Shown in pieces: positions 1 through 64,000 of a stretch of DNA of 64,000 bases (position 1 is its first letter; each line of letters opens with the position of its first letter). This stretch comes from Pseudomonadota bacterium (GTDB taxonomy: Bacteria; Pseudomonadota; Gammaproteobacteria; Xanthomonadales; SZUA-38): NCBI GenBank assembly GCA_039033415.1, contig JBCCCR010000033.1, positions 1 through 64,000 on the forward strand, read 5' to 3'. The notes under the pieces were generated by a model that searched no databases, was not told where the DNA came from, and worked only from the letters and a program-made list of their open reading frames with translations. A program made the position numbers and the translations under genes.

Positions 1-26
1 TGAACCACCCCGGGTTTCCTGGAGAC
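1..26 (+). repeat. Left terminal inverted repeat of the IS3-family element
   Basis: Begins TGAACCACCCCGGGTTTCC. It matches the reverse complement of 1287-1312 at 24 of 26 positions. Confidence 0.92.
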
Positions 27-50
27 TCCAAATGTTGAGAAACTGGAGTC

Positions 51-377
51 ATGAACAAGAAATCCCCCCGCTATTCCCCGGAAGTCCGAGAGCGAGCCGT
101 TCGTCTGTTTGAGGAAGCCCTGAAATACCATTCATCTCGCTGGGCGGCCACCAAGTCCGTTGCTGAGAAAATCGGCTGTACGACCGAGTCGCTGCGCCGC
201 TGGGTGAAACAAGCTGAGATCGACCAAGGCAAACGCGACGGCCTGAGCACGAGCGAGCGGCAAGAGCTGAAGGCCCTCAAGCGCGAAGTCAAAGAGCTGA
301 AAAGAGCCAATGAGATCCTAAAGACAGCATCGGCTTTTTTCGCCCAGGCGGAGCTCGACCGCCGGTTGAAGAAATGA
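51..377 (+). CDS. IS3-family transposase OrfA
   Basis: 108-residue DNA-binding subunit of an IS3-family transposase. The N-terminal half (about residues 5-60) reads as a helix-turn-helix of the HTH_Tnp_1 type ([13 protein letters not shown] ... TTESLRRWV). The C-terminal part (about 65-100) is a leucine-rich coiled coil ([19 protein letters not shown]) used for multimerisation. The stop overlaps the orfB ATG (ATGA at 374-377), and a T TTT TTC heptamer lies 34 bp before the stop, so an OrfAB fusion can be made by -1 frameshifting. The family assignment is firm; the IS group is not resolved. Confidence 0.93.
335..341 (+). other. Candidate -1 ribosomal frameshift site (T TTT TTC)
   Basis: In the orfA frame the codons here are TTT TTC preceded by T, which fits the X XXY YYZ slippery pattern. 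The orfB frame is open upstream of its own ATG back to a TGA at 311-313, so slippage here would give one OrfAB protein. IS3 elements are known to make their transposase this way; use of this heptamer is inferred. Confidence 0.6.
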
Positions 378-1273
378 TCGCTTACATCGATCAACACAAA
401 GATCGCTTTGGGGTCGAGCCGCTTTGCGCCCTGTTGCCGATCTCTTCCAGCAGCTACTACGACTACAAAGCGCGAGAAGCGGATCCAGACCTTCAGCCCA
501 ATCGTTGGCATCGGGACCAGGCGTTGAAGCCAGAGATCCAGCGGGTGTTCGATGAAAATCGCCAAGTCTATGGCGCTCGAAAGATCTGGAAGCAACTGCA
601 CCGAGAGTGCATTGCTGTGGCGCGGTGTACGGTTGAACGTCTGATGAAAGTCTTGGGGATCCAAGGCGTCGTGCGTGGCAAAGGCTGGAAGACGACGATT
701 CCTGACGAAGCAGCAGACCGACCGAGTGACCTAGTCAATCGGGCGTTTGTCGCTGACGGACCCAACCAGCTCTGGGTCGCCGATTTTACCTACGTGGCCA
801 CCTGGCAAGGTGTCGTCTTCACGGCGTTCATCATCGACGTCTTCAGCCGAATGATTGTCGGCTGGCGCGTCAGTCGAACGATGAAGACCGACTTGGTGAT
901 GGATGCATTGGAGCAGGCATTGCACGCACGACAGGTCGATGATGGCCTGATCCATCATAGCGACCGCGGCAGCCAGTACTTGTCGATCCGTTACACCGAG
1001 AGATTAGCAGAGGAAGGTGTGGTGGCATCAGTCGGTAGCGTTGGTGACTCCTACGACAACGCTCTGGCCGAAAGCGTCATTGGTCTGTACAAAGCCGAGC
1101 TGATCGAAAAGAAACGTCCCTGGAAAAACCTCAACTCGGTTGAATACGAAACCTTCAAATACGTAGACTGGTTCAATCACCGCCGGCTGATGGAGTCGCT
1201 CGGCGATGTGCCGCCCACGGAATTTGAACAGGACTTTTACGAGGCACAGAATGGTCAGGCCACAGCGGTCTGA
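374..1273 (+). CDS. IS3-family transposase OrfB (DDE integrase core)
   Basis: 299-residue catalytic subunit. An HTH_21-like segment (about residues 45-105) precedes an rve integrase core. The DDE residues are visible: Asp in WVADFTYV, Asp in HHSDRGSQY, and Glu in [16 protein letters not shown]. The C-terminus [16 protein letters not shown] is typical of the family. The gene overlaps orfA by 4 bp and is in the -1 frame, so it can be made by coupling or as a frameshift fusion. No inactivating lesion is visible. Confidence 0.95.
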
Positions 1274-1286
1274 CTCACACCAAACG

Positions 1287-1312
1287 GTCTCCGGAAAACC
1301 CGGGGTGGTTCA
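1287..1312 (-). repeat. Right terminal inverted repeat of the IS3-family element
   Basis: Read on the minus strand it starts TGAACCACCCCGGGTTTTCC, matching the left end except at positions 18 and 20. Confidence 0.92.
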
Positions 1313-1818
1313 TCAATTCGGACTGTTGAGTCGAGACCCACACAATGTAAGGCTTGAATTAGGGGGGGCGGTCATACCCAACAACCTTCATTCAAATGGG
1401 GTGGGGCGCATGCTGCGAAAGTTGACGATCTTGTGGTCATGAGAGTTTGAGGAACGGCACCGGCTGCGGTGTATACAGCGAAAATTACTACAAGGAAATC
1501 TCGATTAACATACCTGTGGCCAAATGATGCCCATAGAGTTCGACGACACGTGCTGGCTTTGGGCGAGGATTGCGTTCGTCGAGCGATAGAAGGCTGTCGA
1601 ATCTGACGCGTTGCACACTACAGCAAAAGCTTCGAGTGGAATTGGGAAGTCAGTGAGTCGAGCAGTTTTCCTGCTACACGAGACCTGGGAATGAAGAGAA
1701 TCGGTCATAAGGTGCCAAATTGGTGGTCTGAGGCCGAGCTCTGCCTGTGCAAGAACATGCTCGGGCCCCAAAAAAACTATTAGGAATTTAGTTTAAGGCA
1801 CTAAAAAATAGAAGTATT
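1313..1818. other. Gene-free, less GC-rich stretch between the IS and tRNA-Pro
   Basis: About 500 bp with no reading frame I would support. An 88-codon minus-strand frame at 1505-1771 has no recognisable domain and atypical composition. The stretch is visibly richer in A/T than the rest of the window, especially 1768-1818. It touches the 3' end of tRNA-Pro. This is what an old island edge or degraded mobile DNA looks like, but no direct repeat of the tRNA end is visible inside the window. Confidence 0.5.
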
Positions 1819-1895
1819 TGGTCGGAGTGAGAGGATTCGAACCTCCGGCCCCTGCCTCCCGAAGGCAGTGCTCTACCAGGCTGAGCTACACTCCG
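1819..1895 (-). tRNA. tRNA-Pro(CGG)
   Basis: On the minus strand the gene runs from CGGAGTG (acceptor 5' arm) to CACTCCGACCA, with CCA encoded (77 nt). The anticodon arm is CTGCC-TTCGGGA-GGCAG, giving anticodon CGG, which reads the proline codon CCG. The T arm carries the usual GTTCGAATCC. The layout matches enterobacterial proK closely. A poly-T tract (AAAAAA on the plus strand near 1803-1808) follows the 3' end. The 3' end faces the IS-bearing region. Confidence 0.97.
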
Positions 1896-1940
1896 ACCGA
1901 TGTTACCTAGAGAGCCAGGCGGCCCTCACGCGGGAGCCGA

Positions 1941-1970
1941 ATTGTACGTTACGGCATTACCGCGGTGCAA
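1941..1970 (-). promoter_or_regulatory. Predicted sigma-70 promoter of tRNA-Pro
   Basis: On the minus strand TTGCAC (1965-1970) and TACAAT (1941-1946) are 18 bp apart. A GC-rich stretch follows the -10 box, as expected of a stable-RNA promoter. The -35 box overlaps the first candidate GTG of the divergent gene at 1965. Confidence 0.65.
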
Positions 1971-3542
1971 CGGGGCGCTATACTCGCGGCCTTCTCGAAA
2001 ACTGACCTTCCCGTGACCTATTCAACAGGAATTGCGGCCAGCTCTGAGTTGGCGGCTAACGCGGCCGTTCGGCTGGTAGAGCAGGGCGGAAATGCGGTTG
2101 ATGCTGCCATCGGCGCGGCGCTGATTTCCGCGATCTCTGAGCCTGGCATGGTGGCGCTTGGGTCCGGTGGCTATATCGTTGTGTGGCCACCTGATGGGCC
2201 GCCCGTGTCGATCGATGGTGGCGTTGAAATGCCCGGGCGTGGATTACCGCAGGAGCGCTTTGGGCGCGGTGCTGAGAAGGTCCATCTGGACTATATCGGC
2301 GGCTGTGAGGCGTTGGTGGGTGCGGGTACGGTCGCCACGCCGGGCACTTTGGCGGCCTTTGCGGAGGCGTCCCGTCGCTATGGTGTGCTGCCATGGCGAG
2401 AGCTGATCCAGCCGGCGATTGAACTGGTGCGGGCAGGCTTTCCGATGGGCGCGCCGTCTTACCGCTACCTGAGCGCAAGCCATGAACTGATCTTCGGGCG
2501 CGAACCGCAAAGTTTTGCCGCGCTCCACGACGACGATGGTGAGCTTCTGCCGGTTGGGGCGCTAATTCATATCCCCGAGCTGGGCGACAGTCTGGAACTG
2601 ATTGCTATGGAGGGCGTGGAGGCCTTCTACCAGGGAGACCTGGCAGTGGCAATCGCCAGCGATATTGAAGCGGCAGACGGTATTCTGAGGCGGGCGGATC
2701 TGGCCGCCTACGAAGCGCGGGTTTCGGAGCCCATGGCATATGAGCTCGGCCCGTGGCAGCTCGCTTCTGCGGCTCCGTCAGCGATCGGCGGAGCAGTGCT
2801 GGGCGTGATGGTGCATCGCAGCGGGGAGCTGATGGCGAACGACAAGCCCTGGAGCGATGATTGGGTGCGCCATGTGGTTCACATTCAAAACGAGGTGTTG
2901 AGCTTCCGCTATCAAGAGCTGGATTTGACGCCGGAATTCAGCGCGCTGGCCCGGTCCTATTTCGACGCTGCTTTGGCCGGTACGTCGACAGCGGCCACTG
3001 ACTCAGCGAGCACCGTACACAACAGCGTGGCGGACGTCAGCGGCCTGTCTTGCGCAATTACCATTTCGGCTGGCTACGGCTCCGGCGTGATGCCAGCCGG
3101 TACCGGTATCTGGCTCAACAACTGTCTCGGTGAGTTGGAGCTTAACTGCACCGGCTTCCATGCCTTGGCGCCCGGTAGTCGGCTTCTGTCGAATATGGCA
3201 CCCACGGTTGGCAGGTCCAGCACCGGCGGTATCCTGTCCATGGGTTCTCCTGGCTCCGGCAGGATTACCACCGCCCAATACCAGACCCTTATCAACCTGA
3301 TCCTCGCCGAATGGCCGCTGGACCAGGCGATCGCCCATCCAAGGCTCCATCTGGCTCACGCCGGCGCTTTCCCGCAAGTGCACGTGGAGCCCGGGGTCAA
3401 AACCTTTACTGGCAATCTGGAGTGGAAGCCGGTCGAGCGCCTGGATACCTATTTCGGCGGAGTGGGCGCCGTGCGCATCGAAAACGACCAGATCGAAGCG
3501 GCAAGGGACCCGCGGCGATCAGGGGCCGTTGCGCGAGCCTGA
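1965..3542 (+). CDS. Gamma-glutamyltransferase family (Ntn-hydrolase) protein
   Basis: 525-residue member of the GGT family, whose members self-cleave and use a new N-terminal Thr to act on gamma-glutamyl or related amides. The N-terminal family signature is present (ELAANAAVRLVEQGGNAVDA). The processing threonine is about residue 350 (STVHNSVADVSG, aligned with the TTH motif of classical GGT). GGVEMPGRGLP stands where classical enzymes have an Arg-containing motif that binds the gamma-glutamyl carboxylate, so the substrate may differ. No signal peptide is evident, so a cytoplasmic enzyme is likely. The GTG at 1965 sits in the tRNA promoter; GTG 2013 (VTYSTGIAASS) is a better family start, giving 509 residues. 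Confidence 0.85.
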   Translation: MQRGAILAAFSKTDLPVTYSTGIAASSELAANAAVRLVEQGGNAVDAAIGAALISAISEPGMVALGSGGYIVVWPPDGPPVSIDGGVEMPGRGLPQERFGRGAEKVHLDYIGGCEALVGAGTVATPGTLAAFAEASRRYGVLPWRELIQPAIELVRAGFPMGAPSYRYLSASHELIFGREPQSFAALHDDDGELLPVGALIHIPELGDSLELIAMEGVEAFYQGDLAVAIASDIEAADGILRRADLAAYEARVSEPMAYELGPWQLASAAPSAIGGAVLGVMVHRSGELMANDKPWSDDWVRHVVHIQNEVLSFRYQELDLTPEFSALARSYFDAALAGTSTAATDSASTVHNSVADVSGLSCAITISAGYGSGVMPAGTGIWLNNCLGELELNCTGFHALAPGSRLLSNMAPTVGRSSTGGILSMGSPGSGRITTAQYQTLINLILAEWPLDQAIAHPRLHLAHAGAFPQVHVEPGVKTFTGNLEWKPVERLDTYFGGVGAVRIENDQIEAARDPRRSGAVARA

Positions 3543-3569
3543 GGTTCTTACACCGACGTTCACGGAATT

Positions 3570-4451
3570 TTGCTTGCCACGGCCCCTGGCTGCGGTACCA
3601 TTTCGCGTCTTATCGCAACCGAAACCTGCCCGTTGGACGCCGAAATCATCACCGCTGACACCTTTCTCGAACCTGGGGAGCCAGGGCCATTCGACTGCCT
3701 GCATCCCGAGTCCGAGTCGAACGTGGTGCTGATCTGTGACCATGCCAGCAAGCGGATTCCCAACGCGTTGGACGACCTGGGGCTGGAATACCAAAACCGT
3801 GAACGTCATATCGCCTGGGATATGGGCGCTGGCCCGCTGACGCGCTACCTGTCGCGGCGGCTTGGGGCCGTGGCGGTCCTGGCGAACTACTCGCGCCTGG
3901 TGATGGACCTTAATCGCAATCCTGACTCCGATGATGCCTATCCCTCGGTGAGCGATATTACGGTTGTTCCCGCGAATCAAAACCTCTCGCCGGAGGCGCA
4001 GGCCATTCGCCGTGCGGCGCTGTTTGATCCTTATCACAACGCTATCGAGACGCAGCTGGATGCCGTGCGCGCCCGAGGCGTCTGTCCGGCGCTGGTGGCG
4101 ATTCACAGCTACACCCAGGAGCTGCTGTCCGGCGGGGGAGAGCGGCCGTGGCATATCGGTGTGCTCTACGACAAAGACGTTCGCATTGCTCACCGGCTGA
4201 TCGAGTCGCTGAGCCGCAACCCGCTGGTTGAGGTGGGAGACAACGAACCTTACTCGGGCACGCACTATCACGACTATTCGATTGACACCCATGGCGAAGC
4301 CGCGCGGATTGCGTGTTGCGGCATCGAGGTGCGTCAGGACCTGCTGGCGACGCGTGAGAGTTTTAACCAGTGGGCGACAATCTTGGGCGATGCGCTGGCC
4401 GAAACGCTGGCTGATCCCGTCATCTACGAATCCACCTGCGCGAAAGTTTAA
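3570..4451 (+). CDS. N-formylglutamate amidohydrolase family protein
   Basis: About 293 residues, assigned to the N-formylglutamate amidohydrolase family (FGase), zinc-dependent amidohydrolases. Family blocks seen: NVVLICDHASKRIP (about residue 51), AWDMGAGPLTRYLSRRLGA, SRLVMDLNR, ALVAIHSYTQ and the C-terminal HGEAARIACCGIEVRQDLL. It starts 27 bp after the GGT-like stop, so the two are probably co-transcribed. Both would act on glutamyl or acyl-glutamate amides. The TTG at 3570 lacks a clear ribosome-binding site and the domain begins near residue 40, so the real start may be later. Histidine degradation uses this family, yet the neighbour here is histidine synthesis; true substrate unknown. 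Confidence 0.8.
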   Translation: MLATAPGCGTISRLIATETCPLDAEIITADTFLEPGEPGPFDCLHPESESNVVLICDHASKRIPNALDDLGLEYQNRERHIAWDMGAGPLTRYLSRRLGAVAVLANYSRLVMDLNRNPDSDDAYPSVSDITVVPANQNLSPEAQAIRRAALFDPYHNAIETQLDAVRARGVCPALVAIHSYTQELLSGGGERPWHIGVLYDKDVRIAHRLIESLSRNPLVEVGDNEPYSGTHYHDYSIDTHGEAARIACCGIEVRQDLLATRESFNQWATILGDALAETLADPVIYESTCAKV

Positions 4452-4469
4452 ACGCCTGGTCTAGGCGTT
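4451..4469 (+). terminator. Stem-loop at the end of the FGase-like gene
   Basis: AACGCCT-ggtct-AGGCGTT is a perfect 7-bp stem with a 5-nt loop directly at the stop codon. The following bases are only moderately T-rich, so termination may be weak. Confidence 0.5.
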
Positions 4470-4484
4470 GTGTGTTGTTGCCTT

Positions 4485-4512
4485 TTGTATTAATGTACTA
4501 ACACGCTATTAC
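4485..4512 (+). promoter_or_regulatory. Predicted promoter of the histidine operon
   Basis: TTGTAT (4485-4490) and TATTAC (4507-4512) are 16 bp apart. The start codon is GTG at 4524 with no Shine-Dalgarno sequence in the few bases left, so the first message may be leaderless or nearly so. The -10 region lies inside the palindrome 4492-4515. Confidence 0.45.
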
Positions 4513-4515
4513 ATT
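4492..4515. promoter_or_regulatory. Palindromic operator, probably bound by the TrpR-family regulator
   Basis: Half-sites AATGTACTA and TATTACATT are separated by 6 bp; 8 of 9 positions are complementary. The site overlaps the predicted -10 box immediately before the regulator gene, the position expected for autorepression. Length and symmetry suit a dimeric TrpR-fold protein. Binding is inferred. Confidence 0.6.
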
Positions 4516-4523
4516 ATTACATC

Positions 4524-4838
4524 GTGAAAGACCACCCAGGACAAGATCCCGAGCTGCTGGAAACGGCGCGCACCGAGTTGTGTGAGGTGCTTTCGCGCCT
4601 GGGCAGCGCGGCAGAGATTCAGGCGTTTTTGCAGGATCTGTGCACCCCGGCTGAGCTGGAGGCCATGGTGGACCGGTGGCGGGTTGTGCCGCTGCTCAAA
4701 GAAGGGCGGCCCTACCGCCAGATTCACGATTTAACCGGCGTCAGCGTGACCACCATCGGTCGCGTTGCCCGGTTTTTGGATACGGGAAACGGAGGCTACG
4801 AAACCGCTTATGCAAAGCTCGCTCGCTACCAGCGATAA
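4524..4838 (+). CDS. TrpR-family (YerC/YecD, HisR-like) regulator of histidine biosynthesis
   Basis: 104 residues of the TrpR superfamily, YerC/YecD branch. Seen: LCTPAELEAMVDRWRVVPLL followed by the helix-turn-helix GRPYRQIHDLTGVSVTTIGR and a final helix. TrpR-fold proteins bind palindromic operators as dimers with a small co-effector. As first gene of the his operon, overlapping hisG by 29 bp and preceded by a near-perfect palindrome, it most likely represses the operon in response to histidine supply. That role matches the regulator proposed for this family in other bacteria; the effector is inferred. Start is GTG 4524. Confidence 0.85.
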   Translation: MKDHPGQDPELLETARTELCEVLSRLGSAAEIQAFLQDLCTPAELEAMVDRWRVVPLLKEGRPYRQIHDLTGVSVTTIGRVARFLDTGNGGYETAYAKLARYQR

Positions 4839-5724
4839 CCGTCTGAAAATTGCAGTGCAGAAGTCAGGCCGGCTGGCAGACAAGTCGTTTGCCCTGCTGG
4901 AACGTTGCGGTCTGACCTTTTCGCGCAGCAAAGACAAACTCTTTTGTTACGGCCGGAACGTGCCGGTCGATGTGCTCCTGGTGCGGGATGACGATATCCC
5001 CCAGCTGCTTGTGGACGGTGTCTGTGATCTGGGTATCGTCGGCGAAAACGTCAGTGAGGAGCAGCGCCTGGTGCGAAGCGCTCGTGGCGACACGGCGGAT
5101 TACACCACGTTGAAGAAGCTGAGCTTCGGCACCTGTCGGCTGTCGCTGGCGATTCCGGAGCTGCAGGAATACACGGGCCCGGCGAGCCTGGACGGTAAGC
5201 GAATCGCGACCAGCTACCCGGGACTGACCAACAAATATCTGAAGGACAACGGCGTCAACGCGCGCGTTGTTCATCTGTCTGGCTCGGTCGAGATTGCGCC
5301 AAGCATGGGCACGGCGGACGTGATCACCGATCTGGTGTCCACCGGCACCACGCTGCGCGCTAATCACCTGAAAGAAGCCGAGGTGATCATGCGGTCCACC
5401 GCCGTGCTGCTGAAGTCCGCCAGTCCGCTGGCTGAAGGGCTGGAGCCTGTGCTGGCCCGTCTGCTCGCTCGAATTGACGGTGTGTTGGAGGCCCAGGAGA
5501 GCAAGTACGTGATGCTCCACGCGCCGGCTGACAAGGTGGCGCAGATTCGACGCATTCTGCCGGGTGCTGAGTCCCCCACCGTCCTGAAGCTGGAGGGCAA
5601 CGACGACCGCGTGGCGGTACACGCCGTTTGCCGCGAGACGGTGTTTTGGGAACATCTGGAAGAGCTGAAAGCGGCCGGCGCCAGCGCGGTGCTGGTGCTG
5701 CCGGTGGAGAAGATGCTGGCATGA
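4810..5724 (+). CDS. hisG: ATP phosphoribosyltransferase
   Basis: First committed step of histidine synthesis: ATP plus PRPP gives phosphoribosyl-ATP. Long-form HisG (304 residues from ATG 4810) with the N-terminal LKIAVQKSGRL, central DLGIVGENV, the PRPP-binding loop MGTADVITDLVSTGTTLR, and a C-terminal ACT-like regulatory domain (about 225-304), which in this class confers feedback inhibition by histidine. It needs no HisZ. ATG 4810 gives the family N-terminus and follows GGAGG at 4791-4795; a longer frame exists but is not family-like. It overlaps the regulator by 29 bp and hisD by 4 bp. Confidence 0.97.
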   Translation: MQSSLATSDNRLKIAVQKSGRLADKSFALLERCGLTFSRSKDKLFCYGRNVPVDVLLVRDDDIPQLLVDGVCDLGIVGENVSEEQRLVRSARGDTADYTTLKKLSFGTCRLSLAIPELQEYTGPASLDGKRIATSYPGLTNKYLKDNGVNARVVHLSGSVEIAPSMGTADVITDLVSTGTTLRANHLKEAEVIMRSTAVLLKSASPLAEGLEPVLARLLARIDGVLEAQESKYVMLHAPADKVAQIRRILPGAESPTVLKLEGNDDRVAVHAVCRETVFWEHLEELKAAGASAVLVLPVEKMLA

Positions 5725-7019
5725 AGCGCGTTGTTTGGAGCGAGTTGAGCGAAACCGAGCAGGAAGAGGCGCTTGCGCGGGCACCCTCAACGAGCAGCCC
5801 AGAGCTGGTGTCGGGCGTGTCGTCCATTATCGAGCGAGTGCGCAAGGATGGCGATACCGCGCTGCGCGAACTGACGCAGCAGCTCGACGGCATCGCTGAG
5901 CCGGTGCTTAAAGCTGACCAGGCGGATTTTCTCGCAGCGAAAGACTCGTTGGACTCTGAGGTGTCCCAGGCGCTCGATCAGGCCATCAGCCGCGTCGAAG
6001 AATTTCACGCTGCCTGTCAGGGCAGCGACGTGGGCTGCGACGTTGACGGCGTGCGCTGCGAACGGGTGATACGGCCGATACAAACGGTTGGGCTATACGT
6101 GCCCGCCGGCAGTGCGCCACTGCCCTCGACCACGGTGATGCTCGGCGTTCCCGCGCGCCTCGCCGGCTGCCCTCGGGTGGTGCTGTGCAGCCCGCCCGGG
6201 CCTGACGGCAAGGTCAACGCCACGGTGCTGGCGGCGGCTGAAAGGCTCGGCATCAGCGAAGTGTTTGCCGTCGGTGGCGCGCAGGCGATTGCCGCGATGG
6301 CCTATGGCACTCAGAGTGTGCCTCGCTGCGACAAGCTGTTTGGTCCTGGCAACGCGTGGGTCACGCAGGCCAAGCAGCAGGTCAGTCAGGACGCGGGTGG
6401 GGCGAGTATCGACATGCCGGCTGGACCATCCGAGGTCATGGTGGTCGCTGACGCGTCATCCAATCCGGTGTTTGTTGCGAGCGACCTGCTGTCGCAGGCG
6501 GAACATGGCCCCGACTCGCATGTGGTGCTGGTCGCGCTCGACGAGACTACGGTTACAGCCACAGAGGCCGCGCTGGAGGAGCAGCTAGCGCGCTTGCCGC
6601 GTGCTGACGTGGCTCGCCAGGCGCTGAGTCACAGTGTCTCGGTAGTGGTGAGCAGCCGCGAACAGGCCCTCGAGGTCGTCAACGCCTACGCAGCGGAACA
6701 TTTGATCCTGCAGATTGACGCGCCGCGCGATCTGCTCGCCGGCGTGAACACCGCAGGTTCAGTGTTCCTCGGGGCCTACACGCCGGAGTCGCTGGGTGAC
6801 TACTGCAGCGGCACCAATCACGTGCTCCCGACCTACGGGTTCGCCCGGGCCTACAGCGGCGTCAGCGTCGACAGTTTCCAGATCCGGATGACGGTCCAGG
6901 AGGCCAGCCAGCAGGGGCTCCAAGCGATTGGTCCGGTAGCCATCACGCTGGCAAGGGTCGAGGGGCTGGAAGCACACGCTCAGGCGGTCGCCCTCCGACT
7001 GGAGACCCTCGCGTCGTGA
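5721..7019 (+). CDS. hisD: Histidinol dehydrogenase
   Basis: Last two steps of histidine synthesis: NAD-dependent oxidation of histidinol to histidine, zinc-dependent. 432 residues, close to the E. coli length. Family blocks seen: TVGLYVPAGSAPLPST, GGAQAIAAMAYGT, the GPGNAWVTQAKQQV region, SIDMPAGPSEVMVVAD, LLSQAEHGPDSH and the C-terminal YCSGTNHVLPTYGFAR that includes substrate and zinc-site residues. ATG 5721 overlaps the hisG stop (ATGA). The stop overlaps hisC by 4 bp, so translation is probably coupled. Confidence 0.97.
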   Translation: MKRVVWSELSETEQEEALARAPSTSSPELVSGVSSIIERVRKDGDTALRELTQQLDGIAEPVLKADQADFLAAKDSLDSEVSQALDQAISRVEEFHAACQGSDVGCDVDGVRCERVIRPIQTVGLYVPAGSAPLPSTTVMLGVPARLAGCPRVVLCSPPGPDGKVNATVLAAAERLGISEVFAVGGAQAIAAMAYGTQSVPRCDKLFGPGNAWVTQAKQQVSQDAGGASIDMPAGPSEVMVVADASSNPVFVASDLLSQAEHGPDSHVVLVALDETTVTATEAALEEQLARLPRADVARQALSHSVSVVVSSREQALEVVNAYAAEHLILQIDAPRDLLAGVNTAGSVFLGAYTPESLGDYCSGTNHVLPTYGFARAYSGVSVDSFQIRMTVQEASQQGLQAIGPVAITLARVEGLEAHAQAVALRLETLAS

Positions 7020-8086
7020 GCGTGCTGGATCTCGCACGGCCCGAAATCCGCGAGCTCGCGCCTTACGCGTCAGCGCGTTCGATCGCAGGAATCTCGCCGG
7101 TAACGTTGAACGCCAACGAGTCGCCCTGGGCCGCCCCCGGCGATTCCACCGGAAAACTCAACCGCTATCCGGATCCGCAACCGGTGGCGTTGGTCGGCGC
7201 CATCGCTGAGCACTTTGCCGTCGAGACCTCCCAGGTGCTGGTGACGCGAGGTAGCGACGAGGCGATTGACCTGCTCATCCGGGCGTTTTGCGCAGCCGGG
7301 CGTCATGCGGTAATTCAGTGCCCCCCGACGTTTGGGATGTACGCCATTTCGGCGCGGATTCAGGACGCCAGGGTCTGCAACGTGCCGCTGCTGGCTGATG
7401 AGGGATTTGGCCTGGATCTGCCGGGTCTTGAGCTGGCCGCCGAGGATCCGGCCGTACGGCTGGTCTTCCTATGCCGACCCAACAATCCCACCGGTTCCAT
7501 GTACGGGGCCGAGGGCATACGGAACCTGTGCCGACAGCTCGCTGAGCAGGCGCTGGTGATTGTGGACGAGGCTTACATGGACTTCGCCTCTGAGCCGTCC
7601 ATGGCGAGGGATCTGGAAGGCCTGCCAAACCTGGCGGTGCTGCGGACCTTTTCGAAAGCCCATGCGCTGGCGGGCGCCCGCTGTGGCTGTTTGCTGGCCG
7701 ACGCTGACGTGATCAGCCTGCTAAAGCGGATCCTCGCGCCATACCCGCTCCCAACCGCCACCATCGACGCGGCGCTAAAGGCGCTCGAGCCCGACAACCT
7801 GGCGGCCACGCAAAGGCAGACCCGCATGCTCAACGAGGGCAGGGCGGTGTTGGCCCGCGTGCTGGAGGAGCTGCCGTATGTGCGGCAGCAGTGGCCCAGC
7901 GAGGCGAACTTCATTCTGCTAAGGGTGGACGACGGGCCCGCGCTGTGTGACTGGCTGGCAGGTCAGGGCGTTTTGGTGCGCAACTTTCACAGCAACCCGG
8001 TTCTTAAGAACTGCCTTCGAATCAGCATCGGCAGCCCGCCGGAAAACGCCCGGCTCACGCAGTTGCTCAAGGCGTACACGCCATGA
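7016..8086 (+). CDS. hisC: Histidinol-phosphate aminotransferase
   Basis: PLP-dependent transfer of an amino group from glutamate to imidazole acetol phosphate. 356 residues, fold-type I aminotransferase. Seen: LNANESPWAAPG near the N-terminus, RPNNPTGSMY, the VDEAYMDFA motif with the Asp that contacts PLP, and the PLP lysine in RTFSKAHALAGARCG. GTG 7016 overlaps hisD by 4 bp, and the end overlaps hisB by 4 bp. Order and length match the his operon of related gammaproteobacteria. Confidence 0.97.
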   Translation: MSVLDLARPEIRELAPYASARSIAGISPVTLNANESPWAAPGDSTGKLNRYPDPQPVALVGAIAEHFAVETSQVLVTRGSDEAIDLLIRAFCAAGRHAVIQCPPTFGMYAISARIQDARVCNVPLLADEGFGLDLPGLELAAEDPAVRLVFLCRPNNPTGSMYGAEGIRNLCRQLAEQALVIVDEAYMDFASEPSMARDLEGLPNLAVLRTFSKAHALAGARCGCLLADADVISLLKRILAPYPLPTATIDAALKALEPDNLAATQRQTRMLNEGRAVLARVLEELPYVRQQWPSEANFILLRVDDGPALCDWLAGQGVLVRNFHSNPVLKNCLRISIGSPPENARLTQLLKAYTP

Positions 8087-9150
8087 GTCTGCGAAAGGTT
8101 GCGTTTGTGGATCGCGACGGCACCATCATCGAGGAGCCGGAAGACTACCAGGTTGATCGGCTCGACAAGGTGCGCCTTGTTGAAGGGGTGATTCCCGCGC
8201 TCCTCGCGCTGCAGGACGACGGCTACGAGCTGGTCCTGGTCAGCAACCAGGACGGGCTGGGAACCGAGTCGTTTCCCAAGAAAGACTTTGAACCGCCGCA
8301 CCATCTGATGCAGCAGATACTGACGTCGCAGGGCATTCAGTTTGTGGCGGAACACATCGATCCGTCGCTGCCCGAAGCGCAGTCACCCAACCGTAAACCG
8401 GGCATCGGGATGCTGCTGGACTACCTCAAGCGGGGGGATCTGGATCTGGCGCGAAGCGTGGTGATCGGCGATCGGGATACCGACCTCGAGCTGGCTGAGA
8501 ATCTCGGCGTGCCAGGTCACAAGCTCACCGCGGACAACGGCTGGCCGGATATTCTCAAAGTGATGCGGGGCCGGCTGCGTCAGGCCAGCACCGAACGCAA
8601 TACGAATGAAACGCGCATTGCGGTGAAGGTAGACCTGGATAGCACCCAGCCGATCAGTAACCAAACCGGCATCGGTTTTTTTGACCACATGCTCGATCAG
8701 CTTGCCTCTCATGGCGGGTTTGCGCTCACGCTTGAGTGTGCGGGTGACCTGCACATCGATGAGCACCACACGGTGGAAGACTGCGCCCTTGCTTTGGGAT
8801 CTGCGCTGCGCGAGGCGCTGGGTGACAAGCGCGGTATCGGTCGCTACGGGTTTGTGCTGCCGATGGATGAGTCGCTGGCGCAGGCGGCGGTAGACCTCAG
8901 CGGGCGTGCGCGGTTTGCCTTTGAGGCAGACTTTCCTCGCGACAACGTGGGCGAGCTGTCCACCGAGATGGTGGAACATTTTTTTCATTCGCTAAGTGAT
9001 TCGCTGGTCTGCGCGCTGCATCTCAAGGTCACCGGTGAAAACACGCATCACATGGTGGAGGGGCTATTTAAAGCCTGTGGGCGTGCCCTGCGCCAGGCGT
9101 TTGCCCGCGATGCGGGTGGTGCGCTGCCTAGTACGAAAGGGGTGCTCTGA
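8083..9150 (+). CDS. hisB: Bifunctional histidinol-phosphatase / imidazoleglycerol-phosphate dehydratase
   Basis: Two enzymes in one chain of 355 residues, the same length as E. coli HisB. The N-terminal HAD phosphatase (about 1-165) has the nucleophile motif FVDRDGTIIEEP and NRKPGIGML, and dephosphorylates histidinol phosphate. The C-terminal dehydratase (about 168-355) has two histidine-rich metal motifs (FFDHMLDQLASH, DEHHTVEDC; later EHFFHSL and ENTHHMVEG). The fusion is characteristic of gammaproteobacteria. 4-bp overlap with hisC; it shares a single base with hisH. Confidence 0.97.
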   Translation: MSLRKVAFVDRDGTIIEEPEDYQVDRLDKVRLVEGVIPALLALQDDGYELVLVSNQDGLGTESFPKKDFEPPHHLMQQILTSQGIQFVAEHIDPSLPEAQSPNRKPGIGMLLDYLKRGDLDLARSVVIGDRDTDLELAENLGVPGHKLTADNGWPDILKVMRGRLRQASTERNTNETRIAVKVDLDSTQPISNQTGIGFFDHMLDQLASHGGFALTLECAGDLHIDEHHTVEDCALALGSALREALGDKRGIGRYGFVLPMDESLAQAAVDLSGRARFAFEADFPRDNVGELSTEMVEHFFHSLSDSLVCALHLKVTGENTHHMVEGLFKACGRALRQAFARDAGGALPSTKGVL

Positions 9151-9743
9151 TGTCCTCGGTGGTACTGGTGGACTCCGGAGGCGCGAACATCGGGTCGGTG
9201 AAATACGCGCTGGCGCGGCTGGGCGTTGAGGCGGACATCTGTGCGGATGGCGACGAGATTCAGCGGGCGGACAAGGTGATTATGCCGGGCGTTGGCGCCG
9301 CCGGTGCCGGCATGGCGCGGCTCCGGGAGAACGGCCTGACGGAACTGATTCCATCGTTGACTCAGCCGGTGCTGGGCATCTGCCTCGGGATGCAGCTGAT
9401 GTTCGAAAGCTCAGAAGAAGACGATACGCCGGCGCTGAACATTTTCCGCGGCGGCGCTGCGCGCCTGCCGGACCGTCCCGGGCTTCGGGTCCCGCACATG
9501 GGCTGGAACCGGCTGGAGCAGGTCAAACCCTGCGTGCTGCTGGATGGGCTGGGTGACGATGCCTACGCCTATTTTGTCCATAGCTTCGCGCTGCCGGTGA
9601 ACGAGGATACGGTGGCGAGCGCCCTTCACGGATCTGCTTTCTGCGCGGTTGCGCAGCGGGATAACTTTTACGGCACGCAGTTTCACCCGGAACGTTCGGC
9701 CCAGGTGGGCGCCAAAATTCTGGAGAACTTTCTCTCGCTATGA
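9150..9743 (+). CDS. hisH: Imidazole glycerol phosphate synthase, glutaminase subunit
   Basis: Class I glutamine amidotransferase that supplies ammonia to HisF. 197 residues with the nucleophile elbow GICLGMQLMFESSEE (catalytic Cys), and the His/Glu pair in FYGTQFHPERSA near the C-terminus. The N-terminal VLVDSGGANIGSV and PGVGAAGAGM are family features. It starts at the last base of hisB (ATG 9150) and overlaps hisA by 4 bp. It acts as a heterodimer with the hisF product two genes downstream. Confidence 0.97.
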   Translation: MSSVVLVDSGGANIGSVKYALARLGVEADICADGDEIQRADKVIMPGVGAAGAGMARLRENGLTELIPSLTQPVLGICLGMQLMFESSEEDDTPALNIFRGGAARLPDRPGLRVPHMGWNRLEQVKPCVLLDGLGDDAYAYFVHSFALPVNEDTVASALHGSAFCAVAQRDNFYGTQFHPERSAQVGAKILENFLSL

Positions 9744-10480
9744 GCACTGACTTGATTCCGGCCATCGACTTACGAAACGGCCAATGTGTGCGCTTGCATC
9801 AGGGGGATTTTGCGCAAGAGACGCAATACGATGCGGACCCGGTCGAGCTGGCCACGGCGTACGCAGACGAGGGCGCAATACGACTGCATGTGGTGGATCT
9901 GGACGGCGCGCGCAGCGGTCAGTCAGAGCAGGCGGCGCTGATCGGGGAGATGCAGCGAGCCTCGGGGCTCCCGGTGCAGACCGGAGGCGGGCTGCGGGAA
10001 GAGGCGCAGATCAAAGCGCTACTTGGCGCCGGCGCGGCGCGCGTGGTCGTGGGAACGACGGTGGTGAGGCAGCCCGAAGCATTCGGAGGCTGGCTGAAGA
10101 CGTATGGCGCCGATCGGGTGGTGGCAGCGCTCGACGTGCGAGCCGGCGACGACGGCGAGTTCTATCCGGCAACCGCCGGTTGGACGGAAGCTGGTGACCA
10201 AACGCTGGACGCCTTGCTGGATACGCTTGCCGGCTACGGCCTTGAGCATCTCCTGTGCACCGACATCAGTCGGGACGGAACGCTGGCGGGCCCAAACCTC
10301 AAACTCTATGAAGCTTTGGTGTCCCGTGGTTTGAAGGTACAGGCTTCAGGCGGGGTTTCCGGGCTCAACGACTTGACGGCCCTTAAGGGCATCGGCGTTG
10401 ACGGCATTATCGTCGGCAAAGCACTGCTGGAAGGGCGGTTCACGGTTGCGGAGGCACTTCAGTGCTTGCAAGACGCCTGA
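9740..10480 (+). CDS. hisA: Phosphoribosylformimino-5-aminoimidazole carboxamide ribotide isomerase
   Basis: Amadori isomerase of the histidine pathway, a (beta/alpha)8 barrel of 246 residues. Seen: the N-terminal catalytic-Asp motif [18 protein letters not shown], the first phosphate-binding loop near [21 protein letters not shown] with the second catalytic Asp, and [12 protein letters not shown] near the end. It is related in sequence to hisF downstream, with which it overlaps by 19 bp. Confidence 0.97.
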
Positions 10481-11229
10481 TTCCCTGTCTTGACGTCCGT
10501 GATGGCCAGGTGGTCAAAGGCGTCCAGTTCCGCAACCACCGCGTGATGGGTGAGATCGAGGAGCTCGCGACGCGCTACCGCGATGAGGGCGCGGACGAAC
10601 TGGTGTTTTACGACATCACGGCCAGCCCCGAAGGACGCCAGGTGGACGTGTCCTGGGTCAGCCGGGTGGCCCGGGTTATCGACATCCCGTTTTGTGTTGC
10701 CGGCGGCATTCGCAGCGTGGCGCAGGCCGGCAGGGTGCTTGAGGCTGGCGCTGACAAGATTTCTGTCAACACGCCCGCGCTGGAAAACCCGGACCTCATC
10801 GGAGAGCTGGCCGTCGCCTTTGGATCCCAGTGTGTGGTGGTCGGTATCGACAGCCTGGACCGTGAAGGGACCTACACCGTAAAGCAGAACACCGGCAATC
10901 CAGACCTGATGTCCGACGCCAATCGCTCGACACAGGCCTGGCTGTCGGAGGCGCAGGAGCGCGGTGCCGGAGAGTTTGTCCTGAACTGCATGAACGCGGA
11001 CGGCGCGCGTAGCGGCTATGACATCACTCAGCTCAGGCTCTTGCGCGATTCGTGCCGCGTGCCGCTGATCGCCTCCGGCGGTGCCGGCACAATGCAGCAC
11101 TTTGCGGACGTGTTTCGTGAGGCTGACGTGGATGGCGCGCTGGCGGCAACCGTGTTCCATTCCGGTGCCATTCCGATTCCCGATTTAAAGTCGTTTCTCC
11201 GCGACAGTGATATCCAGGTGCGACCATGA
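10462..11229 (+). CDS. hisF: Imidazole glycerol phosphate synthase, cyclase subunit
   Basis: Forms imidazole glycerol phosphate and AICAR from PRFAR and the ammonia delivered by HisH. (beta/alpha)8 barrel of 255 residues with [17 protein letters not shown] at the N-terminus (catalytic Asp), [25 protein letters not shown], and [16 protein letters not shown] carrying the second catalytic Asp, then [17 protein letters not shown] 10462 lies within the hisA end and has GGAG upstream. The AICAR by-product links the operon to purine synthesis. Confidence 0.97.
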
Positions 11230-11837
11230 CCGATTTAAACCAGTTGGATTTTGAAAAAGGCGGCGGCCTCATACCGGCGATTGTCCAGGATGCGGTCAGC
11301 GGGCAGGTGCTGATGCTGGGCTACATGAACGAAGAAGCGGTGCAGGTTACCCGCGACAGCGGCAAGGTGACGTTCTACAGCCGCTCCCGCAGTGAACTTT
11401 GGACCAAAGGTGAGACCTCCGGGCATTTTCTTCACTTTGTTGATATGGCCACGGACTGCGATCACGACGCGCTGCTGGTCACCGCCAACCCCGTGGGCCC
11501 AACCTGCCACCTGGGCGTGACAAGCTGTTTTGGTGAGCCAACCCGGCACGCGCTGGGGTTTCTGGGTGAGCTTCAGCAGGTGGTGGATGCCCGCAAGGGG
11601 GCAGATCCGGAGTCCAGCTACACAGCCAGCCTGTTTCACCGCGGCAGCAAGCGTATTGCTCAGAAGGTTGGAGAGGAAGGGGTCGAAACGGCTTTGGCCG
11701 CAGTGGGCGGTGATACGGACGAGCTTCAGGCGGAGGCGGCTGATCTGCTGTATCACCTCACGGTGCTGCTGTCGGATGCCGGCCTGAACCTGGGGCAGGT
11801 CAGCGACCTGCTGCGCGAGCGTCACCAGCCTTCCTAG
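11226..11837 (+). CDS. hisI: Bifunctional phosphoribosyl-AMP cyclohydrolase / phosphoribosyl-ATP pyrophosphatase
   Basis: HisI-HisE fusion (203 residues) catalysing the second and third steps of the pathway. The N-terminal cyclohydrolase (about 1-115) shows [30 protein letters not shown] and the metal-binding run [11 protein letters not shown] ... [10 protein letters not shown]. The C-terminal pyrophosphohydrolase (about 118-203) has the MazG-like [14 protein letters not shown]. It overlaps hisF by 4 bp and is the last gene of the operon, so all ten pathway activities lie between 4810 and 11837. Confidence 0.97.
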
Positions 11838-11858
11838 GGGGTTGGTGCGTTGCTAGGA

Positions 11859-12518
11859 TCAAGCGCTGCCGCGGCGCTGAACGGCTGCCGGCAGGTCGCG
11901 CCAGCGTTCCACCGCGCCCTTTGCAGGGTCTTCGCCGCGAAGATAAGCCGCCACGTGCGGCACCGTATCCTGGCCCCAGAATACCTCTTCGCCCACGACA
12001 AAAGACGGAACGCCAAAGACGCCTTTGTTGATGGCTTCCGCGGTCGTATTTTTCAGCTGCGTTTTCACCTCGTCAGTGCCGGCTGCTTCAACCCAGCGCT
12101 CACCGGGTAGGCCCGCAGTGTCTAGCGCCTTGGCGACTTCCTCTTGCGTTTGGATGGCTTCACCACGTTGCCAGCAGGCGGCATAGATGGCGTCGACGGC
12201 TCGCTGGCGATCCTCGAGGTTCGGAAGCGCCGTCACCACCCTGAGCGAAACCAACGGGTTAAAGGGATGCGCAGGAGGCGGCTGAATCGGAAGCCCAAGA
12301 TCCGCCGCCAGCCGAATCACATGTTTCCAGGTGTAGATCCGCTTAGCGGGGATCTCGGCGGGGCCTTTGGTGTCGTTTGCGTTCAGCATGGCGGCAAAAA
12401 GCGCGGGCATTGGCTCAAGGGCAATACCGTTTTCGCCGAGCTCCCGCTTCGCCCGGTGCCAGCCCAGGTAGGCGTAGGGTGAGATGAAATCGAAATAGCA
12501 CTGTACGTGTTGGGGCAT
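11859..12518 (-). CDS. 2-hydroxychromene-2-carboxylate isomerase family (DsbA-fold) protein
   Basis: 219 residues with the thioredoxin-like DsbA fold of the HCCA isomerase / kappa-class GST family. Seen: CYFDFISPYAYLGW at the N-terminus with the family Ser that replaces the redox cysteines, and GVFGVPSFVVGEEVFWGQDT with the cis-proline loop. These cytosolic enzymes use glutathione and act in naphthalene breakdown or in undefined detoxification. No aromatic catabolism genes lie nearby, so the true substrate is unknown. It converges with the his operon (21-bp gap) and diverges from ppk2. Confidence 0.88.
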   Translation of the reverse strand: MPQHVQCYFDFISPYAYLGWHRAKRELGENGIALEPMPALFAAMLNANDTKGPAEIPAKRIYTWKHVIRLAADLGLPIQPPPAHPFNPLVSLRVVTALPNLEDRQRAVDAIYAACWQRGEAIQTQEEVAKALDTAGLPGERWVEAAGTDEVKTQLKNTTAEAINKGVFGVPSFVVGEEVFWGQDTVPHVAAYLRGEDPAKGAVERWRDLPAAVQRRGSA

Positions 12519-12664
12519 CGGTAGGTGTTGGTGGAGGCGAAAGAGAAATCAGCATGACATAGGATCGACAGCAACGCCTAGGGCGGGTCGCGATCCATCG
12601 ATAGTTGCAACTCAGGACAATACGCGGCAGGTTGTGCCCGTCATCTCATTTGCTGAGGAATTTT

Positions 12665-13552
12665 ATGCGCCCGTGGTTCAACGCCGTTACCAACCCTTAC
12701 CTCGCCCCCTTTGATGGTTCTTTGCGTCACGGCCGCTGCACCACCAAGCCGCCTCGCGACGTGCCGGACAAGAAGGAGCTTCGTCGAAAACTGAAGGATC
12801 TCGGCGAAGAGATCGACGAGCTCCAGCGCATGCTGTACGCGGGGGACCAGTATTCGGTTCTGCTGGTTTTTCAGGCGCTCGATGCGGCCGGTAAAGATGG
12901 CACCATTCGCGCGGTATTCAACCAGGTCGATCCAGCGGGCATTCGCGTTACATCCTTTAAGCGCCCGACCACGCTGGAGCTGGAGCACGATTTCCTCTGG
13001 CGATGCGCCAAAGAACTACCGCGCCGGGGCAACATCGGCATCTTTAACCGCAGCTACTATGAAGAGGTGCTGGCGGTTCGCGTGCACCCTGAATACCTGA
13101 AGTTCCAAAACCTGCCGCCTTATCGAAGTGAAAAATCGCTGTGGGAAATGCGGTACGAGGCGATTCGTCAGCATGAGCTGCATCTGGTTCAATCCGGCAC
13201 AGTGGTTGTGAAATTCTGGCTGAAACACTCCCGGGAAGAGCAGCGACAGCGTTTTCTTTCGCGACTCAACGAGCCTGAAAAGAACTGGAAGTTTGCGGTG
13301 AGTGACGTCAAGGAACGCGGCTTTTGGTCCAAGTACATGTCGGCGTTTCAGGCGGCGATCAACGCAACCTCCAGGCCCTGGGCGCCCTGGTACGTCATAC
13401 CCGCCGACAGCAAGTCCTACATGCGGGTTGCGGTGGCCGAAACCGTTCGGGATACGCTGAAGTCTTTGAAGCTGTCTTACCCTGCGCAAACGGCAGAGCG
13501 ACAAAAGATGCTTGCGCAGATGCGCCGGGAGCTAACCAAGCCTGGCAGCTGA
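12665..13552 (+). CDS. ppk2: PPK2-family polyphosphate kinase
   Basis: 295 residues from ATG 12665, which has GAGGAA six bases upstream; a longer frame from 12605 lacks one. PPK2 enzymes move phosphate between polyphosphate and nucleotides. The kinase core shows Walker A VFQALDAAGKDGTIRAV, the lid-side SFKRPTTLELEHDFLWR, and GNIGIFNRSYYEEVLAVRVHP containing the Walker-B-like region, then FWLKHSREEQ. The short single-domain form and motifs fit the class that phosphorylates AMP and/or ADP; which class cannot be decided by eye. It is divergent from the DsbA-fold gene. Confidence 0.93.
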   Translation: MRPWFNAVTNPYLAPFDGSLRHGRCTTKPPRDVPDKKELRRKLKDLGEEIDELQRMLYAGDQYSVLLVFQALDAAGKDGTIRAVFNQVDPAGIRVTSFKRPTTLELEHDFLWRCAKELPRRGNIGIFNRSYYEEVLAVRVHPEYLKFQNLPPYRSEKSLWEMRYEAIRQHELHLVQSGTVVVKFWLKHSREEQRQRFLSRLNEPEKNWKFAVSDVKERGFWSKYMSAFQAAINATSRPWAPWYVIPADSKSYMRVAVAETVRDTLKSLKLSYPAQTAERQKMLAQMRRELTKPGS

Positions 13553-13567
13553 TCGCCAGCCGGCGGG

Positions 13568-13855
13568 CTAGTCGTCGGAGATGTAGCGGGGGCCTTTGCC
13601 GCCCGTCTTCTCGTACACGCCGCTGCCGGCGCGCTTGTACTGAGTAAAGCCGTGCTTTGAGAAATGTTTGGGATCCAGCCGGTGGCTGTCCCCGGCCTGG
13701 ACCGAGGGTGCGGAGATTTTTCGCCGAACCTCAGCACCGCAGCGCGGGCACCACTGCACGGGTTCATCCGAGACTTTTTGCAGCTCCTCAAACCCGTCTT
13801 TGCAGTGGTCGCACTGGTCAGCGGGATCCAGGGCGATATATTCATAAAAAGGCAT
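13568..13855 (-). CDS. FmdB-family zinc ribbon protein
   Basis: 95 residues. The N-terminal MPFYEYIA followed by CDHC ... WCPRCG pairs is the FmdB/CxxC-CxxC putative regulatory zinc ribbon (about residues 1-45). The rest is polar and likely disordered. Four cysteines in two CxxC knuckles should bind one zinc ion. Function is not established for the family. It lies 9 bp downstream of the POT transporter on the same strand and may share its transcript. Confidence 0.9.
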   Translation of the reverse strand: MPFYEYIALDPADQCDHCKDGFEELQKVSDEPVQWCPRCGAEVRRKISAPSVQAGDSHRLDPKHFSKHGFTQYKRAGSGVYEKTGGKGPRYISDD

Positions 13856-13864
13856 GCCCGCAGT

Positions 13865-15703
13865 TTACCTGACGTCGTGCATGCCTTTGCGCAGCAGCGG
13901 GGAGATGACCAGCATAAAGACGCCGACGCCCACACCCATCCACATTAGAAAGGCAAACAGGTCGTTGTAAGAGGCGAGCGCGGCGGCAACGTCTCCCGCC
14001 TCACCGTTGGTGGTGTCGACGGAGGCCAGCTTGCCCATCCGCGTCGCCACGGTTTCCGACAGGGCGGTCGCAAGGAACCAGGTTCCCATGCTCACGCCAA
14101 CCACTCGGGAGATCGAGAGTTTCGTGACAGCGGAGAGGCCAACCGGCGAAAGACAAAGCTCGCCGGTGGTGTGCAGCAGGTACGCCAGCACTAGCCAGAT
14201 GGCGGCCACCTGACCGGCTTCATTCAGGTGATTGGCGCCGTAAACCAGCGCACCAAAACCCAGGCCAGCCTGCAGGATGCCGAGGCCAAACTTCATCGGG
14301 GTATTGGGCTCCAGGTTGCGCTTGCTGAGCCAGGTCCAGAGCATGGCAAACGGGATCGCGAGCAGCATGATAAAGCCGGCGTTGAGCGAGCCGAACTGTG
14401 AGGCCGTGACCTCGACACTGCCCACCTGGCGATCAACAACGCGGTCGGCATAGAGCGTCATCGAACCGGCCGACTGCTCGAACAGCGCCCAGAAGACGAT
14501 GGTCGAAGCGATCAGAATCATCAGAACCACGGTCTTGGAAAATTCCTGGGAGTAGTGGAACTTGAAGCCGTAGGCGACAAACGCGGCGATGGCGACAAAC
14601 GCGCCGTAGCCCAGATTCTCCGCCAGCTGGGGTGAACCTCCCAGGACATGATTCGAAATCATCGCGGAAGCTGTTCCCAGTACGATAGCGATCAGCGCCA
14701 GCGTGTAGGCGCCCGTTCGCGACTTGTCGTGCGGCTGTTCGTAGAACATGGAGAACAGGATGATGCCGACGATAGAGATCACCAGCATCACGTTCTGCGT
14801 CAGGTGGACAATCGGCTCGGACTGCACGAGCAGCCAGATCAATGCGATGGCAGGAATGCTGAGCAGATAGATCGACCATTCTTTGTTAATGGGTCCGAGA
14901 GCCGACTCCTTGAGCAACGCGGGATCGGAAGGCTCAGCGTGGCCGTGAAGATATTTTTGGCCCCATAGAAAGGTGACCAGCCCCAGCAGCATGCCGATGC
15001 CCGCGGCGCCAAAGCCGTAGCCCCAGCCGTAGGTTTCGCCGAGCCAGCCGCAGAGCAGGGTGGCCGTGAACGAGCCGATGTTGATGCCCATATAGAAAAT
15101 GGTGAAGCCGGAGTCGCGCCGCGAATCGCCCTTGGCGTAGAGCTTGCCAACAATCGTGGAGATATTGGGCTTCAGGTATCCGACACCGGCCACGATCAGC
15201 GCCAGTGCCAGGTAAAACACCTTCAGCGCGCCCACGTCCCGGTTGACCACATCTTCGGCCAGCGTGGTGCCGGCCGCGAAAACGGTACCGTCTTTCAAGA
15301 TGAGTTCAGCGTTGAGCACGGTGCCTGCCGCATAGGCGACCGCCTGATCGCCTTCCACTGCCATCAGCAGGTGGCCGAGCGTCAGCAGCAGCCCGCCGAA
15401 TACCACCGCTTTGCGCATGCCGAGGTAGCGGTCCGCGAGCAGGCCGCCGATCAGGGGCAGGGCGTAGACCAGGCCCGCATAGGCGCCGAGCACGTCATAG
15501 CCCATGTCGTCGGAAAACAGATGGTATTTGGTGAGGTACAGCAGCAGCAGGTACTTCATGCCGTAGAAAGAAAACCGTTCCCACAGCTCGGTGGCAAAAC
15601 AGACGTAGAGGCCCTTTGGATGGCCAAACAGCTCCGCTTCGCGGTCGGCGGCGAGCGTGCCCGCTGCGTCAGCGGTGGTAACGGCTTCTGAATTCATCGG
15701 CAA
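13865..15703 (-). CDS. POT/PTR2-family proton-coupled oligopeptide transporter
   Basis: 612-residue major-facilitator protein with multiple membrane segments. The POT signature ExxERFSFYG is present in ATELWERFSFYGMKYLLLLYL near residue 40, plus DRYLGMRKAV in the first cytoplasmic loop and FYMGINIGSF in the central PTR2 motif. It imports di- and tripeptides with protons across the inner membrane. It is longer than many bacterial POTs because of an insert between helices 3 and 4 (about residues 120-160). It lies 116 bp after fimX, with a stem-loop in between, so it probably has its own promoter. Confidence 0.93.
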   Translation of the reverse strand: MPMNSEAVTTADAAGTLAADREAELFGHPKGLYVCFATELWERFSFYGMKYLLLLYLTKYHLFSDDMGYDVLGAYAGLVYALPLIGGLLADRYLGMRKAVVFGGLLLTLGHLLMAVEGDQAVAYAAGTVLNAELILKDGTVFAAGTTLAEDVVNRDVGALKVFYLALALIVAGVGYLKPNISTIVGKLYAKGDSRRDSGFTIFYMGINIGSFTATLLCGWLGETYGWGYGFGAAGIGMLLGLVTFLWGQKYLHGHAEPSDPALLKESALGPINKEWSIYLLSIPAIALIWLLVQSEPIVHLTQNVMLVISIVGIILFSMFYEQPHDKSRTGAYTLALIAIVLGTASAMISNHVLGGSPQLAENLGYGAFVAIAAFVAYGFKFHYSQEFSKTVVLMILIASTIVFWALFEQSAGSMTLYADRVVDRQVGSVEVTASQFGSLNAGFIMLLAIPFAMLWTWLSKRNLEPNTPMKFGLGILQAGLGFGALVYGANHLNEAGQVAAIWLVLAYLLHTTGELCLSPVGLSAVTKLSISRVVGVSMGTWFLATALSETVATRMGKLASVDTTNGEAGDVAAALASYNDLFAFLMWMGVGVGVFMLVISPLLRKGMHDVR

Positions 15704-15762
15704 TCACTTAGTTTGGTTTTCTGACGGGACGGTATACACGAATACCGGCAAAGGGTCACGCG

Positions 15763-15781
15763 AGCGGCCTGAATGGCCGCT
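15763..15781 (-). terminator. Possible stem-loop terminator after fimX
   Basis: AGCGGCC-5 nt-GGCCGCT forms a perfect 7-bp stem between fimX and the POT transporter gene. No T-run follows on the minus strand, so it may only stabilise the 3' end. Confidence 0.35.
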
Positions 15782-15819
15782 GAATGAGCAATCTGTGGAC
15801 GGACCGCGGCGATAAGCGG

Positions 15820-17892
15820 TTAGCTGAATTCGTAGGACATAACTTTGGTGGGTTCCTGCAGGAAATTGCCCTGCACGAAGTTCACCCCACACTGCCAGAG
15901 GATCGACATGCTGGCGGCGTCCTCGACGAACTCGGCCACCGTGACTTTGCCCATGGCCTGAGCCTGGGTCGCCAGCTCCTTGACCTTCGCCTGATGCTCT
16001 TCATTTTTGGGCAAATCGCCCATAAAGGTGCGGTCGATCTTCAGGTAATCGGCCGGGATGTGCTTCAGGATCTGGAAGGAGTTGAGGCCGCTGCCAAATT
16101 GCTCAATCGCAAACTTACAGTGCAGCTGCTTGAGGCCTTTAAGAAACTGCTTGGCCGGCTTCAGGTTGGTCATCAGCTTACTTTCGGGGAGCTCAAACAC
16201 CACGCTGTCGCCGCTCAGGCGGTTCGCCTGCATCTGCTTGGCTAGCCAGGGAAGGATGGTGAGATCAGCCAGCGTTTGCGGCAGCAGCTTGATAAAGAAC
16301 TGCACGGGTTGGCCGGTGCTGGTCTGGTGGTCTTTCAGCTTTTCCAACGCGATCATGATGACCCGGCGGTCGATCTTTGCCCCCAGCGCGTGATCGACAA
16401 TCGCCGGCATGAACTCGCCGGGCAGCACTTCCTCACCGTCCTTCGTGCGCAGTCGAAACAGCACTTCATAGATCTGTTGCTCATCGCCATGGAGGCTGAC
16501 GACCGGCTGGAAGACCAGCGAGATACGACTGTTTTCGAGCGCATCCTCCACCAGGGCAAGCCAGCGGTGGCTGCCGCCCTCTTCGCCGGGTTTGTGGCTC
16601 AGCGGATCGTGGACCTTCACCTGGTTGCCACCGGCCTGGCTGGCTTCCAGCGCCTCGTTGCTTGCCAGCGAGATCAGGTCCTGGGCGTTGCCGGAGCTTT
16701 CCAGGATCTGGCACACGCCGAGGCTGGCGGTGAGGGTGACCGAGGTGCCGCTGACTTCCGAGATATGTGCTTCCACCCCGGCGCGGAGCTTCTCCGCGTA
16801 GTCGGCGGCAGCGGCTGCCTCACCGTCTACCAGCAGTGTGAAGGTCTGATCGCCGAAGCGTGCGGCGATGCCGCCTTCGGGCACGTGCTGCTTAACCACC
16901 CGCGCCAGGTCGGCCAGCACCAGATCGACGCCGGCCAGGCCCACCTGGTCCAGCGACGACTTAAAGTTGTCCACGTCCATGAAGATGATGCTCTTGGCCT
17001 CACCCGAAGCCACGACCTTGCCTTTGGCTTCTTCCACGGCGCGCACGATGTGCTGGCGGTTGGAGAGGCCGGTGACCAGGTCCTGGGTTTTGAGATCGCG
17101 CAGCTCCTTCTCCAGCTCCGGATCAGCGCTGCGGTCGCGGAGCACCACCTGGGTGCAGGGTTCGCCGTCGATGCTCGCCGGCGCAAAACCCATCACGGCC
17201 TTCTTCGGGTTGCCATCGGGCATCTGCAGCTGGATCTCCAGATCATCCGGCGACGATGCGTTTTTGCTGAGCGCCTTGAGTACGTCTTTGAGCTTCGGCG
17301 CGCAATCGGCGGTCACCATGTCCAGCACGGGTAGCCCTTCAAGATCTTCGAAGTCGTCATAGTCGAACAGCTGCAGGTAGGCCGGATTGGCGTACACGTG
17401 CATGCCTTCGTGGACGTAGGCGATGGCGTCGCGGGAGCTGTCGAGCAGCGCGTAGGCCCGCTTCTCCGCCTCGTGCAGCGAGCCTTCGACGAACCGCAGG
17501 CGTCGCCGGGCCGACAGGTTGGTGAACTCCCGCTTGATCACGGACACCATGTGATCGCTGTTGTCGCTGCTGGCGCCGGACGTAGCGCCGGCGTGCATCG
17601 CCGTCTGCTCGGTCTCCGCGTCGAAATCCTCGAGGAGCACAACAATCGGGACGTCTTTGCCGCTGCGGGTGACTTCGTTGGAAACGGTCTCGAGGTCCAG
17701 CCCTTCAACCTCAGGGTTGAGCACGATCATGTCCAGGGGCTTGCCGTCCAGCAGCCCGCGCAGCTCGTCAGCGTCCTCGACGCTGGACGGCCGGGGCGCG
17801 ATGCCGGCGTTGCGCAGCGTGGACAAAAGATATTCGGCGTCTTCCAGTGATGATTCGATCACCAGCAAACGCAGTAAATCGTCAGCTTTCAA
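15820..17892 (-). CDS. fimX: FimX-type receptor with degenerate GGDEF and EAL domains
   Basis: 690 residues, essentially the length of Pseudomonas FimX (691). Order: REC-like domain (about 1-125) whose phospho-Asp position reads MIVLNPE, so it is probably not phosphorylated; PAS (about 135-255); GGDEF (about 285-440) with GDQTF instead of GGDEF; EAL (about 455-690) with EVL instead of EAL and EQFGSG where DDFG is expected. Such lesions abolish cyclase and diesterase activity but keep c-di-GMP binding in FimX, which controls type IV pilus assembly and twitching. No pil genes lie in the window, so the role comes from architecture. Confidence 0.85.
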   Translation of the reverse strand: MKADDLLRLLVIESSLEDAEYLLSTLRNAGIAPRPSSVEDADELRGLLDGKPLDMIVLNPEVEGLDLETVSNEVTRSGKDVPIVVLLEDFDAETEQTAMHAGATSGASSDNSDHMVSVIKREFTNLSARRRLRFVEGSLHEAEKRAYALLDSSRDAIAYVHEGMHVYANPAYLQLFDYDDFEDLEGLPVLDMVTADCAPKLKDVLKALSKNASSPDDLEIQLQMPDGNPKKAVMGFAPASIDGEPCTQVVLRDRSADPELEKELRDLKTQDLVTGLSNRQHIVRAVEEAKGKVVASGEAKSIIFMDVDNFKSSLDQVGLAGVDLVLADLARVVKQHVPEGGIAARFGDQTFTLLVDGEAAAAADYAEKLRAGVEAHISEVSGTSVTLTASLGVCQILESSGNAQDLISLASNEALEASQAGGNQVKVHDPLSHKPGEEGGSHRWLALVEDALENSRISLVFQPVVSLHGDEQQIYEVLFRLRTKDGEEVLPGEFMPAIVDHALGAKIDRRVIMIALEKLKDHQTSTGQPVQFFIKLLPQTLADLTILPWLAKQMQANRLSGDSVVFELPESKLMTNLKPAKQFLKGLKQLHCKFAIEQFGSGLNSFQILKHIPADYLKIDRTFMGDLPKNEEHQAKVKELATQAQAMGKVTVAEFVEDAASMSILWQCGVNFVQGNFLQEPTKVMSYEFS

Positions 17893-17992
17893 ACCGTTTC
17901 CTTGCGATCGATCGAGTGAGCCGGTCAGGCGACCCGCGTGTAGCTCTGCGAGGCGACTGTTTTACCGGATTTTTCCCTTACATGCCACCTGC

Positions 17993-18877
17993 TTACGCGA
18001 GAATCTTCTTGGCATCTGTCGCCGGTGGATCGCTGACCAGACGGGGCACCAGGTACCCCGGCAGCCGTTTGCGCAGGGCATTGACGATGGCTTTGGCTCG
18101 CTCGTCATCAACCACGAAGTGGCCCGCGCCCTGCACCGGGTCCATCTGATGCAGATAATAGGGCAGCACTCCGTTGTCGAACAGGGTTTCACTGAGTTCT
18201 GCCAGCGTGTCCTCACAATCGTTTACGCCCGCGAGCAGTACCGACTGATTGAGCAGGGTGAGGCCGGCTTCTCGGAGCTGAGTGATGGCCTCTTTGCCCG
18301 CCTGGCCCAGCTCTCGTGCATGGTTGCAGTGCAAGACCAGGACGGTGCGCCAGGGCAGCGACTCCAGCCAGCGCAGCAGGGTCGCGTCGATGCGCGTCGG
18401 GCGCACCAGCGGCGTGCGGCTGTGGATTCGGAGCCGCCGCAGCTGCGGCACCGCGGTTAGCGCGTCGGTCAATGACGAGAGGCGGCGAGTGGACAGCGTC
18501 AGCGGGTCGCCGCCGCTCAGGATCAGTTCGCTCACCTCCGGATGCTCAGTTAAGTAGCTGGCAACCTCCGTCCAGCGATCGGCACTTGGCGGGGTTTGCT
18601 CATAGGGAAAGTGGCGCCGGAAGCAGTAGCGGCAGTGAATGTCGCAAGCGCTGCTGGTGATCAGCAGCGCCCGATGGCCGTACTTGTGGACCAGCCCGCC
18701 CGCCACGCGAGCGGACAGCTCGCCGACGGGGTCGGTAGCGCCTGCGGAGGCACTTTCCCGAGCATCAGGGAGCACCTGCCGAAGCAGTGGGTCCGTGGCA
18801 TCAGCCCAGTTGATTCGGCTTGCGAATTCGGCGGGGATCTTGAGCGCAAACTGTTCGACGGCCGCCACCTGCGACAC
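17993..18877 (-). CDS. epmB: EF-P (R)-beta-lysine synthase EpmB (lysine 2,3-aminomutase-like)
   Basis: Radical-SAM enzyme converting (S)-alpha-lysine to (R)-beta-lysine for EF-P modification. The 4Fe-4S motif CDIHCRYCFRRHFPYE, the LILSGGDPLTLS block, RIHSRTPLVRPTRID and the C-terminal YYLHQMDPVQGAGHF are present. The first canonical start gives 294 residues, about 45 shorter than E. coli EpmB. The frame stays open upstream to 19033 and that stretch resembles the missing N-terminus, but holds no ATG, GTG or TTG, so an ATT start (19001-19003 or 19010-19012) is possible. It is divergent from efp-epmA, which complete the pathway. Confidence 0.93.
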   Translation of the reverse strand: MSQVAAVEQFALKIPAEFASRINWADATDPLLRQVLPDARESASAGATDPVGELSARVAGGLVHKYGHRALLITSSACDIHCRYCFRRHFPYEQTPPSADRWTEVASYLTEHPEVSELILSGGDPLTLSTRRLSSLTDALTAVPQLRRLRIHSRTPLVRPTRIDATLLRWLESLPWRTVLVLHCNHARELGQAGKEAITQLREAGLTLLNQSVLLAGVNDCEDTLAELSETLFDNGVLPYYLHQMDPVQGAGHFVVDDERAKAIVNALRKRLPGYLVPRLVSDPPATDAKKILA

Positions 18878-18982
18878 GCCGCCGCCGCGGAGGTGTGCCG
18901 GCAGCTGATCCAGGCGGCTGAACGTCAGTTTTTCCGGATGCGGTGACGTCGGCGGGGAATCCGGATTCGGCGCTACAGCGGT

Positions 18983-19012
18983 TTGTGGATCAGGTCTGGT
19001 AATCGTTAAAAT
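18983..19012 (+). promoter_or_regulatory. Predicted sigma-70 promoter of efp-epmA
   Basis: TTGTGG (18983-18988) and TAAAAT (19007-19012) are 18 bp apart, about 90 bp before the efp start. The promoter would lie inside the likely N-terminal coding part of the divergent epmB gene. Confidence 0.4.
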
Positions 19013-19099
19013 ACCGCGTTTTGCCTGCCCCGCTCAGCGGCCGCTTCAAACGCCGAGCGTTCGACGGGGCAACAGCACTTGCGACAATCGGGAGACGGC

Positions 19100-19669
19100 A
19101 TGGCCACATACAGCACCCAGGAATTCAAGTCGGGACTGAAGATTATTCTTGACGGAGATCCCTACACTATCGTCGAGAATGAGTTCGTCAAGCCAGGCAA
19201 AGGCCAGGCCTTCAGCCGCGTTCGGGTTCGCAACCTCAAGACCGGACGTACCGTGGAGAAGACCTTCAAGTCCGGCGATTCGGTTGAGGCGGCCGATATC
19301 TTTGAGCAGACGATGCAGTACCTGTACGCCGACGGCGAGTTCTGGCACTTCATGCATCCGGAAACCTTCGAGCAGCACGCGGCTGACGCGGCCGCCGTAG
19401 GCGAGGCGGCGAAGTGGCTGAAAGAGGAAGACGATTGCCTGATTATGCTCTGGAACGGGGCGCCGCTGACGGTGGAACCGCCAAATTTCAGCGAACTGAA
19501 GATCACCGAAACCGATCCGGGCGTGAGAGGGGATACGTCGGGCGGCGGCACCAAGCCCGCAACGCTTGAGACCGGCGCCGTTGTGAAGGTCCCGCTGTTC
19601 GTCAACGAAGGCGAAATCGTCAAAGTGGACACCCGTTCAGGGGAGTACGTGTCCAGGGTCAAAGATTGA
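19100..19669 (+). CDS. efp: Elongation factor P
   Basis: Relieves ribosome stalling at polyproline stretches. 189 residues from ATG 19100 ([14 protein letters not shown]); an upstream in-frame start at 19079 is less family-like. Three OB/KOW-like domains. The loop PGKGQAF around residue 34 carries the lysine that EpmA and EpmB beta-lysylate, consistent with both modification genes being adjacent. The C-terminus ending [10 protein letters not shown] is complete. The stop overlaps the epmA TTG start by 4 bp. Confidence 0.97.
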
Positions 19670-20646
19670 CCGTCTCCGGGGCGGCGGAAGCGCTCCGCGG
19701 GGAGCCGGGCGCAGAATTGCGCGCCCTCAAGCTGCGTGCGGCGCTCAACGCGGCCATCCGAGGTTTCTTTGCCGACCGTGGCGTGCTCGAGGTGGAAACG
19801 CCGCTTCTGCAGCGCAGCGCCAATCCCGATCCAGCCATTGAGCCGGTGGCGGTCGCCGGTGGCGAAGGCTATCTGCGAACGTCCCCGGAGTTTGCCCAGA
19901 AGCGACTGCTTTGCGCCGGCAGCGGCCCAATCTATGAACTCGGGCGCGTGTTTCGCGCCGGCGAGGTCGGGCGCTATCACCACCCGGAGTTCACGATGCT
20001 GGAGTGGTATCGACCGGGCTTCGGGCTGGCCGAGCTGATCAGCGAAGTGGCTGAGCTGATCAACCTGTCGCTGCGGCTTGCCGGTGCCGAGGACCTGCCG
20101 GTAGTCCAGGTGCAATACGGTGATCTGCTCGAGCAGCACCTGGGCGCCAACCTGCCGGCCGACCTGGCTGGCCTGCGGCAGGCCTGCGTCACGTTTACCT
20201 CGATCGATGATGTGCGCGCGGTAGCGCTGAGTGACGACGAGTGTCTGGATTTGCTGTTTTCCGTTGCCGGTGAGGCGCTGCCGGTCGATCAGCTGACGTT
20301 CGTTACCCACTTTCCGGCAAAGCAGGCTGCACTCGCTCGCATCGACCCCACCGACCCAGCGGTGGCGCTGCGCTTCGAGGCTTTCGCCGGGGGCATGGAG
20401 CTGGCAAACGGCTACGATGAGCTGCGCTCCGCTTCGGAGTTGGCCCGCCGCTTTGCCGACGACAACCGGCGCCGGAAGGCCGCTGGGATGCAGCCGCTTC
20501 CGGTTGATCAGCAGCTGCTGGCAGCGCAGCGCAGCGGGCTGCCCGCCTGCAGCGGGGTGTCGATTGGCGTCGACCGCCTTCTCATGCTGATCGGCGGCTA
20601 CGAACACCTGCACCAGGTACTGACCCTGGCGGAGCCTGAGCTGTGA
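19666..20646 (+). CDS. epmA: EF-P--(R)-beta-lysine ligase EpmA (PoxA/GenX)
   Basis: Class II lysyl-tRNA synthetase paralogue lacking the anticodon-binding domain (326 residues) that ligates beta-lysine to EF-P. Class II motifs seen: motif 1 near [10 protein letters not shown], motif 2 [11 protein letters not shown] ... [11 protein letters not shown], motif 3 [26 protein letters not shown] is the amino-acid pocket region. Start is TTG 19666 overlapping the efp stop, so the enzyme and its only substrate are made together. It overlaps the deaminase gene by 4 bp. Confidence 0.96.
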
Positions 20647-21983
20647 CCACGCCCGTTGACCTGCTCATCAAGCCGCAGTGGCTGCTGCCGATCGTTCCGC
20701 GGGCTGCCGTGCTGGAAGACCACGCGTTGGCCGTTCGGGCAGGCGAAATTGTTGCCGTGGGGCCGGTAGCACAGCTGGAACGGACGCTGGATCCCGCCGA
20801 GACGCTCGCGCTCCCGAATCAGGTGCTGATGCCGGGGCTGGTCAACGCGCACACCCACAGCGCCATGTCGCTGCTGCGGGGAGTCGGTGATGATCTGCCG
20901 CTCGAGGAGTGGTTAAACGAACGCATGTGGCCGGTCGAGGGTGCGCTGGCTGACGCTGACTTTGTCGGGTTAGGCACCGATCTGGCGCTGGCAGAGATGA
21001 TTCGCGGCGGCATCACCTGTGCCAACGACATGTACTTCTTTCCGGACGTCGCGGCTCGCCGTGCATTGGCCAACGGGTTCCGGATGGCGGTTGGGATGAT
21101 TGTGGTGGACTTTCCGACGCGCTGGGCCACCACGTCCGATGAGTATTTTCAGCGGGGGCTGGCGGTCCACGATGAGTTTCGGCGGGAATCGCTGATCACC
21201 ACCATGCTGGCGGCTCACGCTCCCTACACGGTCGGTGACGAGAATCTGTCGAGGATCCGTACGCTGTCGAATCAGATGGATCTGAAGGTGCACATCCACC
21301 TTCACGAAACGGCGGTGGAGATTGAAAACTCGCGGCGCGACCTTGGCCTGCGGCCGTTCGATCGGGTGCGAAAGCTTGGGCTTGTCAACGAAAACCTGCT
21401 GGCCGTACATATGACGCAGCTTGAGCCCAACGAAATAGCGGCCTGCGCGGAGGCCGGGGTGTCGGTCTTGCACTGCCCCGAGTCCAATCTGAAGCTCGCC
21501 AGCGGCCTCTGCCCGGTGGAGGCGCTCCGCCAGGCCGGCGTCAACGTTGCGCTGGGCACCGACGGCGCCGCCAGCAACAATGATCTGGACATGTTCGGAG
21601 AGCTCCGAACCGCTGCGCTGGTCGGGAAGGTGGCGGCAGCGAGCGCTGTGGCGGTACCGGCCTGGTACGCGCTCGAGATGGCGACGATCAACGGCGCCAT
21701 AGCGCTGGGCCTGGAGGAACAGATCGGTTCGCTGGAGGTTGGCAAGCGGGCCGACCTCATCAGCTTTGCGATGGAAGGGCCTGAACTGATGCCGTTGTTC
21801 GACGTTGTGTCTCAGCTGGTGTACGCGGGTAATCGCCGGCAGGTTCGGCACGTTTGGGTGGACGGTGCGCCGCTCTTGGCCGACGGCTCGCTGACGCGTG
21901 TGGACTTGCCTGCGCTAAAGAGCCGGGTCGAAGCGACTTCGCTCACCATTCAAACCATCCTGGACCAGGAGCAACCGAAATGA
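20643..21983 (+). CDS. TRZ/ATZ-family amidohydrolase, probable SAH / 5'-methylthioadenosine deaminase
   Basis: 446-residue metal-dependent amidohydrolase. Metal ligands: LVNAHTHSAMSLLRG (HxH near 70), HIHLHET, and GTDGAASNNDLDMFGEL (catalytic Asp); AHAPYTVGDE is also typical. The closest functional class is S-adenosylhomocysteine / methylthioadenosine deaminase, which salvages by-products of SAM use. It is followed by the SAM-dependent methyltransferase ubiG, which produces SAH, making that substrate attractive. Exact specificity cannot be read by eye. 4-bp overlaps on both sides (GTG 20643; ubiG ATG 21980). Confidence 0.88.
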   Translation: MTTPVDLLIKPQWLLPIVPRAAVLEDHALAVRAGEIVAVGPVAQLERTLDPAETLALPNQVLMPGLVNAHTHSAMSLLRGVGDDLPLEEWLNERMWPVEGALADADFVGLGTDLALAEMIRGGITCANDMYFFPDVAARRALANGFRMAVGMIVVDFPTRWATTSDEYFQRGLAVHDEFRRESLITTMLAAHAPYTVGDENLSRIRTLSNQMDLKVHIHLHETAVEIENSRRDLGLRPFDRVRKLGLVNENLLAVHMTQLEPNEIAACAEAGVSVLHCPESNLKLASGLCPVEALRQAGVNVALGTDGAASNNDLDMFGELRTAALVGKVAAASAVAVPAWYALEMATINGAIALGLEEQIGSLEVGKRADLISFAMEGPELMPLFDVVSQLVYAGNRRQVRHVWVDGAPLLADGSLTRVDLPALKSRVEATSLTIQTILDQEQPK

Positions 21984-22723
21984 CCAGCACCACATCGGCC
22001 GGGGGCGCGGAGCTCGCCGCCAATCATGATTTGGAGGAACTGGCGCGCTTCGACGCCGTGGCGGCGGGCTGGTGGGATCCGGAAGGCGACTTTCGCCCGC
22101 TGCATGAGCTCAATCCGGTTCGGTGCGCTTTTGTGACCGACCACGTGGGGGTCGACGGCCTCGCGGTGCTCGACGTGGGCTGCGGCGGCGGGTTGCTGAG
22201 TGAGGCCCTCAATGAGCAGGGGGCCGCCGTGACCGGCATCGATTTGTCGGAGGGCGCCCTCAAGGTGGCGCGGCTTCATCAGCACGAATCCGGCACGACG
22301 GTGGATTATCAGCTCAGCTCGGTTGAGGCGCTGGCCGAATCTCGGGCCGGCGAGTTTGACGTGATTACCTGCATGGAGATGCTCGAACACGTTCCTGACC
22401 CGGTGTCGGTGATCCGCGCCTGCACCGAGCTGCTCGCGCCGGGCGGCTGGCTGTTCGCCTCAACGTTGAACCGCACGCCGCAATCGTTTCTCCTGGGGAT
22501 TGTCGCTGCGGAGTATGTGCTTGGGCTGCTGCCCCGCGGCACCCATCAGTACCGGCGGTTTATCAAGCCCTCAGAACTCACGCGCTGCGCGCGGCAGCAA
22601 GGGCTGGGCCTCGTTGATCTCCGCGGTATTGAGTACAACCCGCTTCGGCGCGCAGCGCGCCTCACCGAGAACCCGTCAGTGAATTACCTGGCCGCCTACC
22701 GCAAACCGCTGGCAGCGACATGA
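21980..22723 (+). CDS. ubiG: Ubiquinone biosynthesis O-methyltransferase UbiG
   Basis: SAM-dependent methyltransferase carrying out both O-methylations of ubiquinone synthesis. 247 residues from ATG 21980 overlapping the previous stop. Seen: WWDPEGDFRPLHELNPVR, SAM-binding motif I VLDVGCGGGLLSEAL, GIDLSEGAL, and TCMEMLEHVPDPVSV. The C-terminal RGTHQYRRFIKPSEL is specific for UbiG. The next gene is a phosphatase of the MupP/Gph group, an order also found in Pseudomonas. Confidence 0.96.
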   Translation: MTSTTSAGGAELAANHDLEELARFDAVAAGWWDPEGDFRPLHELNPVRCAFVTDHVGVDGLAVLDVGCGGGLLSEALNEQGAAVTGIDLSEGALKVARLHQHESGTTVDYQLSSVEALAESRAGEFDVITCMEMLEHVPDPVSVIRACTELLAPGGWLFASTLNRTPQSFLLGIVAAEYVLGLLPRGTHQYRRFIKPSELTRCARQQGLGLVDLRGIEYNPLRRAARLTENPSVNYLAAYRKPLAAT

Positions 22724-22747
22724 GCGCGTTTTCCAGGAGTGGCGCCG

Positions 22748-23434
22748 ATGGATAGCAGCAAGATTGCCGCGGTGCTGTTCGACCTCGACGGTACGCTGGT
22801 GCACAGCGCACCCGATATGGTTGCAGCGGCTAACTGGCTGAGGGCGCAAGGCGGGCTGGAGCCCGTCGATGAGCCCTGGCTGAGTCAGTACGTGTCCAAG
22901 GGTGGCGCCGGTGTCGTCGGCGCCGCTTTTCCCGATGCCAGCGCGGTGGAACAGGCTGAGTTGCTAGGGCGGTTTCTGGCGCGCTATGGCGAAAACCTCA
23001 GCGAAAAAAGCGGCTTGTTTCCGGGCGTGGCGGATCTCCTGGCAAGGATCGAGTCGCGCAACTGGCCCTGGGGCGTGGTGACCAACAAAGCCTCCATTTA
23101 CGCCGAGCCGCTGATGGACTCGCTGGGACTGAGGGTCCGCTGCGCCGCGCTGATCTGCGGCGACACGCTGCCGACCCGCAAACCGGCTCCGGATGGACTG
23201 CTGGAAGCCTGTCGCCGCATGGGTGTGGCGCCTGAATCGTGCGTCTACGTCGGTGACGATCAGCGGGATATCCAGGCGGCCCGAGCAGCAGGCTGCGCTG
23301 CAGTCGCCGCAGCCTACGGCTACTTTACGCCTGACGACCATCCCGTCACGTGGGGCGCGGACGCTGTAATCCAAGAGGCCCACGAACTGCCGGCGCTGCT
23401 CGGCCTGGCGCTGCCGTTCGGGGAATCTGTTTGA
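22748..23434 (+). CDS. mupP: HAD phosphatase, probable MurNAc-6-phosphate phosphatase MupP (or Gph)
   Basis: 228 residues from ATG 22748, nine bases after GGAG. HAD motifs: FDLDGTLVHSAPDM (nucleophile Asp), VVTNKA, KPAPDGLLEA, YVGDDQRDIQAA. Annotated relatives are called phosphoglycolate phosphatase; the Pseudomonas homologue beside ubiG is MupP, which dephosphorylates MurNAc-6-P during cell-wall recycling. The cap segment YVSKGGAGVVGAAF looks more like MupP than Gph. amgK and murU, which use its product, are also in this window (50307-52006), supporting MupP. The gene overlaps the rmuC TTG start by 4 bp. Confidence 0.75.
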   Translation: MDSSKIAAVLFDLDGTLVHSAPDMVAAANWLRAQGGLEPVDEPWLSQYVSKGGAGVVGAAFPDASAVEQAELLGRFLARYGENLSEKSGLFPGVADLLARIESRNWPWGVVTNKASIYAEPLMDSLGLRVRCAALICGDTLPTRKPAPDGLLEACRRMGVAPESCVYVGDDQRDIQAARAAGCAAVAAAYGYFTPDDHPVTWGADAVIQEAHELPALLGLALPFGESV

Positions 23435-24786
23435 CGGACTGGTGGGCGCAGCTCAGCTCCTCGGATCAGACGCTGCTACTGATGGTCCTGGCGTTTGCCT
23501 TGGGGTGTGGCCTCACCTATGCGGTGGTGGCGCTGCGGGCTGCCCGACGCAGCGCAGAACTGGAGGCAGAGATCGCCAAGCTTGCGGCCCAGGCTGAGGC
23601 CAGCCGGCAGTTGTCAGACGAACGCGAGCGTATCTTTGAAGACAGCCAGCAGCGGCTGGAAGCCAGCTTTTCTCTCTTGTCGGGCCGGGCGCTGAAGCGC
23701 AACGCCGAGTCTTTTATGCGCCTGGCCGAGGAACGCTTTCGCCGGCATCAACAGCAGGCTGACAACAGCTTCGGCCAGCACCAGCAGGCGCTCAACGAGC
23801 TGGTGAAGCCCATCAGCGAAACGTTGCGCAGGTCCGAGGCCCAGATCCGGGAGCTGGAGAAGGAGCGCCGTACCGCGTTCAGCTCGCTCGAGAAACACCT
23901 GGCGCTCATGACCCAGGACCAGCAGACGCTGCAGGCTGAAACGCGCAATCTGGTGCAGGCGCTGAGGCGTCCGGAAGTTCGTGGACGCTGGGGAGAAATG
24001 ACCCTGCGCCGGCTGGTGGAGCTGGCCGGCATGGTGGATCGCTGCGATTTCACCGAGCAGGTTTCGGTGCAGGGGGATCAGGGCCAGCTCAGGCCGGACA
24101 TGGTGATTCACCTGCCGGACCAGCGAGACATTGTGGTCGACGCCAAAACGCCGCTCGATGCCTACCTGACCGCACAAGCGGCCAGCGATCCGCAGGCGCG
24201 CGAGACCGCGCTGCAGCAGCACACCCGAAACGTGCAGGCCCGGGTGAGGCAGCTCGCGGACAAAGCGTACTGGGAACAGTTCAGCAACAGCCCGGACTTC
24301 GCTGTGCTGTTCATCCCGGGTGAGCAGTTTCTGGCGGTGGCGCTGGAGCGCGACGGCCAGCTCCTCGAGGAGGCGCTCAGGCAGCGGGTCATCCTGGCAA
24401 CGCCTACCAGTCTGGTGGCGCTGCTTCGGGCGATCGCTTTTTCCTGGCGCCAGGTGGCGATGATCGAAAACGCGGGTGAGATCCGCCGCCTGGCCGAGAC
24501 CTTTCAGAAGCGTGTCGGCATCTTCTCTGAGCACTTTGCCAAGCTGGGAAAAGCCCTGGGCAACAGCGTGGATCACTACAATCGGAGCGTCGGATCCCTC
24601 GAACGCCAGGTGCTGCCGTCAGCCCGCAGGCTGACGGAACTGGGCGTTGAAGAACGGCGTGAGATTCAGAACCCTGCGGCCGTGGAGTCGCCGGTGCGTC
24701 AGCCGGAAAGTGCGAAGGAGATAAGGGCTGCGGACACGGTCGCAACGCGTGCTGAACCCGAGTCGGGCGACACCGGTCGTGACTGA
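23431..24786 (+). CDS. rmuC: DNA recombination protein RmuC
   Basis: 451 residues from TTG 23431 overlapping the previous stop. One N-terminal membrane segment (LLLMVLAFALGCGLTYAVVAL), then a long coiled coil (about 35-160), then the RmuC nuclease-like domain with VRGRWGEMTLRRLVELAGM, PDMVIHLPDQRDIVVDAKTP and AVLFIPGEQFLAVAL. The family limits inversions and other rearrangements at repeats; its fold belongs to the PD-(D/E)xK group. The last 60 residues are acidic and polar. It overlaps the next gene slightly. Confidence 0.95.
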   Translation: MTDWWAQLSSSDQTLLLMVLAFALGCGLTYAVVALRAARRSAELEAEIAKLAAQAEASRQLSDERERIFEDSQQRLEASFSLLSGRALKRNAESFMRLAEERFRRHQQQADNSFGQHQQALNELVKPISETLRRSEAQIRELEKERRTAFSSLEKHLALMTQDQQTLQAETRNLVQALRRPEVRGRWGEMTLRRLVELAGMVDRCDFTEQVSVQGDQGQLRPDMVIHLPDQRDIVVDAKTPLDAYLTAQAASDPQARETALQQHTRNVQARVRQLADKAYWEQFSNSPDFAVLFIPGEQFLAVALERDGQLLEEALRQRVILATPTSLVALLRAIAFSWRQVAMIENAGEIRRLAETFQKRVGIFSEHFAKLGKALGNSVDHYNRSVGSLERQVLPSARRLTELGVEERREIQNPAAVESPVRQPESAKEIRAADTVATRAEPESGDTGRD

Positions 24787-25606
24787 CGCGGTGGACTATT
24801 ACCTTGATGATCGCCTGCGGCGTAACGTCCCAGAGCTCCTCCTGACGCGGGTGTTTGTACCGCCGGCGCTGCAGCGCGCGGTCGCCGCCCAGTTTTTGCT
24901 CCTCGACGAGCTGAGCGAACTGACGGTCATTCGGGAGACGGGTGTCGCGATGACCAAAATGACGTGGTGGTTTGAGGAGTGGAAGCGGCTCCGGGAGGGT
25001 GCGCCCCGACACCCGGTCACCAAGAGCCTCCTGGCGGACGTTGCTTTGCTGGGTCTGCCGGTGCACGCGTCCCCCAAGGACAGCGATAAAAGCTATGCCT
25101 GGCCGAAGCTCGACGGTCCGTTGTCGGTTGTCGCGGCGATCCTGCAGGGTCAGACCCCGGCGGATCGGTCGGAGCTCCAGCAATGGCTGGCGGACTTTGC
25201 AGCGCCTTTGGCAGCTCTGGAACCTCAGCAGGAATCAACCCCGGCGGGCGAGTCACTCGCAGCAGCCTGGCAAAACGTAGTGCTGCTCGGGTGGGTAGCC
25301 AAGCTACCGAAGCTGTCGGAGCTGGGACGCGCTCCCTGGCCGCTCGACCTGACGGCTCAGACGCAGCTCCGGCGGGCGGAGCTCAAAGAGCAAGAACATC
25401 AGTCGGCCGCGGCTCGTCACCTTTGGCAACACGGTGGTGGTGAGGAAGGCGTCGGCCGTTTCGGGGCCGGCCATGCGGGTGTCTATCTCGCGGTCGCCGA
25501 GAGAACCGTGCTGGCGCGGGCTACGGGTCAGCCGGAGGCTGGGCGCTGGCGTCAGCTTATGACGGCCTGGCGGGCCAAGCGGCGAAGCCTGAAGTCGGGT
25601 GATTAA
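24779..25606 (+). CDS. Squalene/phytoene synthase-like protein, probably non-catalytic
   Basis: 275 residues from GTG 24779 (a GTG at 24749 is also possible). The region VFVPPALQRAVAAQFLLLDEL ... MTKMTWWFEEWKRLREGAPRHPV resembles the trans-isoprenyl diphosphate synthase family, and the WW/EEW block recalls the NDUFAF6 branch. The Asp-rich DxxxD motifs of working phytoene synthases are not seen (LDELSEL stands at the first), so catalysis is doubtful. No carotenoid or squalene genes are adjacent. It overlaps rmuC by 8 bp and the ATPase by 8 bp, so all three are probably one transcript. Function unknown. Confidence 0.65.
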   Translation: MTDAVDYYLDDRLRRNVPELLLTRVFVPPALQRAVAAQFLLLDELSELTVIRETGVAMTKMTWWFEEWKRLREGAPRHPVTKSLLADVALLGLPVHASPKDSDKSYAWPKLDGPLSVVAAILQGQTPADRSELQQWLADFAAPLAALEPQQESTPAGESLAAAWQNVVLLGWVAKLPKLSELGRAPWPLDLTAQTQLRRAELKEQEHQSAAARHLWQHGGGEEGVGRFGAGHAGVYLAVAERTVLARATGQPEAGRWRQLMTAWRAKRRSLKSGD

Positions 25607-26768
25607 TGCGATCGCCATCGCGAACTATCGTTCGCTGCTGGATTTCTCCGTGGCCCTGGGCCCGCTCAACGTCATCACCGGGCCTAACGGATGCGGGAAA
25701 TCCAATGTTTACCGGGCGTTGCGGCTGCTCGCTGAGACCGCGCACGGGGGTGTAATCCAGTCGCTGGCCCGAGAGGGCGGCCTGCCGTCCACCTTCTGGG
25801 CCGGCCCCGGCACCATTTCCCGCGGCATGCGGGCGGGGGAGGTCCCGGTACAGGGCACGGTGAGTGACGGCCCCGCGCGGCTGCGGCTGGGTTTTGCCGG
25901 CGAAGACTTCGGCTACACCATCTCGCTGGGCCTGGTTCCGCCCGGCAGTCTCGGGCCTACGGCTTTCGAGCTCGACCCTGAGATCAAGCGTGAGACCATC
26001 TTCAGCGGAGCCTTCTATCGGCCTTCGGCTGCGCTTGTCGACCGCACGGCGGCGATCGCCAAGGTGCGGCAAGGGCGGAGCTGGCAGGTGGTGGCGCAGC
26101 ACCTGCCGATGTTTGAAAGCCTGTTCAACCACCTGGCCGATCCGAGTCAGGCGCCGGAGGTGCTGAGGGTCCGGGATGCCGTCGGCGGTTGGCGCTTCTA
26201 CGACCATTTCCGGGCGGATGCTGAGGCGCCGGCCCGGCAGGCGCAGCTCGGCACCCGCACCACCGTGCTGGACGACGAGGGCAGCCAGCTGGCCGCGGCG
26301 CTGCAGACGATTCGCGAGATCGGGGACGATGACGCGCTAGACGAGGCCATTGACGACGCATTTCCTGGCGCGAAGCTCGACATTGACGTGTCGAGCGACC
26401 ACCGTTTTGCTGTCAGCCTGCACCAGCCGGGTCTGCTGCGGCCACTCAGTGGGCTGGAGCTGTCCGACGGGACGCTGCGGTTTCTCTTGTGGGTGGCGGT
26501 GCTGCTGACCCCGCGGCCCCCGCCACTGATTGTCCTCAACGAACCGGAAACCAGTCTGCACCCCGACCTGCTGCCCGCGCTGAGCCGACTGATCCGACGG
26601 GCTGCGGAGCACAGCCAGCTGATTGTGGTGTCGCACGCAACACGGCTGGTGGCCGGGATCGAGAAAGACGAGAGATGCCACAGCATCGCGCTCGACAAGC
26701 ATTTGGGTCAGACCCAGGTGCTGGGTCAGGGGATGCTCGATGAGCCTGCCTGGGAGTGGCCTGACTAG
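25599..26768 (+). CDS. AAA/RecF-like ATPase
   Basis: 389 residues of the RecF/SMC-like AAA_21 group (OLD-like ATPase domain without a Toprim nuclease). Walker A ITGPNGCGKSNVYRAL (about 28-43); signature-like LSDGTLRFLLW; Walker B LIVLNEPETSLHPDLLPAL; switch His in IVVSHATRLV. The middle (about 75-260) is the variable coiled region. It begins with AIANYRSLLDFSVALGPLN, the usual start of this group. Co-transcribed with rmuC and the phytoene-synthase-like gene by overlap. Stand-alone members have no settled role; some related families act in DNA repair or phage defence, but no partner nuclease is present. Confidence 0.8.
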   Translation: MINAIAIANYRSLLDFSVALGPLNVITGPNGCGKSNVYRALRLLAETAHGGVIQSLAREGGLPSTFWAGPGTISRGMRAGEVPVQGTVSDGPARLRLGFAGEDFGYTISLGLVPPGSLGPTAFELDPEIKRETIFSGAFYRPSAALVDRTAAIAKVRQGRSWQVVAQHLPMFESLFNHLADPSQAPEVLRVRDAVGGWRFYDHFRADAEAPARQAQLGTRTTVLDDEGSQLAAALQTIREIGDDDALDEAIDDAFPGAKLDIDVSSDHRFAVSLHQPGLLRPLSGLELSDGTLRFLLWVAVLLTPRPPPLIVLNEPETSLHPDLLPALSRLIRRAAEHSQLIVVSHATRLVAGIEKDERCHSIALDKHLGQTQVLGQGMLDEPAWEWPD

Positions 26769-26854
26769 TTTCCGACTGCAGCGCGCAGAAAAACTCCGTT
26801 TTTCAACACGCTGCTAGTCCGTCATGCGGGGTGTCTGTCGCTTCCGCTAGCGGG

Positions 26855-27706
26855 TCAGGGCTTGCTCTCGCAGGGCCGGGCTCGCCGAGGGCGGCAGGGT
26901 ACCAGCAGCTCCGGGTCGACACGCTCCTTGCCCCAGTTCATGCGCCAGTCCAGATGTGGGCCCGTCACCCGACCGGTCGCGCCGATGGTGGCGATAACCT
27001 CCCCCTGCTCAACCCGTTGACCCACCTCAACGTCAATCTGGTCGAGATGCAGGAATGTCGAGCTAAGCCCGTGCCCGTGATCGACAATCAGCGTGCCGCC
27101 GGAGTAGTACATGTCAGGGTGGGCGAGGGTTACCGTACCCGCCGCCGGAGCCAGCACCGGACTGCCGGTTGGCGCGGCGATGTCGATACCGTAATGCGGT
27201 CGACGAGGCTGGCCGTTGAGAATCCGCTGCGACCCGTACACGCCGCTGATGCGACCTTCGGCAGGCCAGATGAATCCATCGCTGAAATCATCTCGCAGTT
27301 CGCGCAAGGCCCGCGCGGTACGCACCTGAGCGTTGTCGTCGGCAATTCGCTGCCGGACAGAATCGGGCGGCGTCACCTTGGCCGGGGGCAAACCGTCGAT
27401 CCGTTCGATCGCGTAGTCGCGGCGTGCAATGGCCAGCGTCTGACGGCTCCGCTTGCCGTCGGGCAGCGTCACCTCCAGCACCGCCTTAGCGGCAGCATCT
27501 CGCCCGAAGCCCAGCAGGAACTGGCCCTGTGGACCGACCGGCACGACCTCACCGTCCAACATCACGCTCGCGCCTACCTCGGTTTGGCCAAAAAGCACCG
27601 CACCCTGGGTCAGCGGCCCGGCTAGCCTGTAGCCCGCGTTGTCGGATGCCGGATTCATCTGCTGCGGTAGGAGCCAGCCGAGAAGGAGCAGGGTCGATAG
27701 GTTCAT
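26855..27706 (-). CDS. M23-family metallopeptidase (LytM-type), exported
   Basis: 283 residues starting with a hydrophobic signal segment (LSTLLLLGWLLPQQ). After an N-terminal beta-rich part (about 25-120) comes the peptidase M23 domain: HYGIDIAAPTGSPVLA (first zinc His and Asp), TLIVDHGHGLSSTFLHL, and HLDWRMNWG with the last zinc His. The full HxxxD ... HxH pattern is kept, so it should be an active peptidoglycan endopeptidase in the periplasm. It faces the AAA ATPase gene convergently (86-bp gap) and diverges from tsaB. Confidence 0.93.
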   Translation of the reverse strand: MNLSTLLLLGWLLPQQMNPASDNAGYRLAGPLTQGAVLFGQTEVGASVMLDGEVVPVGPQGQFLLGFGRDAAAKAVLEVTLPDGKRSRQTLAIARRDYAIERIDGLPPAKVTPPDSVRQRIADDNAQVRTARALRELRDDFSDGFIWPAEGRISGVYGSQRILNGQPRRPHYGIDIAAPTGSPVLAPAAGTVTLAHPDMYYSGGTLIVDHGHGLSSTFLHLDQIDVEVGQRVEQGEVIATIGATGRVTGPHLDWRMNWGKERVDPELLVPCRPRRARPCESKP

Positions 27707-27915
27707 GAGTGTCTCAAGGTCGCCGTGTTAAGAGATAGTGGCCGATTAGCGCCACTGGGCTCGTCGTCGACGCGTAGCTTAGGCGGGTCAGGTCGTCGCC
27801 GCAAACCTCACCATGACGCCCTTGCGGGAAGCGAGCGTCGCGCGATACCCAAGTGATGCTCAGTGGGGAATAATGGGCGACCGCTGCCCGCACATTTCCC
27901 AAGGTAAACCCACTT

Positions 27916-28584
27916 TTGAGTCAGGTACTGCTTGCGATCGATACCGCCACCGAGGCGTTCTCCGTGGCCCTTTCACAAGGAATGGAGCTTCGGGAGCTGT
28001 TCACGGTGGCGCCCCGGCAGCACGCCAGCTGCTTGCTGCCGATGGTCGATGATCTGCTTAGTGAAGCGGGCTTCACAATGGCCCGCGTCGACGCGATTGT
28101 CGTCACCCGAGGTCCTGGGTCGTTCACGGGCGTGCGGATCGGCATTGCCGCGGCGCAGGGGCTGGCCCTGGGTGCCGACAAAGGACTCATCCCCGTATCG
28201 ACGCTGCAGTCGCTCGCGCTCAACGCGTCGTTGGAAGCCGATCAGCCCCGTGTCGCCGCGCTGCTTGACGCCCGGATGAACCAGGTTTACGCCGGCGCCT
28301 TTGAGTTTCAGCAGTCTGTGGGAAAGCCTGTCATCGAGGAGCAGGTGTGTAATCCGACTGAGCTGACCCTGCCGGCCGGCGACTGGCTGTTGGCCGGACC
28401 GGGAGCGGGTGCCTACGGTGAGGAACTGCGGGTGGCGTTGGGTAGCGAGGACCGGGTGGCCGGAGAACTCATCGACTGTTACCCCTCCGCCCAAGCAGCG
28501 CTGCATATTGCGCGCGAGCTTGGCGCGGCGGCCGTGGCGCCCGAGGCGATCGAGCCGGCGTATCTTCGCGCGGCTGTCAGGTAA
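27916..28584 (+). CDS. tsaB: tRNA threonylcarbamoyladenosine biosynthesis protein TsaB
   Basis: 222 residues from TTG 27916 (MSQVLLAIDTATEAFSVALS). TsaB is the partner of TsaD in making the t6A modification of tRNAs that read ANN codons. Family features: IDTATEAFSV, HASCLLPMVDDLL, VVTRGPGSFTGVRIGIAAAQGLA, and PVSTLQSLA. The metal site of TsaD is absent, as expected for TsaB. It converges with mgtE, sharing 8 bp at the 3' ends. Confidence 0.95.
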   Translation: MSQVLLAIDTATEAFSVALSQGMELRELFTVAPRQHASCLLPMVDDLLSEAGFTMARVDAIVVTRGPGSFTGVRIGIAAAQGLALGADKGLIPVSTLQSLALNASLEADQPRVAALLDARMNQVYAGAFEFQQSVGKPVIEEQVCNPTELTLPAGDWLLAGPGAGAYGEELRVALGSEDRVAGELIDCYPSAQAALHIARELGAAAVAPEAIEPAYLRAAVR

Positions 28585-29956
28585 GCAGCAGCGTTCCCAG
28601 ACCGAGGATAGACACAAAGCCGACCACGTCGGTGACCGTGGTGAGGACCATGCCGCCGGCCAGGGCGGGATCGATGGACATGCGCCGGAGCACAATGGGC
28701 ACAAACACGCCGGAGGCGGCGCCCGCCAGCAGGTTCAGAAAGATGGCCGTTGCCACCACCATCGCCAGGGTGCCGTCCTTAAACCAGAAAACGGCGACCA
28801 GCGCGATCACCAGCGCCCACAGCAGGCCGTTGAGAAAGCCGACCGCCAGCTCCCGATTGAGCAGGGCAACCGTGTTGCCGGTACCGACCTGGCCCAGCGC
28901 CATCCCGCGGACTATCAGCGTCAGGGTCTGCGTGCCCGCGATACCGCCCATCGACGCCACTGCGGGCATCAGAAACGCGAGCGCGACAACCCGCTCGATG
29001 GTAGCGCCGAAGATGCTGATGAAATAGGAGGCAAACAGCGCGGTCACCAGATTGAGGCCCAGGAACACCGCCCGCCGCCGAGAGCTGGCCAGCACGGGCG
29101 CAAACATGTCGTTTTCTTCGTCCAGGCCCGCCATCGCCAGCACGTTGTGCTCGGCTTCCTCCCGGATCACGTCCACGACATCGTCGATGGTGATGGTGCC
29201 GACCAGCTGGTTGCGATCGTCCACCACCGGCGCCGTCACCCAGTCCTGGTGTTCGAACGCTGTCGCCACCTCGTTGGCCGGCGTGTTGACCCCGATCGCC
29301 GGAACCTCGCTGTCCAACACTTCGCGGACGCTGAGCTGCGGGTCTTTGGTCAGCAGGTCGGTCAGAGCGAGGCGGCCGATGTAGTGGCCGTAGCGATCGA
29401 TCACAAAGAGGTGGTCGATCAGAGCCGGCATGCTGTCGCGCCGCCGCAGAAAACGCAGCACCACGTCGAGCGAGACATCCGCACGGACCGTGATGACCTC
29501 TGGATTCATCATGCCGCCGGCACTGTCTTCGGCATACAGCAGCACCTGTTCCAGGCGCTCCCTGTCCTCCCGGTCCATCACCGTGAGCACCTGCTCGGTC
29601 ACTTGATCCGGCAGGTCGTTGATGATGTCGGCGAGGTCGTCGAGCTCCAGCTCGGTGGTCGCCTGGACCAGCTCAGCGTCCTCGGTGGACTCGATGACCG
29701 AGGCACGCACCTCGTCGTTCAGATGAACGAGAATTTCACCGTCCAGCGTCGCGTCGGTCAGATCCCAGACGACGGCCCGTCGATCAGGCGGCAGCGACTC
29801 GAGCAGATCGGCAATTTCCCCGGCAGAGAGGGCCTTGAGGATGCGTTTGACGGGCTGGAGGCGGCCGCTGCGCAGCGCGTCGTTCAGCAGCTGCAGCTGC
29901 TGCTCGGACTTCTCTCTGCGAACGTATTCAGCCATCTGGACGGCCCCTGGCCCCAA
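28577..29956 (-). CDS. mgtE: Magnesium transporter MgtE
   Basis: 459 residues. The N-terminal MgtE_N superhelix (about 20-120, LESLPPDRRAVVWDL), two CBS domains (about 130-260, e.g. YAEDSAGGMMNPEVITV), and a membrane domain of five helices (about 285-459) with the pore signature ASMGGIAGTQTL. It is a Mg2+ channel gated by cytosolic Mg2+ through the CBS pair. It is the last gene of the rpoN-pts cluster, 80 bp after ptsI, as in Xanthomonadales. Confidence 0.96.
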   Translation of the reverse strand: MGPGAVQMAEYVRREKSEQQLQLLNDALRSGRLQPVKRILKALSAGEIADLLESLPPDRRAVVWDLTDATLDGEILVHLNDEVRASVIESTEDAELVQATTELELDDLADIINDLPDQVTEQVLTVMDREDRERLEQVLLYAEDSAGGMMNPEVITVRADVSLDVVLRFLRRRDSMPALIDHLFVIDRYGHYIGRLALTDLLTKDPQLSVREVLDSEVPAIGVNTPANEVATAFEHQDWVTAPVVDDRNQLVGTITIDDVVDVIREEAEHNVLAMAGLDEENDMFAPVLASSRRRAVFLGLNLVTALFASYFISIFGATIERVVALAFLMPAVASMGGIAGTQTLTLIVRGMALGQVGTGNTVALLNRELAVGFLNGLLWALVIALVAVFWFKDGTLAMVVATAIFLNLLAGAASGVFVPIVLRRMSIDPALAGGMVLTTVTDVVGFVSILGLGTLLLT

Positions 29957-30036
29957 GTCGAGCAGGGATTGTCCGTGAAAACTCGATCGGGGTCACGCCC
30001 CGCGCGGCTTGCCGTGACCGGCGGCTGGTGTGGTGC

Positions 30037-31767
30037 CTACGCCTCGTTTAGCTCTCGTACGAGAGCCGCAATCCGCGCGGGGTGGGATGCGCGCATGATG
30101 CGTCGCGTTAGGGCACTGATTTCCGAGAGGTCCGTACCGTTGACCACCTGCCTGACCTCGAGCAGCCGGGCCGGAGAAACGCTGAAGTCGCGCAGTCCCA
30201 GGCCGAGGAGCAGCCGTGTGTAGGTGGTGTCGGCCGCCATCTCGCCACACAGCGACACGGGCGTACCAACGGCCGCGGCGGCGTCCAGTGTGAGCTGTAG
30301 AAGCTTGAGAACCGCGGGGTGGAGCGGATCGTAAAGGTAGCCAACCTGCTCATCGATACGGTCGATCGCCAGCGTGTACTGGATCAAATCGTTGGTGCCG
30401 ATCGACAGGAAATCCAGATTCTTGGCAAACGTGCGGGCGGATAGCGCGGCAGCCGGAACCTCAATCATGCCCCCAAGCTGGTACCGGCCAACCGGCACGT
30501 CTTCGGCCTTCAGGTCGCGCTCGGCCTGCTGGACCAGCGCTTTGACCTGAAACAGTTCCTGGGTGTTGCAGAGCATGGGGATCAGAATGTTAACCGGGCC
30601 CAGCGCAGTCGCGCGGAGAATGGCGCGAAGCTGACACAGGAACATCTCCTGCTCGCTGAGGCAGAGCCGCACGGCCCGGAGTCCCAGGGCCGGGTTGATC
30701 AGAGAACTTTCGGGCGCTCGGACCGAGTCCACCTGTTTGTCGGCCCCCAGGTCCAGCGTTCGGATGGTTGTTGCGCCGTCACCCAGTTTGCCGACCAGCG
30801 CGGCGTAAGCCTGAAACTGTTCCTCTTCGTCCGGCGGCGTTTGCCGATTGAGGAACAGGTATTCGGTACGGAACAGCCCAACTCCCTGCGCCCCGTTGAG
30901 CTTGGCCAGAGCCATGTCCTCCGCAAGGTCCACGTTGGCCTGGAGTCGGATCGGACACCGGTCGACCGTTTGTGTGGGCTGGCGCCGCACCTGCTGCAGC
31001 AACGACTGCCGCGCCGACTCCTGGCGAAGCTTCTCCCGGTAGTGGCGCTGCACGGTGCGACCCGGATCGGCCAGCGCGACGCCTCGCTGGCCGTCAAGCA
31101 CCAGCAGATCACCTTCGCTGATCAGTCTGGGGGCGTGGCGAAGTCCCATCACGGCCGGCATTTTGAGACTCCGCGCGAGAATGGCCGTGTGGGAGAGCGG
31201 ACCGCCGTGTTCGGTCACCAGGCCAGCGATGCCCTCCTGATGAAGCAGCAGAAAGCTGGCTGGATCGACGTCTTGTGCGACCAGCACCAGACCCCGGTAG
31301 TGACCGCCCACGTACTCGTCGGCAGCCTCAGCGGCGAGCTGACTGAGGACCCGGCCGATCACCTGGTCCACGTCATTCGCCCGACTGCGGATGTAGGGGT
31401 CTTCCATTTCCTCGAACACCGCTTTCAGCCGGTTGCACTGCACGTTGATCGCCCACTCGGCGTTGCACTGCTGCTCGGCGATGATGTCAGCCGGCGCGTC
31501 AGCGATCGAGGTGTCCTCGAGCATCAGTACGTGGATATCGAGAAATTCGGTGACCTCAACCGGCGTATCCGCCGGAAGCTGGCGTCGGACACGCCGTAGA
31601 TCTTCGCTGGCCCGACCGACGGCCAGGCGGAATCGGCGCACCTCACGGTCAACCTGATCGGGTTCGATCGGGTGCTCCTGCGTGTCCAGCCGCCGCCCCC
31701 GGACCACGTGGGCCCGACCGATGGCAATGCCAGAAGAAACACCGGTGCCGTAGATCGCTAGCGCCAT
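30037..31767 (-). CDS. ptsI: Phosphoenolpyruvate-protein phosphotransferase (enzyme I)
   Basis: 576 residues, the length of a classical EI without the GAF domain of PtsP. It starts the phosphorelay by taking phosphate from PEP and passing it to HPr. The active-site His is in HGGPLSHTAILARS; the PEP-binding part shows GLFRTEYLFLNR, IGTNDLIQYTLA and the C-terminal VSLCGEMAAD cysteine loop. It lies 67 bp downstream of ptsH. As no EIIB or EIIC gene is present, its output is probably regulatory. Confidence 0.96.
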   Translation of the reverse strand: MALAIYGTGVSSGIAIGRAHVVRGRRLDTQEHPIEPDQVDREVRRFRLAVGRASEDLRRVRRQLPADTPVEVTEFLDIHVLMLEDTSIADAPADIIAEQQCNAEWAINVQCNRLKAVFEEMEDPYIRSRANDVDQVIGRVLSQLAAEAADEYVGGHYRGLVLVAQDVDPASFLLLHQEGIAGLVTEHGGPLSHTAILARSLKMPAVMGLRHAPRLISEGDLLVLDGQRGVALADPGRTVQRHYREKLRQESARQSLLQQVRRQPTQTVDRCPIRLQANVDLAEDMALAKLNGAQGVGLFRTEYLFLNRQTPPDEEEQFQAYAALVGKLGDGATTIRTLDLGADKQVDSVRAPESSLINPALGLRAVRLCLSEQEMFLCQLRAILRATALGPVNILIPMLCNTQELFQVKALVQQAERDLKAEDVPVGRYQLGGMIEVPAAALSARTFAKNLDFLSIGTNDLIQYTLAIDRIDEQVGYLYDPLHPAVLKLLQLTLDAAAAVGTPVSLCGEMAADTTYTRLLLGLGLRDFSVSPARLLEVRQVVNGTDLSEISALTRRIMRASHPARIAALVRELNEA

Positions 31768-31834
31768 AGACCTCCCTGGGAGGGGCGCTCACGACAAGTC
31801 CTGCTGGAAACTTCCCCGGGACGCGAATGCGCCG

Positions 31835-32104
31835 CTATTGAGCCTCTCCGAAACGGTTGTTGATCAGATCCGTCAGTGCCGCCAGGGCCTCGTCAGCATC
31901 CTCTCCCGTCGCCTCGAGAGTGACGCTGGTGCCTTTGGCGGCTGCCAGCATCATAACACCCATGATCGACTTGGCGTTGACCTGACGTTCGCCGTTGCCG
32001 ATCCGCACGTCGCTGGAAAAGCTGCTAGCTGTTTTTACGAGCCGAGCCGCGGCCCGGGCATGCAGGCCGAGCTGGTTGCAAATTTCGACGGTGATTTCAG
32101 GCAT
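31835..32104 (-). CDS. ptsH: Phosphocarrier protein HPr
   Basis: 89 residues. Both control sites are present: His15 in LGLHARAAARLV (phosphorylated by EI) and Ser46 in NAKSIMGVMML (phosphorylated by HPr kinase). Ser46 phosphorylation matters here because hprK is three genes upstream in the same cluster. The end NNRFGEAQ is complete. It is the hub that passes phosphate to the adjacent EIIA(Man). Confidence 0.97.
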   Translation of the reverse strand: MPEITVEICNQLGLHARAAARLVKTASSFSSDVRIGNGERQVNAKSIMGVMMLAAAKGTSVTLEATGEDADEALAALTDLINNRFGEAQ

Positions 32105-32121
32105 GGTTCGTGGGCCCCAAG

Positions 32122-32511
32122 TTAATACGGGTCGGGCGGTTGGTTGCCGCTGAAGATCGACCGCTGGCCGCCGCTGACCATGTGGCTGGCCAGTTCGTCG
32201 GGGCTTAAGCTCGCGTAGTTGTGACCCCGCAGCAGCATGGCGAGGTTCAGTCCGTGAACCACGGGTCGTCCGTCGGCGACGCGGTGGGCGATGTTACTCG
32301 GCGTGGCGCCGAAAACGTCGGTCAGGATCACCGAGTCGGACCCCAGGTCGTCACACAGGCTACGAGCCTGCTGCTCCACCATCGCCGGGTCTGCGTCGGG
32401 TTCCACGCCCAGCACGCGAATCGTGAGTCCCAGCGTGCCGATCACGTGTCGAGCCTGCGCGATGAGGCAGGCGCCGAGGTCCCCGTGGGTGATCAACAGC
32501 AGGCTGCTCAC
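32122..32511 (-). CDS. PTS EIIA component, mannose (AgaS/ManX) family
   Basis: 129 residues of the EIIA-Man fold. The phospho-acceptor is His9 in LLITHGDLGACLI; VILTDVFGATPSNIAHRV and GLNLAMLL are further family blocks. Membrane EIIB/C/D partners are missing nearby, so the protein probably signals the phosphorylation state of the relay rather than carrying sugar. It overlaps the rapZ stop by 4 bp and is followed by ptsH after 17 bp. Confidence 0.95.
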   Translation of the reverse strand: MSSLLLITHGDLGACLIAQARHVIGTLGLTIRVLGVEPDADPAMVEQQARSLCDDLGSDSVILTDVFGATPSNIAHRVADGRPVVHGLNLAMLLRGHNYASLSPDELASHMVSGGQRSIFSGNQPPDPY

Positions 32512-33389
32512 AGCAGCTCCCGGTGATAGGTCAGCACATGGTCGCGGCGCTTGCCGAAGTGATCGGCGATGGCGTCAGCGACGTAGACCGACCGGTGTTT
32601 ACCGCCGGTGCAGCCGATGCCCACCGTGAGGTAGCTTCGGTTGTCGGCCTCGAACTGCGGCAGCCATCGCTCGAGGCATGCGCAGTAGTCCGCGACCAGA
32701 TCCTCCACCTGGGCGTGACCGGCAAGGAAGTCTTTGACCTCCTGCTGGCGGCCGGTGAGTGGCCGCAGGTGCAGTTCCCAATGAGGATTGGGCAGGCAGC
32801 GCACGTCAAAGGCAAAGTCCACGTCCGGCGGAACGCCCCGTTTGAACGCAAACGACTCGATCAGCAGCACCGTGGGGCGGCTGCCGGCTCCCAGCTCGTT
32901 GCAGATCTCGCGACGGAGCTGGTGCACGCTCAGCTGGCTGGTGTCGAGCGTAAAGTCGGCGTGTTCAGCGACAGGCATCAGCAGCTCCCGCTCGCGAGCG
33001 ATATCTTCAGCCAGCGACTGGTCCGCATGGTGCAGCGGATGGGGGCGGCGGGTTTCGGAATAGCGTTTCAGCAGGGTGGCGTCGTCAGCCGTCAGAAAAA
33101 AGATGCTGGTTTTGGGGTGAGCCTGGCGAGTTGCGGCAAGCGTATCGCCCAGCGTTCTCAGGCTCTGTCGCTGGCCGCGAACGTCCAGACCCAGGGCAAT
33201 TTTTGGCAGGGGTTCCGGCCGTCCGAAGTTGTGCTCCAGCAGCGCGTCGATCAGCCCGAGCGGCAGATTATCGATGCAAAAATAGCCCAGGTCTTCGAGC
33301 GTTGTCATCGCCACGGACTTGCCGGAACCGGACAGGCCGGTCACGATCACAAGCTCCGAGCTGGGTTCCTCGTCCGGATTGGGACTCAT
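32508..33389 (-). CDS. rapZ: RNase adapter protein RapZ
   Basis: 293 residues, P-loop nucleotide-binding protein. Walker A VTGLSGSGKSVAMTTLEDLG near residue 20, FCIDNLPLGLI, and the C-terminal domain with GCTGGKHRSVYVADAIA. In enterobacteria RapZ delivers the sRNA GlmZ to RNase E to tune glucosamine-6-phosphate synthesis; no GlmZ or GlmY was looked for outside this window. Overlaps hprK by 4 bp and EIIA(Man) by 4 bp, so expression is coupled with the phosphorelay. Confidence 0.96.
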   Translation of the reverse strand: MSPNPDEEPSSELVIVTGLSGSGKSVAMTTLEDLGYFCIDNLPLGLIDALLEHNFGRPEPLPKIALGLDVRGQRQSLRTLGDTLAATRQAHPKTSIFFLTADDATLLKRYSETRRPHPLHHADQSLAEDIARERELLMPVAEHADFTLDTSQLSVHQLRREICNELGAGSRPTVLLIESFAFKRGVPPDVDFAFDVRCLPNPHWELHLRPLTGRQQEVKDFLAGHAQVEDLVADYCACLERWLPQFEADNRSYLTVGIGCTGGKHRSVYVADAIADHFGKRRDHVLTYHRELL

Positions 33390-34336
33390 GATTGATCCTT
33401 TAGCGCCTGCTGGTGTCGTTTGAGAAATTCATCGGCGGCGTCATAGCCACTCATCTTAAGACCGTGATTTCGCACCGCAGCTTCCACCAATACCGCCAGG
33501 TTTCTGCCGGGCGCTACCGGAACGGTGATCTGCGGTATGCCGATGCCCAGGATTTCGCGTTCGCTTTGTTCACCTCGCAGGCGGTCCATCTCCGTATGGC
33601 GGATGGCTTCAGCGTCCATCAGGCGAAGATGGATAATCAGCCGCAGGTACTTGTTTGCGATGATCGCGCTATCGCCAAACATGGCGCGAACGTTGAGGAC
33701 GCCGAGCCCTCGAACTTCCAGACAATCGCGCAGCAGCGGTGGACAGGTGCCGTCGATCACGTCGGGGCCGATCAGCGTCATATCGGGCGCGTCGTCCGCC
33801 ACGAGGCGATGGCCGCGCGTGATCAGCTCCAGGGCCAGCTCACTTTTGCCTGCCCCGCTGTCGCCGGTAATGAGCACTCCCAGGCTGAATACCTCCATAA
33901 ACACGCCGTGCACCGAGGTATTTCGAGCCACCCGGCGTGACAGCATGTGCTGCAGGTGGCTGACCAGCTCGACGCCTGCCGCGGAAGAGGCCCACAGGGG
34001 TGTCCCGGACTCTTCCGCAGCCTCCCTCAGATCATCGGGCAGGGGCAGCGAGTCGCTGACCAGAACCGCCATGGGATCGTTGGCTACAATGCGCGCGATG
34101 GTCTCCCAGCGCTGCCGAGCTTCCAGCGTATCGAGATACGCGACTTCCTCAGCACCGAGAATTTGAATGTTGTTGGGATGAATGACGTTCAGGAAGCCCG
34201 CCAGCGACGGCCTGGGGCCCTCGGTCGCCTGGCTCGCCAAGGCGCGCTCCGTGCCGCTCCGTCCAGCCGCCCAGGTCAGACTAAAGCGATCCTTTAGCGC
34301 GGCAAAAATCTCGCCCGAGGTGATGCGCCCATTCAT
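33386..34336 (-). CDS. hprK: HPr kinase/phosphorylase
   Basis: 316 residues. Phosphorylates HPr on Ser46 and removes it again. The P-loop VLITGDSGAGKSELALELI is at about residue 155, and the HprK signature region near LEVRGLGVLNVRAMFGDSAI follows. The N-terminal domain (about 1-130) is complete. Start ATG (34334-34336) has no Shine-Dalgarno; CCTCCGCCTG precedes it. In the ancestral arrangement the ptsN stop would have been 10 nt upstream, so translation was probably coupled; the 542-bp element now separates them. Confidence 0.95.
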   Translation of the reverse strand: MNGRITSGEIFAALKDRFSLTWAAGRSGTERALASQATEGPRPSLAGFLNVIHPNNIQILGAEEVAYLDTLEARQRWETIARIVANDPMAVLVSDSLPLPDDLREAAEESGTPLWASSAAGVELVSHLQHMLSRRVARNTSVHGVFMEVFSLGVLITGDSGAGKSELALELITRGHRLVADDAPDMTLIGPDVIDGTCPPLLRDCLEVRGLGVLNVRAMFGDSAIIANKYLRLIIHLRLMDAEAIRHTEMDRLRGEQSEREILGIGIPQITVPVAPGRNLAVLVEAAVRNHGLKMSGYDAADEFLKRHQQALKDQS

Positions 34337-34349
34337 CAGGCGGAGGTTA

Positions 34350-34364
34350 GTGTCCTGTCACGTT
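34350..34364 (+). repeat. Left terminal inverted repeat of the MITE-like element
   Basis: GTGTCCTGTCACGTT, perfectly complementary to 34877-34891; with the flanking TA the match is 17 bp. Weaker matching extends to the TTTCAG near 34376-34381. Confidence 0.92.
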
Positions 34365-34407
34365 CATTTGTTGAGTTTCAGCGCGTGTCCACAAGGCCCT
34401 GGGGTCA

Positions 34408-34437
34408 GTGGTCCGTGCGGCGTGGCTGTCACTTCAG
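34408..34437 (+). repeat. Left arm of an internal 30-bp inverted repeat
   Basis: Pairs with 34641-34670 at 27 of 30 positions. Begins GTGGTCCGTGCGG and ends CACTTCAG. Together the arms enclose about 200 bp. Confidence 0.85.
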
Positions 34438-34547
34438 CGAGCGTGTCAGGCGTCAGGCCAAGGCGATTCGTCGGGGTCATAGCCCTAGCTATGGCCTCGG
34501 CGGGTCAACGCCGGCATGGCGCCTGACGCGCTCGCACTGCGGGTCCA

Positions 34548-34565
34548 CCGCTGGGCCCGCCTGGC
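34548..34565 (+). repeat. Left arm of an internal 18-bp inverted repeat
   Basis: CCGCTGGGCCCGCCTGGC pairs with 34618-34635 at 17 of 18 positions, nested inside the 30-bp repeat. Confidence 0.85.
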
Positions 34566-34571
34566 CGCGTT

Positions 34572-34612
34572 GCGAGCCTTGCCAAGGGCTACGGCCATTG
34601 CCTGCGGCTCGC
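34572..34612. repeat. Stem-loop repeat, copy 1 (41 nt)
   Basis: Stem GCGAGCC / GGCTCGC closes a 27-nt loop containing TTGCCAAGGGC and CGGCCATTGCC. The loop is nearly identical in copy 2 (34792-34832), while the stem has a different sequence that still pairs perfectly. Confidence 0.85.
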
Positions 34613-34617
34613 GCCTT

Positions 34618-34635
34618 GCCAGACGGGCCCAGCGG
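34618..34635 (-). repeat. Right arm of the internal 18-bp inverted repeat
   Basis: GCCAGACGGGCCCAGCGG, complementary to 34548-34565 except at one position. Confidence 0.85.
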
Positions 34636-34640
34636 ATGGA

Positions 34641-34670
34641 CTGAAGCGACAGCCACACCGCACGGCCCAC
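34641..34670 (-). repeat. Right arm of the internal 30-bp inverted repeat
   Basis: Complementary to 34408-34437 at 27 of 30 positions. Begins CTGAAGCGACAGCC on the plus strand. Confidence 0.85.
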
Positions 34671-34791
34671 TAAGCGCGAGCCGCCGGCCAGGGTGGTTCC
34701 CTGGCCAAGGTTCGCAACGCCGCTCTTTGCCTTGTGGGACGCGCCCTTCTTCATTTCTTGGGGGAGCCCCCTTGGGACCAATAACCGCGTT

Positions 34792-34832
34792 GCATCGCTT
34801 GCCAAGGGCGTCGGCCATTGCCGGCGCGATGC
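34792..34832. repeat. Stem-loop repeat, copy 2 (41 nt)
   Basis: Stem GCATCGC / GCGATGC with the same loop core as copy 1 (TTGCCAAGGGC ... CGGCCATTGCC) and the same 41-nt length. Both copies are preceded by CGCGTT and followed by GCCTTG after the stem. Confidence 0.85.
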
Positions 34833-34876
34833 GCCTTGTTCTTGGCGCCCAACGGGGCTCTGAAATGCAACCAATT

Positions 34877-34891
34877 AACGTGACAGGACAC
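34877..34891 (-). repeat. Right terminal inverted repeat of the MITE-like element
   Basis: AACGTGACAGGACAC on the plus strand. Its last base plus the TA duplication form the present TAG stop codon of ptsN. Confidence 0.92.
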
Positions 34892-35355
34892 TAGACCTGC
34901 TGCATTTCCCAGGATTCAAGCAATTCCATGACGTGCTCCGGGCTGTCGGCGGCCCGGAGCTGGTCGCGCCGCTCGGCGTCATGGAACGTTTCGGCGACCA
35001 GCGCGAGTAGCTTCAGGTGCTGGTCTTCGTGAGATTCCGGCACCATCAGAGCAAACACTAGATCGACGGGCTTGCCGTCGCTGCTGTCGAAGTCCACCGG
35101 GTCGTGCAGCTTCAGCAGGCAGCCCGCCGCCGCCGGCAGCTCGGCCAGGCGGCAGTGGGGCAGGGCCACACCTTGCCCTAACGCCGTGGTACCGATGCGC
35201 TCTCGCGCGCAGAGCCCGGAATATACGGTCCGCTCTTCGATGCCCTCGGCGGCGGGATAAAGCGACGCGGCGGCGACCTCCAGAACCCGCTTTTTGCTCC
35301 TGGCCTTAACGTCAATAGCGATACGCTCAGGGTTGATCAGATCCGATATCAGCAT
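34891..35355 (-). CDS. ptsN: PTS EIIA(Ntr) protein
   Basis: 154 residues of the EIIA-Ntr / fructose-type EIIA fold; phospho-His about 67 in GQGVALPHCRL. It relays the phosphorylation state of the nitrogen-related PTS to targets such as potassium and sigma-54 control. Gene order rpoN-hpf-ptsN is conserved across proteobacteria. The stop codon is TAG made from the last base of the MITE-like element plus the TA duplication; before insertion it would have been TAA. The protein ends ESWEMQQV and is therefore unchanged by the insertion. Confidence 0.96.
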   Translation of the reverse strand: MLISDLINPERIAIDVKARSKKRVLEVAAASLYPAAEGIEERTVYSGLCARERIGTTALGQGVALPHCRLAELPAAAGCLLKLHDPVDFDSSDGKPVDLVFALMVPESHEDQHLKLLALVAETFHDAERRDQLRAADSPEHVMELLESWEMQQV

Positions 35356-35406
35356 GGCAGATGCCTTTCTTCGCCTTATTTTTCGATTTGCCGCTGAAGC
35401 GAACGG

Positions 35407-35730
35407 TCAGTTTGTGCCCATAGATTTCAGCGGCACGTCGCCACTGTGGTCCCGCAGTTTCTCTTTGTACTTGATGACCTGTCGATCGAGACGGTCGACC
35501 AGCATGTCGATGGAGGCGTACATGTCTTCGGATTGTGCGTCGGCAAAAAACTTTTTGCCGCTGCCGTTGAGGGTCGCCTCAGCGTGCTGCTGATGACGGT
35601 CAACGCCTAGGATGACGTGCACATCGAGCAGGTGATCGAAGTGTTTCACCACCCGCTTGAATCGGCTCTCTACCTTCTTGCGAAGGGCCGGCGTGATATC
35701 GATATTGCGTCCGGTGAGATTGATTTGCAT
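35407..35730 (-). CDS. hpf: Ribosome hibernation promoting factor (short form)
   Basis: 107 residues of the S30AE/RaiA family. Seen: MQINLTGRNIDITPALR at the N-terminus and HAEATLNGSGKKFFADAQ ... DMYASIDMLVDRLDRQVIKYKEK. The short form lacks the C-terminal dimerisation domain of long HPF. It binds the 30S subunit in stationary phase. Located 21 bp downstream of rpoN, its usual place. Confidence 0.96.
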   Translation of the reverse strand: MQINLTGRNIDITPALRKKVESRFKRVVKHFDHLLDVHVILGVDRHQQHAEATLNGSGKKFFADAQSEDMYASIDMLVDRLDRQVIKYKEKLRDHSGDVPLKSMGTN

Positions 35731-35751
35731 GACACGCTCCTCCTTTGGAAG

Positions 35752-37266
35752 TTACATCAACCGCTTACGTCGGGATGATGAGGGAATGTTCAGCGCTTCT
35801 CGGTACTTGGCGACCGTGCGCCGGGCAACGTCGATGCCCTGGTCGTTCAGCAGCTGAGCGAGCTTGCTGTCGCTGAGTGGCTTGGCCGGCGGTTCACCCT
35901 CAACCAGTCGATTGATCATGGCCTGGATGGCGGTTGCCGACATCTCTCCGCCGTCGCTGGTGCCGACATGGCTGGAAAAGAAATACTTGAATTCAAAGAT
36001 CCCCCGCGGGGTGACCATGTACTTGCGCGTTGTCACCCGAGACACCGTCGACTCGTGCATATCGATGGTATCGGCCACTTCGCGCAAAACCAGAGGCTTC
36101 ATCGCCTCCGGGCCCAGCTCGAAGAAATCCGACTGGTATCGGACGATCGCGTTGGCCACCTTCAGCAGGGTTTCGTTTCGCGCCTCCAGGCTCTTGATCA
36201 GCCAGCGGGCCTCCTGCAGCTGGCCCCGGAGATAGTTCGAGTCTTCTTTGCTGGCTTTGCCGATCATGCCTGCATAAAAATCGTTGACCCGCAGCTGCGG
36301 CATGGTGTCTTCGGGCAGCCGCGCAATCCACACGCCGGCGCGTTTTTCGACCACCACGTCCGGGGTTACGTATTCGGTCGGGGTCGATGAGAAATGGGCG
36401 CCCGGGCGCGGCTCCAGCGATCGGACCAGCTCGATGCCCTGACGCAGCTGGTCATCGGTCAGCGACAGCTTGCGCCGCAGTCCGACGATGTCCTGCTTGG
36501 CGAGCAGGTCCAGGCCTTGGTCGACAATCTTGCTGGCGACCCTGAGGCCGCTCGTATCGTCGGCCAGTGTCGCCAGCTGAATCGTCAGGCATTCCTGGAG
36601 TGAACAGGAGGCGGCACCGAGCGGATCAAAATGCTGAAGCCGGTGACGCATCGCCTCCACCTCGTCACTTTCCACCTCCCACTCCGGCAGCAGACTCATA
36701 CGAATCGCTTCAACCGTTTCGGTGAGGTAACCATCGTCGCCAATCGCGTCGATGATCGCCACGCCAATGGCCACATCTCGCGGCAGGGCATGACTCAGGT
36801 TGAGTTGCCAAAGCAGGTGTTCGGCCAGCGTGTCCTGGTCGCTGTCAGCGAAGTCCATGGGTCTGTCGCTGAAATCGCCGCTGCTGCGGGTGGTGCCGGT
36901 AGTGGACGCCGCGTAACGCTCCTCATAGAGGATGTTATCCGTATCAGCGTCCACGTCGGGACCGGCGTCGGGCTGCGTATCGGGTGTGGTGAAGGCGTCT
37001 TTTTCCGCGTCAACACCGATCTCATCGGTGGCGGTGGCCTCGACGGTGCGCTCATCGATCGTCGCGCGATCGCCGGCGTTATCGTCCGCCCCGGCCGCCG
37101 ACGTGAGCTCCAGGTCTTCGCGCTCGAGCAGGGGGTTGGTTTCCAGCGCTTCCAGGAGCTGGGTTTCGAGTTCCTGAGAAGAGAGCTGCAGCAGTTTGAT
37201 GGCCTGCTGCAGCTGAGGCGTCATGTTGAGCTGTTGCCCGAGACGCAGTTGTAGGGCGGGTTTCAA
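35752..37266 (-). CDS. rpoN: RNA polymerase sigma-54 factor
   Basis: 504 residues. Region I at the N-terminus is glutamine- and leucine-rich (QLRLGQQLNMTPQLQQAIKLL); acidic region II about 55-140; core-binding domain 150-300; HTH near ADTIDMHESTVSRVTTRKYM; and the RpoN box ARRTVAKYREALNIPSS near the end. It directs transcription at -24/-12 promoters with activator ATPases, which include the type controlling pili and nitrogen genes. A 167-bp gap separates it from lptB, so it may have its own promoter. Confidence 0.97.
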   Translation of the reverse strand: MKPALQLRLGQQLNMTPQLQQAIKLLQLSSQELETQLLEALETNPLLEREDLELTSAAGADDNAGDRATIDERTVEATATDEIGVDAEKDAFTTPDTQPDAGPDVDADTDNILYEERYAASTTGTTRSSGDFSDRPMDFADSDQDTLAEHLLWQLNLSHALPRDVAIGVAIIDAIGDDGYLTETVEAIRMSLLPEWEVESDEVEAMRHRLQHFDPLGAASCSLQECLTIQLATLADDTSGLRVASKIVDQGLDLLAKQDIVGLRRKLSLTDDQLRQGIELVRSLEPRPGAHFSSTPTEYVTPDVVVEKRAGVWIARLPEDTMPQLRVNDFYAGMIGKASKEDSNYLRGQLQEARWLIKSLEARNETLLKVANAIVRYQSDFFELGPEAMKPLVLREVADTIDMHESTVSRVTTRKYMVTPRGIFEFKYFFSSHVGTSDGGEMSATAIQAMINRLVEGEPPAKPLSDSKLAQLLNDQGIDVARRTVAKYREALNIPSSSRRKRLM

Positions 37267-37433
37267 CGTATCTGTGCCTGAAGACCGTTCAAAGGGCTAC
37301 GCCACTGAATCGGTAATGCCACGTATCAAGACGGGCTTGCGAATCCATTTTATGCCTCGCTACCGCACTTGCCTAGTACATGGCTTGTAAAGAACCGTGT
37401 CGGAAACCTGCCGGAATTTTTGCCCGTGAACGA

Positions 37434-38159
37434 TCACAGGTTGAAATCCTGACCCAGATAAACGTCGCGCACCTGCTTGTTGGCCAACACGTCAGCCGGT
37501 GACCCTTCGGCAAGCACTTTGCCTTCGCTAAGAATGTAGGCGCTATCGCAGATCTTGAGCGTTTCCTGCACATTGTGATCGGTAACAAGCACGCCGATAC
37601 CCCGCGCCTTCAGATGATTGACGATGCGCTGGATTTCGTTGATGGAGATCGGATCAACACCGGCAAAAGGCTCGTCCAGCAGCATGTAGCGCGGCGCGGC
37701 AGCCAGTGCTCTGGCGATCTCAACGCGCCTTCGTTCGCCGCCGGAGAGCGTAATGCCCTTCTGACCCGCCAGGTGTCCAACCTGAAGCTCGTCGAGCAAC
37801 TGTTCGAGTTCAGCGCGGCGGTCACCTCGGCTGAGCCCCTTGCGCAGCTGCAGGATCGCCATGATGTTGTCCCGAACGCTGAGCTGCCGAAAGATCGACG
37901 GTTCCTGGGGCAGGTAGCCGATGCCGAGGTGCGCTCGGCGGTTCATGGGCATACCCGTGATGTCCTGTTCGTCGAGCCAGATGGTTCCCGAGTCGCAGCG
38001 GACCAGACCCACCATCATGTAAAAGCAGGTGGTTTTGCCGGCGCCGTTCGGGCCCAGCAGGCCGACCGTTTCACCCTGGCGAACGGTGACCGAACAGCCG
38101 TCGACCACGGCGCGTGATTTGTACGTTTTGGACAGGGTGTCCGCGCGGAGAATCGACAT
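37434..38159 (-). CDS. lptB: LPS export ABC transporter ATP-binding protein LptB
   Basis: 241 residues. Walker A GLLGPNGAGKTTCFYMMVGL, the Q-loop near YLPQEPSIFRQLSV, signature LSGGERRRVEIARALA, Walker B YMLLDEPFAGVDPI, and VTDHNVQETLKICDSAYIL. It powers the LptFG complex that lifts LPS from the inner membrane to the LptC-LptA bridge. Follows lptA after 31 bp in the standard kdsD-kdsC-lptC-lptA-lptB order. Confidence 0.97.
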   Translation of the reverse strand: MSILRADTLSKTYKSRAVVDGCSVTVRQGETVGLLGPNGAGKTTCFYMMVGLVRCDSGTIWLDEQDITGMPMNRRAHLGIGYLPQEPSIFRQLSVRDNIMAILQLRKGLSRGDRRAELEQLLDELQVGHLAGQKGITLSGGERRRVEIARALAAAPRYMLLDEPFAGVDPISINEIQRIVNHLKARGIGVLVTDHNVQETLKICDSAYILSEGKVLAEGSPADVLANKQVRDVYLGQDFNL

Positions 38160-38190
38160 CAGCCGGGTTGAGAAGCGTTAGAGGCTGGCG

Positions 38191-38691
38191 TCAGCCGTCC
38201 GCCGGCTTCTGCGGCGGGGTGTAGATAAACAGCACCGGTTTGTCGCTGTTGCCACCGGCATCGAGCTGCTGTGTATTCAGATCGTAGTTGATTGTTTCAG
38301 CCCGCATCTCGTCACCGGCCTTACGGACTTGAGCCTGGCCGATGAGCGTGACCTTTTCGTCCTGCAGGAAGTAGTCGATACGCTCAGCCCGGCCGTCGAG
38401 CGGACTGCCGTCGTCCAGCTCTTCGCGCCAGCGCGCCGGTTCGGTCTCTTTGCCGATAATCTCGATGCGCACCAGCGCCCCCTTGTCGTCGCGAAACACC
38501 CGGGCGCTGTCGCTGGTGATTGTCAGACTGCCCTGGGTCAGCTCGAAGCCCCGGCTGAACTCAACGACGCCCGCGTTTTCCGTCGACCGTCCAGCCCGGA
38601 ACTCTGCGCGCTGGTTACGATCCTCGGTACGAGCCCAGGCGGCAGCACTGATCAGGCTGGCGCAGAGCAGAAGCACAGAACGCTTTTTCAT
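38191..38691 (-). CDS. lptA: LPS transport periplasmic protein LptA
   Basis: 166 residues from the ATG at 38689-38691, which gives a clean signal peptide (MKKRSVLLLCASLISAAAWA); an in-frame ATG at 38709 would add six residues and overlap lptC by 17 bp. The mature part is an OstA/LptA beta-jellyroll (VVEFSRGFELTQGSLTITSD, GKETEPARWRE, KVTLIGQAQV). It forms the periplasmic bridge that carries LPS from LptC to LptD. Ends with a short proline-rich tail. Confidence 0.93.
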   Translation of the reverse strand: MKKRSVLLLCASLISAAAWARTEDRNQRAEFRAGRSTENAGVVEFSRGFELTQGSLTITSDSARVFRDDKGALVRIEIIGKETEPARWREELDDGSPLDGRAERIDYFLQDEKVTLIGQAQVRKAGDEMRAETINYDLNTQQLDAGGNSDKPVLFIYTPPQKPADG

Positions 38692-38692
38692 G

Positions 38693-39241
38693 TCAGCTCG
38701 GTGGTTCATAAAAGCCTTTGACCTGGCTGAGTATATCGAACTGCTGGCGAGACAGGTCTACTTCAAATCCCACTCCCTCAGACCGCATGTCCGCGCGAAT
38801 GACTTCGACGGCCGCCTCGGAACTGGCGAGATTCTCCTGCGGCAGCACGGTGACGTCGGAGGTGTTGACAATGGTCAGTGGCGCTTGTTCCGAAGCCAGC
38901 TTAACTGGCCCCGGCAGCCAGATTTCATCTCCCTCCCGGTTGATCCAGGCGCTGTCCGACTGCATCTGCCAGGTGACCTCGCCAGCCTCAAAGAGCGTCA
39001 GGTGCGGCGTGGTGATCGTGACCGACTCGTCCTCTTGATTCTTTTCAAGATAGGGAGACTGAACGCGGAAGCTTGGTCGGCCGCTTGGATCCATCACCAG
39101 CAGATCAAATTCCTCCAGCAGATAATCCGACCGCGCGGCGGGCAAAGTCTCCACTTCCTCGGGCTCGCGAAGGCTCGACGCCAGCCAAAACGTGAACGTC
39201 AGCCCCAGGGCCGCAGCAACAAAGCGGGTACGGGACTGCAA
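38693..39241 (-). CDS. lptC: LPS export protein LptC
   Basis: 182 residues, single-pass inner-membrane protein. One N-terminal membrane helix (FVAAALGLTFTFWLASSL) and a periplasmic LptC jellyroll (DYLLEEFDLLVMDPSGRPSF, LTLFEAGEVTWQMQSDSAW, VEVIRADMRSEGVGF). It receives LPS from LptBFG and passes it to LptA. Position between kdsC (9-bp gap) and lptA supports the call. Confidence 0.93.
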   Translation of the reverse strand: MQSRTRFVAAALGLTFTFWLASSLREPEEVETLPAARSDYLLEEFDLLVMDPSGRPSFRVQSPYLEKNQEDESVTITTPHLTLFEAGEVTWQMQSDSAWINREGDEIWLPGPVKLASEQAPLTIVNTSDVTVLPQENLASSEAAVEVIRADMRSEGVGFEVDLSRQQFDILSQVKGFYEPPS

Positions 39242-39250
39242 CGGCCGTCG

Positions 39251-39763
39251 TCAGCCGGCGGCGCCGGTCGGCATGATGAGGTCGCATACGTCCCGGACCG
39301 CTCCACTCCCGCCGGGACGGGGCGTCACCCAGTGTGCAACCGCCAGCGCGCTGGCGTGGGCGTTGGGTACCGAGATGGCCAGCCCGGCGCGCTCCAGGGC
39401 GGGCACATCGATCAGGTCATCACCCACATACGCGGTTTCGGACAGTTCGACGCCAGCGTCATCCGCCATGGCGGCGAGCGCCGGGCCCTTGTCGTCGCAG
39501 CCCGCCACCAGTCGGGTGATACCGAGCTCCGCCATGCGGTGGTTGACGATCGGGTTGTCTCGGCCGGTGATGATGCCGACGAGCGTTCCTGCGCGCATGA
39601 GGTGTTTGAGGCCGAGGCCATCCTGGGTAAAGAACGCCTTCAGCTCGCGGCCAGCTTCGTCATAGTAAAGGCGGCCGTCGGTCATGACGCCATCGACGTC
39701 AAACACGGCGAGGCGCACGGCGGTCGCTCTGCGCTGAACCGCCTCCGGCACCGCGGCCGTCAC
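39251..39763 (-). CDS. kdsC: 3-deoxy-D-manno-octulosonate-8-phosphate phosphatase
   Basis: 170 residues, HAD phosphatase without a cap domain. Motif I AVFDVDGVMTDGRLYYDEAG, motif II GIITGRDN, motif III CDDKGPAL, and AYVGDDLIDVPAL. It removes phosphate from KDO-8-P, giving the KDO needed for the LPS core. It is one base from kdsD upstream and 9 bp from lptC downstream, so the block makes KDO and exports LPS. Confidence 0.96.
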   Translation of the reverse strand: MTAAVPEAVQRRATAVRLAVFDVDGVMTDGRLYYDEAGRELKAFFTQDGLGLKHLMRAGTLVGIITGRDNPIVNHRMAELGITRLVAGCDDKGPALAAMADDAGVELSETAYVGDDLIDVPALERAGLAISVPNAHASALAVAHWVTPRPGGSGAVRDVCDLIMPTGAAG

Positions 39764-39764
39764 G

Positions 39765-40799
39765 TCAGACGACTCCGGCTCGCAGCAGGTCGTGAATGTT
39801 CAACGCGCCGACGAGCTGGCCGTCTTCTTCGACCAGCAGGCTCGAGATGCCATGACGTTCCATCAGCTGCGCGCCCTCGACGGCCAGCTTGCTGGGCTCG
39901 ATGGTGATGCCCTGAAGGGTCATCACCTCCCTGACCGGGACCTGGCGAATGTCGCCCCCGCGATCCCACGTTCGACGAAGGTCACCGTCGGTAAAGACCC
40001 CGAGCAGCTGGTCGTGCTCGTCGACCACGGCGGTCATACCAAAACCCTTGCGGGTCATTTCATCGACGACCGCCGGCAGCACGGTGTCGGCGGGGACTCT
40101 GGGAATCTCGTCGCCGACGTGCATCAGATCACTGATGTGCACCAGGAGGCGCCGGCCGAGCTGGCCGCCGGGATGGGAGCGCGCAAAGTCTTCCTGCGTG
40201 AAGCCACGCGCGTGCAGCAGCGAGATGGCTAGCGCGTCACCCATCACCAGGGCAGCGGTAGTACTCGATGTCGGTGCCAGGCCCAGCGGGCAGGCTTCCT
40301 GGTCAACGCTCACGTCCACGTGGCGAGTGGCGTTCCGCCCCAGCGTGGAGGACGGATTGCCGGTCAGGGCAATCAGAGGGACGTCGAGGCGCTTGATCAC
40401 CGGCAAGATGGTCAGGAGCTCTTCGGTCTCACCGGAGTTGGATAACGCGAGGGCAACGTCACTGGTCGTGATCATGCCCAGGTCGCCATGGCTGGCTTCG
40501 CCCGGATGAACAAAAAAGGCGGGCGAACCGGTGCTGGCCAGGGTCGCGGCAATCTTGGAGGCTACGTGGCCCGACTTCCCCATGCCCATGACAACAATCC
40601 GGCCCTGACAGCTCAGCATCAGCTGGCACGCGGCGAGGAAGTCTTCGTCGATACGATCGAGCAGCGCCTCGACCGCGGTCATCTCGGTCCGAATGACGGC
40701 CCGCGCCATCGTTCGTGTGGCGGCCTCGTCAAGCCGTGTTGGTCCGAGCGGGATCGTGCCGGTAATCAGGCCGGCAAGCCTGGACGGGATGGGTTCCAT
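39765..40799 (-). CDS. kdsD: D-arabinose 5-phosphate isomerase
   Basis: 344 residues. The SIS sugar isomerase domain (about 50-190; VMGMGKSGHVASKIAATLAS, HPGEASHGDLGMI, SNSGETEELL) is followed by two CBS domains (about 215-344). It makes arabinose-5-phosphate from ribulose-5-phosphate, the first step to KDO. First gene of the kds-lpt block; yrbG lies upstream on the same strand after 37 bp, as in E. coli. Confidence 0.96.
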   Translation of the reverse strand: MEPIPSRLAGLITGTIPLGPTRLDEAATRTMARAVIRTEMTAVEALLDRIDEDFLAACQLMLSCQGRIVVMGMGKSGHVASKIAATLASTGSPAFFVHPGEASHGDLGMITTSDVALALSNSGETEELLTILPVIKRLDVPLIALTGNPSSTLGRNATRHVDVSVDQEACPLGLAPTSSTTAALVMGDALAISLLHARGFTQEDFARSHPGGQLGRRLLVHISDLMHVGDEIPRVPADTVLPAVVDEMTRKGFGMTAVVDEHDQLLGVFTDGDLRRTWDRGGDIRQVPVREVMTLQGITIEPSKLAVEGAQLMERHGISSLLVEEDGQLVGALNIHDLLRAGVV

Positions 40800-40836
40800 A
40801 GTGGGTTCGGAGCTCCGGCGACCGGAAAGCTTCAGT

Positions 40837-41808
40837 CTATTGATTCAGCTCAGTGTAAAAGACCATCGCCTGGTAAGCCACAAAAGCTGCGAGCAGAACT
40901 GCGCCGGAAAAACGCGAGATTCGGCCCGGGCCCCTGAAGCCATAGGCCATTAAGAACAGCATCAGCGACAGACCCAGCATGATGGTGTAGTCGCGGTAGA
41001 GGAGGGTCTTGTCAACCGCGGTCGGCTCGATGCTGGCCGCAATGCCCAGCACGCCGAGCAGATTGAACATGTTAGAGCCGATGATATTGCCGATGACCAG
41101 CTCGTACTCGCGCTTCAAGACGCTGGCGATGGCGGCGGCAAGTTCCGGCAGGCTGGTGCCGATCGCCACGACCGTCAGGCCGATCACCACATCCGACACG
41201 CCCATGATGCGGGCAATGTCCGTAGCGCCAAGGACCAGAATGTGGGAGCTCGCCGGCAGCACGATCATGCCCAGCATCAGCCAGCCCAGCGCGACGGGCG
41301 TCGACATGTCTGAGGGGATTTCGGTGGCAAACTCGGCGGCGATCGGGTCAGGCCCGCTGCGCTGCATGCCGATCGCGGCCATCCAGGTGGTCATCAGGAG
41401 CAGGCCGAACAGCAGGATAGCGCCGTCAACACGGCCCAGGTTCTGATCCAGCATCAGGACCAGTGCGAGTACCGACACCACCAGCAGGATCGGATACTCG
41501 CGACGCAGGGTGTCGGAGTGAATCTGCAGCGGATAGATGCTGGCTGCCACCCCAAGGATCAGGGCGATGTTAGCAATGTTGGATCCAACTGCGTTGCCGA
41601 CCGCCAGCCCCGGATTGCCGCGGAGCGCGGCAACCCCGGATACCACCATTTCCGGGGCGGATGTGCCAAACCCGATGACCGTCAAGCCGATGATCAGCGG
41701 CGACACGCCCAGGTTGCGCGCGGTGGCTGCCGCCCCCGCCACGAATCGATCTGCGCCCCATACCAGGAACACAAAACCGATGGCGATGAGTCCTAGCGAA
41801 AGCAGCAT
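40837..41808 (-). CDS. yrbG: CaCA-family calcium/sodium antiporter YrbG
   Basis: 323 residues with about ten membrane helices in two inverted halves, each with an alpha repeat: VIGFGTSAPEMVVSGVAALRG ... NAVGSNIANIALILG in the first half and VVAIGTSLPELAAAIAS ... NIIGSNMFNLLGVLG in the second. The paired G-T-S-x-P-E motifs carry the cation-binding glutamates. It exchanges Na+ for Ca2+ in the inner membrane; family assignment is firm, ion specificity inferred. A 248-bp intergenic region separates it from the divergent ibaG. Confidence 0.95.
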   Translation of the reverse strand: MLLSLGLIAIGFVFLVWGADRFVAGAAATARNLGVSPLIIGLTVIGFGTSAPEMVVSGVAALRGNPGLAVGNAVGSNIANIALILGVAASIYPLQIHSDTLRREYPILLVVSVLALVLMLDQNLGRVDGAILLFGLLLMTTWMAAIGMQRSGPDPIAAEFATEIPSDMSTPVALGWLMLGMIVLPASSHILVLGATDIARIMGVSDVVIGLTVVAIGTSLPELAAAIASVLKREYELVIGNIIGSNMFNLLGVLGIAASIEPTAVDKTLLYRDYTIMLGLSLMLFLMAYGFRGPGRISRFSGAVLLAAFVAYQAMVFYTELNQ

Positions 41809-42056
41809 AGGCGTAGTGCAGGGTTGTCCATCAAGGTGAATTCGGGTCTCTTATTATTTTGTGTAGCGCCGCCCCGCCGCGCATCCTGCCCAGCGCCGGT
41901 ACGGTTTCGGTAGTGCCAGATTTCCTATAACATCGCCCGCCTCTACCGACCGATCAGGTGGCGGCAGACGGGCCGGCACAGGATTTCAGACGCTGCTGTT
42001 GATCGCAGCAACCCGCGGCGCACAACCAGCGGATAACGGGCAAGGGGCGAAAGTCT

Positions 42057-43572
<1,516 letters not shown>

Positions 43573-43613
43573 GGGCCGACCAGGCGTGATCGCGGGGGGA
43601 TTCCTCCGGTAAC

Positions 43614-44441
43614 TTAAGGTCCCACGCTCGGGCAGGGTTCACAAACCCACTCGGTGAGCCGCATCTCGATCACCTCGTCATCGTCACCGTCGATCTGTTC
43701 CAGCCTAACCGGTAGAAATCCGAGCTTTGGAGCGTGCCAGGAACGCGTCTGGCGCCGCGGGTTACTGTGATGCCGGTTGACCAATACGGTTTGCAGCTCC
43801 CCCTCGCTGGTGTCGGTAACGGTAACTTCGTCGGTGCGGGAGTAGGTGTGCTGACGGACGTTGCCGCGTTCGACAGTCTCAAAGGCAAACTGCTGCTGAC
43901 CCTCCGCGAGCTGGCGCATCAGCTTCAGGTTAATCAACATGCGATCGGTCTGCCCGGCCACCAGCGGCAGCATAAAGTCTTTTTTCTTGTAGACGCCCTC
44001 CACCTGCAGCCGGTCCCAGTCAAAACGGGCGCGTCCCTCGCGTCGTGAAAAGCGAATGCCCTGCTGATAATCGTAGTCACGCGAGAGCAGAGAACCGTCG
44101 TCCGCCAGCTCAAACTGGCTTCGCTCGGTGATTTTGCCACCCAGAAAACCGGCGAGACCCCGGTTTGCCTCGGTTGATACGCGATAGGTCCATTGAGCGC
44201 CCGATTTCTTTAGCGAGGCCTCGGACCGACCCAGCAGCCGGCCGTTGAGGTAGACGTCGTAGCGCGCGGAAAAGGGGGTCAGCTGCTGCGCCGGGCAATA
44301 CCCGACGGGCGGCGGACCCGCGTCCTCAGCCGCGGCCGTTTGAATCAGCGCCAGGCAGGCCGCGGCCAGCAGAGCCAACCGCCGCCACGCGAAGCGGCTG
44401 CGTGAGCGTGTCGCCATCAAAACAGACCTGTCCGTTTGCAT
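43614..44441 (-). CDS. DUF3108 exported protein
   Basis: 275 residues from the ATG at 44439-44441, preceded by a strong AGGAAGGG. Arg-rich n-region and hydrophobic stretch RLALLAAACLALIQTAAAED form a signal peptide. The rest is a beta-rich DUF3108 domain (FSARYDVYLNGRLLGRSEASL ... YRVSTEANRGLAGFLGG). A C-terminal CEPC pair is visible. The N-terminal 116 bp overlap the purN end in another frame. Periplasmic, function unknown; in many gammaproteobacteria this domain also follows purN. Confidence 0.85.
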   Translation of the reverse strand: MQTDRSVLMATRSRSRFAWRRLALLAAACLALIQTAAAEDAGPPPVGYCPAQQLTPFSARYDVYLNGRLLGRSEASLKKSGAQWTYRVSTEANRGLAGFLGGKITERSQFELADDGSLLSRDYDYQQGIRFSRREGRARFDWDRLQVEGVYKKKDFMLPLVAGQTDRMLINLKLMRQLAEGQQQFAFETVERGNVRQHTYSRTDEVTVTDTSEGELQTVLVNRHHSNPRRQTRSWHAPKLGFLPVRLEQIDGDDDEVIEMRLTEWVCEPCPSVGP

Positions 44442-45057
44442 ACCTGACCCTTCCTTCGCCAAACCACCGAACCACCGATACCAGCAGCTGGTGCTCAAGC
44501 GGCAGCAGGCGGCTGGCCAGTGTTTGGGGTGTGTCCTCCGGCTCGACGGGCAGCGTGATTTGGGCGATTACCGGGCCGCCATCGAGCTCAGGGGTTACAA
44601 AATGAACGCTTGCCCCGTGTTCTTTGACACCAGCTTCCAGCGCACGTTCATGGGTTTTTAAGCCGCGGAAGTCGGGCAGCAGCGAGGGGTGCAGATTGAT
44701 CATGCGACCCACGAATTGGCTGACAAACTCCGCACCAAGAATTCGCATAAAACCAGCTAAAACAATTAGCTGTAGATCATTTCTCGAAAGAGCTTCAGCT
44801 AGAGTATGTTCAAAGTCCGCGCGCTCATCGAATAACCGGTGGTCGATCACCGCCGTTTCAACGCCGGCCTCACGCGCGTGAACAAGCCCCTCTGCGTCGG
44901 GTCGATTGCTGATCACCAGCGAGACGCGAAAAGCGCCCTGATGACGCAGCAGCGCCTGCAGGTTGGAGCCACGGCCCGAGATCAGGACTGCGAGATTCAG
45001 ATCGGTTGCGCGAAGATCGCCGGCCGCGCCCGCCGGCACAGCTCGCTGTTCTGTCAC
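44326..45057 (-). CDS. purN: Phosphoribosylglycinamide formyltransferase PurN
   Basis: 243 residues from GTG 45057. Transfers a formyl group from 10-formyl-THF to GAR in purine synthesis. Seen: VLISGRGSNLQALLRHQ, GFMRILGAEFVSQFVGR, NLHPSLLPDFRGLKTHERAL and the catalytic region HGASVHFVTPELDGGPVIAQ. About 25 residues longer than E. coli PurN at the C-terminus; that tail overlaps the DUF3108 signal-peptide region. 4-bp overlap with purM. The N-terminal 17 residues before DLNLAVLISG may also be extra. Confidence 0.95.
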   Translation of the reverse strand: MTEQRAVPAGAAGDLRATDLNLAVLISGRGSNLQALLRHQGAFRVSLVISNRPDAEGLVHAREAGVETAVIDHRLFDERADFEHTLAEALSRNDLQLIVLAGFMRILGAEFVSQFVGRMINLHPSLLPDFRGLKTHERALEAGVKEHGASVHFVTPELDGGPVIAQITLPVEPEDTPQTLASRLLPLEHQLLVSVVRWFGEGRVRYANGQVCFDGDTLTQPLRVAAVGSAGRGLPGADSNGRG

Positions 45058-46127
45058 TGCTCAGGTCCGCTGAAGCGGACGCGCTCAGCGTCAGAAGCCG
45101 CTTCCACCTCACCGATCAGGCGAGCGCTTAGCCCTTCGTCCTTGAGTGTTCTCAGGACGGCATCCGCGGATTTCGGCGGGCAGACCAGACAGAAGCCGAT
45201 TCCGCAGTTGAAGGTTCGTCGCATCTCCGGTGCCGCCACGTTGCCGGTGCTGGCCAGCCAGCGAAACAGCGGTGGCCACGGGCAGCTGGTCAGATCGAGA
45301 TGAATTCCCAGGCCGTCAGGGATCACCCTCAGCAGGTTTTCCGCCAGGCCGCCGCCCGTGATGTGCGCCATCGCGTGAATCGCGTGGCTTTGTAGCGCAC
45401 GCAGGACCGGCTTGACGTAGATGGTGGTCGGGGCCATCAGCGCTGCACCGAGGCTCTGGCCGTCGATGCTGCGAGTCAGCGCTTCGGGGTCCTGGGCCTG
45501 AGCCCGTTCGACAATGCGCCTGATCAGCGAAAAACCGTTCGAATGAGGCCCCGATGAGTCCAGCCCGATAAGCTGGTCGCCTGCCTGGGTTGCCTGGCCC
45601 GTGATCAGCCGGTCCCGATTGACCGCGCCAACGGTGAAGCCGGCCAGGTCATAGTCGCCCGCGGCGTACATGTCGGGCATCTCAGCGGTCTCCCCGCCGA
45701 TCAGTGTGCAACCCGCAAGCTGGCAGCCCTGCGCAATGCCGGCGACCACGCGTTCAGCAATCGCTGGATCGAGCCGCCCGGTGGCGAAATAGTCCAAGAA
45801 AAAGAGCGGTTCAGCTCCCTGGACCAGCACGTCGTTGACGCACATGGCAACCAGATCGATACCGATCGTGTCATGCTGGTCGAGTTCGGTCGCGAGCTTC
45901 AGCTTGGTGCCGACGCCGTCGGTCCCCGACACCAAAACCGGATCGGAAAACCGGTTGGTATCCAGCGCGAACAGCCCGCCAAAGCCCCCCACCTCAGCGA
46001 GCACTTCCGGGCGGCGGGTTGCGGCAACCAGCGGCTTTATGCGATCGACCAGGGCGTTGCCGGCGTCGATGTCCACGCCCGCATCTTTATAGGTGAGAGA
46101 GGAATTTGCCGTTTGCCTGTCACTCAC
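45054..46127 (-). CDS. purM: Phosphoribosylformylglycinamidine cyclo-ligase
   Basis: AIR synthetase, fifth step of purine synthesis. 357 residues with the N-terminal SLTYKDAGVDIDAGNALVD, FALDTNRFSDPVLVSGTDGV, IGGETAEMPDMYAAGDYDLA and DSSGPHSNGFSLIRRIV. The C-terminal half has HITGGGLAENLLRVIP. Followed by purN with a 4-bp overlap, as usual. Divergent from the DUF2066 gene 64 bp away. Confidence 0.96.
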   Translation of the reverse strand: MSDRQTANSSLTYKDAGVDIDAGNALVDRIKPLVAATRRPEVLAEVGGFGGLFALDTNRFSDPVLVSGTDGVGTKLKLATELDQHDTIGIDLVAMCVNDVLVQGAEPLFFLDYFATGRLDPAIAERVVAGIAQGCQLAGCTLIGGETAEMPDMYAAGDYDLAGFTVGAVNRDRLITGQATQAGDQLIGLDSSGPHSNGFSLIRRIVERAQAQDPEALTRSIDGQSLGAALMAPTTIYVKPVLRALQSHAIHAMAHITGGGLAENLLRVIPDGLGIHLDLTSCPWPPLFRWLASTGNVAAPEMRRTFNCGIGFCLVCPPKSADAVLRTLKDEGLSARLIGEVEAASDAERVRFSGPEQ

Positions 46128-46191
46128 GGTGCTGACGCCTGTTTAGGAACGGTAAGGGCGGCCGTCGACGACCGCGGGCTATGGTATCTTA

Positions 46192-47259
46192 ATGGCCATC
46201 TCATTTCGCCTCGCAACCGCCGTGATTCGCCTTCTTTTTCTTCTCCTTCTGTCCCTGCATACGACGCTAGGGGCCAAAGGCTTCGAGCCTTTTGTCGGCC
46301 GAGTGCCCGCCAGCGAGCTGGCCGCTGATGGTCTGGAAGGCGGTTATCGGCTGGCGTTGCTGCAGGTGCTCGGCAAGCTATCGGGCTACCCGCTGCAGGT
46401 GGAGGCGCTGGCGGAGGCTGGCGAGCTGGGCCCGGTAGCGCCGCTGGTGATGGTCCATCGATTTGTCGACCGGGGAGCCGGCGAGCTGCGGGAGCGATGG
46501 CTTGAGGTTCAGTTCGACAGCACGCTCACCAATGATCGACTGCGCGATCTGGGGCTGCCGGTGTGGCCACTGGAGCGACCGGCAACGCTGGTGTGGGTGG
46601 CCGTAGAGCGCGACGGGCAGCGCGATCTTCTGGGGCTCGCTGACAGCGATGGCGTGCTGCTGGACATGATGGTTGAGGATGCGGCCGCCGTCGGCGTGCC
46701 GCTGCTGCTGCCGCTGATGGATCTTCAGGACCAGCAGCTGGCCAGTATTAGCGACGTCTGGGGCGGTTTTGCCGATCAGCTGCGCCCGGCTTCCGAACGT
46801 TATGGCGCCAGACAGCTGCTCCTCGGGCGCAGCTATCTCAGCGGCGGTACCTGGACCACCCGCTGGCTCTTGAGTGGCATGGCCCGCAGTCAGCGCTGGG
46901 AGACGCGAGGGACTACCCTTGAATCCACGCTGTCGGCGGGGATGGGTCGGCTGGCTGCCGCGATGGCCGCGGAAGCGGCGATCCGTCCGGACGAGTTCAG
47001 CGGGAGACTGCTGCGGATCCGGGTGCATGGCGTCAGCAGCGCGCGAGGCTATGGCACCGTGATGCAGTACCTGACCGGCCTTTCGGTGGTCGATCGGCTC
47101 GAGCCGGTCAGCGTGTTTGGTGAGTATCTCGATCTCAACCTGTCGAGCAACGTGGGCCTGCGGGGCTTTCAGCAGGCGCTGGCTGCCGGGGACGTGCTGC
47201 GCGCACGAGCCCACAGCGGCAGTGCGGTGGATCTGGAGCTCGAACTCCAGGGGCTGTGA
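46192..47259 (+). CDS. DUF2066 exported protein
   Basis: 355 residues with a signal peptide (VIRLLFLLLLSLHTTLGAKG). The remainder matches the layout of the DUF2066 family: ALLQVLGKLSGYP near the N-terminus, then WLEVQFDSTLTNDRLRDLGLPVWP and RPATLVWVAVER. Function is not known. In gammaproteobacteria the family regularly sits between purM and hda, as here. It overlaps the next gene by 4 bp. Confidence 0.82.
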   Translation: MAISFRLATAVIRLLFLLLLSLHTTLGAKGFEPFVGRVPASELAADGLEGGYRLALLQVLGKLSGYPLQVEALAEAGELGPVAPLVMVHRFVDRGAGELRERWLEVQFDSTLTNDRLRDLGLPVWPLERPATLVWVAVERDGQRDLLGLADSDGVLLDMMVEDAAAVGVPLLLPLMDLQDQQLASISDVWGGFADQLRPASERYGARQLLLGRSYLSGGTWTTRWLLSGMARSQRWETRGTTLESTLSAGMGRLAAAMAAEAAIRPDEFSGRLLRIRVHGVSSARGYGTVMQYLTGLSVVDRLEPVSVFGEYLDLNLSSNVGLRGFQQALAAGDVLRARAHSGSAVDLELELQGL

Positions 47260-47888
47260 GTGACCCGCGTGCTAGTCAAAGCCTGCCGAAACCGCAGCTG
47301 ACCGCGATGACACAGCCCATCCTGTCATGGTCGCATTTGCCCAACGTAATTACGATCGCAAGAATTGCGGCCGTGATTCCGCTCACCTGGCTGCTGGTCG
47401 AACGATCCTACGGCGCCGCTTTGCTGGTGGCGTTTGCCGCCGGCATGTCCGACGCCGTCGACGGCTTTTTGGCCAAACGCTTCGGCTGGACGAGCGACCT
47501 GGGCGGGATTCTCGACCCCCTGGCCGATAAGCTGCTTCTTTTGAGCTGCTTTTTTGTCCTAGGCGCGCAGGGGTGGCTGCCGGTTTGGCTGCTCTTGCTG
47601 GTCCTCGGGCGAGATCTACTGATCGTTGGTGGCGGGGTCGCCTTTCACTACTGGATCCGCCCGGTGACCGGCGAGCCGCTCATCATCAGCAAGCTCAACA
47701 CGTTTCTGCAGATTCTGCTGATCCTGCTGCTGCTGCTGGACCTGGGCTGGCGCGAAATCCCGGATCAATGGCTGCGGCTGATGGTATGGGCAGTAACGCT
47801 CAGCACGGTCGCCAGCGGGCTTCAGTATGTGCTGCTGTGGGGCTATCGTGCGGTGGTGGAGAGCCGCCAACAGAGGGAAGAGCAATGA
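47256..47888 (+). CDS. CDP-alcohol phosphatidyltransferase family protein
   Basis: 210 residues, multi-pass membrane enzyme. The family motif is present as SDAVDGFLAKRFGWTSDLGG followed by ILDPLADK (D-G ... A-K/R ... G ... D ... D). PNVITIARIAAVIPLTWLL at the N-terminus is typical of PgsA/Cls-type enzymes, so it probably makes phosphatidylglycerol phosphate or a related lipid. GTG 47256 overlaps the previous stop; ATG 47307 (MTQPILSWSHLPN) is an alternative that trims 17 polar residues. Overlaps the next gene by 4 bp. Confidence 0.87.
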   Translation: MSDPRASQSLPKPQLTAMTQPILSWSHLPNVITIARIAAVIPLTWLLVERSYGAALLVAFAAGMSDAVDGFLAKRFGWTSDLGGILDPLADKLLLLSCFFVLGAQGWLPVWLLLLVLGRDLLIVGGGVAFHYWIRPVTGEPLIISKLNTFLQILLILLLLLDLGWREIPDQWLRLMVWAVTLSTVASGLQYVLLWGYRAVVESRQQREEQ

Positions 47889-49018
47889 CCGAATCTCGCC
47901 AATGGATGGTCCTCGTCGTGGCCGTCATCACGGCTTGGCTGATCTACCTGCTGGCGCCGATCTTGACGCCGTTTGCGGTGGCGGCCCTGTTTGCCTACCT
48001 GGGTGACCCGGTCACCGACTGGCTCCAGAAACGAGGATTATCCCGCACGCTCGCAGTTTCGGTGGTTTTTGTGCTGCTTTCGGTGCTTGTGATCGGTCTG
48101 CTGCTCGTCCTGCTGCCGCTGCTTGAAGATCAGCTTGTGCGGCTCGTTGAGGTGCTGCCGGCATTTGTGGACTGGGCGAAAAACGCGGCGGGTCCACTGC
48201 TGGAAAGACTCGAGAGCGCGGGCGTCAATCTCTTCGATCGAGATCGGCTGGTGACCATGCTGCAGGAGCATTTCAAGGAAGCGACCGACATGGCGTCAAT
48301 GGTGGTCGGCTCTTTCGCTAGGTCGGGTATCGCCCTGGTTAACTGGATCATGAACCTGGTGCTGATCCCAGTGGTGGCTTTCTACCTGCTGCGCGACTGG
48401 GACATCATCATGGCGCGTATTCGCGAGCTGCTGCCGCGGCGGCTGGAGCCGACGGTAGTGACTTTGGCCTCTGAGTCCAACTCCGTACTAGGCGCTTTTC
48501 TCCGCGGCCAGCTGACGGTCATGGTGGCGCTGGGCGTCGTCTACTCCATCGGGCTATGGCTGGTCGGCCTGGACCTCGCCATTTTGGTGGGTATGACCGC
48601 CGGGCTGATCAGCTTTGTTCCTTATCTCGGAGCGATCGTGGGGGTTGTGCTGGGTGTGGTGGGCGCGCTGTTTCAGTACGGGGATCTGTTCCATGTGGCC
48701 ATGGTCCTGGTGGTCTTCGGCGTTGGCCAAACCCTGGAGGGTGTGGTCTTGACCCCGCTGCTGGTCGGGGATCGGATCGGCTTACACCCGGTGGCGGTCA
48801 TTTTTGCTGTGCTGGCCGGTGGGCAGCTCTTTGGTTTCCTCGGCGTGCTGCTGGCTCTTCCCGTCGCCTCGGTTGTGATGGTGTTGCTGCGCCACGCGCA
48901 CAGCAGCTATCGCGGCAGCGGCCTCTACGATGAGGTCAACGATATCCCGCCCAGTGAGCCGCGCGTAGTGCTCCCAGGCTCAGCGAAAGACAATCCGGAG
49001 CCGCGCGGGAAAGGCTGA
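47885..49018 (+). CDS. AI-2E family transporter (PerM/TqsA family)
   Basis: 377 residues from ATG 47885. About seven to eight membrane helices: two at the N-terminus, a long amphipathic segment (about 85-145), then the C-terminal bundle with GQLTVMVALGVVYSIGLWL, GLISFVPYLGAIVGVVLG and FLGVLLALPVASVVMVLL. The SFVPYLGAI block is the family mark. Substrate unknown; family members range from AI-2 export to Na+/H+ antiport. In this neighbourhood (purM-DUF2066-...-hda) the homologue is usually called PerM. Confidence 0.88.
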   Translation: MTESRQWMVLVVAVITAWLIYLLAPILTPFAVAALFAYLGDPVTDWLQKRGLSRTLAVSVVFVLLSVLVIGLLLVLLPLLEDQLVRLVEVLPAFVDWAKNAAGPLLERLESAGVNLFDRDRLVTMLQEHFKEATDMASMVVGSFARSGIALVNWIMNLVLIPVVAFYLLRDWDIIMARIRELLPRRLEPTVVTLASESNSVLGAFLRGQLTVMVALGVVYSIGLWLVGLDLAILVGMTAGLISFVPYLGAIVGVVLGVVGALFQYGDLFHVAMVLVVFGVGQTLEGVVLTPLLVGDRIGLHPVAVIFAVLAGGQLFGFLGVLLALPVASVVMVLLRHAHSSYRGSGLYDEVNDIPPSEPRVVLPGSAKDNPEPRGKG

Positions 49019-49072
49019 TGGGCACGCAAGCGCTGCAGGGGGCCTGGCCGCCGTCCGTCGGCTTGTCGGCTC

Positions 49073-49804
49073 ATGAAGAGCTTGGACGTCTGCGACGGCC
49101 CGCTGAAGCCCGTGGCCGCTGACCGGTCAGCGCTGCAGCTTCCGCTGGCGCTGCGGGGTGAGGACGAGGCCACCTTCGAGCTGTTTGTGGCCGATCCGGC
49201 GTTTGTGCAGTACCTGCAGCAGGTGGCCGAGGGCAAAATCCAAGACTGGGTTTGGCTTCAGGGACCTGCTGGCTGGGGCAAGACCCATCTCCTGAGTGCG
49301 GCTTACCGCAAGGCTGGCCGTGCAGCGGGCTATCTGGAAGCGGCGGCGCTGCTGGCCTCCGGCCCAGACAGCCTGGCGCAGATCGACGGCTATGAGCTGG
49401 TGCTGTTGGACAACGTCGAATGTGCTCTGGTGCCGAGCTGGGAAGAAGCGTGGTTTCATCGACTCAATCGCTGGCGGGATGCCGGCGTCCAGCTGGTTGT
49501 CGCCAGCCGCCAGCACCCCAGAAACCTCCAGCTTGGGCTGCCAGATCTCGCCTCGCGCCTGAAAATGATGGTCGAAGTCTCGATTGCGCCCCTCGATTCA
49601 CCGGGTCGGGCAGAGCTGCTGGCGCGGCGGTCGGCGGCGCGGGGGTTTGACCTGCCGCCGGCGGTGGTGAGCTATCTGCTGAGCCGGGAGGCCAGAAGCG
49701 CTGTGGAGTTGGTCGGAATGCTGGATCGGCTCGGGCGAGAGAGCCTGCGGGCGCAGCGCAAGCTCACGGTGCCTTTTGTGCGTCAGGTGCTGGGCGGCGC
49801 CTGA
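49073..49804 (+). CDS. hda: DnaA inactivator Hda
   Basis: 243-residue DnaA-like AAA+ protein that, bound to the sliding clamp, stimulates ATP hydrolysis by DnaA after initiation. The clamp-binding motif QLPLAL is at residues 22-27 next to the N-terminus. Walker A LQGPAGWGKTHLL; Walker B-like YELVLLDNVECAL; sensor region VVASRQHPRNLQLGLPDLAS. It has no DNA-binding domain IV. ATG 49073 follows a 54-bp gap after the AI-2E gene. Its 3' end overlaps the convergent lipoprotein gene by 22 bp. Confidence 0.93.
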   Translation: MKSLDVCDGPLKPVAADRSALQLPLALRGEDEATFELFVADPAFVQYLQQVAEGKIQDWVWLQGPAGWGKTHLLSAAYRKAGRAAGYLEAAALLASGPDSLAQIDGYELVLLDNVECALVPSWEEAWFHRLNRWRDAGVQLVVASRQHPRNLQLGLPDLASRLKMMVEVSIAPLDSPGRAELLARRSAARGFDLPPAVVSYLLSREARSAVELVGMLDRLGRESLRAQRKLTVPFVRQVLGGA

Positions 49805-50319
49805 CTGCGATCGACCCTGACGTCGGTGACGTCTCCGCCGGCGACGGTAACGACAAAAATGAGGCTGTGTTCCGCGTCGTCCAGCTGCTCATAGCGCTCC
49901 TGTCGCAGAAGCAGGTTCAGCAGCGCGGGCGTCGTGTTGCTGTGGCCCGCCACCAGCGTGGGTTCATCAGCCTGACGCAGTTGTTCAGCCAGCTCAGCAA
50001 GCGCGCGCGGATCGTAGGTCGCGACGTCGAGCCGCTTGTCCCTCTTGATATCCGACACGGTTTGCAGAGTCCGAGTGATCGGCGTCGAGTAGATGACGCG
50101 CAAATCCCGGCCGGAGAAATAGGTGGCCAGCCAGCGCGCCCGCTGCTGTCCCAGCTCGTTTAGCGGACGATCCGGGTCGAGTTCAGGCGGGACGGTCTCG
50201 GCGTGGCGGATCAGGTAGAGCGTGACCGTTGTGGGTTTGGGGCCGCCGGCGCAGCCCGCCAGAGTCAGGGCAAGCGCCAGCCAGCAAAAACGACCGAGGA
50301 GGGCGCTTAAGGTGTGCAT
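49783..50319 (-). CDS. SixA-like histidine phosphatase lipoprotein
   Basis: 178 residues. Signal peptide with lipobox (FCWLALALTLAGCAGG), so it is a probable lipoprotein. The histidine phosphatase core shows LYLIRHAETVPPELDPDRPL (phospho-His), VIYSTPITRTLQT and the second catalytic His in LVAGHSNTTPALLNLLL. Substrate unknown. It overlaps murU by 13 bp on the same strand and hda tail-to-tail. Confidence 0.88.
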   Translation of the reverse strand: MHTLSALLGRFCWLALALTLAGCAGGPKPTTVTLYLIRHAETVPPELDPDRPLNELGQQRARWLATYFSGRDLRVIYSTPITRTLQTVSDIKRDKRLDVATYDPRALAELAEQLRQADEPTLVAGHSNTTPALLNLLLRQERYEQLDDAEHSLIFVVTVAGGDVTDVRVDRSQAPPST

Positions 50320-50980
50320 GGGGCGTCCTGCGAAAAGACTTTCCTGGCGTGCTCAAGCCGCCCCTCAGTGCCGATGTCGAGCCAGCGCCCCGGGAAGTGT
50401 TCGCCGGTGGCGCGGCCGGCATCCGCGGCAGAGCGTATCGCCGGCACCACGGAAAACGCTGCGGGCTTCGACGCCCCGCTCACCATGCACGGATGGAACA
50501 CGCCGATGCCGGCATAGGTCCAGTGTCGCTCATTAGTCAGCCGTTGGTCGGAAAGCCCGAAATCTCCGCCGGGATTGTGCTCGGGGTTATCCACGAGCAC
50601 CAGGTGGCAATCGGTTGGATGGAGACCGGTCAGCGTCTGGAACGGGAAGTCGCAAACGACGTCGCCGTTCACCACTAGAAACGGCTCGGGGCCCAGCAGC
50701 GGCAGCGCGTGGCGCATGCCGCCCCCGGTTTCGAGGGGCGTATCGCCTTCCCTGGAGAGCCGAATTGAGGCGTTCCAGCGTGAACCGTCACCGAGAAACT
50801 CCGCGATCTGATCACCCAGCCAGGAGACGTTGACGACGATGGTGTGAACGCCGGCGCTGACGAGATTGGTGATGTGTCTCTCGATTAACGAAACGTCGCC
50901 CACTTGAAGCAACGGCTTAGGGGTTCGAAGCGTCAGCGGTCGAAGTCGCTCGCCGTAACCCGCCGCCAGAATCAACGCTT

Positions 50981-50984
<4 letters not shown>
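50307..50984 (-). CDS. murU: N-acetylmuramate alpha-1-phosphate uridylyltransferase
   Basis: 225-residue sugar nucleotidyltransferase: KALILAAGYGERLRPLTLRT with the G-x-G-x-R loop, PKPLLQVGDVSLIERHI, FLVVNGDVVCDFPF (metal-binding Asp), and WTYAGIGVFHP. Coupling to amgK (4-bp overlap) identifies it as MurU, which turns MurNAc-1-phosphate into UDP-MurNAc and thereby bypasses MurA. This recycling path is known in Pseudomonas and gives intrinsic fosfomycin tolerance. The pathway phosphatase is probably the gene at 22748. Confidence 0.9.
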
Positions 50985-53922
<2,938 letters not shown>

Positions 53923-53939
53923 ATCGCCACGCACCTTCG

Positions 53940-53968
53940 TTGTTACCTTCACCCGCAAATAGTACAAT
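53940..53968 (+). promoter_or_regulatory. Predicted sigma-70 promoter of the suf operon
   Basis: TTGTTA (53940-53945) and TACAAT (53963-53968) are exactly 17 bp apart, about 28 bp before the regulator start at 53996. Confidence 0.65.
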
Positions 53969-53981
53969 TTTAGTCCTGTTT
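53957..53981. promoter_or_regulatory. IscR-like operator overlapping the suf promoter
   Basis: The complementary strand reads GACTAAAAT (53967-53975) with A/T-rich, partly palindromic flanks, closely matching the core of type 1 IscR sites (GACTAAAATAGTC). It covers the -10 box of the promoter of an Rrf2-family regulator gene, the layout for feedback repression. Binding is inferred. Confidence 0.55.
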
Positions 53982-53995
53982 CCGCGGGACAACCT

Positions 53996-54457
53996 ATGCT
54001 TCGTATTAGCAAATTGACCGATTACGCGATTGTGGTTACCGCCGCAATGGCCGGCGATCCGGAGCGCATCTTCAGCGCCGCGGAGCTGGCTTCGGAAACC
54101 CATCTTGAGCCACCCACGGTGGCGAAAGTGCTCAAAACACTGACCCGCAGCGATCTGGTCCAGTCTTTTCGCGGCGCCGCCGGTGGCTACCGGCTCGCTC
54201 GGTCACCGGCCGAAATCACGGTTGCGCAGCTGATCGTCGCGATGGAAGGACCCATCGGTATGACGCAGTGCAGCGTGCATCAGGGCCTGTGTTCGACCGA
54301 GGCGGTTTGCGCCCTTCGCGGACACTGGCAGCAAATTTCGCGCGCCGTACACGACGCGCTGAGTGAAATGACGCTGCTCGACATGACGCGCCCATCGATG
54401 GCGCAGCAACTGGTGCCAGAGCTCAATCTCCACAACCCAACCACGGAATCCCCCTGA
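53996..54457 (+). CDS. Rrf2-family SUF system regulator
   Basis: 153 residues. Rrf2 winged helix at the N-terminus (MLRISKLTDYAIVVTAAMAG, AELASETHLEPPTVAKVLKTL, RGAAGGYRLARSP) and a cluster-binding cysteine group CSVHQGLCSTEAVC around residues 92-105. It resembles the gammaproteobacterial suf regulator rather than IscR proper. It should sense Fe-S status and control its own operon through the site at 53957-53981. sufB follows immediately after its stop. Confidence 0.92.
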   Translation: MLRISKLTDYAIVVTAAMAGDPERIFSAAELASETHLEPPTVAKVLKTLTRSDLVQSFRGAAGGYRLARSPAEITVAQLIVAMEGPIGMTQCSVHQGLCSTEAVCALRGHWQQISRAVHDALSEMTLLDMTRPSMAQQLVPELNLHNPTTESP

Positions 54458-55903
54458 ATGGCTACGGAAAATCAGCACATTAAGGACCTGGTCAAGCGCC
54501 GCTATGAGCCTGGTTTCTTCACGGATATTGAAAGTGACACGATTGCCCCGGGCCTGTCCGAGGACGTGGTGCGTTTCATTTCCGAGAAGAAGTCTGAGCC
54601 CGGCTGGATGACCGAGTGGCGTCTCAAGGCGTTCGCCTTGTGGCAGAACATGCCAACGCCGACCTGGGCACACGTGCACTATCCGGAAATCGACTTTCAG
54701 GCGATCTCCTATTATTCCGCGCCAAAGTCCGGCGCCAACTATGAGAGCTGGGATGAGGTTGATCCGAAGCTGATTGAAACTTACGACAAGCTCGGCGTCC
54801 CGCTGCACGAGCGGGCCCGCTTGGCCGGCGTGGCGGTGGACGCCGTTTTCGACTCGGTTTCTGTTGGAACCACGTTCCGCAAAGAGCTGGCCGAGGCCGG
54901 CGTGATTTTTTGTTCGATGTCCGAGGCTATCCAGGACCATCCGGAGCTTCTGCGAAAGTACCTTGGCAGCGTGGTACCGCAGGGCGACAACTTCTACGCG
55001 GCGCTGAACTCGGCGGTGTTTTCTGACGGATCGTTTGTGTTGATCCCCAAGGGCGTCCGCTGCCCGATGGAGCTCAGCACCTACTTCCGCATCAACGAGC
55101 TGAATACGGGCCAGTTTGAGCGAACGCTGATCGTTGCCGAGGAGGACAGTCACGTCAGCTATCTAGAAGGCTGCACGGCACCGATGCGCGATGAAAACCA
55201 GCTGCATGCGGCCGTGGTGGAGCTCGTGGCGCTGGATCGTGCGCAGATCAAATATTCGACGGTGCAGAATTGGTACCCCGGCGATGAGAACGGCAAGGGC
55301 GGGATTTACAACTTTGTGACCAAACGCGGCGACTGTCGCGGCGAGCGATCGAAGATCTCGTGGACACAGGTTGAAACCGGCTCAGCCGTCACGTGGAAGT
55401 ATCCCAGCTGCATCCTTCGAGGCGATCACTCGTCGGGGGAGTTTTACTCCGTGGCGCTGACGCACAATTATCAGCAGGCGGACACGGGCACCAAGATGGT
55501 GCATCTCGGCAAGAATACGCGCAGCCACATTATCTCGAAAGGCATTTCTGCGGGCCGCGGCCAGAACGCCTATCGAGGGCTGGTTCAGGTTAATCGGAAA
55601 GCCGACAACGCGCGCAACTTTACTCAGTGCGACTCGCTGCTGATCGGCGACCGCTGTGGCGCCCACACGTTTCCTTATATCGAAGCCAAGAACCCTACGG
55701 CCCAGCTAGAGCACGAGGCCAGCACGTCAAAAATCAGCGACGACCAGCTCTTTTACTGCCTCCAGCGTGGGATCAGCGAGGAAGACGCGGTGTCGATGAT
55801 CGTCGATGGGTTTTGCAAAGAGGTCTTTAAGGAGCTGCCCATGGAGTTTGCCGTCGAGGCGAAGAAACTGCTGGAAGTCAGCCTGGAAGGAGCGGTGGGA
55901 TGA
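54458..55903 (+). CDS. sufB: Fe-S cluster assembly protein SufB
   Basis: 481 residues, scaffold subunit of the SufBC2D complex. Family blocks: [77 protein letters not shown], and the C-terminal [16 protein letters not shown], whose Cys corresponds to the sulfur-receiving cysteine of E. coli Suf[21 protein letters not shown] contacts SufC. Starts directly after the regulator and overlaps sufC by 4 bp. Confidence 0.97.
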
Positions 55904-56664
55904 GTGACAACATACTGGAAATAACCGACCTCTACGCGAGTGTCGAGGGCAAACAAATCCTAAGAGGGCTCTCGCTGACGGTAAAGCCCGGCGAGGTTGC
56001 GGCCATTATGGGCCCCAACGGCGCCGGCAAAAGCACGTTGGCCAACGTTTTGGCCGGGCGTCCCGGCTACACGGTGGACAGCGGTTCGGTCTCATACCTG
56101 GGCGAAAACCTGCTCGAGCTGGAAACCGAAGAGCGCGCCTGTGCCGGCGTCTTTCTAGCCTTCCAATATCCCGTCGAAATTCCGGGTGTGAATAACACCT
56201 ATTTTCTGCGGGCGGCGCTCAACGCCCAGCGTCGTGCTCGCGGCGAGGAGGAACTGGACTCCATGGCCTTTCTGAAGCTCGTACGCGCGCGCCTCAAGGC
56301 GCTTCATATCACGGACGACCTGCTGCACCGCGCGGTTAACGAAGGCTTTTCTGGCGGTGAGAAAAAGCGGAACGAAGTGTTTCAGATGGCGGTGCTGGAG
56401 CCCCGGCTCGCGATCCTGGACGAGACCGATTCCGGCCTCGACATCGACGCACTGAAGATTGTCGCCGACGGCGTCAACGAGCTGCGCAGCAATGAGCGCG
56501 GCTTTGTTGTCGTGACTCACTATCAGCGCCTGCTGGATCACATCGTGCCCGACACGGTTCACGTGCTGATGGACGGCCGTATCGCCAAGTCGGGTTCGAG
56601 CGACCTTGCCCTGCGGCTTGAGAAAGAGGGCTACGCCTGGATTCAGGAGGAGCTCGCGGCGTGA
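55900..56664 (+). CDS. sufC: Fe-S cluster assembly ATPase SufC
   Basis: 254-residue soluble ABC ATPase of the SufBC2D complex. Walker [22 protein letters not shown]-loop [17 protein letters not shown], the SufC-type signature [19 protein letters not shown], Walker [18 protein letters not shown], switch His in [10 protein letters not shown]. Its ATP-driven motion opens the SufB-SufD interface for cluster building. 4-bp overlaps with sufB and sufD. Confidence 0.97.
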
Positions 56665-57980
56665 GCCTCGTCGATTCGTTACTGAGCACGGCACCGGAGA
56701 CGTCCGCGGGCTGGTGGCAGCAATCTCGCGACGCCCATCGGGCCATCGTCGATCAACACGGGCTGCCCGATCGTCGCCAGGAGAACTGGAAGTACACGGC
56801 GCTGCGATCGCTCGAAGGTCATCAGTTTCAGCCGGTGGAGCCTGGACTGCTGCAGCCTGAGGATCTGGCGCAGCTGCTCGAAACCCATCGGGTACCGCCG
56901 CTAGCAGGTAGTCGGATGACGTTCGTGAACGGCCACTTCGCGGCATCGCTATCGCATGTCGATGAAGTGGTCGGGTTAAGGGTTAGCGCGCTGAGTCTGC
57001 TTGGCGAGGCCGTGCCGAGCACCGCGTCGGCGGCCCTTGGGGCTGAGTATTCTCGGCCAGACGAGGGTTTCGCTGCGCTGAATACGCTGCTCGCCTCGGA
57101 CGGCGTGCTGCTGGAGCTGGCTGGGGGCGATGAGCCCGAGAGCCAGCAGGAAGCCGATGCGCCGGTGGTTGAACTGCTTTTTGTGGACGTGCCGGGCGCC
57201 GCTCCCGCAGCGCCAACCGTCAGGAACGTAATCAAGATTGGTGCCGGTGCATCGCTTGCGCTGGTTGAGCGTTATGTCAGCGCGGGTGATGGCGTGGCGC
57301 TCATCAATAGCCTCAGTCAGGTTGAGCTGGGCGCCAACAGCCGTCTGAGCCACGTGAGGCTTCCGCTGCTGGGTGAGGCGCGGTCGCTCATCTCTCGGCT
57401 GGACGTGCGTCTGGGTGAAGCCAGCGACTACCGATGCTACGGCCTCGACCTCAGTGGCACACTGGTTCGGCACGATCTCAATGTGGCGCTGGTCGGGGAG
57501 GGCGCCCAGGCGTCGCTCAACGGTGTTTATGCGCCGCGAGGTCAAACGCATATCGACAATCACGTGGCGGTAGATCACCGGGTTCGTGATGCGATCAGTA
57601 GCCAGACGTTCAAGGGCGTCTTGAGCGATCGCAGCCGAGGGGTTTTTAACGGCAAGGTGGCTGTCCAGGAAGGCGCCGACGGAACCGATGCCAGTCAATC
57701 CAACGCCAATCTGCTGCTCTCAGCGGATGCTGAGATCGACACCAAACCCGAGCTGGAAATCTACGCGGACGATGTGAAATGTGCACACGGCACCACGGTC
57801 GGTGCGCTGTCAGGTGATCAGCTTTTTTATCTCACCGCGCGCGGCATTCCGGAATCGGAGGCCCGCCGCATGCTGACCATCGGGTTTTGTCGAGAGGTGC
57901 TGGAAGGAATCCCGGTTGAAACCATCCGGGATCACGCCATATCGTTGCTCACAGATCATTTGCAGGACATCGACGCATGA
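56661..57980 (+). CDS. sufD: Fe-S cluster assembly protein SufD
   Basis: 439 residues, paralogue of SufB and partner in SufBC2D. N-terminal GLPDRRQENWKYTALRSLEG; the beta-helix core includes LSGTLVRHDLNVALVGEGA and SSQTFKGVLSDRSRGVFNG; ADDVKCAHGTTVGALSGDQL carries the His corresponding to the functional histidine of E. coli SufD; the C-terminus has ARGIPESEARRMLTIGF. GTG 56661 overlaps sufC by 4 bp. Confidence 0.96.
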   Translation: MSLVDSLLSTAPETSAGWWQQSRDAHRAIVDQHGLPDRRQENWKYTALRSLEGHQFQPVEPGLLQPEDLAQLLETHRVPPLAGSRMTFVNGHFAASLSHVDEVVGLRVSALSLLGEAVPSTASAALGAEYSRPDEGFAALNTLLASDGVLLELAGGDEPESQQEADAPVVELLFVDVPGAAPAAPTVRNVIKIGAGASLALVERYVSAGDGVALINSLSQVELGANSRLSHVRLPLLGEARSLISRLDVRLGEASDYRCYGLDLSGTLVRHDLNVALVGEGAQASLNGVYAPRGQTHIDNHVAVDHRVRDAISSQTFKGVLSDRSRGVFNGKVAVQEGADGTDASQSNANLLLSADAEIDTKPELEIYADDVKCAHGTTVGALSGDQLFYLTARGIPESEARRMLTIGFCREVLEGIPVETIRDHAISLLTDHLQDIDA

Positions 57981-59227
57981 GTGCAGTTATTGCCGCAGAC
58001 AACCATTCGCCGCTGAACGTGGAGGAAGTTCGCAAAGACTTCCCCATACTCTCTCGAGAAATACATGGTAAGCCGCTGATTTATTTCGATAATGCGGCTT
58101 CAGCACAGCGGCCGTCGGCGATGATCGACGCCACTCAGGATTTCTACAGCCGGCACAACGCCAACATTCACCGGGGCGTGCACACGCTGGCCGAAGAGGC
58201 CACCGCGCTCTACGAACAGGCGCGCGAGACCCTGGCCCGCTTCATCAATGCTCCCAGCGACCGCAACGTGGTGTTTGTGCGAGGCGTGACCGAAGGCGTC
58301 AACCTGGTGAGCCAGGCGTTCGTGCGGCCGAGGCTCAAACCCGGCGACCAGATCCTGGTGAGTCACCTGGAACACCACTCCAACATCGTTCCCTGGCAGC
58401 TGCTGGCGAAGCAGACTGGCGTTGAGCTCAAGGTGATTCCCATGACCCACGCTGGCGAGCTCGACATGGACGCCTTCCACGCCATGCTGAGCGAGCGAGT
58501 CAAGCTGCTCGGCGTTGTCCATGTGTCCAACGCCCTTGGGACGATCAACCCGGTGGCCGACATGGTCAAGGCGGCACGCGAGTTCGATATCCCGGTGCTG
58601 GTCGATGGCGCCCAGGCGACGCCGCACATGGCGGTTGACGTCCAGGCACTCGACTGCGACTTTTATTGTGTCTCTGGCCACAAAATGTACGGCCCGACCG
58701 GCGCCGGCATTCTGTACGGCAAGAGCCGCTGGCTCGAGCAGATGGAGCCTTACCACGGCGGCGGCGAGATGATTAAGCACGTCACGTTCGAGGAGAGCGT
58801 GTTTAACGAACCGCCCGCCAAATTTGAGGCCGGCACGCCCAACATTGCAGGCGGCATCGGTCTGGGTGCGTCCGCTCAATACCTGCTGGACGTGGGGCTG
58901 GATCGGATTCGCGACTACGAGGCCGGACTGCTGGCCTACGCCACCGAGGCGGTGCAGCAGGTGGAAGGCTTACGGATTATCGGGACCGCCCGCGACAAGG
59001 CGAGCGTGATTTCGTTTACGCTCGAAGGCATTCACCCGCACGATCTCGGCACGATCCTCGATCACTCGGGGGTGGCAATCCGCACCGGCCATCACTGCGC
59101 GATGCCGATCATGCAGTTTTTTGAGGTGCCCGCCACTTCCCGCATGTCGCTGGCCGTGTACAACACGCGTGACGAGGTGGATACGTTTGTTGCGGCGCTG
59201 AACAAAGCGAGAGATATTTTGTCCTGA
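57977..59227 (+). CDS. sufS: Cysteine desulfurase SufS
   Basis: 416 residues, PLP enzyme (group II desulfurase) that provides sulfur as a persulfide. IYFDNAASAQRPSAMIDATQ, the PLP lysine in VSGHKMYGPTGAGILYG, and the catalytic cysteine in RTGHHCAMPIMQFFEVP. These enzymes need SufE or SufU to accept the persulfide. No sufE lies here, and the adjacent SufU-like protein lacks its zinc site (59232-59675). Overlaps sufD by 4 bp. Confidence 0.97.
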   Translation: MSAVIAADNHSPLNVEEVRKDFPILSREIHGKPLIYFDNAASAQRPSAMIDATQDFYSRHNANIHRGVHTLAEEATALYEQARETLARFINAPSDRNVVFVRGVTEGVNLVSQAFVRPRLKPGDQILVSHLEHHSNIVPWQLLAKQTGVELKVIPMTHAGELDMDAFHAMLSERVKLLGVVHVSNALGTINPVADMVKAAREFDIPVLVDGAQATPHMAVDVQALDCDFYCVSGHKMYGPTGAGILYGKSRWLEQMEPYHGGGEMIKHVTFEESVFNEPPAKFEAGTPNIAGGIGLGASAQYLLDVGLDRIRDYEAGLLAYATEAVQQVEGLRIIGTARDKASVISFTLEGIHPHDLGTILDHSGVAIRTGHHCAMPIMQFFEVPATSRMSLAVYNTRDEVDTFVAALNKARDILS

Positions 59228-59231
59228 CGTT

Positions 59232-59675
59232 ATGTCGCTCCAGGATCTCTACCGCACGGCGGTCATTGAGCACAACAAGAACCCGCGCAATTTCCTTGAG
59301 CTCGACGACCCCAGTCACCAGTCGCGGGGTTTGAACGCCCTGTGTGGAGACGACATCCGTGTCTACCTCTTGGTGGACGACGGGCGAATCCGACACGCGA
59401 GTTTTCTCGGTCAGGCCAGCGCGATCACCATGGCTTCCGCCTCCATGATGACGGTGCGGATCGAACGGCTCACGGTCAGCGAGGCGCTGCAAACCTGCGA
59501 CCAGCTTGACCGATTACTTCAGGGTGAGCCTGACGGGGATCTGCGGGAGCAGCTCGGGGATCTCTGCGCGCTGGAAGGCGTGCGTCAGTATCCTTCGCGG
59601 ATCAAGGCGGCGCGATTGCCGTGGCAGGCCATGAAGGCTGCGTTGAACGAGCAGGCGATTGCCAGCACGGAGTAG
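59232..59675 (+). CDS. sufU: SufU-like sulfur acceptor lacking two zinc-ligand cysteines
   Basis: 147 residues. The whole SufU pattern is present (LYRTAVIEHNKNPRNFLEL, ITMASASMMT, CALEGVRQYPSRIK), but of the zinc site only Cys and Asp in NALCGDDIRVY remain. The family GxGCxI position reads GQASAIT (Ser) and RIKCAxL reads RIKAARLPW (Ala). In B. subtilis SufU the first Cys takes the persulfide from SufS and all three cysteines plus Asp hold zinc. This one could accept sulfur on its one aligned Cys, in the manner of SufE, but should not bind zinc normally. It starts 4 bp after sufS. No frameshift or stop, so not an obvious pseudogene. Confidence 0.88.
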   Translation: MSLQDLYRTAVIEHNKNPRNFLELDDPSHQSRGLNALCGDDIRVYLLVDDGRIRHASFLGQASAITMASASMMTVRIERLTVSEALQTCDQLDRLLQGEPDGDLREQLGDLCALEGVRQYPSRIKAARLPWQAMKAALNEQAIASTE

Positions 59676-59782
59676 GGGCACTCGACTTTGCCGCGCCGGA
59701 ACGCTGGAGTCCGCTTTCCCAAATAAGGTAATCTCCTCGCACGGTCCGGCCGGGCCGCTTTCTATAAGCTGGGGATCAAGGT

Positions 59783-61147
59783 TTGCGCACCTACGTGTTA
59801 TGGATTGGACCGCTGCTGGCCATTGCGGTCGGCCTCGGGGTCTCTACGGCCCTCGGCACAAGCGCCGGTTTGACGGCGGCGATCACCACGCTCTGCGCAA
59901 CCTGGTGGATCTTCGAGCCGATTCCCATTCCCGCGACGTCGCTGCTGCCGCTCGCGCTGTTTCCGCTGCTGGGCATCCTGCCTGCAAAAGAAATTGCCGA
60001 CTCCTACGGTAACGCGCTGATCCTGCTGCTGATGGGCGGCTTCATGCTGTCGACCGCGATGGAGCGCAGCGGTGCGCACCGGCGGCTGGCGCTGGGAATG
60101 GTCAACCTCTTCGGCGGCAGCGGCGGCAAGTCGCTGGTCTTTGGGTTTATGGCGGCGTCCGCCTTTCTCAGCATGTGGATTTCCAACACGGCCACGGTCC
60201 TCATGCTGCTGCCTATCGTGCTGGCGGTGACGGAGCGGCTGGATGATAAGCGGCTGAAGCTCGCGCTCATTTTGGGTATTGCGTATGCCGGCAGCGTTGG
60301 CGGTATCGGCACGCCCATCGGCACACCCCCTAACCTGATCATGCTGCGGGTTTACAGCGAGACCACCGGTGTGGAGCCGACGTTCACGCAGTGGATGCGC
60401 TGGGCGCTGCCGGTAGTGGTCATCATGGTGCCGATTATCGGTCTTTGGCTGACGCGAGGTATGAAGAAAGGTGAGCCCATCGACCTCCCGGAGTCCGGTC
60501 AATGGCGCCCGGAAGAGGTTCGAACGCTGGCGGTGTTCGGGCTTACGGCGCTGGCGTGGATGACCCGTCGGGAGCCCTTCGGCGGCTGGTCGGCCTGGCT
60601 GGATCTCCCAACGGCCAACGACGCAAGCGTGGCGATGCTGGCGGTGGTGCTGATGTTTCTGGTGCCCAACGGGCGCGGTGAGCAGCTCCTGACCTGGGAG
60701 CGCGCCAGCAGTATTCCCTGGGGGATTTTGATTCTCTTTGGAGGCGGCATTGCAATCGCCAAAGCGTTCGCTGCGACCGGCATCTCAGCGGCGCTGGGGG
60801 AACAGCTGGCTCAGCTTCAGACGCTGCCGATGATTGTCATCCTCGCGCTGCTGTGTCTGACGGTCACCTTTCTGACGGAGATCACCAGCAACACCGCGAC
60901 TACCGCGCTGCTGATGCCCATTATGGCGGCGGCGGCCGTGGCCGCGGGGATCGATCCTAAGCTGCTGATGGTACCGGCAGCGATGACCGCCAGCTGCGCT
61001 TTTATGCTGCCGGTGGCCACCGGACCGAACGCGGTGGTGTTTTCCAGTCAGAAGGTGACGATCCGAGAGATGGCGCGGGAAGGACTGGTTCTGAACTTTA
61101 TTGGGGTAACCGTCGTGACCTGCGTCAGCTACCTGTTGTTCTCCTGA
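59783..61147 (+). CDS. SLC13/DASS-family anion:sodium symporter
   Basis: 454 residues, about eleven membrane segments. DASS features: IPATSLLPLALFPLLGILP near residue 50, FLSMWISNTATVLMLLPI (first S-N-T substrate motif), GSVGGIGTPIGTPPNLIML and the second EITSNTATTALLMPIMAA motif. The two S-N-T motifs in inverted halves bind the carboxylates and sodium. Likely substrates are C4 dicarboxylates or related anions; specificity cannot be told. TTG 59783; an independent gene 107 bp after sufU. Confidence 0.92.
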   Translation: MRTYVLWIGPLLAIAVGLGVSTALGTSAGLTAAITTLCATWWIFEPIPIPATSLLPLALFPLLGILPAKEIADSYGNALILLLMGGFMLSTAMERSGAHRRLALGMVNLFGGSGGKSLVFGFMAASAFLSMWISNTATVLMLLPIVLAVTERLDDKRLKLALILGIAYAGSVGGIGTPIGTPPNLIMLRVYSETTGVEPTFTQWMRWALPVVVIMVPIIGLWLTRGMKKGEPIDLPESGQWRPEEVRTLAVFGLTALAWMTRREPFGGWSAWLDLPTANDASVAMLAVVLMFLVPNGRGEQLLTWERASSIPWGILILFGGGIAIAKAFAATGISAALGEQLAQLQTLPMIVILALLCLTVTFLTEITSNTATTALLMPIMAAAAVAAGIDPKLLMVPAAMTASCAFMLPVATGPNAVVFSSQKVTIREMAREGLVLNFIGVTVVTCVSYLLFS

Positions 61148-61181
61148 GTTTCCCGACCGAGGTCCGGGGCTCTTATGGTAA

Positions 61182-63254
<2,073 letters not shown>

Positions 63255-63327
63255 TGCCTGGCATTTGAGGGGGCGAGCTTAGCGCTCGTTGGCGTGGTCG
63301 AAAGAGTTCGCGACTACTGGCGGTCAG

Positions 63328-63355
63328 TTGCGCTGCGGCGCGAGCTTGCTATGCT
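63328..63355 (+). promoter_or_regulatory. Possible promoter of the DUF4870 gene
   Basis: TTGCGC (63328-63333) and TATGCT (63350-63355) are 16 bp apart, about 60 bp before the start at 63416, in the 161-bp gap after fadH. Confidence 0.4.
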
Positions 63356-63415
63356 TTTCGGGGACGATGATAGTCCCCATCAGCCCTTAAACACCGACGA
63401 CTAAGGAACCCTTTC

Positions 63416-63811
63416 ATGACGGATCATGAGTCCAGCTCAGGCACCTCTTTAGATTCTTCTTCACCCGACGCGCTCGAGCGCCAGGCCAACCAGTGGGGGA
63501 TGTTTATCCACTTCGGCATTCTGGCCGGCTTTGTTGTTCCGTTTGCTGGCCTGGTTGTGCCGATCGTCTTGTGGCAAATGAAAAAGGACGAACTGCCGCG
63601 CGTTGATGCCCACGGCAAGGTGGTGGTGAACTGGATGCTCAGCAGCCTGATTTACGGCCTGGTCTGCGGGGTGCTGACGCTGATTCTGATTGGCGCGCTC
63701 GGCTTCCTCGCGCTGGGAATCGCCACCGTGATCTTTGCCATCGTCGGGGGAATCAAAGCCAACGACGGGGAGATCTGGGAATACCCGGCCTCTATTCGTT
63801 TCCTGAAGTAA
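63416..63811 (+). CDS. DUF4870 (Tic20-like) membrane protein
   Basis: 131 residues. A polar Ser-rich N-terminus (1-25), then three to four membrane helices: HFGILAGFVVPFAGLVVPIV, MLSSLIYGLVCGVLTLILIG, and LGFLALGIATVIFAIVGGI, with the family block WQMKKDELPRVDAHGKVVVN between the first two. The ending EIWEYPASIRFLK is typical. Small inner-membrane protein of unknown role. AAGGAA precedes ATG 63416. Confidence 0.9.
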   Translation: MTDHESSSGTSLDSSSPDALERQANQWGMFIHFGILAGFVVPFAGLVVPIVLWQMKKDELPRVDAHGKVVVNWMLSSLIYGLVCGVLTLILIGALGFLALGIATVIFAIVGGIKANDGEIWEYPASIRFLK

Positions 63812-63836
63812 CGGTCATCCCGCGCGGGCGGGGTCC

Positions 63837-64000
63837 TCAGGCGGCGAACTGCAGGCTCGCCAGGTGAGCGTATAGCTCGGACTCGCGGGTGAGCGAATCG
63901 TGTGTTCCCTGTGCCACAATCTTGCCGTTATCCATCACGAGAATTCGGTCAGCCTGGCGCACGGTAGCCAGGCGGTGCGCGATGATCAGGGTGGTTCGTC
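63837..64000 (-). CDS. ABC transporter ATP-binding protein, C-terminal end (partial)
   Basis: Only the last 54 codons lie in the window; the gene runs past 64000. The translation includes [20 protein letters not shown] with the H-loop histidine, then [16 protein letters not shown] and a stop at 63837-63839. This is the end of the nucleotide-binding domain of a type I exporter (half-transporter with fused membrane domain is likely from the ending). It converges with the DUF4870 gene. Confidence 0.9.

Follow-up and report, generated by a model that had tools for sequence, protein, structure and literature searches.

A SufU homologue with a broken zinc site, encoded behind sufS in a genome that also carries SufE, and its relatives in the Lysobacterales

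Zinc is reported to be essential for the action of SufU (PMC10216065), and for B. subtilis SufU a requirement for zinc binding has been reported (PMC6006206). The question raised by the locus described here is what a SufU does once two of its three zinc cysteines are gone. The window, meaning the whole stretch of 64,000 nucleotides that was analysed (contig JBCCCR010000033.1 of a Pseudomonadota bacterium), contains a cluster in the order regulator-sufB-sufC-sufD-sufS-sufU, with sufU as the final gene. A preliminary description, made from the DNA letters, had read this last gene as a SufU that keeps its first cysteine and its aspartate and has serine and alanine for the other two cysteines, and had suggested either a zinc-free, SufE-like sulfur transfer or a non-transferring regulator of SufS. 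The genes and residues concerned are these:

53996..54457, + strand: Rrf2 regulator of the SUF operon (TIGR02944); open reading frame and model match
54458..55903, + strand: sufB; open reading frame and model match
55900..56664, + strand: sufC; open reading frame and model match
56661..57980, + strand: sufD; open reading frame and model match
57977..59227, + strand: sufS, cysteine desulfurase; TIGR01979 at 577 bits against a cut-off of 475, and PDB alignments
59039..59041, + strand: SufS His355 in an HPHD motif, at the position of the zinc-swap histidine His342 of B. subtilis SufS; codons and PDB alignments
59096..59098, + strand: SufS catalytic Cys374; codons and PDB alignments
59232..59675, + strand: sufU homologue of 147 amino acids with a broken zinc site; ATG start, TIGR01994, NifU_N
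59343..59345, + strand: Cys38 (TGT), persulfide-acceptor position, B. subtilis SufU Cys41; codon reading and order alignment
59349..59351, + strand: Asp40 (GAC), kept zinc-ligand aspartate, B. subtilis SufU Asp43; codon reading and order alignment
59418..59420, + strand: Ser63 (AGC) at the second zinc-cysteine position, B. subtilis SufU Cys66; codon reading, PDB and order alignments
59598..59600, + strand: Arg123 (CGG), SufS-docking arginine, kept; codon reading, and contact Arg128 of the M. tuberculosis complex (PMC10216065)
59607..59609, + strand: Ala126 (GCG) at the third zinc-cysteine position, B. subtilis SufU Cys128; codon reading, PDB and order alignments

The zinc-swap role is the one reported for His342 of B. 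subtilis SufS (PMC11408855, PMC10216065). That the adjoining sufS has its catalytic cysteine, as had been described, is confirmed by the codons and PDB alignments for Cys374. Further along the window, 63416-63811 encodes a 131-aa protein, probably a membrane protein, with no NCBIfam match.

By descent the window protein is a SufU. It passes the SufU equivalog model TIGR01994 with 119.7 bits against a cut-off of 92.5, and the sole Pfam domain reported for it is NifU_N (61.6 bits, cut-off 22). The AlphaFold2 monomer model has a mean pLDDT of 93.6, and its best PDB matches are T. thermophilus 2qq4 (2qq4_F, TMq 0.87) and B. subtilis SufU 6jzv (6jzv_A, TMq 0.86). The hallmarks reported for SufU are an insertion of 18-21 residues between the second and third cysteines relative to IscU and a lysine replacing an IscU histidine (PMC6006206, PMC10216065), and the window protein has both; the two positions are residues 63 and 126, to be compared with Cys66 and Cys128 of the B. 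subtilis protein, and Lys125 stands immediately before the third. With the zinc-dependent SufU proteins of B. subtilis and M. tuberculosis (PDB ID: 5xt5, 6jzv, 8odq) it shares the fold, the TIGR01994 match, the acceptor cysteine and aspartate, the long spacing and the lysine, the tyrosine and arginine for docking, and the place of its gene next to sufS; it differs from them in the serine and alanine at two of the three zinc cysteines and in having a SufE in the same genome. An IscU-like scaffold was considered and rejected. IscU belongs to the same NifU_N superfamily, but the window protein scores far under the cut-offs of TIGR01999 (30.6 bits vs 192.4), TIGR03419 (52.7 vs 187.9) and TIGR02000 (25.4 vs 273.3), and the second and third conserved cysteines are not kept.

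The zinc set of the window protein reads Cys-Asp-Ser-Ala, with 2 of the 4 ligands of the full Cys-Asp-Cys-Cys set lost. Five PDB alignments, including the one to B. subtilis SufU 5xt5_D, place cysteines opposite Ser63 and Ala126, and together with the codons they bear out the preliminary reading of the site.

How far this loss extends can be asked of the order to which the genome belongs. The 398 genomes of the order (Lysobacterales) were searched, a NifU_N match was found in 144, and one SufU was typed from each. Ligand states are written below in the column order acceptor Cys, Asp, second Cys (C2) and third Cys (C3), and families are referred to by number, that of the window being f1. Ambiguous residues (X) were changed to A before the profile search; the alanine in three genomes (G000, G001, G002) and in the two f11 Gly/Ala rows holds without that step. 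Both C2 and C3 are missing in all four f1 genomes (CDSA 2, CDSS 1, CESA 1). A genome of the same genus has a Ser/Ala pair identical to that of the window at 88% identity, and the remaining two members have Ser/Ser and Ser/Ala with the aspartate changed to glutamate. The nearest named relative of the window SufU, 88% identical, lies on JANQOZ010000024.1 from the MAG Lysobacterales bacterium IP29b_bin.149, presumably the same-genus genome G001.

Broken sites are found in several other families: f6 (CDCS 2), f8 (CDCS 30, CSCS 1), f9 (CDCN 33, CDCC 5) and f11 (CDST 6, CDGA 2), as well as a few members of f7 (CDCC 28, CDCS 4, two incomplete). Families f12 (15), f4 (7), f2 (4) and f10 (1) are all CDCC. 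C3 is missing in 82 of the 144 proteins and C2 also in 12 of these 82, and no full row has lost C2 and kept C3 (the f7 fragment G539 alone reads Val, Cys there, and has no letters at the acceptor and Asp columns). The acceptor position is cysteine in 143 of 144, the 144th being G539, and is never replaced. The aspartate is changed in two rows of the order, one of which (G020, very divergent) keeps C2, and the arginine corresponding to Arg123 is present in every row of the groups compared except for one gap. Read as a sequence of events, these states indicate that within the order C3 goes first, and then C2 or, rarely, Asp. A poorly resolved tree made without the ligand columns needs 5 changes at C3 and 2 at C2; it was built from 122 of 174 rows after removal of those that were short or nearly identical, and the very long row G020 is counted as a change. 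Outside the order, the site is CDCC in 30 of 30 SufU of the class (best-scoring hits only) and in 20 of 20 phylum controls (chosen from 46 hits, E 2e-28 to 1e-23), which for all 50 is to be expected because they were picked as high scorers.

Sequencing error and recent decay are rejected as explanations by the family-wide pattern and by dN/dS. For sufU, window versus congener, dN/dS is 0.068 by NG86, with dS at 0.7-1.1 and so near saturation; the same comparison gives 0.032 for sufS, 0.107 for sufD, and 0.051 and 0.039 for two downstream genes. The preliminary description had named recent decay as the alternative should close relatives all keep the three cysteines; they do not, and decay is ruled out by the absence of both C2 and C3 from all four f1 genomes and the low dN/dS of sufU. 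The SufU/SufS rate ratio is about 2 in broken families (f1 2.04, f8 1.92, and f9, which includes a few intact rows, 2.05), and in intact or mostly intact families it is likewise 1.88 for f12, 1.64 for f4 and, for f7, which includes a few broken rows, 2.41. Zinc-site loss in f1 is thus family-wide and under purifying selection, with no sign of decay.

The next consideration is whether this SufU is the only protein available to take sulfur from SufS. A profile search of the window genome finds exactly one SufE, on contig C27 (PF02657, 156.6 bits). It is full-length (locus L002) and contains the motifs YGCQSQVW and PTRSNGL, which we take to be the catalytic motifs of SufE; on the NCBIfam SufE model NF006792 it scores 110 bits, under that model's cut-off of 160. 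The earlier statement that no sufE is nearby holds, as worded, for the locus and misses this gene elsewhere in the genome. No second NifU_N protein was found by profile search, which gives one match in the whole genome. For desulfurases there are 19 PF00266 matches, ten with loci, and SufS and eight others (L163-L170) were examined. None of L164-L170 reached a curated NCBIfam cut-off for a CsdA- or IscS-type desulfurase, and L163, judged from its sequence, is presumably SerC-like. SufS alone of the matches examined is a curated desulfurase of SufS/IscS/CsdA type, and for that reason the SufE most likely works with the window SufS. With both of these in the genome, a candidate carrier other than the SufU exists, and the premise that no canonical SufE or SufU elsewhere does the job falls. 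If the window SufU did converge on SufE, it did so in the company of a genuine SufE.

SufU and SufE reportedly tend to be found in different genomes (PMC6006206). In this order 383 of 398 genomes have SufE, as do 132 of the 144 SufU-bearing ones (74 with broken, 56 with intact and 2 with incomplete sites); the 12 SufU genomes with no SufE match comprise 8 broken and 4 intact. No NifU_N match is found in 254 of the 398, and 251 of these have SufE. Among 70 class genomes outside the order, taken from the top of 152 SufU over cut-off, SufE is found in only 2. Thirty of the 70 were typed, all of them CDCC and all without SufE, both SufE-bearing genomes being among the other 40, and none of the 20 phylum control genomes (CDCC) is among the SufE-positive genomes. 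What the 50 high-scoring controls show is the absence of SufE, their intact sites being partly by choice of sample. Counting also the 29 genomes from outside the class described below, SufE is present in 103 of 111 typed broken-site genomes (74 of 82 in the order and 29 of 29 outside the class), counts that are not independent because the clades are few. The presence of SufE does not by itself bring about the loss, as the site is intact in 56 genomes of the order that have SufE, and co-occurrence with SufE is best taken as a candidate cause of zinc-site loss in the order.

A second set of broken SufU-like proteins comes from the 40 genomes whose best NifU_N hit is weaker than 1e-11. All of these were taken, all 40 are SufE-positive, and they yielded 30 loci (L334-L363), 29 of which were typed. 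The sole weak-hit locus in the window's class (L351) gave no match on typing. The 29 typed proteins, all from outside the class, read Cys-Ser-Cys-Ser, with the acceptor cysteine, C2 and the arginine kept and with serine for Asp and C3. One of them matches Brucella abortus chain 5uft at 2e-60, which is why we consider the group probably alphaproteobacterial, and one example scores 80.6 bits on TIGR01994, under the cut-off of 92.5. These 5uft-type proteins resemble the window SufU in the kept acceptor cysteine and arginine, the broken zinc site and the SufE in the genome, and are unlike it in losing Asp and C3 and keeping C2. They appear to have lost the SufU zinc site separately, as a second such case, beside SufE in 29 of 29. 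Broken-site relatives are, as 5uft illustrates, already in the databases.

Whether the broken proteins still have the means to meet SufS is of interest. The contacts described as strictly conserved in the M. tuberculosis SufS-SufU complex are Tyr9, Cys40, Gly41 and Arg128 (PMC10216065), and in f1 they are kept as Tyr7, Cys38, Gly39 and Arg123; Tyr7, Gly39 and Arg123 are also kept in f8 and in broken f9. The further contact Ser68 is Ala64 in the window, as it is in 30 of 30 intact class SufU. Broken SufU adjoins sufS in 4 of 4 f1, 4 of 4 f7-CDCS, 19 of 31 f8, 22 of 33 f9-Asn and 1 of 8 f11 fetched loci. We also note, in counts that include loci ended by a contig boundary, that there is no sufS in the fetched locus for 28 of 28 intact f7 SufU (e.g. 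L131, L113, L025), 11 of 30 f8 CDCS (L091, L085) and 7 of 8 f11 (L101-L103).

The SufS side of the zinc hand-over can be compared for the 75 of 144 SufU with SufS in the same fetched locus. The zinc-swap histidine is kept in the adjacent SufS of f1 (His355 in the window), f6, f7-CDCS, f8 and the single f11 case. It shows no adapted interface in f1, because it is kept there and the SufS typed from SufU-less f2 genomes have it as well (6 of 6). In f9 the position is Asn in 20 of 22 SufS adjacent to CDCN proteins, and the histidine is kept in 4 of 4 next to CDCC, so that both halves of the hand-over seem to be mostly gone in f9 and the SufU half only in f1. The case for a coupled change in f9 is a weak one from a single clade: in the poorly resolved tree the intact f9 rows do not group as sister to the Asn clade, f7 genomes with intact, non-adjacent SufU have Asn at the SufS position in 6 of 14, and the 22 typed SufU-less genomes have His, Asn, Thr or Gln there. 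Separately, position 35 (window numbering) is Asp in 33 of 33 f9 proteins with C3 changed to Asn, and Asn in nearly all other groups; this replacement, three residues before the acceptor cysteine, may be a compensation within the acceptor loop.

Our reading is that a SufU by descent lost its zinc site while a SufE in the same cell supplied sulfur delivery, and that it may now serve as a second, zinc-free partner of SufS beside SufE, perhaps at a lower rate or under other conditions. We hold this to be evenly poised between right and wrong. The protein would fold without zinc, dock on SufS via Tyr7 and Arg123, and take persulfide directly on Cys38, as proposed because no zinc would hold the acceptor loop and none would need handing to SufS His355. 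That Cys38 is so strictly kept speaks for sulfur chemistry and against a role that is purely structural. Zinc-stripped M. tuberculosis SufU is reported to have about 10% of its activity left (PMC10216065), and from this and the B. subtilis zinc requirement, inactivity with SufS is the default expectation; that SufE could carry the whole sulfur load also counts against transfer by the window SufU. What it would share with SufE of the E. coli type is zinc-free transfer by one acceptor cysteine, though it is of a different Pfam family, with no PF02657 match reported. The SufE-like transfer proposed earlier accordingly survives in part: the broken site, the kept acceptor cysteine, the family-wide loss and the purifying selection agree with it, and the full-length SufE in the genome does not.

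In a rival reading the SufU is a non-transferring partner: SufE would do all the transfer and the zinc-less SufU would only bind SufS (or SufE, or SufBCD) and tune activity or protect the persulfide. A full-length SufE alongside a single curated desulfurase among the matches examined, the kept docking residues, and the dispensability of SufU in the order (254 genomes lack a NifU_N match and 251 of those have SufE) all agree with such a role. Binding alone needs no Cys38, yet this residue is never replaced in the order or in the 29 typed proteins outside the class, which favours zinc-free transfer over non-transferring regulation, and we consider the non-transferring partner unlikely. An altered zinc mechanism could survive if other residues (Ser, Asn, a neighbouring Cys, His or Glu) had taken over metal binding at the site, and in f8 and f9 a weak zinc site could be made of Cys38, Asp40 and Cys63 together with Asn or Ser. 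The candidates for replacement are Cys130 in f8 (30 of 31, one helical turn past C3), and position 89 (Cys, Cys, Cys and His) or Glu23 (4 of 4) in f1, and none is convincing: Cys130 likewise occurs in 9 of the 30 intact SufU of the class, and f1 and f11 have Pro at that position, no further cysteine is common to all four f1 members, the His14 and His29 shared in f1 occur commonly in the order's intact SufU too, and the window keeps only Cys38 and Asp40 of the known ligands. Retained metal is therefore quite improbable in our view. Least probable of all, by a little, is a redundant protein on its way out, replaced by SufE, with the zinc site eroded and the gene kept by lag. The 254 genomes with no NifU_N match and the near-universal SufE would suit it, and it sits poorly with the dN/dS of 0.068, evolution no faster than in intact families, family-wide fixation with an invariant Cys38, and a gene kept behind sufS in f1, f8 and f9.

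A broader and rather doubtful proposal extends this reading, namely that SufS has partners of a third kind, zinc-free SufU proteins that accept persulfide on a single conserved cysteine, work beside SufE on one SufS, and arose independently in the Lysobacterales and in a second, probably alphaproteobacterial, lineage. Were it true, such proteins would be surviving intermediate stages between persulfide transfer gated by zinc and transfer free of it. In the literature searched, mostly outside subscription journals, we found no description of a zinc-less SufU or of such a pattern. A 2026 preprint proposes SufE as a zinc-independent alternative to SufU (PMC12803347), and the proteins of this order would add to that proposal by showing SufU itself turning zinc-independent. 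The order departs both from zinc as essential for SufU and from SufU and SufE not co-occurring. It also offers natural variants in graded steps, from an intact site through loss of C3 and then of both C3 and C2 to the absence of SufU, and as Marinicella and Wenzhouxiangella include named isolates, the role of zinc in SufU becomes testable by comparison.

Three f11 genomes have a broken SufU and no SufE match: G030 (99% complete), G058 (77%) and G436 (86%). Their fetched SufU loci contain no sufS, and G429 (f11, 7% contaminated), a congener of G030 and G058, does have a SufE match. If the absence of SufE from the three is real, the zinc-less SufU would be their only candidate carrier of either kind.
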